Source of the DNA: an uncultured Cetobacterium sp.
Lineage (GTDB): Bacteria; Fusobacteriota; Fusobacteriia; Fusobacteriales; Fusobacteriaceae
Assembly (NCBI GenBank): GCA_949293295.1
Contig: CASFCG010000001.1
Coordinates: 1 to 54,091, forward strand
Length of the DNA: 54,091 nt
Direction of reading: 5' to 3'
Part shown: positions 1 through 54,091 of the stretch, piece by piece
Position numbering within the stretch: the first letter of the stretch is position 1
Layout of the letters: each line of letters opens with the position of its first letter
Position numbers and translations under genes: made by a program
The notes under the pieces: generated by a model
What the model was told of the DNA's origin: nothing
The model's input: the letters and a program-made list of their open reading frames with translations, nothing else
Database searches by the model: none

Positions 1-23
1 ATAGGAAGTTGCCAATCAAAAGT

Positions 24-99
24 GCTTCTTTAGCTCAGTTGGTAGAGCGCACGACTGTTAATCGTGTTGTCGCTGGTTCGAGCCCAGCAAGAAGCGCCA
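24..99 (+). tRNA. tRNA-Asn (anticodon GTT)
   Basis: A complete 76-nt cloverleaf is visible. The acceptor arm GCTTCTT (24-30) pairs with AAGAAGC (89-95), followed by discriminator G96 and an encoded CCA (97-99). The anticodon stem CACGA/TCGTG (50-54/62-66) encloses loop CTGTTAA, so the anticodon is GTT at 57-59 (Asn). The T-arm carries GGTTCGAG. A T-rich run follows directly. Its position at the window edge, with no promoter in the 23 bases before it, suggests it is the last gene of a transcript starting outside the window, possibly an rrn operon. Confidence 0.97.
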
Positions 100-455
100 T
101 TTTTTTTTATTTTTTGGAAAATTAATTTGAATATAATAAAAAAATCAGAACGGTTAAAGATGTTTTTAACCTATTTTAGTGTCTTATAGAATTTTTGACA
201 ATCTCCTTGGGGAAAATAAAATTATAGACCGGTGAAATCTAATTGATTAGTAATAGTTGTGAGGATTCTTATATAAATTTTTGGGATAAAAGATAGAAAT
301 ATTAACAGTGGATATGTTAAAATGTATAGAAATTTGATGATAGAGACGAATAAAGATTAAAGTAGTGTTTTATAATTTTATTGTTGAAATTAAAAAATAT
401 CTAGAAATATAAATTTTTGCAATATGGAAAAACTCTTTGTTTAAGTTATTGTAGC
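100..455. other. Intergenic stretch without a recognisable gene
   Basis: About 355 bases of very AT-rich DNA between tRNA-Asn and the ferredoxin terminator. No reading frame with a plausible ribosome-binding site was found on either strand. A T-run (100-109) lies just after the tRNA. A weak 7-bp hairpin GGTTAAA/TTTAACC (152-158/165-171) has only a poor T-tract, so it is not called a terminator. Confidence 0.6.
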
Positions 456-487
456 AAAAAAGTCCGTCAGTTGACGGACTTTTTTTG
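456..487 (-). terminator. Bidirectional intrinsic terminator after ferredoxin
   Basis: A perfect 9-bp stem AGTCCGTCA/TGACGGACT (461-469/472-480) with a 2-nt centre has A6 on its left (456-461) and T7 on its right (481-487). It therefore has a U-tract whichever way it is transcribed. It sits immediately downstream of the minus-strand ferredoxin gene, so it most likely ends that transcript. Confidence 0.85.
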
Positions 488-488
488 T

Positions 489-665
489 TTACTCAGCAGA
501 AATACATTCAACAGGGCAAGAAGCTGCACAAGCTCCACAATCAACACACATATCTGCGTCGATTCTTCTTTTTCCTCCGTCTACTTCTGATATACATTCA
601 ACAGGGCAAACTGATTGACAAGTTCCACATCCAATACAAACATCTTCATTAATTTTATGTGCCAT
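489..665 (-). CDS. 2[4Fe-4S] ferredoxin, 58 aa
   Basis: Small soluble cytoplasmic electron carrier of the clostridial 8Fe type. Two cysteine clusters CxxCxxCxxxCP are visible, at C10/C13/C16/C20-P21 and C40/C43/C46/C50-P51, and each half ends in PVECIS, which shows the internal duplication of this family. In the family each cluster gives three cysteines to one cubane and the fourth to the other. The start is ATG at 665, with an AGGAGG ribosome-binding site 9 nt upstream. It is monocistronic: an extended -10 promoter lies upstream and an intrinsic terminator immediately downstream. In fermenting anaerobes it would be the partner of pyruvate:ferredoxin oxidoreductase, hydrogenase or Rnf, none of which is in this window. 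Confidence 0.95.
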   Translation of the reverse strand: MAHKINEDVCIGCGTCQSVCPVECISEVDGGKRRIDADMCVDCGACAASCPVECISAE

Positions 666-702
666 ATTAATTAACCTCCTAATATATTTTTTGTCTATAC
701 TA

Positions 703-731
703 AGTATACCACTTTAATAGAAAAAATACAA
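703..731 (-). promoter_or_regulatory. Predicted sigma-70 promoter of ferredoxin
   Basis: Reading leftwards on the minus strand: -35 TTGTAT (731-726), 17-bp spacer, then TGG directly before -10 TATACT (708-703), i.e. an extended -10. The predicted start is near 697, giving a leader of about 30 nt before the ATG at 665. Confidence 0.65.
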
Positions 732-801
732 CAAAAAAATTAAGAAAAAACTAGAAAAAATGGTGCTTTATCCAATATTTTGAAAATATAAATATTGTAA
801 T

Positions 802-1788
802 TTAGAGATATTTATAAGAATTTCCAAGTAATCCAACTACTTTTTTGGCAAGAGTAATTTTTTCTTGAGCTATTTTACGTGCTTTTATAGCCCCTTCTCT
901 CAATATAGAATTGACATATTCTGGATTTTGAATTAACATCTCTCTTTTTTCACGTGCTTCTTTAAAGTATTCTAAAATTATTTCTAAAAGTTCATTTTTA
1001 GCATGTCCATAGCCATAATTTCCAGCTAAAAAATTCCTCTTCATCTGTTCAACTTGCTCTTTTGTAGCGAAAAGTTCATAAAGTTTAACAATATTATTGT
1101 CAGGGTTTTTAGGTTCTTCAAGCGGAGTAGAATCTGTAACAATGCTCATTATTTGTTTTTTTAATTCTTTTTTAGAAGCAAACATATTTATAGTATTTCC
1201 ATATGATTTACTCATTTTTTGCCCATCTGTTCCTGGAATTATAGCTAAAGAATCTAAAATAAGGGGTTCAGGTAGTTTAAAAAGTTCAGTTTGATATTGT
1301 TGATTAAATTTTAGAGCAATATCACGAGCCATCTCTAAATGCTGTTTTTGGTCTTTTCCAACAGGAACAACATCACTATCATAAATTAAAATATCAGCAG
1401 CCATAAGGATTGGATAGGTTAAGAGTCCGGTATTAGGTGCAATCCCCTTTGCAATTTTGTCTTTATAGGAATGTCCTCTCTCTAGCAATCCTATAGGTGT
1501 TACATTTGAAAGCAACCATGCAAGCTCTGTATGTTCTGGAACGTCTGATTGTAAAAAAATAGTTGATTTTTTCGGATCCAGTCCTAAAGCTAAATAATCC
1601 AAAACGATATTATAGGAGTTTTCTCTAAGAGCTTCTGGATTATTTAAGGAGGTTAAAGAGTGATAGTCAGCAATAAAATAAAAACCCTCATATCTATCTT
1701 GATTATCAATGAATTGTTTTATCGCTCCGAAATAATTTCCTAAATGCAAAACTCCACTTGGTTGAATACCTGATATACTTCTTTTCAT
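802..1788 (-). CDS. trpS: Tryptophanyl-tRNA synthetase
   Basis: Class Ic aminoacyl-tRNA synthetase that charges tRNA-Trp using ATP in the cytoplasm. The 328-residue protein has the family's usual length, a HIGH-like signature HLGN at residues 15-18 and the KMSKS loop at 191-195. The open frame extends 13 codons further upstream, but ATG at 1788 is chosen because AAGGAG precedes it at good spacing and MKRSISGIQPSG is the conserved TrpRS beginning. It lies 19 bp downstream of the M32 peptidase gene and is probably cotranscribed with it. No T-box leader was seen. A clear terminator after its stop was not found. Confidence 0.96.
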   Translation of the reverse strand: MKRSISGIQPSGVLHLGNYFGAIKQFIDNQDRYEGFYFIADYHSLTSLNNPEALRENSYNIVLDYLALGLDPKKSTIFLQSDVPEHTELAWLLSNVTPIGLLERGHSYKDKIAKGIAPNTGLLTYPILMAADILIYDSDVVPVGKDQKQHLEMARDIALKFNQQYQTELFKLPEPLILDSLAIIPGTDGQKMSKSYGNTINMFASKKELKKQIMSIVTDSTPLEEPKNPDNNIVKLYELFATKEQVEQMKRNFLAGNYGYGHAKNELLEIILEYFKEAREKREMLIQNPEYVNSILREGAIKARKIAQEKITLAKKVVGLLGNSYKYL

Positions 1789-1807
1789 AAAATACTCCTT
1801 TTTTATT

Positions 1808-3286
1808 CTATAGTTCATAAAGTTCACTATATTTTTGTTTTAAATAGTCAATATAATATTTAGAGTTTAATTCTTCGTTACTTATCTCATAAATTAAATC
1901 ATTAGGATTTTTTAATTTTCCATATTTATAAATTTTATCTTTCAGCCATTCTCTTATTTTTTCCATCTCACCATTTTCTAATATTTTTTCAAAGTTCAAA
2001 TCCCTTTTTAAACTGTTAAAGATTTGACTTGAATATAGATTTCCAAGGGCATAGGATGGAAAATACCCAATTAAGCCACAAGACCAATGAACATCTTGTA
2101 AAATTCCTTCTTGGTCATTTTTAACTTCAATTCCAAGATACTCTTTTGTTTTATTATTCCAAATTGTTACAATATCCTCGAAATTAAACTCACCATTTAG
2201 AACTCCTTTTTCTATCTCATATCTAATAATAATGTGAAGTGAATAGGTTAATTCATCAGCTTCAATTCTTATTGGAGAAGGGGCAACATGGTTTATCTCT
2301 TTATAAAATTTATCTATATCTATATCATTCAATACATCATACTTATATTTGCTCTTTTGGAGAAAATTTTTCCAAAACTTTTTATTTCTACCAATTATAT
2401 TTTCATAAAACCTAGATTGTGATTCATGGATTCCCATTGAAATACCATCATCCAAAAGTGTGTTGGAAAGCTCCGTTCCAATTCCCTGTTCATATATTCC
2501 ATGTCCGCCTTCGTGAATAGTACTAAATATTGATGAAAAAGGTAAATCTTCTATATATTTTGTAGTTAAACGAATATCATCTCGATTTACAGTTAAAGTA
2601 AAGGGATGTTCACTCTCATCCAAAAGACCTCTTTCAAAGTCAAATCCAAGATATCCCAAAAGCTCTCTTGAAAAGTTCTTTTGTTTTTCTTTTTTTGCAA
2701 AAAAGTTCAATTTCTGATTTTGTGAATTTTTTTCAGTTATTTTTTTTAGAAGAGGAACTATCTCATTTTTAAGTTCCAAGAAAATTTTATCCAATTTTTC
2801 AGTATTCATTCCATTTTCATAATCGTCTAGTATGGCGGAATAAATATCATTTTTTATCCCTCTATATTCGATAAATTTTTTATTATAATCAAATATTTTT
2901 TTTAAGTATGGTTCAAAAAGTTTATAGTTATTTTCATTTTTTGCTTTTTCCCAAACTGATTGGGCTTCTGCTGTCAATTCTGAATAAGTTTGATATTCAT
3001 CAGCAGGAATAACTTTAATTTTTTCAATCTCTTTTTCTAGAATTTCAATCTCCTTTTTTATGATTTCACTCAGATTACTTTTCTTTTTCAAGCTTTTAAT
3101 GAGATTAATCATCCTTTCAGAGGTTGTTAGATTGTAACTTTTTAAACTAATCTCTCCAATCAATTTAGATATATTTTTTACCCCTTTTATAGGAGTTTTA
3201 GTCTCTAAATCCCATTGTAATAGTGCCAGGAGCGAATCAAGTTGTTTTTTTTCCGTTATGAGTTCTCTAAATTCTTTCTCTATCAT
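1808..3286 (-). CDS. M32 family metallocarboxypeptidase
   Basis: Thermostable carboxypeptidase 1 (Taq carboxypeptidase) family: a zinc enzyme that removes C-terminal residues from peptides in the cytoplasm. The 492-residue length fits the family. The zinc motif HEGGH (HExxH) is at about residues 258-262, and the downstream HESQSR block supplies the third ligand (E288). There is no signal peptide. An open frame runs 23 codons further upstream from a TTG at 3355, but that TTG coincides with a predicted -35 box, so ATG at 3286 is preferred although its ribosome-binding site (AAGGA) is about 13 nt away. First gene of a two-gene minus-strand unit with trpS. Confidence 0.9.
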   Translation of the reverse strand: MIEKEFRELITEKKQLDSLLALLQWDLETKTPIKGVKNISKLIGEISLKSYNLTTSERMINLIKSLKKKSNLSEIIKKEIEILEKEIEKIKVIPADEYQTYSELTAEAQSVWEKAKNENNYKLFEPYLKKIFDYNKKFIEYRGIKNDIYSAILDDYENGMNTEKLDKIFLELKNEIVPLLKKITEKNSQNQKLNFFAKKEKQKNFSRELLGYLGFDFERGLLDESEHPFTLTVNRDDIRLTTKYIEDLPFSSIFSTIHEGGHGIYEQGIGTELSNTLLDDGISMGIHESQSRFYENIIGRNKKFWKNFLQKSKYKYDVLNDIDIDKFYKEINHVAPSPIRIEADELTYSLHIIIRYEIEKGVLNGEFNFEDIVTIWNNKTKEYLGIEVKNDQEGILQDVHWSCGLIGYFPSYALGNLYSSQIFNSLKRDLNFEKILENGEMEKIREWLKDKIYKYGKLKNPNDLIYEISNEELNSKYYIDYLKQKYSELYEL

Positions 3287-3326
3287 AGTTGTTATTAGGT
3301 TCCTTTCTAAAATATTTATTATATTC

Positions 3327-3355
3327 AATATATCATAAATGAGGCAAAAGGGCAA
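3327..3355 (-). promoter_or_regulatory. Predicted promoter of M32 peptidase-trpS
   Basis: On the minus strand: -35 TTGCCC (3355-3350), 17-bp spacer ending in TGA, -10 TATATT (3332-3327), an extended -10 arrangement. It would start transcription near 3320, upstream of the ATG at 3286. A second -10-like TATAAT (3323-3318) lies just inside it. Confidence 0.55.
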
Positions 3356-3462
3356 TAATCGACAGAGAAAGAGGAATAAAATAATTGTTGAAACTATTCA
3401 GTTCTGGGGATTGACATGATATAATTTATCAGTAAAAATTATATTATTTTTAGTAGGTATTT

Positions 3463-3491
3463 TTGTTAAAATTAAAAATATATGTTATAAT
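3463..3491 (+). promoter_or_regulatory. Predicted promoter of lipid kinase gene
   Basis: -35 TTGTTA (3463-3468), 17-bp spacer, TGT followed by a consensus -10 TATAAT (3486-3491). The predicted start is near 3498, about 30 nt before the ATG at 3528, leaving room for AGGAG at 3512-3516. Confidence 0.75.
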
Positions 3492-3527
3492 GAATGAAAA
3501 CCATTTTTCATAGGAGAGTTAGGTGAT

Positions 3528-4415
3528 ATGAGTTTAAAACATGTTAAATTGATATACAATCCAAAATCTGGAAAAGGGAGAATAATAGAAAGTATAGATA
3601 AAATAGTAGAAATATATCAGAAATATGGTTATACAATAGACTTATTTAGAATAGATGGATTTAGCGATAAAGAGAAAGTTTTGGAAGAGATAGAAAATTA
3701 TCAACATATATTGATATCAGGTGGAGATGGGACAATAAACAGATGTATAGATTTTTTAAAAAAGCATAATGTAGATATTCCGATCGGAATTATTCCCCTA
3801 GGTACGGCAAATGATTTTGCTAGTTTATTAGGAATATCACAGGATATAGCAAAAAATTGTGAGCGGATAATAAATTCAAAACCTAAAAAAATTGATTTGG
3901 GAAAGATAAATGATAGATATTTTTTAAATATTGCGAGTGTTGGAATTTTTTCTAATGTTTCTCAGGGAACAGATAGAGATATGATAAAAAAAATAGGAAA
4001 ACTTGCATATGTGTTCAATGGAATAAAAGAGTTAAGTAAAATGAAAAAAGAGAAGTTGATAATAGAGAGCAGAGAGTATACGGTTGTATCAGATATATTG
4101 GCTGTTTTGGTGTTTAACGGAAAAACAGCAGGAAGTTTTGAGATTGCGTATGATTCTAAAATTGATGATGGTTATTTTGATGTTATAGTTTTAAAAGATA
4201 ATATTTTAGCAAATATCTCTGAATTGGGAGCCTATTTTACTAAGAGTTTAACTGACCAAAATGTAGCAATAAAATATTTTAAAACTAGAAAATTAAAGAT
4301 TACAGGTGTAAATAATTTAGTAACTGATATAGATGGAGAGCTGGGACCAGCATTGCCTGTTGTTATAGAGTGTATAAAACAAGGGATTGAAATATTAGGA
4401 ATTGATAAAAATTAA
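3528..4415 (+). CDS. Diacylglycerol/lipid kinase family protein (DagK/YegS-like)
   Basis: Cytoplasmic, membrane-associated ATP-dependent lipid kinase family. Visible motifs are NPKSGKG (11-17), the nucleotide-binding GGDGT (65-69) and IPLGTANDFA shortly after, all diagnostic of the DAGK catalytic domain; the 295-residue length is typical. In Gram-positive bacteria DgkB recycles diacylglycerol to phosphatidic acid, while YegS phosphorylates other lipids. The sequence alone does not decide the substrate here. It has its own strong promoter, and the dcw promoter overlaps its 3' end, so it may feed some transcription into murF. Confidence 0.88.
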   Translation: MSLKHVKLIYNPKSGKGRIIESIDKIVEIYQKYGYTIDLFRIDGFSDKEKVLEEIENYQHILISGGDGTINRCIDFLKKHNVDIPIGIIPLGTANDFASLLGISQDIAKNCERIINSKPKKIDLGKINDRYFLNIASVGIFSNVSQGTDRDMIKKIGKLAYVFNGIKELSKMKKEKLIIESREYTVVSDILAVLVFNGKTAGSFEIAYDSKIDDGYFDVIVLKDNILANISELGAYFTKSLTDQNVAIKYFKTRKLKITGVNNLVTDIDGELGPALPVVIECIKQGIEILGIDKN

Positions 4416-4430
4416 CAAAAGTGTTAAAAT
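4402..4430 (+). promoter_or_regulatory. Predicted promoter of the murF-ftsZ operon
   Basis: -35 TTGATA (4402-4407) lies inside the last codons of the lipid kinase gene. A 17-bp spacer ends in TGT, followed by -10 TAAAAT (4425-4430). The predicted start near 4437 precedes the murF ATG by about 34 nt. No other promoter of comparable quality was seen before murF. Confidence 0.6.
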
Positions 4431-4470
4431 TATATAGATTTTTGACGAAAGGATTAAGAGATTATTAGAC

Positions 4471-5748
4471 ATGAAAGCTTTAAAAAGAGTAATTTGTGAA
4501 TATTTTAAAATAGATAAAAAACGAGAGAACTTTGAAATATCTAATGTTGTTATGGATAGTAAAAAAGTACAAAAGAACTCTCTATTTTTTGCTATAAACT
4601 CTGGAAATGACTATGTTCAAGAGGCTTTGGATAAAGAGGCAAGTTTGGTTATTTGTGATAATTCAGATATAAAAGATGCAAGGGTATTAAAGGTAAAAAA
4701 TAGTATAGAGATTATGCAAGAGTTAGCTAAAATATATAGAGAGAGATTAAAAATAAGAGTTGTTGGAGTTACTGGAAGTGAGGGGAAAACAACTACTAAA
4801 GATTTAGTATATAGTGTATTGAAAGAAAAATTTAGGACTTACAAGAGTGAGGGAAACTATAACAATCAGATAGGTTTACCATTTTCTATACTTCAATTGA
4901 GAGAGTGTGATGAGATAGCTATTTTAGAGATGGGAATGAGTAGTCTGGGGGAGATTGATAGATTGGCACAGATATCCCGACCAGATTATGCGATAATTAC
5001 AAATATAGGAGATTCTCATCTTGAATATTTAAAAAATAGGGAAAATGTATTTAAAGCCAAAACCGAACTATTAAAATATATAGATAAAAAGTGTTGTATT
5101 GTATATGGTGATGATTTTTATTTAAAAAATATAGATAATGTGATAAAAGTTGGATTCGGGAAAGAAAATAGTTATATCTTGGCAAATTTAGTTGAAGAGT
5201 ATAAAAAAACTGAGTTTTGTTTAAATGATGAGATTTACACGATAGCATTAAATGGTATACATAATGTTATTAATAGTTCTTTTTCTGTAGTTATCGGTAA
5301 ATTGTTAGGAATGAATTATTCTGAGATAAAAAAAGGACTACAGAGTGCAGAGATTACTAAAATGAGATTTGAAAAGATAGAAAAAAAAGGAAATATATAT
5401 ATAAATGACGCTTATAATGCGAGTCCTGAATCTATGAAGGCAGCTTTAAGGACTTTCAATACTCTTCCGACTAATAGAAAAAAAGTTGTTATATTAGGTG
5501 ATATGTTGGAAATGGGAGAGAATGAGAATAGATTTCACAAAGAGATTTTAAATTTTATGAAAGAGTATAATTTTTACAGGGTTTTTGTCTTTGGTGAAAG
5601 GATGAAAAGAGCTTTAGATGAGTTGGGAGACGTAGAGATAGAGTATTTTGAGAATAAAAATAGACTCAAAGAAAGATTACAAAGTGAGGTCGATTTGATT
5701 ATTTTGTTAAAAGGGTCAAGAGGTATGCGATTAGAGGAGATTATATAA
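4471..5748 (+). CDS. murF: UDP-N-acetylmuramoyl-tripeptide--D-alanyl-D-alanine ligase
   Basis: Mur ligase that adds D-Ala-D-Ala to the UDP-MurNAc-tripeptide, the last cytoplasmic step of the peptidoglycan precursor. The 425-residue protein has an N-terminal substrate domain, the ATP loop TGSEGKTTT (about 101-109) of the Mur ligase central domain, and the C-terminal domain with NDAYNASPESM (substrate contacts in the family). It opens the dcw operon. murE, which normally precedes murF, is not here, so the third residue of the peptide must be added by a MurE encoded elsewhere. Fusobacteria are known for meso-lanthionine or DAP at that position. Confidence 0.95.
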   Translation: MKALKRVICEYFKIDKKRENFEISNVVMDSKKVQKNSLFFAINSGNDYVQEALDKEASLVICDNSDIKDARVLKVKNSIEIMQELAKIYRERLKIRVVGVTGSEGKTTTKDLVYSVLKEKFRTYKSEGNYNNQIGLPFSILQLRECDEIAILEMGMSSLGEIDRLAQISRPDYAIITNIGDSHLEYLKNRENVFKAKTELLKYIDKKCCIVYGDDFYLKNIDNVIKVGFGKENSYILANLVEEYKKTEFCLNDEIYTIALNGIHNVINSSFSVVIGKLLGMNYSEIKKGLQSAEITKMRFEKIEKKGNIYINDAYNASPESMKAALRTFNTLPTNRKKVVILGDMLEMGENENRFHKEILNFMKEYNFYRVFVFGERMKRALDELGDVEIEYFENKNRLKERLQSEVDLIILLKGSRGMRLEEII

Positions 5749-5768
5749 AATATTAAGGAGTTTTAGAA

Positions 5769-6857
5769 ATGTTATACATTTTAGCTGAAAGATTTTTGAC
5801 TATTGAATGGATGAAATCAATATATTTCAGAAGTTTTTTAGGATTTATATTGGGATATATGATAGTTATTATTGTTGGAAAGCGTTTTATAGAGTTTTTA
5901 AAAAAGAAAAAATTTGGAGAATCTATAAGAGAAGAAGGACCTATTTCACATTTTTCTAAAAAAGGAACTCCCACGATGGGAGGTGTCTTGATAATATTTA
6001 GCACTTTGTTTGTAGTGTTATTGGTAGCGGATTTGAGAAATAGATTTATACTGTTGCTGTTTTTAACCACACTATTATTTAGCAGTATAGGATTTATAGA
6101 TGATTTTAAGAAATTTACAGTTAATAAAAAAGGACTATCAGGAAAGAAAAAATTGATGGGACAGCTTATGATATCGGTTATTCTATGGGGATTCATAGAG
6201 AGATTTGGATTAACAGGGAATACAACAGTAGATTTCTCAATTATAAATCCAATTCTTAAGAGTTCATATTTTTACATTGGTTCTGTTGGATTTTTTGTTC
6301 TTGTAGCATTAATTCTAATGGGAACCTCAAATGCTGTAAATATAACAGATGGACTTGATGGATTGGCGATAATGCCGGTAATTATAGCAATGACTATATT
6401 AGGAATAATAACATATTTTACTGGTCATATAGAATTGAGTACGCATCTAAATTTATATTATATAGTTGGAATAGGTGAGGTGGTTATATTTATTTCAACT
6501 TTGATAGGAGCTGGTCTTGGATTTTTGTGGTATAACTTTTACCCAGCACAGATATTTATGGGAGATACAGGTTCCTTAACTCTCGGGGGGATATTAGGAG
6601 TGATAGCTGTACTTTTAAAACAGGAGATATTACTGATAGTTATAGGAGGGGTGTTTGTAATAGAAGCTCTCTCTGTTATACTTCAAGTTGGTTCTTTTAA
6701 GATGAGAGGAAAAAGGGTTTTTAGAATGGCACCTATTCATCACCACTTTGAGTTAAAAGGATTGCCAGAAACAAAGGTTACGATGCGTTTTTGGATAATT
6801 GCTATATTTTTAGGAGTAATAGCCTTAGGAATGATTAGATTGAGAGGAATATTATAA
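5769..6857 (+). CDS. mraY: Phospho-N-acetylmuramoyl-pentapeptide-transferase
   Basis: Integral inner-membrane enzyme that transfers phospho-MurNAc-pentapeptide to undecaprenyl phosphate, forming lipid I. The 362-residue length and about ten hydrophobic segments fit the family. Conserved cytoplasmic loops are visible: the early GTPTMGG block, TDGLDGLA, the MGDTGSL loop and the APIHHHFE histidine loop near the C-terminus. It lies 20 bp after murF with AAGGAG before the ATG. A hairpin followed by a U-run sits between it and the next gene and may act as an attenuator. Confidence 0.96.
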   Translation: MLYILAERFLTIEWMKSIYFRSFLGFILGYMIVIIVGKRFIEFLKKKKFGESIREEGPISHFSKKGTPTMGGVLIIFSTLFVVLLVADLRNRFILLLFLTTLLFSSIGFIDDFKKFTVNKKGLSGKKKLMGQLMISVILWGFIERFGLTGNTTVDFSIINPILKSSYFYIGSVGFFVLVALILMGTSNAVNITDGLDGLAIMPVIIAMTILGIITYFTGHIELSTHLNLYYIVGIGEVVIFISTLIGAGLGFLWYNFYPAQIFMGDTGSLTLGGILGVIAVLLKQEILLIVIGGVFVIEALSVILQVGSFKMRGKRVFRMAPIHHHFELKGLPETKVTMRFWIIAIFLGVIALGMIRLRGIL

Positions 6858-6863
6858 GATATG

Positions 6864-6890
6864 AAGTGCAGTGGGAACTGTGCTTTTTGT
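6864..6890 (+). terminator. Attenuator-like hairpin between mraY and murD-murG
   Basis: AAGTGCAG/CTGTGCTT (6864-6871/6878-6885) forms an 8-bp stem with two G-U pairs, a 6-nt loop and a T5 run (6884-6888) followed by more T-rich sequence. It lies inside an otherwise tight operon, so it could give partial termination rather than a full stop. The stem is weak, hence moderate confidence. Confidence 0.45.
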
Positions 6891-6914
6891 TGTCTTTATG
6901 TTTAGGAGGATTTT

Positions 6915-9308
6915 ATGAAAAAAGCTATGGTATTTGGGGCAGGAGTTAGTGGAAAAGGAGCAGAGAGATTATTAAAAGAGCTTTCTTACGAGGTGTATTT
7001 AGTGGATGATAAAGTTGCCATCTCCTCTGAGGAGGCAATAGAGATAATGGATTCTGAAAAAATAGAGTTGTTTGTGAAAAGTCCAGGAACCCCTTATAAT
7101 GATTTAGTAAAAAAGATAATGGTAAATAATATTGAACTTATAGATGAGATAGAGTTAGGATATAGATATAAAGTTTTGAAAAATATATCTGGAAAGATAA
7201 TAGCTATAACTGGAACAAATGGAAAAACTACGGTAACATCTAAAATAACGGAGTTATTAAATAAAGCAGGGTATAGAGCAGAGTTTTGTGGCAACATAGG
7301 TGTTTCTTTTGGTGAGAAACTTTTAGAAAAAAGAGAGTTGGATTTTTACGTTTTAGAGTTAAGTTCTTATCAACTGGAAAATCTTAAAGAGTTCAAAGCG
7401 GATATTGCTATGGTTATAAATTTAGTGCCAGACCATTTGACAAGATATAGAGATGAAGTGGAATATTATGATACAAAGTTTAATATAGGAAAAAATCAAA
7501 CCGATGAGGATTATTTTATTGTTAATGAATTATCTGATGAGATATTGAAGAGAGTTGATAAGATAAACGCAAAAAAAATAGTGATTTCAGAAAAAAATAA
7601 AGGTGATATCTATTCAAGTGAAGGGGTAATTTATTATAGAGAACAACCAATTATAGAGGAAAAAAATCTTGCCCTAAAAGGAAAGCATAATCTTGAAAAT
7701 TGTTATTTTATTATAGCTGTAGCAAAGATATTGGATATTTCAAACGAATTGATAAAAGAGTTTTTATCCACTACAAAAACTCTTGAACATAGAATGGAAG
7801 AGTTTTTTGAATATGGAAAGATAAAATTTGTAAATGACTCAAAGGCAACAAACATAGAGTCAACAAATTTTGCGATAGAGGCTTACAAAAATCCTATATT
7901 GATTTGTGGTGGATATGATAAAAAACTGAATTTGATGCCACTAATTCAAAAAATAAATGAATTGGTTAAAGAGGTGTTCTTGATAGGTGCCATATCTGAT
8001 GAGATAGAGCAAGAGTTGAGAGAGATTGGATATAGAAGTTCTAAGATACATAATTTAAGGGATATAGAGAGTGTTATAAAGTATTTGAGAAAAAATCTGA
8101 ATCCAAATAGGCAGGAAACAATACTTTTTTCACCAGCTACTTCAAGTTTTGACCAGTTTAAAGATTTTGAGGAGAGAGGAGAGACTTTCAAAACAATCGT
8201 AAAAAATATATTTGGAGAAGAGGGAAAATCTAAAAACAAGAAAGTTCTTATAACAACTGGAGGAACAGGAGGACATATATATCCAGCGTTGGCGGTTGGA
8301 AAAAAATTAATTGAGAATGGTGTAGATGTATTGTTTGTAGGAAGTAATAGTCGAATGGAGAAAGAGCTTGTATTGAATGAAGGGGTTAGATTTAAAGGTA
8401 TAGATATATACCCATTTAAAAGAATAGGAAGATTATTTTCAAATATAAAAGCGTTCATACAAGCATTAAAAATAATGAAAAGAGAGAAGCCAGATGCGGT
8501 AATGGGCTTTGGAAATTATATCTCAATTCCAATCTTGCTTATGGCGGTATTATTTAGGAAAAAAATATATCTTCAAGAACAGAATGTAAAGTTGGGAATG
8601 GCAAATAGATTTTTTTATAAATATGCTAAAAAATGTTTTCTGGCGTTTGATGAGACTTTTGAGGATATACCAATCAAAAATCAACATAAATTTATGGTAA
8701 CTGGAAATCCATTGAGGGCTTCGATATACTCTCTTTCAAAGGAAGAGGAGAGGGAACGATTAAAAATAGGAAAAAATGAAAAAATATTGTTGATAACTGG
8801 CGGAAGTTTGGGAGCAACCTCGATAAATAGTGCAGTAATAAGGAAGATGAAAGAGATTTATATGGATAAAACTATTAGAATATATTGGGCTACAGGAAAG
8901 GAAAATTTTCAGAAGATAAATCAAGAATTAAAAACAGATTATATAAAAGTTACAGATGTAGTAAAACCATATTTTTCAAATATGATAGAGATAATGGCAG
9001 CAGCAGATTTAGTTGTATGTAGAGCTGGAGCTTTGACAATATCAGAGGTCATAGAGTTGGAAAAACCTACAATATTAATTCCGTACGGAGCTACAAAGGT
9101 AGGGCAGTATGAAAATGCTATGGTTTTATCTGAAAAATCAGCAGGTTTAGTATATTCAAATTCAAAAGCAGAGGAAGCGATAGAAAAAGCGTTGGAACTT
9201 ATAAAAGATGAAAATGAATTGGAAAAAATGTCTAGAAGAATAAGAAAATTGAAAAGAGTTAATCCATCAGAGATAATAGTTGAGAACTTGGATATTTGGA
9301 GGAACTAA
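6915..9308 (+). CDS. MurD-MurG fusion: UDP-MurNAc-L-Ala--D-Glu ligase / lipid II-forming GlcNAc transferase
   Basis: One uninterrupted 797-codon frame holds two complete enzymes. Residues 1 to about 431 are MurD: GAGVSGKG near the start, ATP loop GTNGKTT (100-106), YQLE substrate motif, and the usual C-terminal block ATSSFDQFKDFEERG. After a linker of about ten residues, residues 442-797 are MurG, opening with KKVLITTGGTGGH (the UDP/lipid I glycine loop) and containing the QEQN and GNP(L)R blocks of GT28. The junction (8205-8245) has no stop and no ATG, GTG or TTG codon. ftsW, which usually separates murD and murG, is absent. MurD is soluble and MurG is peripheral on the inner leaflet, so fusion would bring MurD to the membrane near MraY. 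ATG at 6915 has AGGAGG upstream. murC begins at its stop codon. Confidence 0.93.
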   Translation: MKKAMVFGAGVSGKGAERLLKELSYEVYLVDDKVAISSEEAIEIMDSEKIELFVKSPGTPYNDLVKKIMVNNIELIDEIELGYRYKVLKNISGKIIAITGTNGKTTVTSKITELLNKAGYRAEFCGNIGVSFGEKLLEKRELDFYVLELSSYQLENLKEFKADIAMVINLVPDHLTRYRDEVEYYDTKFNIGKNQTDEDYFIVNELSDEILKRVDKINAKKIVISEKNKGDIYSSEGVIYYREQPIIEEKNLALKGKHNLENCYFIIAVAKILDISNELIKEFLSTTKTLEHRMEEFFEYGKIKFVNDSKATNIESTNFAIEAYKNPILICGGYDKKLNLMPLIQKINELVKEVFLIGAISDEIEQELREIGYRSSKIHNLRDIESVIKYLRKNLNPNRQETILFSPATSSFDQFKDFEERGETFKTIVKNIFGEEGKSKNKKVLITTGGTGGHIYPALAVGKKLIENGVDVLFVGSNSRMEKELVLNEGVRFKGIDIYPFKRIGRLFSNIKAFIQALKIMKREKPDAVMGFGNYISIPILLMAVLFRKKIYLQEQNVKLGMANRFFYKYAKKCFLAFDETFEDIPIKNQHKFMVTGNPLRASIYSLSKEEERERLKIGKNEKILLITGGSLGATSINSAVIRKMKEIYMDKTIRIYWATGKENFQKINQELKTDYIKVTDVVKPYFSNMIEIMAAADLVVCRAGALTISEVIELEKPTILIPYGATKVGQYENAMVLSEKSAGLVYSNSKAEEAIEKALELIKDENELEKMSRRIRKLKRVNPSEIIVENLDIWRN

Positions 9309-10645
9309 TGGAAAAGATATATTTTATAGGGATAAATGGAATAGGAATGAGTGGATTAGCTAAAATATTAAAGTTGAAAGGAAAAGAGGTTTTTGGTTCA
9401 GATATTTCTAGAAGTTATGTGACAGAAGAGTTAGAAGCTTTGGGAGTAAAGGTACATGATAGACAGATTGCTGAGAATATAAAAGAGATTGACACTGTAG
9501 TGATATCAACTGCAATAAAAGAAATGAATCCAGAGCTACAAGAGGCTAAGAGATTAGGGATAAAGGTAATGAAAAGAGGAGAATTATTAGCTTTTTTAAT
9601 GAACGCAGAAAAAGGAATTGCAGTTGCAGGAACGCATGGAAAAACGACAACAAGCTCAATGTTATCATCAGTGCTTTTAGATAAGGACCCAACTGTGATA
9701 GTGGGAGGGATAGTTCCAGAGATTTCATCAAATGCAAAGATAGGAAAGGGAGAACTTTTTATAGTTGAAGCTGATGAAAGTGATAACTCATTTTTACACT
9801 TGTATCCAGAGATTTCAATAGTTACAAATATAGAGTCAGACCATTTAGAACATCATGGAAACTTAGATAACATTATAAAATCATTTGAAAAGTTTTTAAA
9901 TCAGACTAAATCTGAAAGATTACTTTGTGTTGATTGTCCAACAATAAGGCGACTGATAAGAGATAAGAAAAATATAAAAACATACAGTCTAATAGATGAG
10001 AAAGCTGACATATATGCAAAAGAGATAAGGATTGATGATGGAAAAACTAAATTTACAATAGTCATAGATGGAGAGATTTTTGGAGAGTTTGAACTATCTA
10101 TTCCAGGAAATCATAATGTTCAAAATGCATTGCCTGTAGTATATTTAGGAAAGAGATTTGGAATTTCAAGGGAAAGAATAGCCGATAGATTGAAAAATTT
10201 TAAGGGAGCTAAGAGAAGATATGATATACTTTTTGACAGGAATATTAGGATTATAGATGATTATGCCCACCATCCCACAGAGATAAAAGCTACATTACAG
10301 GGGGCGAAAAGTATAGAAAAAAATAGGATTATCACTATTTTTCAACCTCATAGATATAGTAGAGTGAATTTTTTATTAAATGAGTTTAAAGATAGCTTTA
10401 AAGATTCTGATGAGGTAGTTTTGCTTCCAATATATAGTGCGGGCGAGCAAAATATATTTGGAGTAACTTTAGAAGAACTAAAAGAGAGAATAAATCATCC
10501 AAAAATAAAGATATTAAATGAATTAGAGAAACTAGAAAGCATTGTAAATCTAGAAGAAAAAGGTGTAACATATATTTTTATGGGAGCAGGAAATATATCA
10601 AATGTAGCACATAGGATTGCAGAAAAGTTAAAGGGGGAGATTTAA
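9308..10645 (+). CDS. murC: UDP-N-acetylmuramate--L-alanine ligase
   Basis: Mur ligase that adds L-Ala to UDP-MurNAc, the first peptide-forming step. The 445-residue protein begins with the nucleotide-fold signature IGINGIGMSGLA and carries the ATP loop AGTHGKTTT (about 107-115) and the C-terminal DDYAHHPTE block typical of MurC. The frame is open from a TTG at 9296, but ATG at 9308 is chosen: GGAGG (9298-9302) sits 5 nt upstream, and the ATG overlaps the murD-murG stop by one base (TAATG), which implies translational coupling. Confidence 0.95.
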   Translation: MEKIYFIGINGIGMSGLAKILKLKGKEVFGSDISRSYVTEELEALGVKVHDRQIAENIKEIDTVVISTAIKEMNPELQEAKRLGIKVMKRGELLAFLMNAEKGIAVAGTHGKTTTSSMLSSVLLDKDPTVIVGGIVPEISSNAKIGKGELFIVEADESDNSFLHLYPEISIVTNIESDHLEHHGNLDNIIKSFEKFLNQTKSERLLCVDCPTIRRLIRDKKNIKTYSLIDEKADIYAKEIRIDDGKTKFTIVIDGEIFGEFELSIPGNHNVQNALPVVYLGKRFGISRERIADRLKNFKGAKRRYDILFDRNIRIIDDYAHHPTEIKATLQGAKSIEKNRIITIFQPHRYSRVNFLLNEFKDSFKDSDEVVLLPIYSAGEQNIFGVTLEELKERINHPKIKILNELEKLESIVNLEEKGVTYIFMGAGNISNVAHRIAEKLKGEI

Positions 10646-11488
10646 TTGAAAATCTACAGAAAACATTTGATGAAAGAGCACTCCAATATGAAAATAGGAG
10701 GGATTGCAAAGGAGTACATTGAAGTTGAGACAAGAAATGAACTTTTGCAGGTTTTAAAAGAGAAAGAGAATGTATTTATATTGGGAAATGGAACAAATAC
10801 TCTTATTAATGATGAGACTTTAGAAACAACTTTTATTTCAATGAAAGAATTTTCATATATAGATGAGAAATCAGAGGGCGTGGTTGAGGTTGGTGCAGGA
10901 ACTGATTTTTCTGAACTTATAGATTATATGGAAAAGAGAAATTATACTGGTTTAGAGAATTTAGCTGGGATTCCAGGAAGTGTAGGAGGACTAGTTTTTA
11001 TGAATGGTGGAGCTCATGGAACAGAGATATTTGACGCTATTCAGTGTGTTGAGATAATAGATGAAAACTTAGTTTTAAGAAAGGTTGAGAAAAAAAATAT
11101 AGAGGTTTCTTATAGAACGACGGAGATAAAGAAAAAAAAATGGGTTGTAGTGAGTGCAACTTTTGTATTTGAAAAAGGATATAAAAAGGAGATAGTGGAT
11201 AATTACAGATTTAAGAGAGAGCAAAATCATCCTCTAAATGAGCCAAATTTGGGGAGTACATTTAAGAATCCAAACGGATATTTTTCAGCTAGGTTGATTA
11301 TAGAGGCTGGTGTGCAAGGATTAAAAGTTGGAGGAGCAGAGGTTTCGATGGTACATCCCAATTTTATTGTAAACAAAGGAAATGCAAAATTTTCTGATGT
11401 TATTGAGTTGATAGCAAGAGTTAAAAAGGCTGTAAAAGAGAAAAGTGGAATAGAGTTAGAAGAGGAGATAATTATTGTAGATAAGTAA
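10646..11488 (+). CDS. murB: UDP-N-acetylenolpyruvoylglucosamine reductase
   Basis: FAD flavoenzyme that reduces the enolpyruvyl group to form UDP-MurNAc with NADPH. At 280 residues and without the type I insertion, it is a type II (Gram-positive-like) MurB. Motifs seen: GNGTNTLI (a variant of the FAD loop GxGSNLL), the second FAD block GIPGSVGG, the catalytic serine in LGSTFKNP, and the closing HPNFIVNKGNA. Translation begins with TTG immediately after the murC stop, preceded by AAGGGGGAG. No in-frame ATG fits the family start better, since the next (codon 9) would remove conserved residues. Confidence 0.94.
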   Translation: MKIYRKHLMKEHSNMKIGGIAKEYIEVETRNELLQVLKEKENVFILGNGTNTLINDETLETTFISMKEFSYIDEKSEGVVEVGAGTDFSELIDYMEKRNYTGLENLAGIPGSVGGLVFMNGGAHGTEIFDAIQCVEIIDENLVLRKVEKKNIEVSYRTTEIKKKKWVVVSATFVFEKGYKKEIVDNYRFKREQNHPLNEPNLGSTFKNPNGYFSARLIIEAGVQGLKVGGAEVSMVHPNFIVNKGNAKFSDVIELIARVKKAVKEKSGIELEEEIIIVDK

Positions 11489-11499
11489 GGAGGGGGATT

Positions 11500-12363
11500 G
11501 TGAGAATTGCAGTTGTAATGGGAGGAATTACTTCAGAAAGAGAGGTATCTTTACGAAGTGGAGAAGCAGTTTTAAATAGTTTATTAAGGCAAGGCTATGA
11601 TGCGTATAAAATAGATTTACAGGAGCATAATTTGGTGTCAGCTTTTTTGGAAAACGAGTATGATTTAGTATATTTAGTACTTCATGGAGAGTATGGAGAG
11701 GATGGAAGAGTTCAGGCGATATTGGATATGCTTAGGAAAAGATATACAGGGTCAGGTGTTACGGGAAGTGCAATAGCGATGAATAAATGTCTAACTAAGA
11801 TTATAGCTAAAGAACTGGGAATAAGAGTGGCTAAGACCTATTTGAATATAGATGAGATAGATAATTATCCTGTTGTTATAAAACCAGTTACTGAGGGTTC
11901 AAGTGTGGGATTATATATTTGTAAAAATAGAGAGGAAGCTTTAGAGGCGGCAGAAAGATTAAAGGGAAAAGATATTTTAATAGAGGAGTTCATAGAGGGA
12001 GATGAACTAACAGCGGGTATTTTAAATGGAGAGAGATTAGGAGTAGTTAGAATTAAACCGGAATCAGGTTTATATGATTATAAATCTAAATACACAGTGG
12101 GGCTAACAAGTTATGAATGTCCAGCCCAGTTAGAACCTAAGATTTATGAAGAGGCTATGGAGTGGGCGAAAAAGATTCATGATAAACTTGGATTAAAAGG
12201 GGTCACAAGAAGCGATTTTATCTTAAAAGGGGATAAATTATATTTTTTAGAAGTGAACAGTTGCCCGGGAATGACAGAAACAAGTTTGGCTCCTAAATTG
12301 GCAAAATTGAAAGGATATAGTTTTGATGACTTGACGAGAATAATAGTAGAAACTGCAAAATAA
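11500..12363 (+). CDS. ddl: D-alanine--D-alanine ligase
   Basis: ATP-grasp enzyme that makes the D-Ala-D-Ala dipeptide used by MurF. At 287 residues it is slightly shorter than most Ddl proteins. It begins VVMGGITSEREVSLRSG and contains LHGEYGEDG, the ATP-grasp KPVTEGSSVG block, and the C-terminal Mg-binding segment FLEVNSCPGMTETS. The start is GTG at 11500, after a strong AAGGAGGGGG. The product of alr (27976) feeds this enzyme, and murF in the same operon consumes its product. Confidence 0.95.
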   Translation: MRIAVVMGGITSEREVSLRSGEAVLNSLLRQGYDAYKIDLQEHNLVSAFLENEYDLVYLVLHGEYGEDGRVQAILDMLRKRYTGSGVTGSAIAMNKCLTKIIAKELGIRVAKTYLNIDEIDNYPVVIKPVTEGSSVGLYICKNREEALEAAERLKGKDILIEEFIEGDELTAGILNGERLGVVRIKPESGLYDYKSKYTVGLTSYECPAQLEPKIYEEAMEWAKKIHDKLGLKGVTRSDFILKGDKLYFLEVNSCPGMTETSLAPKLAKLKGYSFDDLTRIIVETAK

Positions 12364-12382
12364 TATTTGTTGGGAGAGAATA

Positions 12383-13075
12383 TTGAAAAAAATATTGAAA
12401 ATTGCTATAATACTGTTAATAATATTAACTATATTGCAAATCGAAAAGGATTTTAAAAACAGAGAGATTTTTAATGTAAAAAATGTAGAGATAATTCAAA
12501 ATGGTTTTGGATTGAAAAAGGATTTAAATAGATTAAAAAATATGATTCTAGGGAAAAATATTCATAATTTAGATTTAAATAGTATTGAAAAACTATATGA
12601 AAAAGACATAAGAGTAGATAAAATTTTGATAAGAAGAGAAGGAATTAATGGTATAATAATTCGCCTCTTGGAAAAGGTGCCGAAATATTATGCTCAGTAT
12701 AAAAATAGAGTATATGTTTTGGACAGAGATGGGAATATTATTGGAGAGATGAGAGAGTTTTCTAAGGACGGATTGCCGATACTTTCTTTTAATAGAGAGG
12801 ATGAAAAGAATCAATTATTAAATGTTTTGAATAGTTTTGTAGAGTCAGAGTATATGGAGGAAATATCTCAAATCTACAGAAAAGATAATAATACGATTTT
12901 GATAATATTGAAAGATGGAACTATAATAAAAACAAATGAAGATGTGAAAAAAGACAGATATGAGTTGGCTATGAATCTATATAGAGGTTTAATAAAGGAA
13001 AAGAAGCTAGAGTATATGGATATGAGATTTGAGGATATAGTAATTAAGGAGAGGGAGGAAGATGATGCAGGATAG
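12383..13075 (+). CDS. ftsQ: Cell division protein FtsQ/DivIB
   Basis: Bitopic membrane protein of the divisome, recognised mainly by position and architecture. It has a short cytoplasmic end, one transmembrane segment (residues 4-19), and a POTRA-like domain starting FNVKNVEI, followed by a domain containing VPKYYAQYKNRVYVLDRDG, typical of FtsQ. At 230 residues it is at the short end for the family. The start is TTG at 12383 with GGGAGAG upstream. Its last 14 bases overlap ftsA. No ftsL or ftsI accompanies it here. Confidence 0.85.
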   Translation: MKKILKIAIILLIILTILQIEKDFKNREIFNVKNVEIIQNGFGLKKDLNRLKNMILGKNIHNLDLNSIEKLYEKDIRVDKILIRREGINGIIIRLLEKVPKYYAQYKNRVYVLDRDGNIIGEMREFSKDGLPILSFNREDEKNQLLNVLNSFVESEYMEEISQIYRKDNNTILIILKDGTIIKTNEDVKKDRYELAMNLYRGLIKEKKLEYMDMRFEDIVIKEREEDDAG

Positions 13076-14360
13076 TATCATAAAATTAGCTTTAGATGTA
13101 GGAAATAAAAGAATTAAGTTCGTTGTAGGAGAGTTGAGTTCAGACGGAAACAAGTTGAGAATAGTAGATTATTTAGACTTAGAGAGTGAAGGGATTAGAA
13201 AATCAGTAATAGAAGATGCAGAGCGATTAACATATCTTATTTCAAAAGGTATTAATAGTATAGCTAAAAGAACGGGAATAAAATTTAAAAAGGTATCTCT
13301 AGGGGTCAGTAGTGCTCGTCTAGTTTCCAAAACAGGGCATGCTTTGATTGATTTTGAAGATGAGAAAGAGATAACTTGTGAAGATGTAGAAAAGCTTGGA
13401 GAACTTGTAAGAAAAGATTTTTTAACAGATGATGAGGTTGTCATAGAGGAAGAGAAATATAATGTTAGGATTGACAGCATGGGAATTTTAAAAAATCCAG
13501 TAGGGCAGGTAGGGCGTAATTTGCAAGGAGATGTACATTTGGTAACTTTAGATAAAAGGTTACTGCAACCACTTATAGATGTTGTGAATGATGCAGGATT
13601 AGAAATAGAGGATATATGGTTAAAAGTTTCAGCTTCAGCAAAAGCTACCTTGAAACAAGAAGATAGACAAATGGGAGTAGCTTTGGTAGATATAGGAGAG
13701 GGGATAACAGATGTTGCTATATATAAAAATAACAAGATAATATATACAAAATCAATAGCAATAGGCGGAATGCATTTTGTAAGCGATATCGCTTATTTGT
13801 TAGGTTTGTCTGTAAAAGAAGCGGAGACTATACTAGGAAAATTACAAAATAAAGAGATAAAAAATGGAAAAGTAAGAACAGAAATGGGAGAGTATGAAGT
13901 AAAATCGTTATATGATATAATTGAAGCTAGAACAGGCGATTTGATAGGATTTGTACATGAGACGATAGAGGAATCAGGATTTGACGGATATTTAGGAAAA
14001 GGGATTGTATTTACTGGTGGTGGAGTGTGGCTAGATGAGTTATTGAATAGGGCTGGAACTAAACTTAGATGTGCAGTTAGAAAGATGACACCACTTGAAT
14101 TGAGAGGTTTAGAAAATCCTTCAGCCTCATATTCAACTGTGATAGGTGTCTTATTAAGCAAATTAGAAAAAGAATATATTCAAAAAGAGAGAGAAAAAAG
14201 AGTAAAAGAGATTAAAAATTATGAGAATGAGTCAGCAACAAAAAATGTAGATATAGATAAAAAGGAAATGAACAACATAGAGGATATTTTTACAGGAAGA
14301 CCAGATAAAAAAGACGGAATGATGGAAAAGATAAAAAAATGGATATCTAATTTTATATGA
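13062..14360 (+). CDS. ftsA: Cell division protein FtsA
   Basis: Actin-fold ATPase that tethers FtsZ to the membrane and recruits later divisome proteins. The 432-residue protein opens with the phosphate-1 motif LALDVGNKRIKFVVG, has a phosphate-2-like VALVDIGEGITDVAIY, the adenosine-motif-like FTGGGVWLDEL, and a charged stretch followed by a C-terminal amphipathic helix (MEKIKKWISNFI) that would bind the membrane. Two adjacent ATGs (13062 and 13065) follow GGGAGGAAG, and either may be used. It overlaps ftsQ by 14 nt and is followed 18 bp later by ftsZ. Confidence 0.94.
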   Translation: MMQDSIIKLALDVGNKRIKFVVGELSSDGNKLRIVDYLDLESEGIRKSVIEDAERLTYLISKGINSIAKRTGIKFKKVSLGVSSARLVSKTGHALIDFEDEKEITCEDVEKLGELVRKDFLTDDEVVIEEEKYNVRIDSMGILKNPVGQVGRNLQGDVHLVTLDKRLLQPLIDVVNDAGLEIEDIWLKVSASAKATLKQEDRQMGVALVDIGEGITDVAIYKNNKIIYTKSIAIGGMHFVSDIAYLLGLSVKEAETILGKLQNKEIKNGKVRTEMGEYEVKSLYDIIEARTGDLIGFVHETIEESGFDGYLGKGIVFTGGGVWLDELLNRAGTKLRCAVRKMTPLELRGLENPSASYSTVIGVLLSKLEKEYIQKEREKRVKEIKNYENESATKNVDIDKKEMNNIEDIFTGRPDKKDGMMEKIKKWISNFI

Positions 14361-14378
14361 TAAGGAGCTGTGAAGAGA

Positions 14379-15452
14379 ATGTTTAATAACGAATGTGAAG
14401 TAAAGATAAAGGTAATAGGAGCTGGAGGAGCTGGAGGGAATGCAATAAATGATATGATTTCAGAGGGAGTTTTAGGTGTTGAGTACATAGCTGTAAATAC
14501 AGATGCTCAAGATTTAAACAACTCTTTGGCGGATATAAGAGTTCAGTTGGGAGAGAAACTTACGAGAGGTTTAGGAGCAGGAGCTAATCCAGAAGTAGGA
14601 AGATTGTCGGCAGAAGAGGATGTTGAAAAATTAAGAGTTCTTTTAGAGGATACAGATATGCTATTTATAACTGCAGGAATGGGGGGAGGAACTGGAACAG
14701 GTTCGGCTCCAGTAATTGCAAAAATAGCAAAAGAGATGGGAGTTTTGACAATAGCTATTGTAACGAAACCATTCTCATTTGAAGGGAAGAAAAGAGAAGC
14801 TAATGCTGAGATTGGTCTAAATAATTTAGAAAAATATGTTGATTCTTTGGTTATAATTCCAAATGATAAGTTGTTTGAATTACCAGATAAGAATATAACG
14901 TTACAAAATGCGTTCAAAGAAGCGAATAATATCTTGAGAATAGGGATAAAAGGAATTGCGGATTTAATGATTGGGAAAGGATTAATAAATCTAGATTTTG
15001 CGGATATAAAAGCTACAATGCAAGATTCTGGAATAGCTGTATTTGGATTTGGAGAGGGAGAAGGAGAGAATAGAGTTATAAAAGCGACAGAAAAAGCGTT
15101 GTCATCTCCTCTTTTAGAAAAATCAATAATTGGAGCAAGTAAAGTATTGATAAATATAGCGGGTTCATCGAGTTTAGGACTTATGGAGGCTCAAGCTATT
15201 GCAAATATAGTCAAAGAAGCAGCAGGAAAAGATGCGGAAGATATCATGTTTGGTATTACTGCTGATGAATCTTATGGTGATAAGATTCAGGTTACAATTA
15301 TAGGTAATAGTTTCGGAGATAGACAGGAGAAGAAAGAATCATTTATAAATATGGAGAAAAAAGTTAAAACAATAGATATAGATGGTTATGATGAAGAGAT
15401 GAAAGATGAATTGGATTTACCGCCTTGGGTAAGAGGAGGAAGAAAGGATTAA
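14379..15452 (+). CDS. ftsZ: Cell division protein FtsZ
   Basis: Tubulin-like GTPase that forms the Z ring. The tubulin signature GGGTGTG is at residues 102-108, preceded by the IGAGGAGGNA loop at 13-22, and the C-terminus ends with the short conserved tail LDLPPWVR used to bind FtsA. Linker and total length (357 aa) are short. A GTG at 14370 is also in frame but lies only 2 nt after AAGGAG (14362-14367), so ATG at 14379 is preferred. Last gene of the dcw operon; a terminator follows at 15505. Confidence 0.96.
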   Translation: MFNNECEVKIKVIGAGGAGGNAINDMISEGVLGVEYIAVNTDAQDLNNSLADIRVQLGEKLTRGLGAGANPEVGRLSAEEDVEKLRVLLEDTDMLFITAGMGGGTGTGSAPVIAKIAKEMGVLTIAIVTKPFSFEGKKREANAEIGLNNLEKYVDSLVIIPNDKLFELPDKNITLQNAFKEANNILRIGIKGIADLMIGKGLINLDFADIKATMQDSGIAVFGFGEGEGENRVIKATEKALSSPLLEKSIIGASKVLINIAGSSSLGLMEAQAIANIVKEAAGKDAEDIMFGITADESYGDKIQVTIIGNSFGDRQEKKESFINMEKKVKTIDIDGYDEEMKDELDLPPWVRGGRKD

Positions 15453-15504
15453 TTGGAATGAGTAAAATCCAATTATTTCCACAGAAATGCAGAAGAGGTG
15501 AAAG

Positions 15505-15532
15505 AAAAGAAAGCTAGGAGCTTTCTTTTTTT
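15505..15532 (+). terminator. Intrinsic terminator of the dcw operon
   Basis: Stem GAAAGCT/AGCTTTC (15509-15515/15519-15525) with loop AGG and a following T8 run. Upstream A4 can extend the pairing. It lies 52 nt after the ftsZ stop and marks the end of the operon. Confidence 0.85.
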
Positions 15533-15615
15533 ATAAGATACAGATTATGAATTTTTTAATATTTTTCTAATACTGTCAAAATATCAAGGGTAATGGTTTA
15601 ACTTAACTTCCAAAA

Positions 15616-15644
15616 TTGAAAAAATATTAAAAATATGATAAAAT
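15616..15644 (+). promoter_or_regulatory. Predicted promoter of the dus-mutS-lpt operon
   Basis: -35 TTGAAA (15616-15621), 17-bp spacer ending in TGA, -10 TAAAAT (15639-15644): extended -10 form. The predicted start is near 15651, about 23 nt before dus. It may drive a very long unit, because no obvious terminator was seen until after the RluA-like gene at 35.7 kb. Confidence 0.65.
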
Positions 15645-15673
15645 CTTGAATATTATGTTGGGTTGGAGGGAAA

Positions 15674-16612
15674 ATGAAAATATATATCGCTCCTTTAGCA
15701 GGGGTTACAGATTACACATTTAGAGGAATTTTAAGAAAGTTCGACCCTGATTTAATGTTTACAGAGATGGTAAGTATAAATGCTTTGGAGATGAAGAATG
15801 ATAAAACACTTAATCAGATCTTAAAGATTAGAGAGGGAGAAGCTGTTCAGATATTTGGAAAAGATGTAGAGAAAATGGTATTTAGTGCAAAATATATAAC
15901 TGAAAATTTGGGAGTAAAACATATAGATGTAAATGCTGGTTGTCCAGTAAATAAAGTTATAAAAAATGGCTATGGAGCGGCATTATTAGAGAGTCCAGAG
16001 CATATAAGAAGAATACTATCAGAAATAAGAAAGAATATAGCGGATGATGTAAATTTATCGTTGAAAACAAGAGTTGGATATAAAGGATTGAAGCAGCATA
16101 TTTTAATCGGTAAGATAGCCGAGGAAGTAGGGTGTAAACATATTACAATCCACGGAAGGACTAGAGAGCAAATGTATAGCGGTAAAGCTGATTGGGATTT
16201 AATAAAAGAGGTAAAAGAGAGTATAAATATCGAAGTAATTGGAAATGGGGATATTTTTACGGCAGAAGATGCTTATGAAAAGGTTACACATTCAGGCGTG
16301 GACGGAGTTATGTTGGCAAGAGGAATATGTGGAAATCCATGGTTAATATCTCAAATAAGAGAAAGATTTAGAGATGGAGAGATAATAACAGAAGTAACCC
16401 CAGAGATGAGACTAAATATGGCTATGGAACATGTTTTATCGGCAAAATTGAATAATAAAAATAAAAAGTTTAGTTATGAGATAAGAAAGTATCTATGTTG
16501 GTATGTGAAAGGTCTAAGAAATAGTGCAGAGTTAAAAAATGCTATAAATCAGGCTCAGAGCTATGAAGAGTTGATAAAATTATTGGAAAGGGCAAGAGAA
16601 AATTTAAGATAA
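15674..16612 (+). CDS. dus: tRNA-dihydrouridine synthase (DusB-like)
   Basis: FMN enzyme that reduces uridines in the tRNA D-loop. The TIM-barrel protein of 312 residues starts with IAPLAGVTDYTFR and has the catalytic cysteine C90 in DVNAGCPVNKVIKNGYGAAL, followed by KTRVGYKG, the HGRTREQMYSG block and IGNGDIF, all conserved in Dus. Which positions it modifies cannot be told from sequence. ATG at 15674 is preceded by GGAGGG. First gene after a promoter; mutS follows 12 bp later. Confidence 0.93.
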   Translation: MKIYIAPLAGVTDYTFRGILRKFDPDLMFTEMVSINALEMKNDKTLNQILKIREGEAVQIFGKDVEKMVFSAKYITENLGVKHIDVNAGCPVNKVIKNGYGAALLESPEHIRRILSEIRKNIADDVNLSLKTRVGYKGLKQHILIGKIAEEVGCKHITIHGRTREQMYSGKADWDLIKEVKESINIEVIGNGDIFTAEDAYEKVTHSGVDGVMLARGICGNPWLISQIRERFRDGEIITEVTPEMRLNMAMEHVLSAKLNNKNKKFSYEIRKYLCWYVKGLRNSAELKNAINQAQSYEELIKLLERARENLR

Positions 16613-16624
16613 GGAGAGAGAAAA

Positions 16625-19243
16625 TTGATAATAGATACACCTTTAATGAGTCAATATAAAGAGATAAAAAAACAAAATAAGGACAATATTCTTTTCTTTA
16701 GGTTGGGAGATTTTTATGAGATGTTTTTTGAAGATGCAGTTATTGTGTCAAAGGAATTGGGATTAACTTTAACTAGTAGAAATAGAGAAAAAGGTGTACC
16801 GATGGCAGGAATCCCTTATCATTCAGCAACAGGATATATAGGAAAACTTGTTGCAAAAGGATATAAAGTTGCAATATGTGAACAGGTAGAGGACCCAAAA
16901 TCAACTAAAGGAATAGTAAAAAGAGAGGTTGTCAGAGTAATAACACCTGGTACAATTATAGACACAGAGTTTTTGGATGAAAAAAATAATAACTATTTAA
17001 TGGGAATAGTTATGAAGAAGAGCGTAATAGGAATAGCATATGTTGATATAACGACAGGAGAGGCTATAGCAAGTGAAATAGAGAAAACAGATGATTATAT
17101 TTATAGATTATTAGGTGAGATAAATAAGGTATTTCCCAGAGAGATATTAGTTGATACAGATTTTTATGAGGTTGTAAAAGGGGAGTTACAACAGTTTACA
17201 CAACTAAATGAGATTACAGTAAATCCGTATAATAGATTAAAAAATAGTGAAAAATTTTTAGAAGAGTATTTCAAGGTTATATCACTTGAAAGTTTCAATA
17301 TGAAAGGGAAAGAGGCGTCCATTGAGGCGACAGCGATTATACTGGATTATACGATTGCACTTCAAAAGGGGCATGAAATCCCTATTGAGAGAGTAAAGTT
17401 TTTAGAGAATAAATCTATAATGGAGCTGAATTTGACAACTCAGAGGAACTTGGATATCATAGCTACAAATAAGGAAAAAGGGATAGTTGGAACTCTTGAG
17501 TGGGTCTTAGACAGTTGTAATACTTCTATGGGAAGCAGACTTTTAAAAAGATATCTGAAAAATCCGTCAACTTGCAGAGATGAGATAATCAAAAGACAAA
17601 ATGATGTGGAGTTCTTTTACAGTGATGTTTTAAAAAGAGAAGAGATAAGAGAACATCTGAAAAATATATATGATGTGGAAAGAATTTTAGGTAAATTAAT
17701 ATTAGGAACTGAGAATGGAAAAGATTTACTAGCATTGAAAGACTCAATAAGAAGCGGAATAGAGATTGAACAGATATTGAATAAAGATTCTATATTTAAG
17801 ATTGATACAGAGATTTTAACTGAAATTTATAGATTAATAGATAGTTCAATTAGCCCTGAAGCTCCTTTTTCAATAAGAGAGGGTGGAATAATAAAGGCGG
17901 GATACAGTGAAGAGCTAGATGAATTGAATGATATTTCAAAAAATGGAAAAAATACTATATTGGAGATAGAAAACAGGGAGAGAGAACGAACAGGTATAAA
18001 AGGATTAAAAATAAAATTTAATAAGGTTTTTGGTTATTTTATAGAGATAACAAAAGCCAATATAAACTTGGTTCCAGCTGATTATATAAGGAAACAGACT
18101 TTAGCAAATGCTGAAAGATATATTGTTGAAGATTTAAAGATATATGAAGAGAAAATATTACATGCTAAAGAAAAGATAGAAAGTCTGGAATATATGTTAT
18201 TTAAACAGATATCAGAGGAGATAAAAAAATATAGAGATAGTTTGAGTAAGCTAGCATATGAGATTGCATATATTGATTTGATGTCAAACTTAGCTCATAT
18301 CGCAATAAAAAATTCCTATGTGAAACCAGAGATATTAGAATTTGGAGAAGATATAGAGATAGTAGGTGGAAGGCATCCTATTGTAGAGGAGTTGGTAGGA
18401 AGAGATAACTTCATAAAAAATAGTGTAATATTGGATAGAGACAAAAATTTTATTATTTTAACTGGTCCAAATATGGCAGGAAAATCAACATATATGAAAC
18501 AGATAGCTCTTATTTTAATAATGGCACAAATGGGAAGTTATATACCAGCTGAATACGCTAGGATAGGAATGGTGGATAAGGTATTTACAAGAGTGGGAGC
18601 AAATGATGATTTAGTAACTGGACAATCTACATTTATGTTGGAGATGAGTGAAGTAGCAAATATTGTTAATAGTGCGACGAAAAACTCATTTATAATATTG
18701 GATGAGATAGGAAGAGGGACTTCAACATTTGATGGAATATCAATTGCAACGGCGATTACGGAATATATTCATGATAAATTAGAAGCTAAAACATTGTTTG
18801 CAACTCATTATCACGAGTTGACTCAGTTGGAAATGAAACTATCTCGAGCGATAAATTTTAGAATTGAAGTGAAAGAGGAAGGGAAAGAGATTATTTTTTT
18901 GAGAGAGATTGTTAGAGGCGGAGCAGATAAATCTTACGGAATAGAGGTTGCCAGATTAGCGGGGCTTCCAAAACAAATATTGATTAGAGCAGAAGAGATT
19001 TTGAGAATATTAGAGAATAGAAAGATGATTATAGAGAAAAATGTAAAAAAAGAGCAGCTTATATTATTTGGTGAGTTACCAGAAGAGCTTAAAAAAGAGA
19101 ATAAAAAGGTTGTGGAAAAAAGTAATGAGTTAGAAGGAAAAGAAAGAATAGCTTTAAGGGTAATAAAGGAGTTAGAGTTAGATAGGATGACTCCTATGGA
19201 TGCATTTTTGAAGTTGAATGAGATAAAGCGAATTTTGAATTAG
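16625..19243 (+). CDS. mutS: DNA mismatch repair protein MutS
   Basis: Mismatch-recognition ATPase. The 872-residue protein has the mismatch-wedge motif F-Y-E in RLGDFYEMFFEDA near the N-terminus, a connector and lever/clamp region, Walker A GPNMAGKST at about 614-622, the ILDEIGRGTSTFDG Walker B/signature region and the ATHYHEL switch. The start is TTG at 16625 after AAGGAGAG. The next ATG (codon 8) would cut the conserved beginning TPLMSQY. mutL, its usual neighbour, is not here. Confidence 0.97.
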   Translation: MIIDTPLMSQYKEIKKQNKDNILFFRLGDFYEMFFEDAVIVSKELGLTLTSRNREKGVPMAGIPYHSATGYIGKLVAKGYKVAICEQVEDPKSTKGIVKREVVRVITPGTIIDTEFLDEKNNNYLMGIVMKKSVIGIAYVDITTGEAIASEIEKTDDYIYRLLGEINKVFPREILVDTDFYEVVKGELQQFTQLNEITVNPYNRLKNSEKFLEEYFKVISLESFNMKGKEASIEATAIILDYTIALQKGHEIPIERVKFLENKSIMELNLTTQRNLDIIATNKEKGIVGTLEWVLDSCNTSMGSRLLKRYLKNPSTCRDEIIKRQNDVEFFYSDVLKREEIREHLKNIYDVERILGKLILGTENGKDLLALKDSIRSGIEIEQILNKDSIFKIDTEILTEIYRLIDSSISPEAPFSIREGGIIKAGYSEELDELNDISKNGKNTILEIENRERERTGIKGLKIKFNKVFGYFIEITKANINLVPADYIRKQTLANAERYIVEDLKIYEEKILHAKEKIESLEYMLFKQISEEIKKYRDSLSKLAYEIAYIDLMSNLAHIAIKNSYVKPEILEFGEDIEIVGGRHPIVEELVGRDNFIKNSVILDRDKNFIILTGPNMAGKSTYMKQIALILIMAQMGSYIPAEYARIGMVDKVFTRVGANDDLVTGQSTFMLEMSEVANIVNSATKNSFIILDEIGRGTSTFDGISIATAITEYIHDKLEAKTLFATHYHELTQLEMKLSRAINFRIEVKEEGKEIIFLREIVRGGADKSYGIEVARLAGLPKQILIRAEEILRILENRKMIIEKNVKKEQLILFGELPEELKKENKKVVEKSNELEGKERIALRVIKELELDRMTPMDAFLKLNEIKRILN

Positions 19244-19253
19244 GAGGAGATAT

Positions 19254-21950
19254 ATGAAGCGAAAAAAGCTCTCCTATTGCGTTTTTATAGTTATTTTTTT
19301 GGTACTGGGATACTTAAACTATTTTTCAAAAGAAAAAATGATTGATGAAAAAGAAGCGATAATAGAAACAGTAGACCCCAAGTATGACAATAATGAATAC
19401 AAGATAGAAGCCAAAAAGCAGTATGATTATGTGGAAAAAAAGGAGACACTGTTTGAACTGGCAACAGCAAAATTAAAGAATATGGTTTTGAGTGGAAATG
19501 AGGTTGTTTTAGATCCAAATAGAAATCTATTTTTAAGAAATAATGTTTTAGGGAAGAGTATAAATGGATGGGAGATAAAAACAGAGCAACTTAATTACAT
19601 AAAAAAAGAGGATAAAGTGAATTCAGATGTTGGTTTAGTTGCTCGAAATGAAGAACAAGATATAACAATATCAGGAAAGAGATTTGAAGGAGATAGCACT
19701 CTAACAAATCTTAAACTTGTAGGAGATGTTGCGATAAAAAGCAAGGGAGTAGAGTTTTTAACTCAAAAGGCAAGGTATAATGATAAGGAGAAGCTTTTAT
19801 TTTTGGATGGAGAGATAAAATTAAATAAAAATGAACCGAATGAAAATATAAGTGGAGTTTTTAGAAAGTTAAAATATAACCTAAAAAATTTTGAGCTAGA
19901 AACAGATAAAACTTTTAGTTTAACATACAATGATTTAAAAATATCTGGAGAATGGTTTAAATTTAATACAAAAACGGAAGCTTTTGAAATGTCAGAAGGG
20001 CCAGTAATAAGAGTAGATGATTACGATATCAGGATTAAAAGAGTTTATTCGACAGGTGGAAAAATAGAGTTAGAGGGGGATATATTAGGAACAAATGGAA
20101 TATATAACTTTATAGGGAAAAGAGGTTATTATGACAAGGAAAGCAGAGTATTGACGGTTGAGGGAGATGTTACCATTACAGATAATGAAGGTGGAAAACT
20201 TATAGCGGATAAGATAGAATATAGTTTATCAGATAAGAAAATAGAGTTAACAGATAAAAACGATGTAAAATACAGCGATAAATTAGAAAGAGAGATAGTA
20301 ACAAAGAAAATAATCTACTTAACTGAAGAGAAAAGTGTATTTTTTAAAGATAGGTATAGTTATAAGGATAAAAATTATAGCAGTACGGGAAAAGAGTTTT
20401 ATTACAACAGGAAAGCAGAAAAGGGTTATATTTTAGAGGGAGATATAAGGCAGATAGAAACAGGACAGAGTGTAGCTGGGAATAGGATAGATTTTGATAA
20501 AAGAGAGAGTGAAGCAACAATATTAGGAAAGGGACACTTTGAGAATAAGGACTATATATTAAAAAGTGAGAAGATGATTTATACTGGAAGTAAGGACAAC
20601 ATCAAGTTGCCAGTTTCATTTGAAGCTAAAAGAAAAGGTAAGGATGATGAGGTCTTAAGAGGTGAGGAGGCATACTATAATCTAAAGGATAGTAGGTTAG
20701 AGATAAATAAAAACATTAAATATATATTAAAAAATATGGAAATATCCACAGAAAGTTTGAGCTATGATGAGAAAAGTGGAGTAGGAGAGAGTAAGAAAAA
20801 GATTATTATACATGATAAAGAGAAAGATTTTGATTTAGTAACAGAGAATGTGCAATTTAAAAAAGAGAGTTATATTAAAGGGGATAGTCCATTTTCATTT
20901 AAAAGCAAAGAGATGGAGATGAATGGAAAAGGATTTTATTATAATTTAAAAACTGGAGAGATAACTAGTTCAAATAGTATTGAGATAAGAAATAGAACGG
21001 ATGTTGGAAACGTAAATAATGGTAAATACAACACTAAGACTCAGATTTTTACGGGAGAAAGGTTTATAGGAGATTCAGTTAGTGGGAGTTTAAAGAGTGA
21101 TATTATAATTTATAATCTAAAGAAAAGAGAGATTATACTAGAAAAAGATGTAACTATAAAAAGAGAAGATATTGTTGTAAAAGGGAAGCAGATATGTTAT
21201 GACGAAAATAAAGAAACTATTCGTTCTGAAAAACCTTTTGATATTGAAAGTTCAGATTTTAAAATATCTTCAAAAAGTGGACAAATTGATTTGAGAAGTA
21301 AAATCATTTCTTCAGAGGATGTGGTAATAAAAGATAGCAGTGATAATGAGATAAAAAGTGAAGCTATGCGAGGAAATTACCAAAGAATGCAGTTTGAATT
21401 TATAGGAAAAGTAATAGGGAAGCTGTATAGTAAGGGAGAAAGAGTTGATATATCCTCTAGTAAAGTGAAAATAAATTTAAAAAATATATCTGAAAATAGA
21501 TACGAGGTAGAGGAGATTGAGGCATTTGAAAACTCGGAGATAAAGAGGAAGATTGGAAATATAAGAGCAAACTATCTTCATACAAAATTAAATAAAAAGT
21601 TCATAACTGCTAAGGATAAAGTGATTGCTCTGTTGAAAGACAAAAACGGAGTAGAAACTGAGTTAAAAGCTGAAAATTTAGATTTAGATGTGGAGAATGA
21701 GGTCGCAACAGCTAGAGAGAATGTAGAGATTAAGCGACCAAGTAAAAAAGGGATTCTTTTATCAAAGTCCCAAACGGCACAATTAAATAATAAGGAAAGA
21801 ATGATAAAATTGACAGGAAGTGTAGAATTGAATGATGGTGAGACTAAGGTAAAAGCTGGAAAAATAGATTATAATATTATAACTAATAAGATAAAAGCTA
21901 GAGAAAATATATCAGTTGAGTATATTGGAAAAAGTAAGGAGAAGAAATGA
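19254..21950 (+). CDS. Very long LptC/LptA (OstA)-like LPS-transport protein, 898 aa
   Basis: Not a standard family member, but best read as a periplasmic lipopolysaccharide-bridge protein. One N-terminal transmembrane anchor (about residues 6-23) is followed by roughly 870 residues made of short alternating beta strands with the OstA-type rhythm: a Y-N/D-x-x-x-x-x-L turn followed by a GDV-T/I strand, repeated more than ten times (for example [17 protein letters not shown] and [17 protein letters not shown]). LptC is normally about 190 residues and LptA about 185, so this is four to five times longer. It overlaps lptB by 4 bp (ATGA), which ties it to LPS export. The N-terminal part probably fills the LptC role and the remainder could form an LptA-like bridge. 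There is no separate lptA or lptD in the window. Confidence 0.7.
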
Positions 21951-22675
21951 AAACTATAATAGCTCAAAATTTATCCAAGAGTTATAAGAAAAGACAAGTG
22001 GTAAAAAATGTAAGTATAGAGGTAAAAAAAGGCGAGATAGTAGGACTTTTAGGACCAAATGGAGCTGGAAAAACCACAACTTTTTATATGATAACAGGAA
22101 TAGTAAAGCCTAATAGTGGAGCAGTATATGTCAATGAAATTGATATAACGTCACTTCCTATGTATAAGAGAGCTGCATTAGGAATAGGTTATCTTGCTCA
22201 AGAACCATCTATTTTTAGAAATATGACTGTAGAAGATAATATATTGTGTATTTTAGAACTAAAAGGATATGCAAAAGAGAAGCAATATGAGAAGATGCGA
22301 GAGTTATTAGAAGAGTTTAAACTTACACATGTTGCGAAATCGTTGGGTTATTCGCTTTCTGGTGGAGAGAGAAGAAGAGTAGAGATAGCAAGGACAATAG
22401 CGAATGACCCTGATTTTATCCTGTTGGATGAGCCATTCGCAGGAGTTGACCCAATAGCAGTGGAGGATATTCAACAAATAATAAGATATTTAAAAGATAA
22501 AGGATTGGGAATATTAATAACAGACCATTCAGTGAGAGAAACTCTTTCAATAACTGAAAAGGCCTATATAATGGCTAATGGAGAGGTTTTAATAAGTGGA
22601 ACTCCAGAGGAGATAGCAAATAATGAAATGGCAAAAAAAGTATATTTAGGAGAGAATTTTAAATTAGATGAGTAG
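21947..22675 (+). CDS. lptB: LPS export ABC transporter ATP-binding protein
   Basis: Cytoplasmic ATPase that powers LPS extraction with LptF and LptG. The 242-residue ABC domain has Walker [11 protein letters not shown] (36-45), Q-loop in YLAQEPSIF, signature LSGGERRR, Walker B FILLDEP and the switch histidine in ITDHSVRET, with the sequence style of LptB rather than LivF (FAGVDPIAV after Walker B). It starts inside the last codons of the LptC/LptA-like gene. Its partners lptF and lptG are about 8 kb downstream in the same direction. Confidence 0.95.
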
Positions 22676-22693
22676 AGGGAGGTTTTTTGTATT

Positions 22694-25300
22694 ATGTTGA
22701 CAGGAAGAGAGATAAGAGAAAAATTTATAAAGTTTTTTGAGGAGAAGAAACATAAGCATTATGAGAGTGCATCATTAATTCCAGATGACCCATCTTTATT
22801 ATTAACAGTAGCTGGGATGGTTCCATTTAAACCATATTTTCTAGGACAGAAAGAGGCACCGACACCAAGAGTTACAACATATCAAAAATGCATAAGAACA
22901 AATGATTTAGAAAATGTAGGAAGAACTGCGAGACATCATACTTTTTTTGAGATGTTAGGTAATTTTTCCTTTGGAGATTATTTCAGAGAAGAATCTATAA
23001 TGTGGTCATGGGAGTTTGTAACTGAGGTTTTGAAATTAGACAAAGATAAATTATGGGTTTCAGTTTTTACGACTGATGATGAGGCTGAAAAAATATGGAT
23101 TGAGAAGTGTAATTTTCCAAAAGAAAGAATAGTTAGGATGGGAGAGTCTGAAAATTGGTGGGCAGCTGGTCCAACTGGTTCATGTGGTCCTTGTTCTGAG
23201 ATACATATTGATTTAGGTGTTGAGTATGGAGGAGATGAAAATTCAAGATTAGGTGATGAAGGGACAGATAATAGATTTCTTGAGATATGGAACTTAGTTT
23301 TTACAGAGTGGAATAGAAAAGAGGATGGAACGTTAGAGCCATTACCAAAGAAAAATATAGATACAGGAGCTGGACTTGAGAGAGTGGCAGCTGTTGTACA
23401 GAAAAAAGCTAATAATTTTGAAACAGATTTATTGTTTCCAATATTGGAAGAGGCTGCAAGAATTACTGGGAAAAAATACAGACAAAGTGAGGAGACAGAC
23501 TTTTCATTGAAAGTTATTACAGACCATATAAGAGCGGTAACATTTCTTATAAATGATGGTGTTATACCTTCAAATGAGGGAAGAGGGTATGTATTGCGAA
23601 GAATATTGAGAAGAGCGGTTAGACATGGTAGACTTTTAGGAAGAAGAGAGCTTTTCATGTATATGCTTGTAGATCGTGTTGTAGAATTGATGGAGGGTGC
23701 ATATCCAGAACTTAGAAAAAATATGGAGCATATAAAAAAGGTTGTAAAAATAGAAGAGGAGAAGTTTTCAAATACTTTAGACCAAGGAATGCAACTTGTT
23801 TTAAATGAGATAGATATTTTAAAAAGGTCAGGGAAAGATAAACTATCTGGAGAGATAAGTTTTAAACTGTATGATACTTATGGTTTTCCATATGAATTAA
23901 CAGAGGAGATTTGTCATGAAAATAATATAAAAATCTCAAATGAAGAGTTTTTACAAATGATGCAGGAGCAAAGAGAGAAAGCTAGATTGTCAAGAACAGT
24001 TGTTATGGAAAAAGGACAAGATAGTTTTATAGAAGAGTTTTATGATAAGTATGGAAAGACTGAGTTTGTGGGATATTCAACTCTTATTTCTAGTTCAAAG
24101 GTTTTAAGTGTTAGAGAGATGGAGAATGAAAAATATGCGGTAATTTTTGATAAAACACCTTTTTATGCTGAAGCTGGTGGACAAGCTTCAGATTATGGAG
24201 TTATAGAAAAAGATGGGTTATTGGGAAGAGTTATAGATGTTCAAAAGCAAAAGGAGATATATACACATATCGTAGAAATAGAAGAGGGAGCGGAGTTTTT
24301 AAAAGAGGGAGAGATTTTAAATCTTATGGTTGACCCTGTGAAAAGAGAGGAAACGGCAAAAAATCATACAGCAACTCATCTACTTCATCAGGCTTTGAAA
24401 GACATTTTAGGAGAACATGTACAACAAGCGGGTTCATCATGTGATTCAGACAGACTTAGATTTGATTTCAATCATTATGAGGCATTGACAGAGGAAGAGA
24501 TTGAAACTGTTGAAAAGACTGTAAATGAAAGAATATTTATGTCTACTGAGGTAAAATCTGAGATAATGTCAATAGATGAAGCAAAGAAAAAAGGAGCAAC
24601 AGCTCTATTTGGTGATAAATATGGGAATGAAGTAAGGGTTGTTTCAATCGGTAATTATTCAATGGAATTATGTGGAGGAACACATATAGAAAATATCTCT
24701 AAAATAGGAGTTTTTAAAATTTTGAGTGAAACAGGTGTTGCTGCTGGTGTTAGAAGAATAGAGGCACAAACAAGCTACAAGGCATATCTATCATTCTTGG
24801 AAACAGAAAAAATGACAAAGAGAGTAGCTAAAATTTTAAAAACTGATACAAATAAACTTGAGCTAAGGGCGGAGAAAGCAAGTGAAGAGATAAAAGAGTT
24901 GCAAAGAGAGATTGAGAGTTTGAAAGGAAAAGTTGCGACATTTGAAGTAAATTCGTTATTTGATGATGTCAATGAGATAAATGGAGTTAAAGTTTTAATA
25001 AAAGCATTTAAAGATAAAGAGGCGGATTCTTTAAGAGAGATTGTTGATAGAGCAAAAGATAAGTTAGGAAGTTGTGTAGTTGTACTAGGTTCTGATAATG
25101 ATAAAGCGATATTTGCTGTTGGTGTTACAAAGGATTTAATTTCAAGAGTTAAAGCGGGAGATTTAGTGAGAGAGGCAGCAAATATCGCCGGTGGTAATGG
25201 AGGAGGAAGACCTGATTTTGCTCAAGCTGGTGGAAAGGATGGGTTCAAAGTCAAAGAAGCCTTGGAGAGTATAAAAGAGATTTTGAAAAATAGTCTGTAA
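22694..25300 (+). CDS. alaS: Alanyl-tRNA synthetase
   Basis: Class II synthetase, 868 residues, full length. The catalytic part begins LTGREIREKFIKFFEEKKH and contains the motif 2 region (TYQKCIRTNDLENVGRT). The editing domain has HTATHLLH and CGGTHIENISKIG, whose His/Cys residues bind zinc in the family. A coiled coil (around 730-760) leads to the C-terminal DHHA1-like domain with GGNGGGRPDFAQAGG. ATG at 22694 follows GAGGGAGG at 11 nt. It sits between lptB and ruvX, and alaS-ruvX adjacency is common in many bacteria. Confidence 0.97.
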   Translation: MLTGREIREKFIKFFEEKKHKHYESASLIPDDPSLLLTVAGMVPFKPYFLGQKEAPTPRVTTYQKCIRTNDLENVGRTARHHTFFEMLGNFSFGDYFREESIMWSWEFVTEVLKLDKDKLWVSVFTTDDEAEKIWIEKCNFPKERIVRMGESENWWAAGPTGSCGPCSEIHIDLGVEYGGDENSRLGDEGTDNRFLEIWNLVFTEWNRKEDGTLEPLPKKNIDTGAGLERVAAVVQKKANNFETDLLFPILEEAARITGKKYRQSEETDFSLKVITDHIRAVTFLINDGVIPSNEGRGYVLRRILRRAVRHGRLLGRRELFMYMLVDRVVELMEGAYPELRKNMEHIKKVVKIEEEKFSNTLDQGMQLVLNEIDILKRSGKDKLSGEISFKLYDTYGFPYELTEEICHENNIKISNEEFLQMMQEQREKARLSRTVVMEKGQDSFIEEFYDKYGKTEFVGYSTLISSSKVLSVREMENEKYAVIFDKTPFYAEAGGQASDYGVIEKDGLLGRVIDVQKQKEIYTHIVEIEEGAEFLKEGEILNLMVDPVKREETAKNHTATHLLHQALKDILGEHVQQAGSSCDSDRLRFDFNHYEALTEEEIETVEKTVNERIFMSTEVKSEIMSIDEAKKKGATALFGDKYGNEVRVVSIGNYSMELCGGTHIENISKIGVFKILSETGVAAGVRRIEAQTSYKAYLSFLETEKMTKRVAKILKTDTNKLELRAEKASEEIKELQREIESLKGKVATFEVNSLFDDVNEINGVKVLIKAFKDKEADSLREIVDRAKDKLGSCVVVLGSDNDKAIFAVGVTKDLISRVKAGDLVREAANIAGGNGGGRPDFAQAGGKDGFKVKEALESIKEILKNSL

Positions 25301-25310
25301 TGGTGATGTA

Positions 25311-25730
25311 ATGTTAAAGAAATATCTTTCATTAGATGTTGGAGATGTGAGAATAGGAGTAGCAAAATCTGATATAATGGGGATTGTTGCTACTCCGTTA
25401 GAGGTTATTGATAGAAAAAAAGTGAAAGCTATAAAAAGAATAGAGGAGTTGTGTAAACAAGAGAATACTAAAGCTTTAGTTGTAGGAATTCCAAAAAGTC
25501 TTGATGGCTCGGAAAAAAGACAAGCAGAAAAAGTAAGAGAGTTTATAGAAAAATTAAAATTATCAATAGAAGGGCTTGAGATTTTTGAGGTTGATGAAAG
25601 ATTGACAACTGTTTCAGCTGATAGAATTTTGAATGAGATAAATTTAAAAGGTGCAAAAGAGAAAAGAAAAGTTGTAGATAAAGTAGCTGCAGCTATAATT
25701 CTGCAAAGCTTTTTAGATGCGAAAAGATAA
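25311..25730 (+). CDS. ruvX: Putative Holliday junction resolvase / pre-16S rRNA nuclease (YqgF)
   Basis: RNase H-fold nuclease family. The 139-residue protein starts LSLDVGDVRIGVAKSD, has VVGIPKSLDGSEK in the middle, and DERLTTVSADRIL plus the acidic DKVAAAIILQSFL near the end, which carry the expected catalytic aspartates. In E. coli YqgF matures the 5' end of 16S rRNA, and a Holliday-junction role has also been proposed. The ribosome-binding site is weak (GGTGATG). It lies 10 bp after alaS and is followed 17 bp later by secD. Confidence 0.9.
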   Translation: MLKKYLSLDVGDVRIGVAKSDIMGIVATPLEVIDRKKVKAIKRIEELCKQENTKALVVGIPKSLDGSEKRQAEKVREFIEKLKLSIEGLEIFEVDERLTTVSADRILNEINLKGAKEKRKVVDKVAAAIILQSFLDAKR

Positions 25731-25747
25731 AGTTATGGAGGAAAGCA

Positions 25748-26971
25748 ATGAAGATAAAGGATATAATAAAACTATTTATAGTGGTAGTTATATTGATTTG
25801 CTCTTGGCGGTTGGTATTTAAGAAGCCAACTAAGCTAGGATTGGACTTAAAAGGCGGAGTTTATGTTGTTTTACAAGCAAAGCCAGAGAAAGGAACGAAA
25901 CTTGATAAGGAAGCGATGGATAGACTTATCGAGGTTTTAGATAGAAGAATTAATGGAATAGGAGTAGCTGAATCCATCGTTCAAAGAGCTGGAGAGGATA
26001 GAGTTATAATTGAATTACCAGGACTAGAGAATACAGATGATGCTATAAAAATGATAGGAAAAACAGCACTTCTTGAATTTAAAATAATGAATGATGACGG
26101 AACTTTAGGAGAAACTTTATTAACTGGAAGTGCTTTAAAGAAAGCAGCAGTTTCATATGATAATCTTAATAGACCTCAAATACAATTTGAGATGAACATA
26201 GAGGGAGCGGAGATATTCGCTAAAATTACGAGAGAGAATATTGGAAGAAGATTGGCTATAACACTAGATGGAGAGGTTCAAACTGCACCATCTATAAATA
26301 GTGAGATTCCAAGTGGTAGTGGCGTTATTACAGGAAATTATACTCCAGAGGAAGCAAAGAAAACAGCGACACTTTTGAATGCTGGAGCATTGCCGATTAA
26401 GGCTGAAATAATTGAAACTAGAATAGTTGGAGCTTCTTTAGGGGATGAATCAATAGAACAGAGTAAAAAAGCTGCTGTTGTAGCAGCTGGATTGATAGCT
26501 ATTTTTATGTTAGGAATATATAGATTGCCAGGTTTTGTTGCTAATTTAGCGTTGGCTAGTTTTGGAATGGTAATGTTTGCAATGTTAAATTTTATAGATG
26601 CAACTTTAACACTACCAGGGATAGCTGGAATGATACTTTCAGCAGGGATGGCAGTGGATGCGAATATTATTATCTTTGAAAGAATAAAAGATGAATTAAA
26701 AATGGGAAATTCAATATTGGGAGCTATAAATGTTGGATTTAGTAAGGGTGTAGCTTCAATTATAGATTCAAATGTAACAACTTTGTTGACAGCATTTGTG
26801 CTTTTTATGTTTGGAACAGGGACTGTAAAGGGATTTGCGGTAACTTTGACGATTGGAACGGTTGCTTCTATGATAACAGCAATATTTATAACAAAAACTT
26901 TATTAGTAACAGTTGTGAAAACATTTAAAATAAAAAATCTATGGTTATTTTGTGTGAAAGGAGGAAAATAG
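25748..26971 (+). CDS. secD: Protein translocase subunit SecD
   Basis: Inner-membrane component that uses the proton motive force to help SecYEG export. It is a compact 407-residue version: one N-terminal membrane helix, the family motif GLDLKGGVYVVLQ, the periplasmic P1 region, then a five-helix C-terminal block with LPGIAGMILSAGMAVDANIIIFERIKDE, the RND-type proton-path signature. AGGAGG-like GGAGGAAAG precedes the ATG. secF starts on the base after its stop codon. Confidence 0.95.
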   Translation: MKIKDIIKLFIVVVILICSWRLVFKKPTKLGLDLKGGVYVVLQAKPEKGTKLDKEAMDRLIEVLDRRINGIGVAESIVQRAGEDRVIIELPGLENTDDAIKMIGKTALLEFKIMNDDGTLGETLLTGSALKKAAVSYDNLNRPQIQFEMNIEGAEIFAKITRENIGRRLAITLDGEVQTAPSINSEIPSGSGVITGNYTPEEAKKTATLLNAGALPIKAEIIETRIVGASLGDESIEQSKKAAVVAAGLIAIFMLGIYRLPGFVANLALASFGMVMFAMLNFIDATLTLPGIAGMILSAGMAVDANIIIFERIKDELKMGNSILGAINVGFSKGVASIIDSNVTTLLTAFVLFMFGTGTVKGFAVTLTIGTVASMITAIFITKTLLVTVVKTFKIKNLWLFCVKGGK

Positions 26972-27901
26972 ATGAGGATAGAAGTTATAAAGCATAGTAA
27001 AAAATGGATTACAATGTCAACTCTGTTCACACTGATATATCTTGCTTTATTTTTAGGAAAAGGCTTAAATTATGGAATAGATTTTACAGGAGGAAATCTT
27101 ATTCAATTAAACTATGAAAAGACAATAACTTTATCAGAGGTCAACAGGAGTTTAGATAAATTATCTGGAGAGATACCACAACTACTTTCAACTGCTAGGA
27201 AAGTTCAAGTATCTCAAGCCGATAATAATGTAATTATTCGGACAGCTGAGATGAAAGAGAAGAGTGTTGAGAAGTTATTAAAAGAGATGGAACAGTTAGG
27301 AAAATATAAACTGGAGAGGTCTGAAACAGTTGGTGCTACTATAGGAGATGAGTTGAAAGTTTCAGCAATTTATGCTTTAGGAATTGGTGGTATTTTAATA
27401 GTTTTATATATAACTATGAGATATGAATTTAAATTTGCAATCGCCGGAATACTAACATTATTACATGATATAATTGCTGCTTTGGGAGTGATAGCATTAT
27501 TGGGTTATGAAGTGGATACCTCTTTTATAGCAGCTATTTTGACGATTTTGGGATATTCGATAAATGATACAATTATAATTTATGATAGAATAAGAGAGAG
27601 TCTAAAAAAGAGGTCTAATCTTACTTTTGGAGAGGTTTTGAATAAGAGTATAAATCAAGTTTTAATTAGATCGATTAACACTTCGATAACAACGTTGTTA
27701 GCATTAGTTGCTATATTGATGTTTGGAGGGGATAGCTTGAGAACTTTTACAACCACTCTTCTAGTTGGAATAGGAGTTGGAACATATTCATCAATTTTTA
27801 TTTCAACACCACTTGTATATCTATTTGAAAAGAACAGAGATAAGCAGTATGAACCTAAAAAGGATAATGAGGATGAAAGTAATGAGAAAATTTTAGTTTA
27901 A
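26972..27901 (+). CDS. secF: Protein translocase subunit SecF
   Basis: Partner of SecD in the accessory Sec complex of the inner membrane. The 309-residue protein has the GIDFTGGNLIQL motif after the first membrane helix and, in the membrane block, ILTILGYSINDTIIIYDRIRE, typical of SecF. The C-terminus is a charged cytoplasmic tail (KKDNEDESNEK). Translation starts directly after the secD stop with GGAGG in the secD 3' end. Confidence 0.95.
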   Translation: MRIEVIKHSKKWITMSTLFTLIYLALFLGKGLNYGIDFTGGNLIQLNYEKTITLSEVNRSLDKLSGEIPQLLSTARKVQVSQADNNVIIRTAEMKEKSVEKLLKEMEQLGKYKLERSETVGATIGDELKVSAIYALGIGGILIVLYITMRYEFKFAIAGILTLLHDIIAALGVIALLGYEVDTSFIAAILTILGYSINDTIIIYDRIRESLKKRSNLTFGEVLNKSINQVLIRSINTSITTLLALVAILMFGGDSLRTFTTTLLVGIGVGTYSSIFISTPLVYLFEKNRDKQYEPKKDNEDESNEKILV

Positions 27902-27921
27902 ATTTAGAAAGAAAAGAGTTA

Positions 27922-27949
27922 AAGCCACCAAAAATTATTAAGGTGGCTT
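27922..27949 (+). other. Hairpin between secF and alr
   Basis: Perfect 8-bp stem AAGCCACC/GGTGGCTT (27922-27929/27942-27949) with a 12-nt A/T loop. No U-run follows, so it is not a normal intrinsic terminator. It lies 20 nt after the secF stop and 26 nt before the alr start, where it could affect mRNA processing or stability. Confidence 0.4.
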
Positions 27950-27975
27950 GGTCTGATTGCGTGAGGAGTCGTGAT

Positions 27976-29082
27976 ATGAGAGCTTGGGCAGAGATAAATC
28001 TTGATAACTTAGAGTATAATATAAAGAAAATTCGAGAGCTATCCAATGGAAGAGAGCTAATGGCGATAATAAAAGCAGATGCTTATGGAATGGGAGCGGT
28101 TTCAATAGCAAGAGAGCTTTCAAAAATTGGGATAAATATATTTGGTGTTTCATCTTTGGACGAGGGAATAGAGTTAAGAAATAAAGGAATAGAAAGTGAT
28201 ATTTTAATATTGGCTGGAATTTTTGATGAAGAGCTAAAAGAGGCAGAAAATAGAGATTTACAAGTAACTATTACGGATAAAGCACAGATAGAGTATATAA
28301 AAAAAAATAATCTTTCTTTGAAGATACATTTAAAAATTGATACCGGAATGGGAAGAGTTGGATTTACAGTTGAAGAGGGATTAGAGGCTGTTGAGAAGTG
28401 TAGAAGAAACGGAATAGAGGTTGTGGGGATATATTCACATCTGTCTGTTTCAGATGAAAGTGATAGTCATTCCATAGAGTATACAAAAAATCAATTACAA
28501 AAATTTGAAATTTTTGAGAAGGTAGAGGACATAAAATATCTGCATATTCTTAATAGTGGAGGAATAATAAAATTTTCTGATACATCATATGGCAATCTTG
28601 TAAGAGCTGGAGTTATGATGTATGGATTCTATGGAGAGGGAAAAATAGAGGAATTAAAGCCAGTTTTTACTCTAAAAAGTAGAGTATTGTTTTTGAAAAA
28701 GCTGGGAGAGGATATGGATATATCCTATGGAAGGATTGGAAAAGGAAAGAAAGGCGATATGATAGCAACGGTATCAATAGGTTATGCTGATGGTGTTAGA
28801 CGGGAGCTATCTAATAAAGGAACAGTAGAAATTTTGGGTGTAGAGTGTAAGATTATAGGTAGAGTTTGTATGGATATGTTAATGGTAAAGATTCCTAGAG
28901 AGATAGAGGATAAAATAAAAGTTGGAGAGGAAGTTATAGTTTTAGGAAAAGATATATATAGTAAATCTCTTATCATTGGATGTTCTATCTATGAACTATT
29001 TACAGGATTAAGTAGAAGAGTAACAAGAGTTTATATTAAGAATAAAAAATCATACTTTATTAATAGTTTAATTGGAGATTAG
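27976..29082 (+). CDS. alr: Alanine racemase
   Basis: PLP enzyme that interconverts L- and D-alanine, supplying Ddl. The 368-residue protein starts RAWAEINLDNLEYN, carries the PLP lysine K33 in IIKADAYGMGA, and has the second catalytic region with SIGYADGVRREL in the C-terminal domain. The open frame extends 11 codons further left, but ATG at 27976 has GAGGAG 7 nt upstream and matches the family start, so it is chosen. It is far from ddl but in the same orientation. Confidence 0.96.
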   Translation: MRAWAEINLDNLEYNIKKIRELSNGRELMAIIKADAYGMGAVSIARELSKIGINIFGVSSLDEGIELRNKGIESDILILAGIFDEELKEAENRDLQVTITDKAQIEYIKKNNLSLKIHLKIDTGMGRVGFTVEEGLEAVEKCRRNGIEVVGIYSHLSVSDESDSHSIEYTKNQLQKFEIFEKVEDIKYLHILNSGGIIKFSDTSYGNLVRAGVMMYGFYGEGKIEELKPVFTLKSRVLFLKKLGEDMDISYGRIGKGKKGDMIATVSIGYADGVRRELSNKGTVEILGVECKIIGRVCMDMLMVKIPREIEDKIKVGEEVIVLGKDIYSKSLIIGCSIYELFTGLSRRVTRVYIKNKKSYFINSLIGD

Positions 29083-29097
29083 AAGAGGTTATTTATT

Positions 29098-30282
29098 ATG
29101 AGAAAAATAGTGGTAGAGGCTGGAAAAGAGAAGAAAATAAAGAATTTTTATCCAAATATATATAAAGATGAGATAAGAGAGATTGTTGGTAGCGTAAAAA
29201 ATGGAGATATTGTAGAGGTTTGTACAGCTGATGGAGAAGAGATTGCAAAAGGATATATTGCAGAGGGAACAAGTGCGTTTGTAAGAGTTTTGACAACTGA
29301 TAAAGTAACAGTGGATAAAATACTTATACTGGATAAAATAAAAAAGGCATATGAAAGAAGAAAAAAGATTTTTAATGAGACAAACTGTGTTAGAGTTTTT
29401 TATTCGGAAGCGGATGGAATACCAGGTTTAATAGTAGATAAATTTGAAAAATATGTTGTAGTTCAATTTAGAAATTCGGGATTAGAGGTTGCATTTAGGC
29501 AAGAGATAATAAATGCAATAAAAAAAGTGATGAAACCAAAGGGAATATATGAAAGAAGTGATGTAGAAAATCGTGTTCATGAGGGAGTAGAACAGCAAAC
29601 AGGGGTTATTTTTGGGGAGATTCCAGATAGAATAATAATGGAAGATAACGGATTAAATTATATAATAGATATTGTAAATGGACAGAAAACAGGTTTTTTT
29701 CTTGACCAAAGAGACTCTAGAAAATTTATAAGACCATATTTGAATGAGACGACAAGATTTTTAGATGTATTTTCTAGTAGTGGTGGTTTTTCTGTTGCTG
29801 CTTTAAAGGAGGGATGTAAAAAGGTTGTTGCTATAGATAAAGATTCGTATGCCCTTCAATTATGTAGAGAAAATTATAAGCTAAATGGTTTTACGAGTAA
29901 TTTTGAAACCATAGAAGGAGATGCTTTTTCAATATTGAAAACATTGTCAAATAGAGGAGAAAGGTATGATGTGATAACTCTAGATCCGCCCTCATTGATT
30001 AAGAAAAAAATAGATGTTTCAAGAGGAAGAGATATGTTTTTTTCTCTATGTGATGAAAGTTTTAAACTTATAGAGAATGGAGGAATAGTTGGAGTTATAA
30101 CGTGTGCTTATCATATGAGTTTACAAGATTTAATTGAGGTTGCGAGAATGGCTGCTTCGAAGAATGGAAAGAGGTTACAAGTAATGGGAATAAATTATCA
30201 ACCGGAGGACCATCCATGGATTTTGCATATTCCTGAGACACTTTATTTAAAAGCGTTGTGGGTAAAAGTAATTGAAGAATAG
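29098..30282 (+). CDS. Class I SAM-dependent rRNA methyltransferase (RlmI-like)
   Basis: 394 residues: an N-terminal PUA-like RNA-binding domain (to about residue 75), an EEHD-type middle domain containing NGQKTGFFLDQRDSR, and a Rossmann methyltransferase domain with the SAM motif FLDVFSSSGGFSVAAL and motif IV LDPPSL. RlmI methylates C5 of a cytosine in 23S rRNA in E. coli, and this relative probably does something similar. The exact target is inferred. It lies 15 bp after alr. Confidence 0.87.
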   Translation: MRKIVVEAGKEKKIKNFYPNIYKDEIREIVGSVKNGDIVEVCTADGEEIAKGYIAEGTSAFVRVLTTDKVTVDKILILDKIKKAYERRKKIFNETNCVRVFYSEADGIPGLIVDKFEKYVVVQFRNSGLEVAFRQEIINAIKKVMKPKGIYERSDVENRVHEGVEQQTGVIFGEIPDRIIMEDNGLNYIIDIVNGQKTGFFLDQRDSRKFIRPYLNETTRFLDVFSSSGGFSVAALKEGCKKVVAIDKDSYALQLCRENYKLNGFTSNFETIEGDAFSILKTLSNRGERYDVITLDPPSLIKKKIDVSRGRDMFFSLCDESFKLIENGGIVGVITCAYHMSLQDLIEVARMAASKNGKRLQVMGINYQPEDHPWILHIPETLYLKALWVKVIEE

Positions 30283-30298
30283 TGAGGAGGTAAGAGGT

Positions 30299-30832
30299 AT
30301 GTATTTAGACATATTGATAATAATAATTGTTATTTTAGCACTAGTTGATGGGATGAGAAAGGGATTTTTATATCAGTTTTATGCAACTTTTAGTATCTTT
30401 TTAGATTATATTATAGCTAAACAGTTTACTCCAGTAGTTATGGATAGTTTGGGAATTGCCACAAGTGATACTAGTTATCTATTAACTTTTGTTGGTGTTT
30501 TTATAGTATCATATATAGTTTTAGGCTTTGTTAAATTGGCAATGGGAGTAATTTTGAAAAAACAAAATGATAGTGTTCTATCCAAATTGGGGGGAGGATG
30601 TTTCGGATTTTTAAAGGGTCTATTGATTGCAGTTATAGTTCTTATAGGCTATAATTTTTTAGAACAACATTTTAAATCAATCGCACAATTTGGGAATAAA
30701 AGTAAAATAAATAGGATTTTTTTAGAAAATTCAGATGGATTTGATGAATATTTACCAAAAGATGTAAAAAGAAAATTAACACAATTAAGAGGGAAAAAAA
30801 TTGTTGAAAGTTATTTGAATAAGGTTTGGTAG
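30299..30832 (+). CDS. CvpA family membrane protein
   Basis: 177 residues with four predicted membrane helices in the first 130 residues (first one DILIIIIVILALVDG, followed by the conserved MRKGFLYQ), matching the colicin V production protein family. Function is not well defined; CvpA has been linked to envelope integrity and bile resistance in enteric bacteria. The frame is open for nine codons further upstream into the methyltransferase gene, but ATG at 30299 has AGGAGG and AGAGG just upstream. lptF begins 10 bp after it. Confidence 0.8.
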   Translation: MYLDILIIIIVILALVDGMRKGFLYQFYATFSIFLDYIIAKQFTPVVMDSLGIATSDTSYLLTFVGVFIVSYIVLGFVKLAMGVILKKQNDSVLSKLGGGCFGFLKGLLIAVIVLIGYNFLEQHFKSIAQFGNKSKINRIFLENSDGFDEYLPKDVKRKLTQLRGKKIVESYLNKVW

Positions 30833-30842
30833 GAGTATCTAA

Positions 30843-31919
30843 ATGAAAATAATAGATAGATATATTTTAGAAGAGTTAAAGATGCCAGTAATATTTGGAA
30901 TATCACTGTTTACATTTATATTTTTAATAGAGATAATAGTTTCATTGATGGAGAATATAATTGTAAAGGGGATATCAGTAATAGATATAATTAGGCTTCT
31001 TTCTTTCTATCTTCCGCCTATTCTTTCTCAAACGATACCGATGGGATTTTTTTTGGGAACTATGTTAACATTTTCAAGATTTACTTCGACTAGTGAGGCA
31101 ACAGCCATGAGTTCTATGGGATTATCATTGAAAAGGATTTTGTCACCAATTTTGAAATTGTCTTTAGTAGTTACAGCTTTTATATTTTTTTTACAAGAGG
31201 TAATTATACCAAAATCATTTGTAAAGTTACAAGAACTTACGGTAAGAATAACATATGAAAATCCAGTTTTCCAGTTGAAGGAAAAGACCTTGATAAATGA
31301 GGTAAAAAATTATAGTATCTATATTGATTCAATAGATAGAGCTACTAACCAAGCACGTTCAGTATTGATTTTTCAGGCAGATAATAAAAATGAGTATCCT
31401 ACTTTCTTATTCGCTAAAAAAGCGTATTGGGCAGATGCTAACATGATTTTAGAAGAGGCAAATTTTTTTGATTTTAGTGAGGAAGGAAAAACAAAACTAA
31501 AGGGAGATTTTAAAAGGAAAAAAATTCCGTTGAGCACATATTTTCAAACTTTTAAAATAAAACTAAAAGATACGGAAGCTATGGGAATACTTCAGCTGGT
31601 GGAGGGATTGAAGGGAAAGACATCAGAACAGAGATTACCATATATAATAGAGATAAATAAAAAATTAGCGATTCCATTATCAACGATAATATTATCAGTA
31701 TTAGGTGTTTTATTTTCAATAGGACATCATAGAAGTGGAAAAGGAGCGAGTTTTGGGATTAGCTTGGGAGTTATATTTTTATACATAGTATTTTTAAATA
31801 TAGGTATTGTTATATCAAATAAAAAAATTGTACCTCCTTATATTGGAGTTTGGTTATCAAATATTATACTACTATTGTTAACAATAAGTGTATATAGAAG
31901 AAAAGTAGGAGAGAGATGA
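30843..31919 (+). CDS. lptF: LPS export permease, LptF/LptG family (first copy)
   Basis: Inner-membrane half of the LptB2FG ABC exporter. The 358-residue protein has three N-terminal helices, a periplasmic beta-jellyroll domain (about 125-270), and three C-terminal helices (YjgP/YjgQ fold). The opening MKIIDRYILEELKMPVIFG is typical, and it has the coupling-helix region TSSEATAMSSMGLS that contacts LptB. Whether it is LptF or LptG is assigned by order only. It overlaps the next gene by 4 bp. Confidence 0.88.
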   Translation: MKIIDRYILEELKMPVIFGISLFTFIFLIEIIVSLMENIIVKGISVIDIIRLLSFYLPPILSQTIPMGFFLGTMLTFSRFTSTSEATAMSSMGLSLKRILSPILKLSLVVTAFIFFLQEVIIPKSFVKLQELTVRITYENPVFQLKEKTLINEVKNYSIYIDSIDRATNQARSVLIFQADNKNEYPTFLFAKKAYWADANMILEEANFFDFSEEGKTKLKGDFKRKKIPLSTYFQTFKIKLKDTEAMGILQLVEGLKGKTSEQRLPYIIEINKKLAIPLSTIILSVLGVLFSIGHHRSGKGASFGISLGVIFLYIVFLNIGIVISNKKIVPPYIGVWLSNIILLLLTISVYRRKVGER

Positions 31920-32998
31920 TGAAAAGGTTGGATATCTATATAAGTAAAAATTTCATAAAATCTTTTTTCATAAGTTTATTAGCTTTTGTCAATATATTTA
32001 TACTTAGTCAGTTATTTAGAGTAATAAAGTATATATTGGATGGGAAGATGACCTCTTTTGATGGTGGGAAGTACATAGTCTATCTTTTACCACGGATATT
32101 GATAGAGGTTTCACCATTAGCGATACTTTTGGGAGGATTGATGTGTATAAATAAGATGGCTTCCAATCTTGAGATAATCTCATTAAAAACATCTGGTATC
32201 AGTTTTAGAAGGATAGTTAGATATCCAATTTTGATATCTTTAATAGTTTCATTGATTGTATTTCAGTTAATGGATAAAGTTTATCCGAAAACTTTAGCTA
32301 GAAGTAGGAGTTTGCGTTCTGGAAAGAAAGAAAGAGTTCAGATACGTGCAAATTCAAAAGAAAATGCTTTTTTGAGAACAGAAAAAAATATAGTTTATTA
32401 TTTTAAAAAGATTGATAGAATAAATAATACCGGAGAATTACTAGAAATAGTAAAATTGAATGGTAGTTTTTCGGATGTTGAATGGCTTCTAACTGCTAAA
32501 AGTGGGATATTTGATAAAGAAAAAAATATATGGAGATTTTATGATGTTGTAAAGAATGACTTAAAGATAGGAAAAGAAGAAAATTGTAAAGTTTATGAGG
32601 ATAAGGCACTGAATGATGCTCCAGATAACTTTATTATTCTTCAAGTTAGACCAGATGAGTTGACAAATAAAGAGATAAAACGAGAGATTAGAGATATAAG
32701 CGTTACAGGAGGGGATACAAAAGAGGCATTAGCTACGTTGGGAAAAAGATACTCTTTTCCATTTGCTAGTTTTATAGTATCTTTTTTAGGGTTATCTTTA
32801 GGAAGTAGATATGTGAGAGGTTCATCCGCTATAAGTATTGCTTTAAGTGTTGTGTTAGGATATGCTTATTATATTGTACAGGCTTCATTTGAGGCTATGA
32901 GTGTAAACGGTGTTTTAAATCCTTTTTTGGGTGGTTGGATACCAAATATCATATTTTTAGGATTAGGATTATATTTTATGAGAAAGGCGGAATATTAG
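31916..32998 (+). CDS. lptG: LPS export permease, LptF/LptG family (second copy)
   Basis: Second permease half for LptB2FG, 360 residues with the same three-helix/jellyroll/three-helix layout. It begins RLDIYISKNFIKSF and carries the coupling segment ASNLEIISLKTSGISFRR. Two adjacent ATGs exist (31916 and 31919) after AGGAGAGAG. The first overlaps the lptF stop (ATGA), implying coupled translation and 1:1 expression. LptB and the long LptC/LptA-like protein are upstream in the same run. Confidence 0.88.
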   Translation: MMKRLDIYISKNFIKSFFISLLAFVNIFILSQLFRVIKYILDGKMTSFDGGKYIVYLLPRILIEVSPLAILLGGLMCINKMASNLEIISLKTSGISFRRIVRYPILISLIVSLIVFQLMDKVYPKTLARSRSLRSGKKERVQIRANSKENAFLRTEKNIVYYFKKIDRINNTGELLEIVKLNGSFSDVEWLLTAKSGIFDKEKNIWRFYDVVKNDLKIGKEENCKVYEDKALNDAPDNFIILQVRPDELTNKEIKREIRDISVTGGDTKEALATLGKRYSFPFASFIVSFLGLSLGSRYVRGSSAISIALSVVLGYAYYIVQASFEAMSVNGVLNPFLGGWIPNIIFLGLGLYFMRKAEY

Positions 32999-33001
32999 AT
33001 T

Positions 33002-34228
33002 ATGACTGATATCAAGATAAAGAGATTAAGTAATGGAATACCTGTTTTGATGGAAAATATAAAAAATATAAATACCGTAAGCTTAGGCTATTTTGTAAAA
33101 ACAGGTTCAAAAAATGAAATAGAGGGAGAAGAGGGAATATCTCATTTTATAGAACATCTCCTGTTTAAAGGAACCGAGATGAGAACTGCTAGGGAGATTT
33201 CAGAACAGATTGATAATCAAGGTGGAATGATAAATGCTTCAACAAGTGCAGAAAAGACAGTTTACTATGTTCAAATGATTTCAAACAGTTTAGATAAAGG
33301 AGTAGAAATATTGAATGATATGTTTCTTAACTCTCTTTTTTCTGAGGAGAGTATAGAGAAAGAGAGAAGCGTTATCATAGAAGAGATAAAAATGTACGAG
33401 GATATTCCAGAAGAGGTTATACATGAAGAGAATCTATTATTCGCATTGAAAGGGGTTCAGAGTAGAAAGATAGCTGGGACACCTGAAAGTTTAAAAGATA
33501 TTGGACGAGAAAAGATAATAAGATATTTTAAAGATAGATATATTCCTGAAAATATGGTGATATCTGTTGCTGGAAATTTTGATGAGAACAGATTGTTGGA
33601 ACAACTTGAAAATGGAATTGGGATGATTAAAAATGATGGAAAAAGAAGAGAATATAATGGAGATATGGAGATTTGTTCTGGGGATAAAATTATAAAACAG
33701 AAAACAAATCAAGTTCATATCTGTGTCAATACTTTAGGAACATCAACAACTGATAAAGATAGAATACCATTAGCAGTAATATCGAGTGTATTGGGTGGAA
33801 ATATGAGTTCAAGATTGTTTCAAAAAGTTAGAGAGGAGAGAGGGTTAGTTTATTCAATCTATTCATATATGACAAGTTTTGAAGAAGGTGGATTATTTAG
33901 TATTTATGCTGGAACAACTGCTGAAAAATATAAAGAAGTAATTGAAATAATTGAAAATGAACTTGAGGGTATAAAAAAAGATGGTATAACTGAAAAGGAG
34001 TTGATGAGAGCAAAAAATCAGTTTTTAAGTATGGTCACTTTTTCACTTGAAAGCAGTAAAGGAAAGATGACAAGAATGGCAAATTCATATTTAACTTTTG
34101 GATATGTAAGGGATATTAATGAAGTGATAGAAGAGATAGAAAATGTTGAACTAGAGGATATAAAAAGAGTTGCAAATAAAATGTTTGATAGAAAATATTT
34201 TTCAAAAACAATTTTGGGAGATATATAG
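33002..34228 (+). CDS. M16 family zinc peptidase (pitrilysin/processing-peptidase-like)
   Basis: 408-residue single-chain M16B-type protease. The inverted zinc motif HxxEH appears as HFIEH (48-52), with the downstream acidic ligand in EEIKMYED (about 127-134). The second domain has the conserved RLFQKVREERGLVYSIYS block. There is no signal peptide, so it is probably cytoplasmic. Bacterial members degrade peptides; the substrate is unknown. It starts 3 bp after lptG with a weak ribosome-binding site (GGCGGA), suggesting translational coupling. Confidence 0.9.
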   Translation: MTDIKIKRLSNGIPVLMENIKNINTVSLGYFVKTGSKNEIEGEEGISHFIEHLLFKGTEMRTAREISEQIDNQGGMINASTSAEKTVYYVQMISNSLDKGVEILNDMFLNSLFSEESIEKERSVIIEEIKMYEDIPEEVIHEENLLFALKGVQSRKIAGTPESLKDIGREKIIRYFKDRYIPENMVISVAGNFDENRLLEQLENGIGMIKNDGKRREYNGDMEICSGDKIIKQKTNQVHICVNTLGTSTTDKDRIPLAVISSVLGGNMSSRLFQKVREERGLVYSIYSYMTSFEEGGLFSIYAGTTAEKYKEVIEIIENELEGIKKDGITEKELMRAKNQFLSMVTFSLESSKGKMTRMANSYLTFGYVRDINEVIEEIENVELEDIKRVANKMFDRKYFSKTILGDI

Positions 34229-34237
34229 GAGGCAAGA

Positions 34238-34681
34238 ATGGAGAGTGTTATTGTAAGAGTAAAGAGAGAGAATGGAGTTGAGTTGCCACAGTACATGACG
34301 GTTGGTTCTGCAGGGATGGATGTGAAAGCAAATATTGATGTGCCAGTTACATTAAAAACTTTAGAGAGATGTTTGATTCCAACTGGTTTGAAATTAGAGA
34401 TACCATTTGGGTATGAGATACAGGTCAGACCAAGAAGCGGATTAGCTCTAAAAAATGGTGTAACTCTTCTTAATTCACCGGGAACAATAGATTCTGACTA
34501 TAGGGGAGAGATTGGAATCATATTGATAAATCTTGGAAAAGAGGATTTTGTCATAAATCCAAGGGAGAGAGTTGGACAAATAGTTTTACAGAAAGTTTAT
34601 AAAATGGAGTTTGAAGAGGTGGAAGAACTTTCAGAAACTGTCAGGGCAGAAGGTGGATTTGGACATACTGGAAAGAGATAA
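34238..34681 (+). CDS. dut: Deoxyuridine 5'-triphosphate nucleotidohydrolase
   Basis: Trimeric dUTPase that hydrolyses dUTP to dUMP and pyrophosphate. All five family motifs are present in the 147 residues: GSAGMDVKA, RPRSGLALKNG, LNSPGTIDSDYRGE, RVGQIV, and the glycine-rich C-terminal arm RAEGGFGHTGKR. ATG at 34238 has GGAGG just upstream, 9 bp after the M16 peptidase. Confidence 0.97.
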   Translation: MESVIVRVKRENGVELPQYMTVGSAGMDVKANIDVPVTLKTLERCLIPTGLKLEIPFGYEIQVRPRSGLALKNGVTLLNSPGTIDSDYRGEIGIILINLGKEDFVINPRERVGQIVLQKVYKMEFEEVEELSETVRAEGGFGHTGKR

Positions 34682-34740
34682 AAATGCTGTAGTTTGATGG
34701 AAAGAAAAAATATTAGTTATATAAAAATGTGGAACTGTAC

Positions 34741-34770
34741 TTGAAAATCTGAAAAAAGTGAAGTTATAAA
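34741..34770 (+). promoter_or_regulatory. Possible promoter before the RluA-like gene
   Basis: -35 TTGAAA (34741-34746), 18-bp spacer, -10 TATAAA (34765-34770). The 157-bp gap after dut is long for this operon, which supports an internal start. The spacer is one base longer than ideal and there is no TGn. Confidence 0.45.
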
Positions 34771-34838
34771 AAGATATAGTAAAGATGGATATGTTCATTA
34801 ACAAAAAATGATAAAGGAGATTATATAGGAATAGATTT

Positions 34839-35699
34839 ATGGAATACATAGTGGATAAAAACTTTGAAAATGTAAGATTGGACAGATTTTTAAGAAAATA
34901 TTGTTCTGAGATTGCATTGACGGAGATTTTTAAGGCTATAAGAACTGGGAAAATTAAAATTAATGGGAAAAAATCTAAGGAAAACTATAGATTACAATTG
35001 GGAGATTCAGTAAAGATATTTTTAGATTTAAATGAGAAAAAAGAAGAATTCATAACTTTATCTTCAAAAGAGATGGATTTTTTAAGAGAGGGTATTGTTT
35101 ATGAGGATGAAAGAGTTGTAATTTTTGATAAAAAATCTGGTATTGTGATGCATAAGGGAAGCGGATATGAATACGGAATATCAGAGATGTTTAAGAGCTT
35201 TTATCAAACAGAAGAGTTTAATTTTGTGAATAGAATAGATAGACTTACAGCTGGACTGGTGATTGGGGCTAAAAACCTTATGGTAACAAGGGAGTTAGCA
35301 GAAGAGATTAGAGATGGAAATGTTGATAAAAAGTATTATGTATTGGTTGAAGGAGTTATAAAAACAGAGAGCTTTCAGATAAAAAGTTATTTAAAGAGGA
35401 TAGAGGATAAGGTTGTCGAGTTAAAGAGATATGAACCTGGAGCTAAGGAGAGTGTATCTTATTTTAAAGTATTAAAAAGAGGAAAAAGAAGAACTATATT
35501 AGAGGCACAGTTGGAAACAGGAAGAACTCATCAACTACGGGTTCAACTTTCATCGTTTGGACATCCGATAGTCGGGGATGTTAAGTATGGAAAAAAAGAT
35601 AAGCAGATGTTTTTATATTCATATCTATGTGAGATAAAGAGATATAAATTAAAGATTGAGCAGGAATTGCCAAAGGAGTTTTTAATAAATTTAAATTGA
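34839..35699 (+). CDS. RluA-family RNA pseudouridine synthase
   Basis: 286 residues: an N-terminal S4 RNA-binding domain (about 10-62, with RLDRFLRKY and IKINGKK) and a pseudouridine synthase domain. The catalytic aspartate is D134 in NRIDRLTAGL, followed by the family blocks LETGRTHQLRVQL and GHPIVGDVKYG. It resembles RluC/RluD enzymes that modify 23S rRNA, although the exact site is not determinable. A 10-bp terminator hairpin follows its stop directly. Confidence 0.92.
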   Translation: MEYIVDKNFENVRLDRFLRKYCSEIALTEIFKAIRTGKIKINGKKSKENYRLQLGDSVKIFLDLNEKKEEFITLSSKEMDFLREGIVYEDERVVIFDKKSGIVMHKGSGYEYGISEMFKSFYQTEEFNFVNRIDRLTAGLVIGAKNLMVTRELAEEIRDGNVDKKYYVLVEGVIKTESFQIKSYLKRIEDKVVELKRYEPGAKESVSYFKVLKRGKRRTILEAQLETGRTHQLRVQLSSFGHPIVGDVKYGKKDKQMFLYSYLCEIKRYKLKIEQELPKEFLINLN

Positions 35700-35700
35700 A

Positions 35701-35730
35701 AAGCTAAAGAGGTATCTTTAGCTTTTTTAT
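35701..35730 (+). terminator. Intrinsic terminator after RluA-like gene
   Basis: AAGCTAAAGA/TCTTTAGCTT (35701-35710/35715-35724) forms a perfect 10-bp stem with loop GGTA and a following T-run. It separates the long + strand run from the convergent minus-strand operon ending at 35770. The A4 just before the stem gives only a weak U-tract in the other direction. Confidence 0.88.
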
Positions 35731-35769
35731 TGATAAATAAAGATGAATTAATTTTATCAGAAAAAATTA

Positions 35770-37131
35770 TTACTTATACATTAAAAAAAGGGAGTATTGT
35801 TTGTTTTTATAAATCAATTCAGTTTTATTGGATAGCTCAGTTGCGTATTCATTTCTAGTAATGATAAATACTTGTGTTGGAAGTGACTCTATATTACTGA
35901 GTTCAACATTATTAACATCTCTTTTTATTTCAAGAGTGATGTTTTTAGCATCGTCAAATCTATAGCTATAGACGGCTTTACTTTCATTTTTTAAGATAGC
36001 TACTAAGTTTTTTAAAGTATAATTATTAGTATAATAGTTTATTCCCAAAGTAACTGTAATAACTACAAGAAAATTTAAAGATATAATTGAATAAAAAAAC
36101 AGTTTTTTTCTCTTTTTACAAAAAGTATCAATAAATTTTAAAGATATCAAGATAGCTGCTGGATATAGTGGTAGAAGATAAATATCTAATTTTCCGCTTA
36201 CCAGACTGAAAAAAAGTAGATTTGGAAAAAATAGTGCCAAAGAAAATAAAGTAAGAAAATCTAATTTTTTCAAATCCTTAGTTAGTTTGAAGATACCTAT
36301 AACAAAAAATGGTGTTAGAGGAAAAAAAGTCAATGGTAATTTTGAAATATAGAAGTAAAAAGGACGTATGTGTGCCTTTGATTTGACTACTCTTCCAAGT
36401 GTTTCTTGCCCTAAAAGAAGTTTTAGATACTCTTTACCCTCAGAATATTGTAAAATCATTCCAAACCAAGTTAATATACCAATCAAAATAATAGTTATTC
36501 CAAAAAGAATATGGACTTTTTTTATAAATTTAAAATTGTCCTCTAGGATAAGGAGGGTAAAAACAGTTAAAATAGGAATAACAAAACTAGCTCCACCTTT
36601 TATCAAAATTCCAATAGTAATAGATAGATAAAAAAGGAATATATATTTTAAACGTGTATTTTCATAATATTTTAAGAAATTATATATAGCTAGACTTATG
36701 AAAAAATTCATTAGAGTATCCATTCTTAGTACCATTGAAACCCCTAAAACAAAGGGAAAAGCAAGAAAAATAGACACAAAGATATATCCCATAAACTCAT
36801 TCCAATATTTTTTCACGATTTTAAACCAGATATATCCAGTTGCAAAGAGAGGGAAAATCCCTGTGGTTATCAATGAAATTGGATAAAAATATCTAGGAAT
36901 AAAACTTTTGATGGTTGAAAGTATCCAAAAATATATTGGCGGTTTATCAGGATAGAGTTCGTTAAAATATTTTAAAATAAAGTAGTTTTTAGTTTCTATC
37001 ATATTTTGGGTAACAACAAAATATTTAAGTTCGTTTTTTATATCTGGAAATCTAAAAAATGTCAATACTACTAGTAATATAAAATAACAAAAGAAAAAGA
37101 ACTTAACTCTTTTTTTTTGTAACTCATTCAT
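35770..37131 (-). CDS. ArnT-like membrane glycosyltransferase (GT39/GT83)
   Basis: 453 residues with a dozen or so hydrophobic helices and the first-loop motif YPDKPPIYFW (60-69), typical of ArnT/PMT enzymes. These take a sugar from undecaprenyl phosphate on the periplasmic face and put it on lipid A or another envelope acceptor. It is the last gene of a minus-strand operon that appears to make the sugar donor. The acceptor is inferred. Oddity: a run of nine A (37118-37110) at codons 5-8 just after the ATG, a possible slippage site. Confidence 0.82.
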   Translation of the reverse strand: MNELQKKRVKFFFFCYFILLVVLTFFRFPDIKNELKYFVVTQNMIETKNYFILKYFNELYPDKPPIYFWILSTIKSFIPRYFYPISLITTGIFPLFATGYIWFKIVKKYWNEFMGYIFVSIFLAFPFVLGVSMVLRMDTLMNFFISLAIYNFLKYYENTRLKYIFLFYLSITIGILIKGGASFVIPILTVFTLLILEDNFKFIKKVHILFGITIILIGILTWFGMILQYSEGKEYLKLLLGQETLGRVVKSKAHIRPFYFYISKLPLTFFPLTPFFVIGIFKLTKDLKKLDFLTLFSLALFFPNLLFFSLVSGKLDIYLLPLYPAAILISLKFIDTFCKKRKKLFFYSIISLNFLVVITVTLGINYYTNNYTLKNLVAILKNESKAVYSYRFDDAKNITLEIKRDVNNVELSNIESLPTQVFIITRNEYATELSNKTELIYKNKQYSLFLMYK

Positions 37132-37140
37132 TAATTTTTC

Positions 37141-38463
37141 CTACCTTTCTCCAACTGGAAAATATTTAAAATGTTTTTTTATTTCAGGATTTTCAACAAA
37201 AATATTTCTTAAATCGAAATAGAAACTATCTTTCATTCTATTTTTTAATGCTATAATATCCATTTTCTTGAATAAATCCCATTCTGTGACTAGAACAATT
37301 CCCTCTATATCAGTAGTTGTTTCAATTTCATTTTCACAAAATATTACAGAGTCAGATAGTGAATTGAGTCTAATTTTTCCCTCGTCAATCCCTTTAGGAC
37401 AAAAAGTTTTCACTTTTCCTCCATATTTTACGATTCCTTTTATAATATCTAAGCTTGGTGCTTCACGGACATCATCTGTCTCAGGTTTAAATGAAAGTCC
37501 AAGGACAGCAAGTGTTTTTCCGGAAAGATTTCCCATATTGGAAACTATTTTTTCTATCATTCTACTTTTTTGTTTTTCATTGGCAGAGATAGCAGCAGAT
37601 ATAATTGATAACTCCTCTTCATAAGTTTTAGCTAGATTAATAATTGCTTTAGTATCCTTTGGAAAACACGAGCCTCCAAATCCAGCTCCACACTGTAAAA
37701 AATCAGGAGATATTCTTTTATCTAGTCCCATAGCAAAGGCAACTTTTCTTGTGTTTGCTCCAATTTTTTCAGCTAGACTAGAAAGCTCGTTTATAAAGGA
37801 AATCTTCACTGCCAAAAATGAGTTAGAGGCATATTTTATTAGTTCTGCAGTTTTTCTATCAGTTGAAACAACAGGAATATTTTTTGTAATAAAAGGTAAA
37901 TAAAGATTTTTCATCTGTTCTATAGCTTTTATATCCTCTCCACCTATAATAATTCTATCTGGTTGTAGAGAGTCTTTGACTGCTCTTCCCTCTCTCAAAA
38001 ACTCAGGATTAGAAATTACCGAAAAATTGATTGAAACACCTCGCAATTTAAGCTCTTGAGCTATAATACTCTCAACTTTGTCTCCAGTCCCGACTGGAAC
38101 GGTAGATTTTATAACTATAATCTTAGAGGTAGTTATATTTTCACCAATTAATTTTGCAATATCTAAAACTGCATTTAAATCAGCACTTCCATCCTCTAGT
38201 GGAGGCGTTCCAACAGCGATAAAAATCACTTCTGACTCTTTAACTCCCTTTATAATATCGGTAGAAAAGCTAAGATTTTTATTTTTAAAATTTTTTTGAA
38301 TAATCTCCTTTAAATCAGGCTCATAGATTGGTAAAATAGATTTTTTTAAGTTATCTATTTTATTTTTATCAATATCCAAGCAAGTAACATTATATCCAAA
38401 ATCACTTAGAATAGTTCCATGAACTAGACCGACATATCCGGTTCCAACAACAGCAATATTCAT
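37141..38463 (-). CDS. ugd: UDP-glucose 6-dehydrogenase
   Basis: Oxidises UDP-glucose to UDP-glucuronate with two NAD+. The 440-residue protein begins with the Rossmann signature VVGTGYVGLVHG, and has the catalytic cysteine C266 in GFGGSCFPKD, the conserved lysine K210 in ELIKYASNSFLA and the C-terminal VLGLSFKPETDDVREAPS block. ATG at 38463 directly follows the epimerase stop; GGAGG lies in the end of that gene. Its product is the natural substrate of the epimerase encoded just upstream. Confidence 0.95.
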   Translation of the reverse strand: MNIAVVGTGYVGLVHGTILSDFGYNVTCLDIDKNKIDNLKKSILPIYEPDLKEIIQKNFKNKNLSFSTDIIKGVKESEVIFIAVGTPPLEDGSADLNAVLDIAKLIGENITTSKIIVIKSTVPVGTGDKVESIIAQELKLRGVSINFSVISNPEFLREGRAVKDSLQPDRIIIGGEDIKAIEQMKNLYLPFITKNIPVVSTDRKTAELIKYASNSFLAVKISFINELSSLAEKIGANTRKVAFAMGLDKRISPDFLQCGAGFGGSCFPKDTKAIINLAKTYEEELSIISAAISANEKQKSRMIEKIVSNMGNLSGKTLAVLGLSFKPETDDVREAPSLDIIKGIVKYGGKVKTFCPKGIDEGKIRLNSLSDSVIFCENEIETTTDIEGIVLVTEWDLFKKMDIIALKNRMKDSFYFDLRNIFVENPEIKKHFKYFPVGER

Positions 38464-39501
38464 CTATTTTTCCTCCAAATACCAGTTTATAAATTTATCT
38501 ATTCCACTGTAAAAATCAGTTTTAGGGCTATAGTTTAACAATTTTTTAGCTTTGGTTATATCAGCAAAAGTCCTCTTTACATCTCCCGGTTGTTGCGGGA
38601 GTTTATCAATTATAGCTTTCTTTTTTAATGATTTTTCAATAGCTTTAACCATTTCATTTAAAGAGATTGCGTTTCTTCCACCTATATTTATGATTTCATA
38701 TACATTTTTATTTTTAATTAGATATTCAACTGATTTTACAATTCCATCAACAATATCCTCAATATAAGTGTAATCTCGATAGGTATTTCCATCTCCAAAG
38801 AGAGGTATTGGTTCACTGTTTAAAATTTTGTTAGTAAACTTGTGAATAGCTAAGTCCGGACGTTGTCTAGGTCCGAATACAGTGAAAAATCTTAATTGAA
38901 CAGTGTCTATTTTATAAAGAGAATAATATATATGCCCAAAAAGCTCACAAGATTTTTTACTTCCAGCATATGGGGAGATAGGGAAATCTACAATATCACT
39001 CTCTTTAAAAGGAATATTAATATTATTTCCATAAACAGAGCTTGAAGATGCTTGAATAAACTTAGTAACACCATATTTTTTACAACACTCTAAAAGATGT
39101 AGATATCCTCCAACATTTACTTTTTCATATTCTAATGAATTGTCTAAAGATGGACGTACTCCAGCTAATCCAGCTAAATTTATTACCATATCAATAGAAA
39201 AGTTTTGGAAAATCTCATCTATGCTATTAAAATCTCTTAAATCACAATATTTTAAAATAAACCTATCTGATTTTAAATTTTTTAAAAGAGACTCAATCTT
39301 TTTCTCTCTATTCTTTTGTGAAAGTATCTCTGGAAGAAGCTCAAGTTGTCCGGTAATAGTCAAGATATTTTTAATCTTTATATCTTCAGAATAAAAATTA
39401 TGAAAATTATCAATTCCAATGATAAAATTTCCCTCTTTTATAAGTGCTTCAACAAGATGAGAACCTATAAATCCAGCAGCACCAGTAACAATAATATTCA
39501 T
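38464..39501 (-). CDS. NAD-dependent epimerase, probably UDP-glucuronate 4-epimerase
   Basis: Extended short-chain dehydrogenase, 345 residues. The NAD loop is GAAGFIGSH (7-15) and the catalytic YxxxK is Y178/K182 in SPYAGSKKSCE. FTVFGPRQRPDLAIHKF is characteristic of UDP-glucuronate 4-epimerases (LpsL/CapI type), which convert UDP-GlcA to UDP-GalA. Location beside ugd supports that substrate. Alternatives are UDP-glucose or UDP-GlcNAc epimerase. The ribosome-binding site AAGAGGTG is clear. Confidence 0.82.
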   Translation of the reverse strand: MNIIVTGAAGFIGSHLVEALIKEGNFIIGIDNFHNFYSEDIKIKNILTITGQLELLPEILSQKNREKKIESLLKNLKSDRFILKYCDLRDFNSIDEIFQNFSIDMVINLAGLAGVRPSLDNSLEYEKVNVGGYLHLLECCKKYGVTKFIQASSSSVYGNNINIPFKESDIVDFPISPYAGSKKSCELFGHIYYSLYKIDTVQLRFFTVFGPRQRPDLAIHKFTNKILNSEPIPLFGDGNTYRDYTYIEDIVDGIVKSVEYLIKNKNVYEIINIGGRNAISLNEMVKAIEKSLKKKAIIDKLPQQPGDVKRTFADITKAKKLLNYSPKTDFYSGIDKFINWYLEEK

Positions 39502-39504
39502 AAA

Positions 39505-39765
39505 TCACCTCTTAAATTTGATAAAATATATATTTCTTGAGTAAATAAAAACTCCAGGAAGTTGTCCCATAATAAAAATAGGGTCTTTTTTGTAAATAGA
39601 ATAGGTTAACAGAAAAATACTTCCAAATAGACTAAAAATCCAAAAGGAAAAAGGAATTATACTTTTTTTTGCCTTTTCTGAGGCAATCCATTGGATAAAA
39701 AATCTTGAAAAGAAAAAAAGTTGTCCAATAAAACCAATAATAACAAAAATATTTAGTTGTTTCAT
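39505..39765 (-). CDS. Small membrane protein with LAB_N (lipid A biosynthesis N-terminal) domain
   Basis: 86 residues, three membrane helices. The pattern G-x-x-GQLFFFSRFFIQWIASE, then S-x-IPFSFWIFSLFGS and a final DPIFIMGQLPG matches the LAB_N domain found at the N-terminus of some LpxB proteins and as stand-alone proteins beside GT2 enzymes. Its role is not established. A flippase or partner role for undecaprenyl-linked sugar, like ArnE/ArnF, is my inference from its place between the GT2 and the sugar genes. ATG at 39765 overlaps the GT2 stop by one base; a GTG one codon upstream is too close to AAGGAGG. Confidence 0.78.
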   Translation of the reverse strand: MKQLNIFVIIGFIGQLFFFSRFFIQWIASEKAKKSIIPFSFWIFSLFGSIFLLTYSIYKKDPIFIMGQLPGVFIYSRNIYFIKFKR

Positions 39766-40469
39766 CACTCCTCCTTGATTTTATAGGTAAAAACTCTTTT
39801 TTTTATCCAACGAACTGCAAAAACATCAAAAAAAGCTGTGAATCCTCTTCCAAAAACTTTATATTTTGATACTCCATAAACTCTATCAAAATGTTTAACA
39901 GGAACTTCAATAACTTTAAATCCCATGTATTTAGCCAATGTGGGTAAAAATCTGTGCATTCCGTTAAAAAGTTTATAGGATTTTACAACCTCTTTTTTTA
40001 TAAGTTTTAACGGGCAACCAGTATCTTTTATATTATCTCCAGTTATAAAATTTCTAAATCCATTTCCAATTTTAGAAGCTAAATCTCTTTTTAATCCATC
40101 TGAACGCTTTATACGACACCCATTAACAAAATCATACTCAGGAATATATTTAATCAGCTCAGTAACATCATTTGGGTCTGTTTGTAAATCTCCATCCATG
40201 AGGAGAATTAAATCGCCAGTTGCTTTTTTAAAGCCAAGGTCAATAGCGGCGGATTGTCCAGAATTTTCAAGGATATGAAAAACTTTTGTAAAACTATTTG
40301 ATAATTTAATTTTCTCAAGAAGTTCATAGCTTCCGTCAGTGCTTCCATCATTCACAAAGATAATTTCATAGGTTTTAAAACTATTTTTTAAGGTTTTTGT
40401 AACCTCATCCAAAAGATATGGAAGATTTTCAAGTTCATTATATATTGGAATAACCACTGAAATTTCCAT
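39765..40469 (-). CDS. GT2 glycosyltransferase, polyprenyl-phosphate sugar transferase-like
   Basis: 234 residues of the DPM1/ArnC type: VVIPIYNELENLP near the start, VNDGSTDGS (39-47) and the metal-binding DGDLQTDP (92-99). It lacks the C-terminal membrane helices of ArnC, like the soluble DPM1 form. It probably transfers the uronic acid (or a derivative) from UDP to undecaprenyl phosphate on the cytoplasmic face. First gene of the five-gene operon, preceded by GGAGGTG and by a promoter region shared with the divergent two-component system. Confidence 0.87.
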   Translation of the reverse strand: MEISVVIPIYNELENLPYLLDEVTKTLKNSFKTYEIIFVNDGSTDGSYELLEKIKLSNSFTKVFHILENSGQSAAIDLGFKKATGDLILLMDGDLQTDPNDVTELIKYIPEYDFVNGCRIKRSDGLKRDLASKIGNGFRNFITGDNIKDTGCPLKLIKKEVVKSYKLFNGMHRFLPTLAKYMGFKVIEVPVKHFDRVYGVSKYKVFGRGFTAFFDVFAVRWIKKRVFTYKIKEE

Positions 40470-40499
40470 AAATTCACCTCCATTATTACTTCAAAATGG

Positions 40500-40505
40500 A
40501 GTATA
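40500..40505 (-). promoter_or_regulatory. Predicted -10 of the envelope-decoration operon
   Basis: TATACT on the minus strand (40505-40500), about 30 nt before the GT2 ATG at 40469. There is no good -35 at 16-18 bp. Instead the 11-bp repeat array begins 11 bp upstream, suggesting an activator-dependent promoter. Confidence 0.5.
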
Positions 40506-40514
40506 AACAAAAAA

Positions 40515-40547
40515 AGTAAATTTTTGGTAAATTTTTATTAAATTTTT
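40515..40547. promoter_or_regulatory. Three tandem direct repeats at 11-bp period: candidate response-regulator box
   Basis: TAAATTTTT occurs three times exactly, at 40517-40525, 40528-40536 and 40539-40547, i.e. every 11 bp (about one helical turn). OmpR/PhoB/PmrA-family regulators bind such head-to-tail half-sites. The array lies midway between the two divergent genes and abuts the -10 elements of both (11 bp from one, 12 bp from the other), in the place of the -35 boxes. The adjacent response regulator is the obvious candidate ligand. Confidence 0.6.
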
Positions 40548-40559
40548 ACTTTTTAGCAG

Positions 40560-40565
40560 TATAAT
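40560..40565 (+). promoter_or_regulatory. Predicted -10 of the two-component operon
   Basis: Consensus TATAAT, 31 nt before the TTG start at 40597. No recognisable -35 at 16-18 bp; the last 11-bp repeat ends 12 bp upstream, so autoregulation by the encoded response regulator is plausible. Confidence 0.55.
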
Positions 40566-40596
40566 TTGTTTATAAATTGGAATAGAGGTGGTTACT

Positions 40597-41292
40597 TTGA
40601 GAAAAAATATACTAATAATTGAAGATGAAGAAAGAATTAGACGTTATTTAGAATTAGAATTATCTCATGAGGGATTTAATGTAATTTTGGCGGAAGATGG
40701 AGAAAAAGGAGTTGAATTATTCAGAAAAAATAGTTGTTCTCTAATTTTATTGGATTTGATGTTACCAAAAATGGATGGGAGAACAGTTTGTAAAAAGATT
40801 AGGGAGGAATCAGATATTCCAGTAATTGTAATATCTGCTAAAGATGAGATAAGTGGTAAGGTTCAGTTGTTGGATTTGGGAGCAGATGATTATATTACAA
40901 AACCGTTCGTAATAGAAGAATTACTGGCTAGAATTAGAGTAATATTTAGGAATAAAAAAGAGTTTGGAAATAAAAAAATATTGAATTTTGGTAAGATTTC
41001 ACTTGATTTAAATTTAAAAATTGTATATTCAAATGAGAAGAAAATCTCATTAACAAAGACGGAATATAATCTTTTGTATTATTTTATGATAAATAAAAAT
41101 ATAGTTTTAAGTAGAGAGAAAATTTTGGAGAATGTGTGGGGATATGATTATTTTGGGGATGGAAAAATAATAGACATGTATGTTAAAGCGTTGAGAAAAA
41201 AAATAGACCCCACAGGGAAATATATTAAAACGGTAAGAGGATTTGGATATATTTTAAAGAAAGGAGAAGAGAATGAAAAGTTTAAAAAGTGA
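40597..41292 (+). CDS. OmpR-family response regulator
   Basis: 231 residues: receiver domain with acidic pocket E9-D10, phospho-acceptor D53 in LLLDLMLPKMDG and the conserved lysine in DDYITKPF, then a winged-helix output domain with LTKTEYNLLYYFM and VKALRKKID...TVRGFGYILKK. The start is taken as TTG at 40597 with GAGGTGG about 6 nt upstream; a GTG at 40588 overlaps that site. It is paired with the following histidine kinase and divergent from the envelope-decoration operon, which it probably controls through the 11-bp repeats. Confidence 0.93.
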   Translation: MRKNILIIEDEERIRRYLELELSHEGFNVILAEDGEKGVELFRKNSCSLILLDLMLPKMDGRTVCKKIREESDIPVIVISAKDEISGKVQLLDLGADDYITKPFVIEELLARIRVIFRNKKEFGNKKILNFGKISLDLNLKIVYSNEKKISLTKTEYNLLYYFMINKNIVLSREKILENVWGYDYFGDGKIIDMYVKALRKKIDPTGKYIKTVRGFGYILKKGEENEKFKK

Positions 41293-42619
41293 ATTAAAAA
41301 GTTTATTTTTTAAAATAATAGTTGCTTTTATTTTAACCTATCTTGTATCAATATTAATGGTTGGAAAATATATGATAAACAATGCAAAAAAAGAGTTGAG
41401 AAATGGAATGAATTTTTTAATTTATGAGATAACAGAGGAACTTTACCCGAAAAATATTGATATTTTTAAAAATAAAAACATCATAAATGAGATGATTAGA
41501 AAAGAAAATCAAACGTTAAATGAATTGAAAATTCTTATAAAATATAAGGATGAGATATATGATGAAAATGTAGATAAAAAATTGCTAAAAATAGCTGTAG
41601 ATGATAAAGTCAAAAATGAAAATTTTTATGATTATATGATTTTAAAAAAGAGTTGTGTAGTTGGTGAAAGTAAAGAGAAGTATACAATCTATTTAGCAAA
41701 AAACTTGATAGAAGAGAAAACATTATTCTTGAAAATATCATTAATATTTTTTACAGGGATATTAATCACAGTAATAATTTTAATAGTAGGAACAAAAATA
41801 TTTTTTAATAGATTAAAATCGGAATTGGAAATATTTGAAAAAGGGAATGTAAACATCTCTTTAGAAAATTTGGAGACTATAAGATTATCTACTCAGTTTA
41901 TTGAGTTTAAGAATATTATACACTCATATAATGATATGATAGAGCGTTTAGATTATCAGAATAAGAAACAAGTTGATTTTGTGAATAATGCTTCACATGA
42001 ACTTAGAACACCAATATTTATAATTGGTGGTTATATTGATATGATAAAGCGTTGGGGGAAGCAGGATAAAAAAGTATTTGAAGAGGCGTTGATATCAATA
42101 GAAAGTGAAATAAAGAATATGAGTCAATTAATTGATAAAATTTTTTTCTTGGCTAGAGATAAAAGTGTAAAAGTAGTCAAAACAGAAGTTGAGCTTTCAA
42201 ATATTATAATGGAGTGCCTATCAGCTCTAAAAATAAAATATAAGAGTGCAAAAATTGTTTTTATTCCAGAATACATGATTATTAATACTGATGAAGAACT
42301 TATAAAAGTTTTAATAAATAATCTTTTGGAAAATGCTATGAAATATGGAGCAGATAAACCTATAGAAATAGTTTTGAGGGAAAAAGAAAAAGTAGAGTTG
42401 ATAATAAAAGATAATGGAATAGGAATGAACGAAGAGAGCTTGGAACGTATATATGAGAGATTTTACAGGGCTGAAAATTCAAGAAATAAGAGATATGGGG
42501 GTTATGGATTAGGGATGTCCATTGTAAAGGAAGTAGTGAAAGTTTTGAAAATAGATATAGAGATAAAAAGCGAATTTGGAAAAGGAACAGAGGTAAAATT
42601 GGGATTCAATGTAAATTAA
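41273..42619 (+). CDS. Sensor histidine kinase
   Basis: 448 residues. Two membrane helices (about 11-31 and 153-174) frame a roughly 120-residue extracytoplasmic sensor domain of unknown ligand. Next come a HAMP-like linker, HisKA with the phospho-accepting H242 in NNASHELRTP, and a HATPase_c domain with N box LLENAMKYG, G1 DNGIGM and the YGGYGLGMSIV lid. It overlaps the response regulator gene by 20 bp, with AAGGAGAAG just before the ATG. PmrB/PhoQ-like roles are suggested by context only. Confidence 0.93.
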   Translation: MKSLKSELKSLFFKIIVAFILTYLVSILMVGKYMINNAKKELRNGMNFLIYEITEELYPKNIDIFKNKNIINEMIRKENQTLNELKILIKYKDEIYDENVDKKLLKIAVDDKVKNENFYDYMILKKSCVVGESKEKYTIYLAKNLIEEKTLFLKISLIFFTGILITVIILIVGTKIFFNRLKSELEIFEKGNVNISLENLETIRLSTQFIEFKNIIHSYNDMIERLDYQNKKQVDFVNNASHELRTPIFIIGGYIDMIKRWGKQDKKVFEEALISIESEIKNMSQLIDKIFFLARDKSVKVVKTEVELSNIIMECLSALKIKYKSAKIVFIPEYMIINTDEELIKVLINNLLENAMKYGADKPIEIVLREKEKVELIIKDNGIGMNEESLERIYERFYRAENSRNKRYGGYGLGMSIVKEVVKVLKIDIEIKSEFGKGTEVKLGFNVN

Positions 42620-42678
42620 AAAATAGAGAGATAATAGATTTTTTTTGACTGATTTTGAAGAAAAAAGAAAGAAAATGA

Positions 42679-42707
42679 TTGAAAAAATATAATTAACATG
42701 ATAAGAT
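42679..42707 (+). promoter_or_regulatory. Predicted promoter of the fructose operon
   Basis: -35 TTGAAA (42679-42684), 17-bp spacer ending in TGA, -10 TAAGAT (42702-42707): extended -10 form. Predicted start near 42714, only about 19 nt before the fruR ATG. Confidence 0.6.
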
Positions 42708-42720
42708 TAATCTGATTATA
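42697..42720. promoter_or_regulatory. Candidate FruR operator overlapping the -10 box
   Basis: Perfect 10-bp palindrome AGATTAATCT (42704-42713), embedded in a 24-bp imperfect inverted repeat (9 of 12 positions matching per arm). It covers the -10 and the likely start site, where binding would block RNA polymerase. Autorepression by the DeoR-type regulator encoded next is inferred. Confidence 0.4.
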
Positions 42721-42732
42721 AGAGGTGATTTG

Positions 42733-43473
42733 ATGTTAAATGTAGAACGTGAAAGCATGATTTTAAAATTTTTAAAAGAGAAAGAAAGTATAAAGATTAC
42801 AGAAATAGTAACATTATTAGGTATATCAGAAGCAACAGCTAGACGTGATTTAATTTCAATGGAAAAAAGAGGATTATTAAAGCGGGTTCATGGAGGAGCT
42901 ATATTAAACACAGTAAATGGAGTTGTAGAGGATTTCAATATCCAATATAGAAAAAAATTGAATTGGACAGAAAAGGAAAAAATAGCTAAATTTGCATCAA
43001 AATATGTAAAACCTAATACGACAATTTTTATTGATGCTGGAACATCGACGTTAGCTATGATTAAGTATTTAAAAAATAAGAGTATAAAAGTGGTTACAAA
43101 TGGTTTAAATTTGATTGAGGAACTTTCAAAATATTCTATAGAAACATATTTGATAGGTGGAAAGATAAAGAATAAGACAAGCTGTATCGTAGGATTTTCT
43201 GCTGTAGAATATGTAAAACAGTTTAATTTTGATATGGCATTTATGGGAGCAAATGCTTTTGACTTGGAGGGATATAGTACGCCAGACCCAGAAGAAGCTA
43301 TGATAAAAAAGGCGGTTGTTGAACGAAGTGAAAGGATATTTTTTCTATGTGATAGTTCAAAAGCGGATAAGAAAAGTTTTGTGTACTTTTCTTCTCTTCT
43401 GAGTGGGCACTTAATTACGGATAAAAAATTAATGAGTAAATATAATAAAATTAATGTGGAGGTTGCAAAATGA
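42733..43473 (+). CDS. DeoR-family transcriptional regulator of fructose genes
   Basis: 246 residues: N-terminal winged helix-turn-helix with VTLLGISEATARRDLISMEKRG, the DeoR signature, ending in LLKRVHGGAI, followed by a sugar-phosphate-binding DeoRC domain (FIDAGTSTLAM and CDSSKADKKSF). The family member in fructose operons usually represses them until fructose-1-phosphate binds. The start is ATG at 42733 after AGAGGTGA; a TTG one codon upstream is less likely. fruK overlaps by 4 bp. Confidence 0.92.
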   Translation: MLNVERESMILKFLKEKESIKITEIVTLLGISEATARRDLISMEKRGLLKRVHGGAILNTVNGVVEDFNIQYRKKLNWTEKEKIAKFASKYVKPNTTIFIDAGTSTLAMIKYLKNKSIKVVTNGLNLIEELSKYSIETYLIGGKIKNKTSCIVGFSAVEYVKQFNFDMAFMGANAFDLEGYSTPDPEEAMIKKAVVERSERIFFLCDSSKADKKSFVYFSSLLSGHLITDKKLMSKYNKINVEVAK

Positions 43474-44384
43474 TATATACTTTAACTTTAAACCCTGCTT
43501 TAGATTATTTTATCTCTTTTGAAAAATTTCAAGAAGGGGAGTTAAATACTCCTACGGATAGTTACAAATTAGCCGGAGGAAAAGGAATAAACATATCTAA
43601 AGTATTGAAAAATTTTTCTACAGAGTCAACAGCTTTAGGCTTTGTAGGTGGATTTACTGGAGATTTTATAAAGAACTCTTTAATCTCGGATAATATTAAT
43701 GAAAATTTTGTAGAGATTGAAGAGGACAGTAGGATTAATTTGAAAATAAATAACAATGGAATTGAAACAGAGGTTTCTGGAAACTCACCAAAAATATCTG
43801 AAGAAAAAGTGAAAGAACTTTTAAATTATTTAAAAGATAATTTGAAAGAGGGGGATATTTTAGCACTTTCTGGAAGTGTTCCGGATTCAATTTCCGATGA
43901 TATCTATTCTCAAATTATAAAAAATCTATCTAAAGATGTTAAGATAGTTTTAGATAGTAGAGGAATACCTTTTAAGAAAGCTATTTCAGAAGGAGTTTTT
44001 CTAGTAAAACCAAATCAAAATGAGCTGACTGAGTTTTTTAATGAGAGATTTTCTACAGATATTGAATTGATAGAGGCTGGAAAGAAGTTACAGAGTTTAG
44101 GAGCAGAAAATGTAATAATATCTTTAGGAAAAAATGGTTCTATCTTGATAACAAAAAATGGTGTGTTTAGAGCTAATGCTCCGAAAGGAGAGTTAATAAG
44201 TTCTAATGGGGCAGGAGATTCAATGTTAGCTGGTTTTATATATGGATTGAGCAAACAATTACCTTTAGAAGAGTGTTATAAAATAGCAGTAGCTGCAGGA
44301 AGTGGAACAGCTTTTTCAAAAGGATTAACGAGTTTTGAGATGATGAATAAACTTTTAAGAGAGATTAATATTTTAGAGATATAG
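43470..44384 (+). CDS. fruK: 1-phosphofructokinase
   Basis: PfkB-family sugar kinase that converts fructose-1-phosphate to fructose-1,6-bisphosphate. The 304-residue protein has the early AGGKGINISKVL substrate block and the C-terminal SSNGAGDSMLAGF motif with the catalytic aspartate and anion hole. Located between the regulator and the fructose PTS permease, overlapping fruR by ATGA, so fructose-1-phosphate is the evident substrate rather than tagatose-6-phosphate. Confidence 0.95.
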   Translation: MIYTLTLNPALDYFISFEKFQEGELNTPTDSYKLAGGKGINISKVLKNFSTESTALGFVGGFTGDFIKNSLISDNINENFVEIEEDSRINLKINNNGIETEVSGNSPKISEEKVKELLNYLKDNLKEGDILALSGSVPDSISDDIYSQIIKNLSKDVKIVLDSRGIPFKKAISEGVFLVKPNQNELTEFFNERFSTDIELIEAGKKLQSLGAENVIISLGKNGSILITKNGVFRANAPKGELISSNGAGDSMLAGFIYGLSKQLPLEECYKIAVAAGSGTAFSKGLTSFEMMNKLLREINILEI

Positions 44385-44394
44385 GAGGGATTTT

Positions 44395-46254
44395 ATGTTA
44401 AAGAATATGCTAACTGAAAGTTGTATAACTTTAAATCTACTATCAACAACTAAAAATGATGTAATAGATGAGTTGATAGAACTATTGTATTCAAATGGAA
44501 AAATATCGGATAAAGAGGAGTTTAAAAGGGTTATTTTAAGAAGAGAAGCACAGAGTTCAACAGGGTTAGAAGAGGGGATTGCAATTCCTCATGGAAAATC
44601 AAAAGTCGTGAATGAACCCTCAATAGCTTTTGGATTATCGAAAAATGGGATTGACTATCAATCTTTAGATGGTGAACCATCAAAACTATTTTTTATGATT
44701 GCGGTTCCAGAGAACGCAAATGATGCACATATCGAGACACTTTCACAGTTGACAACACTTTTATTAGATGATGATATTAGGGAGAAACTTCTGAATGTAA
44801 AATCTCCTAATGAGGTTCTTGAAACTCTTTTGAAAGAGGAAAAAAATGAAGAAAAAGAACAAAAGAGTGAAGTTAAAGATAATTATGATGTTTTAGCAGT
44901 AACAGCTTGTCCAACTGGAATAGCTCATACATATATGGCAGCGGAAGCTTTGATGAAGAAAGCGAAAGAGTTAGGCGTTTCAATAAAGGTAGAAACAAAT
45001 GGTTCCACTGGGATAAAAAATAGATTGACAGAAGAGGAGATTAGAAAAGCTAAAGGAATTATTGTAGCTGCTGATAAAAATGTCGAAATGGCTAGATTTA
45101 ATGGAAAGAATGTTGAGATTACAGGTGTTAAAGATGGGATAAAAAGACCAGAAGAGTTGATTTTGAATGCTTTAAATAAAAAATCTCCTATCTATACATC
45201 AAACGAGAATGGAGGAAGTTCAAACTCTACGACAAAAGGAAAAAACAGAATTTATAAGCATCTTATGAGTGGTGTATCAAATATGTTACCATTTGTTGTA
45301 GGTGGAGGAATATTGATAGCTATCTCATTCATGTTTGGGATAAATTCAGCTAATATAAACGACCCTAGTTATAATCCAATAGCTAAACTTTTAAACGATA
45401 TAGGAGGAAAAAATGCTTTTTCTCTTATGATACCGGTATTGGCTGGATTTATAGGTATGAGTATTGCAGATAGACCAGGATTTGCCCCAGCTATGGTAGG
45501 TGGATTGATTGCTGCCAATAATAATGGTGGATTTTTAGGTGGATTGATTGCGGGATTCTTAGGCGGATATGTAGTAGAGTTGTTAAAAAAGGGTTTAGCT
45601 CCTTTACCAGAAAAATTAGATGGATTGAAACCAGTTTTATTTTATCCACTTTTAGGAATATTTATAACTGGTGCTTTGATGTATACAATTATAATTTCAC
45701 CAGTATCAGCTATAAATCAAGGATTGATAGGATATTTAAGTAGATTAGGAACTACCAACATGGTTTTAATAGGAGCGTTGTTAGCTGGAATGATGGCAGT
45801 TGATATGGGAGGACCTATTAATAAAGCGGCTTTTACTTTTGGGATAGCGATGATCACGGCAGGAAACTACTATCCACATGCAGCAGTAATGGCTGGAGGA
45901 ATGGTTCCTCCATTGGGAATTGCAATAGCTACTACGTTATTTAAAAATTATTTTACTGAGGATGAACAAAAAGCTGGGGTAATAAATTATGTTATGGGAG
46001 CATCATTTATTACAGAGGGAGCAATTCCATTTGCTGCAGCTGACCCAATGAGAATTATTCCAAGTTGTGTTGTAGGAGCAGCTATAGCTGGAGGATTATC
46101 TATGATATTTAAATGTCAATTACCAGCGCCACATGGTGGAATTTTCGTTCTTCCTGTTGTAACTAATCCTATGATGTATTTAATAGCAATTCTTGTAGGA
46201 AGTTTTGTTACAGCTTTTATGATTGGATTATTAAAAAAATCTAAAACAAACTAG
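44395..46254 (+). CDS. fruA: Fructose PTS enzyme IIABC
   Basis: Membrane transporter that imports fructose and phosphorylates it at C1. Domain order is A-B-C in 619 residues. EIIA has its phosphorylated H66 in GIAIPHGKSK. A charged linker (145-163) follows, then EIIB with C172 in TACPTGIAHTYM. EIIC has about eight to ten membrane helices, beginning near HLMSGVSNMLPFVVGGG and including the substrate-site region ITEGAIPFAA. Preceded by GGAGGG, 10 bp after fruK, and followed by a strong terminator. A decayed partial copy of its EIIB region lies at 47542-47724. Confidence 0.96.
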   Translation: MLKNMLTESCITLNLLSTTKNDVIDELIELLYSNGKISDKEEFKRVILRREAQSSTGLEEGIAIPHGKSKVVNEPSIAFGLSKNGIDYQSLDGEPSKLFFMIAVPENANDAHIETLSQLTTLLLDDDIREKLLNVKSPNEVLETLLKEEKNEEKEQKSEVKDNYDVLAVTACPTGIAHTYMAAEALMKKAKELGVSIKVETNGSTGIKNRLTEEEIRKAKGIIVAADKNVEMARFNGKNVEITGVKDGIKRPEELILNALNKKSPIYTSNENGGSSNSTTKGKNRIYKHLMSGVSNMLPFVVGGGILIAISFMFGINSANINDPSYNPIAKLLNDIGGKNAFSLMIPVLAGFIGMSIADRPGFAPAMVGGLIAANNNGGFLGGLIAGFLGGYVVELLKKGLAPLPEKLDGLKPVLFYPLLGIFITGALMYTIIISPVSAINQGLIGYLSRLGTTNMVLIGALLAGMMAVDMGGPINKAAFTFGIAMITAGNYYPHAAVMAGGMVPPLGIAIATTLFKNYFTEDEQKAGVINYVMGASFITEGAIPFAAADPMRIIPSCVVGAAIAGGLSMIFKCQLPAPHGGIFVLPVVTNPMMYLIAILVGSFVTAFMIGLLKKSKTN

Positions 46255-46291
46255 AATTATCATTTTAAAATTTGATTAGAGATTGGAAATA

Positions 46292-46328
46292 AAATAGGTG
46301 TCAAAAGAACTTTGACACCTATTTTTTT
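46292..46328 (+). terminator. Bidirectional terminator between fruA and the secreted-protein gene
   Basis: ATAGGTGTCAAA/TTTGACACCTAT (46294-46305/46311-46322) forms a 12-bp stem with a 5-nt loop and a T7 run (46322-46328); A-rich sequence on the left (46291-46294) gives a short U-tract for the opposite strand. It ends fruA and probably also the convergent gene at 46364. Confidence 0.88.
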
Positions 46329-46363
46329 ATATTTAATTGATAAATGAGATACTTATAAATTTA

Positions 46364-47092
46364 TTAGTCAAGTTTAACTAAAATTCTTACGTTATCCAAC
46401 GTTACGCCACCTATAAATGCTTTTTGAATATCGTTAACCATAGAAGTAACTTTTCCATCTGGTAAAAGAGTTCTAGCTTGTGAAGTGAACTCTATAACTC
46501 CTTTAGAGTTTTGAGAAACAAATATATTCTTAGGTTGTATATAGAATGTATCTCCTTGAGGGTTTTGAAGAATTCCTAGTTTTTCAGAAACTACCATCTC
46601 ATATAGTAAACCAGAATCAATAATTGCATCTAGAGTAGCTCTAGGTACTAATGATGTAGGGAAAAGCTCAATAGATTGTCCTTCTTTGTGCCATGATGTA
46701 AAAGCAGCTCCTGTATATTGGGAGTCTGTCTTTATTTGGAAGCTTACTGTATCTGTGCCTTGTAGTTCTTCAACACCAGCATTACCAGCCGCAACTCTTT
46801 TCACATATATCTTTGGATTAGCTGCAGAGAAACCACATGTTGCTTCATTTTGAGTGATTATAAAATCAGATAATACTAAGGTATCCTCTCTTGTAACACC
46901 ATCGTCATTTGAAGCATAAACAACATATTTTATTACTGGAATATCTGCAGTAACTTTTCCAGTTACAGAAATTTGTCCAACTTGTCCAGTTTGAAACACA
47001 GGTGTATTTGTTGTTGCAGTATCTCCTAAATTAACTTCTGCAGCCAAAGATAGTGTAGATAAAACCAATAATCCCAATAAAACTTTTTTCAT
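46364..47092 (-). CDS. Secreted protein of unknown function, 242 aa
   Basis: I do not recognise the family. A clear Sec signal peptide covers residues 1-18 (KK, then LLGLLVLSTLSL, then AA), leaving a mature protein of about 224 residues starting near EVNLG. The rest has no membrane helix and reads as beta-rich, with VGQISVTGKVTAD, many T/V/I alternations and a single cysteine in NEATCGF. An Ig-like or pilin-like subunit fold is possible but not shown. AGGAG lies 8 nt before the ATG. It stands alone on the minus strand, with an unusually long upstream region containing a 5'-leader hairpin and two large palindromes. Confidence 0.8.
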   Translation of the reverse strand: MKKVLLGLLVLSTLSLAAEVNLGDTATTNTPVFQTGQVGQISVTGKVTADIPVIKYVVYASNDDGVTREDTLVLSDFIITQNEATCGFSAANPKIYVKRVAAGNAGVEELQGTDTVSFQIKTDSQYTGAAFTSWHKEGQSIELFPTSLVPRATLDAIIDSGLLYEMVVSEKLGILQNPQGDTFYIQPKNIFVSQNSKGVIEFTSQARTLLPDGKVTSMVNDIQKAFIGGVTLDNVRILVKLD

Positions 47093-47128
47093 AATAAATC
47101 CTCCTAAATAAAATTAATATCTATTTAT

Positions 47129-47150
47129 AAAAAGTTTGGCTAAACTTTTT
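47129..47150 (-). other. Leader hairpin of the secreted-protein gene
   Basis: AAAAAGTTT/AAACTTTTT (47129-47137/47142-47150) forms a 9-bp stem with a 4-nt loop, 37 nt upstream of the ATG in the likely 5' leader. On the minus strand the 3' arm ends in U5, so it could act as a leader terminator/attenuator, or simply protect the mRNA 5' end. Confidence 0.4.
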
Positions 47151-47331
47151 ACAACCTTTTAGCTTTTTCGAATTTTTTATCTTCATAAAAGAATTTAAAA
47201 TATCGCTTTAACTCTTTTAATTTCCAGTTATTTTGGACATAAAAGAGTTTATTAATCGAGGTAAAAATTTACCCGTTTTTTGTTTGTATGTATTGTATAA
47301 ACATAGTAAAATAGGTGTTAAAACAAAAAAA

Positions 47332-47361
47332 CGTCTATTTGGGGTATACCCTAAATAGACG
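47332..47361. repeat. 30-nt near-perfect palindrome, copy 1
   Basis: CGTCTATTT...AAATAGACG arms with centre GGGTATACCC: 14 of 15 positions pair, the exception (41/52) being a G-T. Left flank is A7 and right flank is A-rich, so on the minus strand it is followed by U7 and would also work as an intrinsic terminator for leftward transcription. It shares 17 of 20 bases over its right part with copy 2. Regulator operator, terminator or mobile-element end are all possible. Confidence 0.7.
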
Positions 47362-47466
47362 CAAAAAATAAAAAAGAAAACAAAAATTTAACGAACTAAA
47401 CCTTTGCTTTTTATCTTAAAATTATTCTTTTTATACATAAAAATTTTTAAATTTCTCTAAATTTTT

Positions 47467-47498
47467 GTGTCTAAATAGAGTATACCCTAAATGGACAC
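47467..47498. repeat. 32-nt imperfect palindrome, copy 2
   Basis: Arms GTGTC/GACAC with centre GTATAC: 12 of 16 positions pair. Contains TATACCCTAAAT identical to copy 1, in the same orientation, with centres 136 bp apart (close to 13 helical turns). No T-run on either side, so unlike copy 1 it is not a terminator. Confidence 0.6.
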
Positions 47499-47541
47499 TA
47501 CATAAATTCTAGCAAAAAATCTAAAAAAATATTCCTAATAT

Positions 47542-47724
47542 GGAAAATACAAAAGAGAAAAAGGGATGATTATGTTATTTTAGCGGTAATAGTTTACCTA
47601 GCTGAAATATATAGCTGCGGAAGTTTTGATGAAAAAATAAAAGAGTTAAGAATCTCAATAAAAACTGAAAGATTCACTGGAATAAAAAATAGATTGATGG
47701 AAGAGGAGATAAAAAAGCTAAAGA
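47542..47724 (+). pseudogene. Decayed fragment of a fructose-type PTS EIIB (fruA remnant)
   Basis: The DNA aligns by eye to the EIIA-EIIB linker and EIIB region of fruA (about 44860-45055). Matching islands include GCGGAAGTTTTGATGAAAAA against GCGGAAGCTTTGATGAAGAA and a nearly identical stretch encoding GIKNRL, followed by EEEI-like codons. The cysteine motif ACPTGIAHTY is destroyed (a short deletion around 47605-47612), a one-base deletion after 47632 shifts the frame, and there is no start region or EIIC. It is therefore a dead duplicate on the same strand as fruA, about 1.3 kb downstream of it. The terminator of the cellobiose operon begins inside its 3' end. Confidence 0.75.
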
Positions 47725-47747
47725 TATACCTCTTTAGCTTTTTTATA
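47711..47747 (-). terminator. Bidirectional terminator of the cellobiose operon
   Basis: AAAAAAGCTAAAGA/TCTTTAGCTTTTTT (47711-47724/47731-47744) is a perfect 14-bp stem with a 6-nt loop; the A6/T6 outer pairs give a U-tract in either direction. It lies just after the GH4 gene on the minus strand. Its left arm coincides with the end of the fruA remnant. Confidence 0.85.
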
Positions 47748-47779
47748 TAATTTATATAGATTTTAATTGAAGCTTTTTA

Positions 47780-49126
47780 TTAGTATTTTTCTCTTTTAAT
47801 AGCATGATGGAATTGAGGTAAATAATCCCAGTTTTCTCTTATAATTTCATCAAACATCACTTTGACTTGGTGTCCACTATTTACTAGAGGATTCAGTGTT
47901 AGAGCATGAATTGCTTTGTTGTAGTTTCCAGTAACAGCGGCCTCTATTGTCATCTCTTCAAAAGATTTCATCAATTGTAAAATTCCTCTCGCTTCTTTAG
48001 GGAATGGCTCTTGTGCAAATGGTTTAATTCCATCTTTATATATTCTAGCTGTAACTTCTACTGCACAATTATCTGGTAGACAATCAATTACTCCATTATT
48101 TTTAGTCGAAACAACTATGATAGTTCCCTTATCGTTGTAAATTGAATTAATTAATTCACAAGCAGCGTCTGAATAGTATTGTCCTCCTCTTTGTTCTAAT
48201 TGTTTTGGCTTAACATTAAGGTCTGGGTCTTTATATAGTTCAAACAATTCTTTTTCAACTTTTTTAACTTGTTCTCCTCTAGTTCCTTTCCCTGATTTTA
48301 CATCAGCAACTTGAGCTCTATACATCTCATCAGTCATATAGTAGTATCTATGATATCCACAAGGAATCATTCCTAAGTCTAATATTTGTTCTCTAACCCA
48401 AGGTTCTCTTGTTCTGATATTAGCTGGAGTATTTTCTAAGTCATTTAAAACTCCTTCAACAGCCTCTTTAGTTTTATCAACTCCGTTAAGTAAAACTTTT
48501 CTTCCCCAGAAGAAATGATTTAATCCACCACAAATCAATTCTACTTCTTCATCTTTTGCGTTTAGAGCTTGTACTACAGATTTTCTTACACCTATAGGTA
48601 CGTTACACAGTCCAGCCACTTTTATATTAGGATAGTATTTAATAACTGATTCTGTTACCATTCCACTAGGATTTGTGAAGTTAACAAGCCAAGCATTTGG
48701 ACAAAGTTCAGTCATATCTTTACATATGTCTAATATTACAGGAATAGTTCTTAGAGCTTTTGTAAAGCCACCAGCTCCATTTGTTTCTTGTCCTATCATA
48801 CCATATCTTAGAGGGATTTTCTCATCTCTTATTCTTGCTTCTAATAGTCCAACTCTAAATTGAGTTGTAACGAAGTCAGCATCTTTAAGAGCTTCTCTTC
48901 TATTTAAAGTTAAATGTATTTTAAATTTGTCTGCCAATCCCGCTTTCTCTACCATTCTTTTAGCAAGATTTCCAACGATTTCAAGTTTTTCTTTTCCATC
49001 CTCTATATCTACTAGCCATAATTCTGTTACAGGTAATTCTGAATATCTTTTGATAAATCCCTCAATAATCTCTGGAGTGTATGATGAACCTCCACCGATA
49101 GTTACTATTTTTAGTTTGTGTGACAT
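47780..49126 (-). CDS. GH4 6-phospho-beta-glucosidase
   Basis: NAD+ and metal-dependent glycosidase that cleaves phosphorylated disaccharides delivered by the PTS. The 448-residue protein begins KIVTIGGGSSYTPE (NAD loop) and has NFTNPSGMVTE and the metal-site cysteine in GLCNVPIG; the CN(V/I)P version of this motif is typical of 6-phospho-beta-glucosidases (CelF/LicH) rather than alpha-type members. The frame is open for 17 more codons upstream, but ATG at 49126 has AAAGGAGGAG before it and matches the family start. Last gene of the celA-celB-celC operon, which supports cellobiose-like substrates. Confidence 0.92.
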   Translation of the reverse strand: MSHKLKIVTIGGGSSYTPEIIEGFIKRYSELPVTELWLVDIEDGKEKLEIVGNLAKRMVEKAGLADKFKIHLTLNRREALKDADFVTTQFRVGLLEARIRDEKIPLRYGMIGQETNGAGGFTKALRTIPVILDICKDMTELCPNAWLVNFTNPSGMVTESVIKYYPNIKVAGLCNVPIGVRKSVVQALNAKDEEVELICGGLNHFFWGRKVLLNGVDKTKEAVEGVLNDLENTPANIRTREPWVREQILDLGMIPCGYHRYYYMTDEMYRAQVADVKSGKGTRGEQVKKVEKELFELYKDPDLNVKPKQLEQRGGQYYSDAACELINSIYNDKGTIIVVSTKNNGVIDCLPDNCAVEVTARIYKDGIKPFAQEPFPKEARGILQLMKSFEEMTIEAAVTGNYNKAIHALTLNPLVNSGHQVKVMFDEIIRENWDYLPQFHHAIKREKY

Positions 49127-49154
49127 AAAATCTCCTCCTTTTATCTTTAAAAAT

Positions 49155-49469
49155 TTATTTAACTTTATATATTTCAATTAATTCAGTAATTAATTCTTTG
49201 GCTAGTATTGATGTCATCAAATGGTCTTGAGCGTGAACCATTAATAGGCACATCTCAGTTTTATTTCCATTAGCTTCATTACATATCAGTTGAGTTTGAA
49301 TATCATGAGCAGCTAAAATTCTTTTTTGAGATTCTTTTAAAAGTTGTTCAGCTTTTTCAAAGTTCCCTTTTTTAGCTTCATTTAAGGCTTCGTAAGCTAA
49401 ACTTCTACCCTCTCCAGAATTTCCAACCAGTGTCATAGCAATTGTTTCTAAATCTAGATTATTTTCCAT
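49155..49469 (-). CDS. celC: PTS lactose/cellobiose-type enzyme IIA
   Basis: Small cytoplasmic phosphocarrier (104 residues, three-helix bundle, trimeric in the family). The phosphorylated histidine is H79 in LLMVHAQDHLMT, the diagnostic block of this family. Preceded by AAGGAGGG. It passes phosphate from HPr to EIIB (celA) for uptake through celB. The GH4 gene follows 28 bp after its stop. Confidence 0.93.
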   Translation of the reverse strand: MENNLDLETIAMTLVGNSGEGRSLAYEALNEAKKGNFEKAEQLLKESQKRILAAHDIQTQLICNEANGNKTEMCLLMVHAQDHLMTSILAKELITELIEIYKVK

Positions 49470-49478
49470 ATGCCCTCC

Positions 49479-50792
49479 TTATTCCCCTTGTGTTTCTTCA
49501 CGATATTTCTGTTCATCATACATTTTAAAGAAAGGATAATATATAATAGCAGGAACAATTAATGTAATTAGTACTCCTAGTGTAGCAGATATACTACCAC
49601 TTGTTATCAAATAAGCATAGATAGGACCAGGAAGTGTCCATGGAACATCTACACCAGTTGCAATACCTATTATTCCTAGTTTTGTTGCCCAATATAATAT
49701 AGTGGTACTTACCACTGGAGCTAAAATGAAAGGTATTACAAGAATAGGATTCATAACTACAGGAGTTCCAAAAATAATAGGCTCATTTATGTTAAAGATA
49801 CCAGGACCTAAGGACATTTTTCCAATCTCTTTCAATTGTTTACTTTTAGCCATGAAAGTCATAAAAAACACTAAACTTAATGTTAATCCAGAACCACCAA
49901 GTTTTGAAGAATAATGTATAAAAGTTGAAGTAGTGATATTTGGAATCTCTTGTCCTAGTTGAAAAGCTATTCTATTTTGGTCCATCATTTGTAGCCAGAT
50001 AGGGGTCATAACAGAACCAACAATTGTAGAACCGTGAAGTCCCATACTCCAGAATAGTTGAGCGGCTAAAACTGCTAAAATAGTTCCTACAAATGAACCA
50101 CCTAGAATAGTAAGAGGCTTTCCTAATATTATTGCTATAAAATTATGAATATGTTCAAAATTAGTTAGTTCAAAACCGATTCTAATAATCAGAGTTATCA
50201 CAATAATCATCAGTGCGGGAATTAAAGCAGAAAAAGATTTACTAACTGCCGGTGGTACAGAATCAGGCATTTTAATTACAAGATTTTTATCAACAGCAAA
50301 CTTAACTAATAAAGTAGAGCATACTCCTATAATTATGGCAACAAACAATCCTTTACTTCCTACAAGTCCAACATTAATACCAGTTACTGTAACAGAGGTT
50401 TCTCCAATCTTGTGCAAGATATTAAAAGGTGTCAGCAGTAAGAAAGCAGTTAATGATATTGCTCCACATGAGATAGGGTCAACCTTTTTTCTCTCGGCAA
50501 GTCTATATGCAATTCCAATAGTGGCAACCAAAGACATAACATCATATGTTACCTGAACAGGGTATAAAACTCTTTGTTTCCAAAGCTCCCCAAATATTTT
50601 TGTCATAAACTCTGGATATCCTGGAATAGGCAGATATCCAAATATTAAGAAGAAACTCCCTACTATTAGAAGTGGCATTGTGAGAGTTAGACCATCTCTT
50701 ATTGCTTGTAGGTATGTGTTAGCAGATATTTTCATAGCTACGGGTAAAAAATATTTTTCTAGAATTTGATTTAATCTATTTATAACTGACAT
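49479..50792 (-). CDS. celB: PTS lactose/cellobiose-type enzyme IIC
   Basis: Membrane permease of the cellobiose/lichenan/chitobiose group: 437 residues with about ten helices and the conserved segments GLTLTMPLLIVGSFFLI near the start and FNINEPIIFGTPVVMNP in the substrate region. Sugar specificity within the beta-glucoside group cannot be read from sequence. ATG at 50792 follows GGGGAG. It lies 19 bp downstream of celA and is followed by celC after 9 bp. Confidence 0.93.
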   Translation of the reverse strand: MSVINRLNQILEKYFLPVAMKISANTYLQAIRDGLTLTMPLLIVGSFFLIFGYLPIPGYPEFMTKIFGELWKQRVLYPVQVTYDVMSLVATIGIAYRLAERKKVDPISCGAISLTAFLLLTPFNILHKIGETSVTVTGINVGLVGSKGLFVAIIIGVCSTLLVKFAVDKNLVIKMPDSVPPAVSKSFSALIPALMIIVITLIIRIGFELTNFEHIHNFIAIILGKPLTILGGSFVGTILAVLAAQLFWSMGLHGSTIVGSVMTPIWLQMMDQNRIAFQLGQEIPNITTSTFIHYSSKLGGSGLTLSLVFFMTFMAKSKQLKEIGKMSLGPGIFNINEPIIFGTPVVMNPILVIPFILAPVVSTTILYWATKLGIIGIATGVDVPWTLPGPIYAYLITSGSISATLGVLITLIVPAIIYYPFFKMYDEQKYREETQGE

Positions 50793-50811
50793 AAAAATCT
50801 CCCCTACTTTA

Positions 50812-51126
50812 TTAATTTATATTCAGAGCATTCAAAGCAGATTCTAAAACTTTAGCACCATTCATAGTACCATAGTCCACCATATTGATTACTTCAACCT
50901 TTTTATTATGTTCAGCTGCTATAGTATTTAGCTCAGCATGTTGAAATCTAACTTGAGGACCTAATAAAAAGATATCAAACTCATTTAATTTTTCTCTAAA
51001 TTTTTCCACAGGACAAGCCTCTATTTTAACTTTAATATTTTTTTCTTCTGCGGCTTTAAGCATTTTTGTAACTAATAAACTCGTTGACATCCCAGCTGCA
51101 CATAATAATAGAATTTTTTTCTCCAT
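50812..51126 (-). CDS. celA: PTS lactose/cellobiose-type enzyme IIB
   Basis: Cytoplasmic phosphocarrier, 104 residues. The phospho-accepting cysteine is C9 in LLLCAAGMSTSLLV, followed by the Rossmann-like fold with FLLGPQVRFQ. It receives phosphate from celC and transfers it to the incoming disaccharide at celB. First gene of the operon. The promoter upstream has an A12 tract in its spacer, and no regulator of the usual LicR/CelR type is adjacent. Confidence 0.93.
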   Translation of the reverse strand: MEKKILLLCAAGMSTSLLVTKMLKAAEEKNIKVKIEACPVEKFREKLNEFDIFLLGPQVRFQHAELNTIAAEHNKKVEVINMVDYGTMNGAKVLESALNALNIN

Positions 51127-51184
51127 TTCTATCCCTCCTAATAAAAATCATTTTCCTATGAAAACTTTTCAACTTATTTATGCT

Positions 51185-51212
51185 AATATATTACATTTTT
51201 TTTTTTTGGCAA
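51185..51212 (-). promoter_or_regulatory. Predicted promoter of celA-celB-celC-GH4 with an A12 tract in the spacer
   Basis: On the minus strand: -35 TTGCCA (51212-51207), 16-bp spacer, -10 TATATT (51190-51185); predicted start near 51178, about 50 nt before the celA ATG. The spacer is mostly a homopolymer: twelve consecutive A (51207-51196) running from the last base of the -35. Loss or gain of one base would change the spacing to 15 or 17 bp. Confidence 0.55.
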
Positions 51213-51375
51213 GTTTGTGCAAAAAATAGACTTTTTCGTTATTTGGTTAAATTTTATATGATAATTTTAAATATTTATGTTAAAATAACTAATAAAATGT
51301 TTGAAATCTTTATTACGAAAAATAAAAACTTGTAAATTTCGTTGCAACTTTGTATAAAAAAAGGAGGGGAGCAAT

Positions 51376-52452
51376 TTGAAAAAAATCTATTTTGTGGAAT
51401 TTTCGTCGCCTTTGATAAAGGAGGAGAAGAAATTAATTCGTTGTTTGATAGAAAAAGAATTGAGATTATCGCCTTTAAAGTTTCTACTGGATGATTTAGA
51501 AGTGCCGGAGTTGAAAAGTAGCAAGATAAATTTTATAGACAGATTTTCTAGAAAAGGGGTATATATTCATTTTAGTGATGAAGTTTTATATATTCCTATC
51601 TTCGAATATTACCAGTTTAAGGATAATGTTGTTGAGTTTTCATTTAATCAACTATTTGTAAAGTATCTGAAAGATGAAGAAAAAATATTTCAGTATAATC
51701 TGCCTCAGGTTTTATTTTTCAAGTGTGATTTTTCAAAAGATTTTTTTTATGAAATAGTAAAACCTAATTTTTTAAATTCAAAAATAGAACTGACTTTGGA
51801 CGAGCTGAAAGCAGTTATCAACAAAGATAAGTATAAAAGACTTTATGATGTTAAGAGGTTTTTAATAGCTCCCTTGGTGGAAGATATTAATCTTTCTACA
51901 GATTTTAAACTCTCATATAAGATAGAAAAGATAGATAAAAATTATACTATTATTTTTTATATTAAAAACAATAGAATTGATAAGGAAAAAAATTATGTAG
52001 AAAATTTTCTGAGATTATATAAATACTACATTTTAGAACCAGAAAAAATAGGTAAAATAATATTTGAAGCTATACAAACATATGGTTATGACTATGCAAA
52101 GGACAAATTGTTATTAGCCATAAAAAATAAGAAAAAGTATGATTTAAAATTTGATGATATATTTGAAAAGTTTTTGAGCAATGAATTGGGGGATTTTTAT
52201 ATAAATCTAAAGACAGTGGAATGTCAACCAAAAGATTTAGAACAGCTTAGAAAAATTGTTTTTAAGGAGCTTTCTTTTTTGGATATTCCAGAAGTGGCTA
52301 AGTTTGAATATAATACGAAAGTAACACAAAAAATATTTGCGATGAAAGAGAAAGAAAAAATAGAGATAATAAGTGAGAATTTAAAATTGGAGATTTTATA
52401 TAACACAGAGAAAAAATCCAGAATAATAATATATTTAAGATACAATAAGTAG
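51376..52452 (+). CDS. Rep_3-like (plasmid initiator RepB/RepE-type) protein on the chromosome
   Basis: 358 residues, no signal peptide or membrane helix. The middle resembles the twin winged-helix fold of Rep_3 initiators: a strand-helix segment NVVEFSFNQLFVKYL, then FQYNLPQVLFF, a helix leading to ELTLDELKAVINKDKYKRLYDVKRFLIAPLVEDINLSTD. That last part matches the Rep_3 pattern (sLdeLr..Y..fkrrvL.pAv.EIN..sd). No iterons were seen nearby and no partition genes accompany it. The start is TTG at 51376 with AAGGAGGGG about 6 nt upstream. It is divergent from the cellobiose PTS operon. It could be a relic of an integrated plasmid or a DNA-binding regulator. Confidence 0.55.
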   Translation: MKKIYFVEFSSPLIKEEKKLIRCLIEKELRLSPLKFLLDDLEVPELKSSKINFIDRFSRKGVYIHFSDEVLYIPIFEYYQFKDNVVEFSFNQLFVKYLKDEEKIFQYNLPQVLFFKCDFSKDFFYEIVKPNFLNSKIELTLDELKAVINKDKYKRLYDVKRFLIAPLVEDINLSTDFKLSYKIEKIDKNYTIIFYIKNNRIDKEKNYVENFLRLYKYYILEPEKIGKIIFEAIQTYGYDYAKDKLLLAIKNKKKYDLKFDDIFEKFLSNELGDFYINLKTVECQPKDLEQLRKIVFKELSFLDIPEVAKFEYNTKVTQKIFAMKEKEKIEIISENLKLEILYNTEKKSRIIIYLRYNK

Positions 52453-52742
52453 ATAAAATTTATCAGGATTATATTTTAGTTTTAATTTTTAATAGATATA
52501 ATAAAATAGAAAGAGGATAATTATACTATTAAAATTATTTTGATATATTGTATAGAAGAATCTGGATTTACTAGAGATGCAGTTTTTCTTGTTCATTATG
52601 TTAAATCAAAGATATGTTGCAATAACGTTGTAATGCAGGATGAAAAAGACATGAAAATTCTGAAAAAAATAGACTTTATAAAAAAATAAAACTGTGATAC
52701 TATAAGGTGTGGTTTATCAATGATAATATGAGGAGGATTATT
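52453..52742. other. Intergenic region with one doubtful small frame
   Basis: 290 bases between the Rep-like gene and the exported repeat protein. A weak palindrome GATAAA/TTTATC follows the Rep-like stop. A frame from TTG 52540 to the stop at 52689 could encode 49 residues (starting LIYCIEESGFTRD and ending lysine-rich), but it has no ribosome-binding site at normal distance and no recognised relatives, so it is not called a gene. The right end holds the promoter of the next gene. Confidence 0.4.
52675..52703 (+). promoter_or_regulatory. Predicted promoter of the exported repeat protein
   Basis: -35 TTTATA (52675-52680), 17-bp spacer ending in TGA, -10 TACTAT (52698-52703). Extended -10 compensates for a poor -35. 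Predicted start near 52710, about 33 nt before the ATG at 52743, with GAGGAGG in between. Confidence 0.5.
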
Positions 52743-53321
52743 ATGAGATTTAAAGCATTAGTTTTAGGAACATTGTTAGCATCATCAGTAGCTTTTGGAG
52801 CTACATCTGCAGCTCAATTTTCAGTATTTCCAGGAGTTCAATTAGGAGCAGGTAAGACAGATTCTGTAAATGGATTCAGTTTAAACCTGTTAGGAGCAGA
52901 GAACCAAAATGTATCAGGTCTTGATTTATCACTTATAGGGTATAGAAAAGTAAATGGAGATTTTAGTGGTGTTCATCTATCACTTTTCTTTGAAGTTTTC
53001 AGAGTAGAAGGAAATATGAAAGGAATCTCTTTCTCTTTATGGAATGACATAGAGGGAAATGCTAACGGAGGAACATTAGGGCTTGTGAACACTGTTTCTG
53101 GAAGTTCAACATTCCAATTTGGAGTTTTAAATATGGTTGGGAATGATGCTTTAGTTCAACTTGGGTTTATAAACTATGCTAAAAATGTATCTGGAATTCA
53201 GTTTGGATTTATAAATGCAACAAAACACTTGGAGGGGCTTCAAGTAGGATTAATAAACTATGCTGAAAATGGATTTTTACCTGTTTTCCCAATTGTAAAC
53301 TTTAAGAAAACTTTATTTTAA
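52743..53321 (+). CDS. Exported glycine/asparagine repeat protein (LA_2272 surface-repeat-like)
   Basis: 192 residues with a Sec signal peptide (MRFKALVLGTLLASSVAFGA, cleaved after FGA). The mature part is a series of about seven to eight repeats of roughly 20 residues with the rhythm x-x-G-x-x-x-G-x-x-N (examples: GLDLSLIGYRKVNG, GIQFGFINATKHLEG, GLQVGLINYAENG), which predicts a beta-solenoid or barrel-like surface. This resembles the LA_2272 repeat family; function unknown. It ends in a phenylalanine (KKTLF), as many outer-membrane proteins do. The open frame extends 12 codons upstream, but ATG at 52743 has GAGGAGG 6 nt before it and fits the signal peptide. Confidence 0.7.
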   Translation: MRFKALVLGTLLASSVAFGATSAAQFSVFPGVQLGAGKTDSVNGFSLNLLGAENQNVSGLDLSLIGYRKVNGDFSGVHLSLFFEVFRVEGNMKGISFSLWNDIEGNANGGTLGLVNTVSGSSTFQFGVLNMVGNDALVQLGFINYAKNVSGIQFGFINATKHLEGLQVGLINYAENGFLPVFPIVNFKKTLF

Positions 53322-53334
53322 ATAGAACGACCTT

Positions 53335-53369
53335 AAATGCTTTCGGTATGGAAGTTACCGAAGGCATTT
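53335..53369 (+). terminator. Stem-loop after the exported repeat protein
   Basis: A 14-bp stem with one G-U pair (53335-53348 with 53356-53369) and a 7-nt loop, 14 nt after the stop. The following bases (CTCATAATA) are not a strong U-tract, so it may be an inefficient terminator or a protective 3' hairpin. Confidence 0.55.
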
Positions 53370-53826
53370 CTCATAATACTCTCTTACAAAAATGTTCTCT
53401 TTCAAAAAATATTTTATATATACGACCACTTTGATTTTATTATAGTCTTTTTTTGCAAGCGTTTTTAACTTAAACAGGTAAGAAATCGTACACCTCTATA
53501 GGTGGTGTGATGGATTGTCTAATTTTATATTTAGTATATGGAACACTGGTAACTGAATATATAAGGTTATAGAGAAGCGAAGAAAATATTAAAAATCAGG
53601 TTATAGAGTCAGATAAATCGCGGTTGGTTGTTAATTGCTTACATGAAATTCTCGCTTTGAACAGTTCATATAAGAAAATTTATAGTAAAAAAGAGAAGTG
53701 ATAAAAATAAAAAGTTATTCAAGAGAAATATTAAAGAAACTTTTTAGAAGTAAATGATAAAAAATAAATGATAAAAAAGCAAATAGTTAGTAGTATAAAA
53801 AAAATAAATAAAAAATAAAAAAATAG
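53370..53826. other. AT-rich region upstream of the rrn operon
   Basis: About 457 bases with no supported gene on either strand. It contains a short hairpin ACACC/GGTGT (around 53490-53505, not a tRNA), an 11-base direct repeat AGGTTATAGAG (53564-53574 and 53598-53608), a possible first rrn promoter at 53657, and a long A/T tract (53755-53826) just before the main rrn promoter that could act as an UP element. Confidence 0.5.
53657..53686 (+). promoter_or_regulatory. Possible upstream rrn promoter (P1)
   Basis: -35 TTGAAC (53657-53662), 18-bp spacer, -10 TATAGT (53681-53686), 170 bp before the stronger promoter. Tandem promoters are common for rrn operons, but this one has a suboptimal spacer. 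Confidence 0.4.
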
Positions 53827-53855
53827 TTGACATAAAATAAAAGTTGTGATAGTAT
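53827..53855 (+). promoter_or_regulatory. Strong rrn promoter
   Basis: Consensus -35 TTGACA (53827-53832), 17-bp spacer ending in TGA, -10 TAGTAT (53850-53855), preceded by a long A-rich tract that could bind the RNA polymerase alpha C-terminal domain. Predicted start near 53862, about 113 nt before the 16S 5' end. It is the best promoter in the window. Confidence 0.85.
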
Positions 53856-53861
53856 ATCTTT

Positions 53862-53974
53862 TGTCAGCGAAAAGCTGAAAAGGACATTAGTAATAGAATA
53901 GAGAGAAAGTTATGCAAGTCAGAAATGACAGACCAATAAAGGTGGAAAATGAAACTCGAAAGAGTGAAAGATAA
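53862..53974 (+). other. rRNA leader with short GAAA-capped hairpins
   Basis: Transcribed leader between the promoter and mature 16S. Three small hairpins are visible: TCAGC-GAAAA-GCTGA (53864-53878), GTCA-GAAA-TGAC (53918-53929) and ACTC-GAAA-GAGT (53954-53965). The last two have GNRA tetraloops. No clear boxA was recognised. Confidence 0.5.

Positions 53975-54091
<117 letters not shown>

Follow-up and report, generated by a model that had tools for sequence, protein, structure and literature searches.

A predicted MurD-MurG fusion encoded by a single open reading frame in an uncultured Cetobacterium sp.

Positions 6915 to 9308 (+) of a 54,091-nucleotide contig stretch from an uncultured Cetobacterium sp. 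(the window, i.e., the whole stretch of DNA that was analyzed) form a single open frame of 797 codons. NCBIfam profile searches detected a complete MurD in the first half of the product (TIGR01087 at residues 4 to 430, 333 bits for a curated cut-off of 212 bits, profile positions 2 to 440 of 441) and a complete MurG in the second half (TIGR01133 at residues 439 to 792, 272 bits for a curated cut-off of 250 bits, profile positions 3 to 353 of 353), the latter with both GT28 domains of Pfam, Glyco_transf_28 (PF03033) and Glyco_tran_28_C (PF04101). The MurD module (residues 1 to 433; 6915-8213, +) carries the motifs GTNGKTT (residues 100 to 106), PDH (172 to 174, with H174), K188, NDSK (307 to 310), SPATSSFDQF (406 to 415), and RG (421 and 422), which are kept in a protein alignment, conservative changes aside. 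The MurG module (residues 443 to 797; 8241-9305, +) carries GGTGGH (449 to 454), EQN (555 to 557), GNPLR (597 to 601), GGSLGA (629 to 634), CRAGALTxSE (702 to 711), and GQ (730 and 731). Both modules were also recognized in a structure model by their matches to known MurD and MurG structures. Since the 797-codon frame matches two full-length families, a chance ORF is excluded, and the fusion is confirmed at the level of sequence. We found no second murG in the genome (1.175 Mb in 26 contigs, 82.8% complete).

The fused gene lies directly downstream of mraY (5769-6857, +), which encodes a 362-amino-acid protein 73% identical to the product of the correspondingly placed gene in a congener, and is followed by murC (9308-10645, +), whose ATG overlaps the murG stop. 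The window also retains ftsA, ftsZ, and ftsQ, encoding FtsA, FtsZ, and FtsQ. Elsewhere in the window, positions 19254 to 21950 encode an 898-amino-acid protein with LptC and LptA/LptD_N matches that is 36% identical to its congener counterpart; the neighboring products are 71 to 85% identical to those of congeners, and we regard it as a putative fast-evolving LPS-transport protein.

The two modules are joined by a linker of about nine residues, GEEGKSKNK (residues 434 to 442; 8214-8240, +), delimited by a helix before it (418 to 433), a strand after it (443 to 448), and the pLDDT of the model. In the 11 congeners (L002 to L012), which share the gene order of the window and whose MurD and MurG are 56 to 61% and 62 to 67% identical to its two halves, murD and murG are separate and abutting, with only a few bases between the stop of murD and the start of murG and with the murG ribosome-binding site (RBS) overlapping or adjoining the murD stop. 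In 4 of them (L002 to L005), the two genes are in the same frame. The TAG stop and the ATG start that stand between the congeners' genes are, in contrast, absent from the window: alignment and junction DNA place GAA (E435; 8217-8219, +) at the murD TAG, the alignment places AAA (K440; 8232-8234, +) at the murG ATG, and the window junction contains one extra codon, a 3-base length difference. There is no stop around the junction and no in-frame ATG, GTG, or TTG between residue 405 and the TTG of residue 459 (8289-8291, +), the first such codon after the junction. This TTG lies beyond the GGTGGH loop, inside the MurG N-terminal domain, and a start there would drop the first strand of MurG together with the loop. 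Both complete domains are thus found in one frame with no internal stop and no usable internal start, as in a fused bifunctional Mur enzyme. The sequence GGAGAAGAGGG (8214-8224, +), which now codes for GEEG, occupies the position of the TAG stop and Shine-Dalgarno (SD) sequence of the congeners. Its predicted anti-SD pairing energy is -7.1 kcal/mol, compared with -5.6 to -8.3 kcal/mol at real murG sites (n = 9 congeners), consistent with a relic of an RBS. A preliminary description of this DNA had reported a complete MurD and MurG in one frame, with GTNGKTT and GGTGGH at the same residues as given above, with no stop or usable start at the junction, and had suggested that the fusion arose when the stop and the start were lost beside what looks like a leftover RBS; each of these points is supported by the curated cut-offs, the motif coordinates, and the junction alignment.

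The preliminary description had also proposed looking for the same fusion in related fusobacterial genomes and dating it on a tree. We searched 98 genomes, 97 of which gave a match, and found the fusion in no other member of the Fusobacteriota among the matches listed; a stop was present at all of the ∼40 junctions that we inspected. MurD frames of 817 to 891 amino acids in outgroups had the appearance of MraY-MurD fusions and were rejected, as murD and an ftsW-like gene proved to be separate at the DNA level, with intervening stops. In trees built from MurD, from MurG, and from the two concatenated, the window was sister to the 11 other members of the genus, on a branch of ∼0.43 substitutions per site. 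These trees place the origin of the fusion somewhere on the single long terminal branch of the window lineage, whose genome is about half the size of those of its congeners. A comparison of 756 ORFs with hits against 1.42 Mb of congener G006 yielded MurD-MurG as the only clean fusion of two neighboring orthologues, showing that stop loss is not widespread in the assembly. A second apparent fusion (contig C16, 61337-62119) was rejected, being a single intact TatD whose counterpart in G006 is split.

We modeled the fused protein with AlphaFold2 from 49 aligned sequences. The mean pLDDT was 88.7, with residues 436 to 440 below 50; the MurG half had been poor in an earlier model from only eight sequences. 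In Foldseek searches, the MurD half matched Escherichia coli MurD (4uag; TM score of 0.87 on the target) and the MurG half matched Pseudomonas aeruginosa MurG (3s2u; 0.89 on the target). The pTM was 0.51, and the model contained no confident interface or fixed arrangement between the halves. The protein is thus predicted to consist of two normal enzyme folds on a flexible linker (residues 434 to 442).

In the outgroup loci, murD and murG are separated by a gene with a match to FTSW_RODA_SPOVE. None was present at this position in the Fusobacteriaceae loci that we read, where murD and murG already abut. Since the outgroups keep the FtsW/RodA gene and the Fusobacteriaceae genes are already adjacent, ftsW was gone from this site no later than the base of the family, well ahead of the fusion. 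The earlier suggestion that loss of ftsW brought about the fusion therefore stands as an order of events, in a broad sense only, and is not supported as a direct cause.

A second stop-loss fusion was found in the genus. In congeners G006 (L258, 2194-4452) and G011 (L029), murE and kdsA, the latter encoding KDO8P synthase, form one frame of 749 to 752 codons. A CAG stands where the other congeners have a TAA or TAG stop, the TTG start of kdsA is retained, and a new in-frame ATG occurs just downstream. In this genus, genes that abut in the same frame can thus become fused even where metabolism gives no reason for it. As a comparable stop-loss fusion between genes with no shared pathway, it favors an accidental origin of MurD-MurG, and we infer that the fusion was accidental rather than selected.

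The genome that carries the fusion has lost genes of wall synthesis. No FtsW/RodA-family gene was found in the assembly (82.8% complete), whereas 95 of the 98 genomes have one. In congener G006, RodA (TIGR02210, above cut-off) is encoded between a dUTPase gene and a pseudouridine synthase gene; in the window, the orthologues of these flanks (34238-34681 and 34839-35699, respectively) are separated by a scar of 157 bases (34682-34838, unstranded). Likewise, mrdA (PBP2/MrdA, TIGR03423) is missing on contig C5 (∼46252-46279), where its conserved neighbors lie ∼28 bases apart. Both genes have been cleanly lost at intact sites in this lineage. In addition, mreB1 is missing from each flank of its site (contigs C4 and C11), and a search of the genome detected neither of the two MreB paralogues, nor MreC, although all are present in the 11 congeners. 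We did not accept the absence of mreB2, mreC, and murE as gene loss, as whole blocks of neighboring genes are missing and may be assembly gaps. Nor did we accept that of ftsW (SEDS2), which adjoins pnp in G006 and lies near a contig start in several congeners; its absence may therefore reflect a gap in the assembly. The genome still encodes a class A PBP and one further transpeptidase. Overall, the pattern suggests a lineage without rod-elongation machinery.

Three further observations were made. On contig C22, a Cas1 gene (L202, 17804-18712) lies beside pnp, where G006 has the ftsW-like gene, and a CRISPR locus may now adjoin pnp. Genome G010, of the same genus and 94% complete, has no FtsW/RodA-family match, yet it keeps MreB and a 596-amino-acid PBP2; the missing match may reflect either gene loss or an assembly gap. 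Genome G012, of the same class (0.8 Mb, 91% complete), has no match to MurD, MurG, Mur_ligase_M, or the FtsW/RodA family and is possibly a wall-less relative of the Fusobacteria.

MurD adds D-Glu to UDP-MurNAc-L-Ala, and MurG, which binds peripherally to the inner membrane face beside MraY, converts lipid I to lipid II; the pathway runs in the order MurD-MurE-MurF-MraY-MurG. The best explanation overall, which we consider likely to be correct, is that the fusion is real, that it yields one bifunctional MurD-linker-MurG protein of ∼90 kDa, and that it arose on the lineage's own branch. On this explanation, abutting genes would have fused once the stop of murD and the start of murG had disappeared. 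The chain would stay uncleaved, both halves would fold, and each would most likely catalyze its own reaction. MurD and MurG would be made in a 1:1 ratio, and MurG, sitting at the inner face of the membrane beside MraY, would hold MurD there too; such a tether is plausible in view of the peripheral membrane association of MurG. The preliminary description had gone further and proposed that the fusion channels precursor toward lipid II. In a channeling fusion, the product of one half would be the substrate of the other, whereas the MurD and MurG steps are not consecutive. Since MurE, MurF, and MraY act between them, the established order of the pathway rules out a direct hand-over between the two halves, and only colocalization and equal dosage are possible.

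An alternative is that the fusion was selected as a replacement scaffold, the covalent MurD-MurG link compensating for the lost RodA-PBP2/MreB elongation machinery, which is reported, together with MurG, to bring Mur ligases together at the membrane. The deletion of rodA and mrdA at intact sites, the disappearance of mreB1, and the failure to find the MreB paralogues and MreC that 11 congeners possess are in line with this idea, as is a review stating that mutual binding among MurD, MurE, and MurF requires the presence of MreB or MurG (PMC4929429). However, MurG, itself reported as a scaffold, is retained, and mreB2 and mreC sit in blocks that are missing from the assembly. The murE-kdsA frame is an example of such a fusion arising between genes with no shared pathway, and a single lineage allows no test of correlation. 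Moreover, many cocci lack MreB and are not known to carry a MurD-MurG fusion. Compensation for lost MreB is thus an attractive idea that rests on one lineage, and we deem selection of this kind unlikely. Its fuller form, in which the covalent MurD-MurG link has replaced MreB as the scaffold and draws soluble precursor synthesis to the membrane, as a hard-wired form of the proposed Mur metabolon, seems to us quite unlikely.

Two proteins might instead be produced from the open frame, either by proteolysis of the linker, which is flexible and charged, or by noncanonical internal initiation at the RBS-like site, which retains normal predicted strength. Weak internal initiation at a nonstandard codon is conceivable given that retained sequence. 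However, no ATG, GTG, or TTG lies near the site, and the downstream TTG at 8289 would cost MurG its first strand and GGTGGH loop, so we hold separate products to be very unlikely. That an error of assembly or sequencing joined two normal genes is highly improbable: the genome is a metagenome-type draft in 26 contigs, 82.8% complete and the only one available for its species, but the stop and the start are both replaced, requiring several changes that a single sequencing error cannot explain, the frame is intact across the 3-base length difference, and general stop loss is not seen in the assembly.

In the fusion that we favor, a soluble ligase that acts early in the pathway is joined to its final cytoplasmic enzyme, which is membrane associated, at a fixed 1:1 ratio of MurD to MurG. 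It has long been asked whether the Mur enzymes assemble into a metabolon bound to the membrane. A natural MurD-MurG fusion offers a ready probe for this question, and one from a lineage that lacks a large part of its elongation machinery. Should both halves prove active, the fusion would show that MurD tolerates confinement next to MurG. At the same time, the murE-kdsA frame cautions against taking every fusion as evidence of channeling.

We found no report of a MurD-MurG fusion in the literature, and the NCBIfam matches listed include models of MurE/MurF, MurF/Alr, and MurC/Ddl fusions, with no MurD/MurG model among them. A review names murE/murF, ftsW/murG, and murG/murC fusions and not murD/murG (PMC4929429). 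Mur fusions are thus of a known kind, and the MurD/MurG pair is apparently new. MurB/MurC of Verrucomicrobium, which complements E. coli mutants, and MurC/Ddl of Chlamydia are likewise lineage-restricted bifunctional peptidoglycan enzymes, but they combine other pairs without a membrane-associated half (PMC4803751). MurG/MurC and FtsW/MurG (C. gilvus and K. flavida) share MurG as a partner, and the MurG/MurC steps are also nonconsecutive; in these actinomycetes, however, the partner is MurC or FtsW and MurD is not involved (PMC4929429). The MurE-MurF fusion of Bordetella pertussis, which is reported to bind MurG, similarly unites two Mur enzymes of neighboring genes in one polypeptide through a flexible linker (PMC6420597). 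Its halves are consecutive soluble ligases and its linker has ∼20 residues (PMC6420597), whereas the second half of the window fusion is a membrane-associated glycosyltransferase and the two steps that it joins are nonconsecutive.
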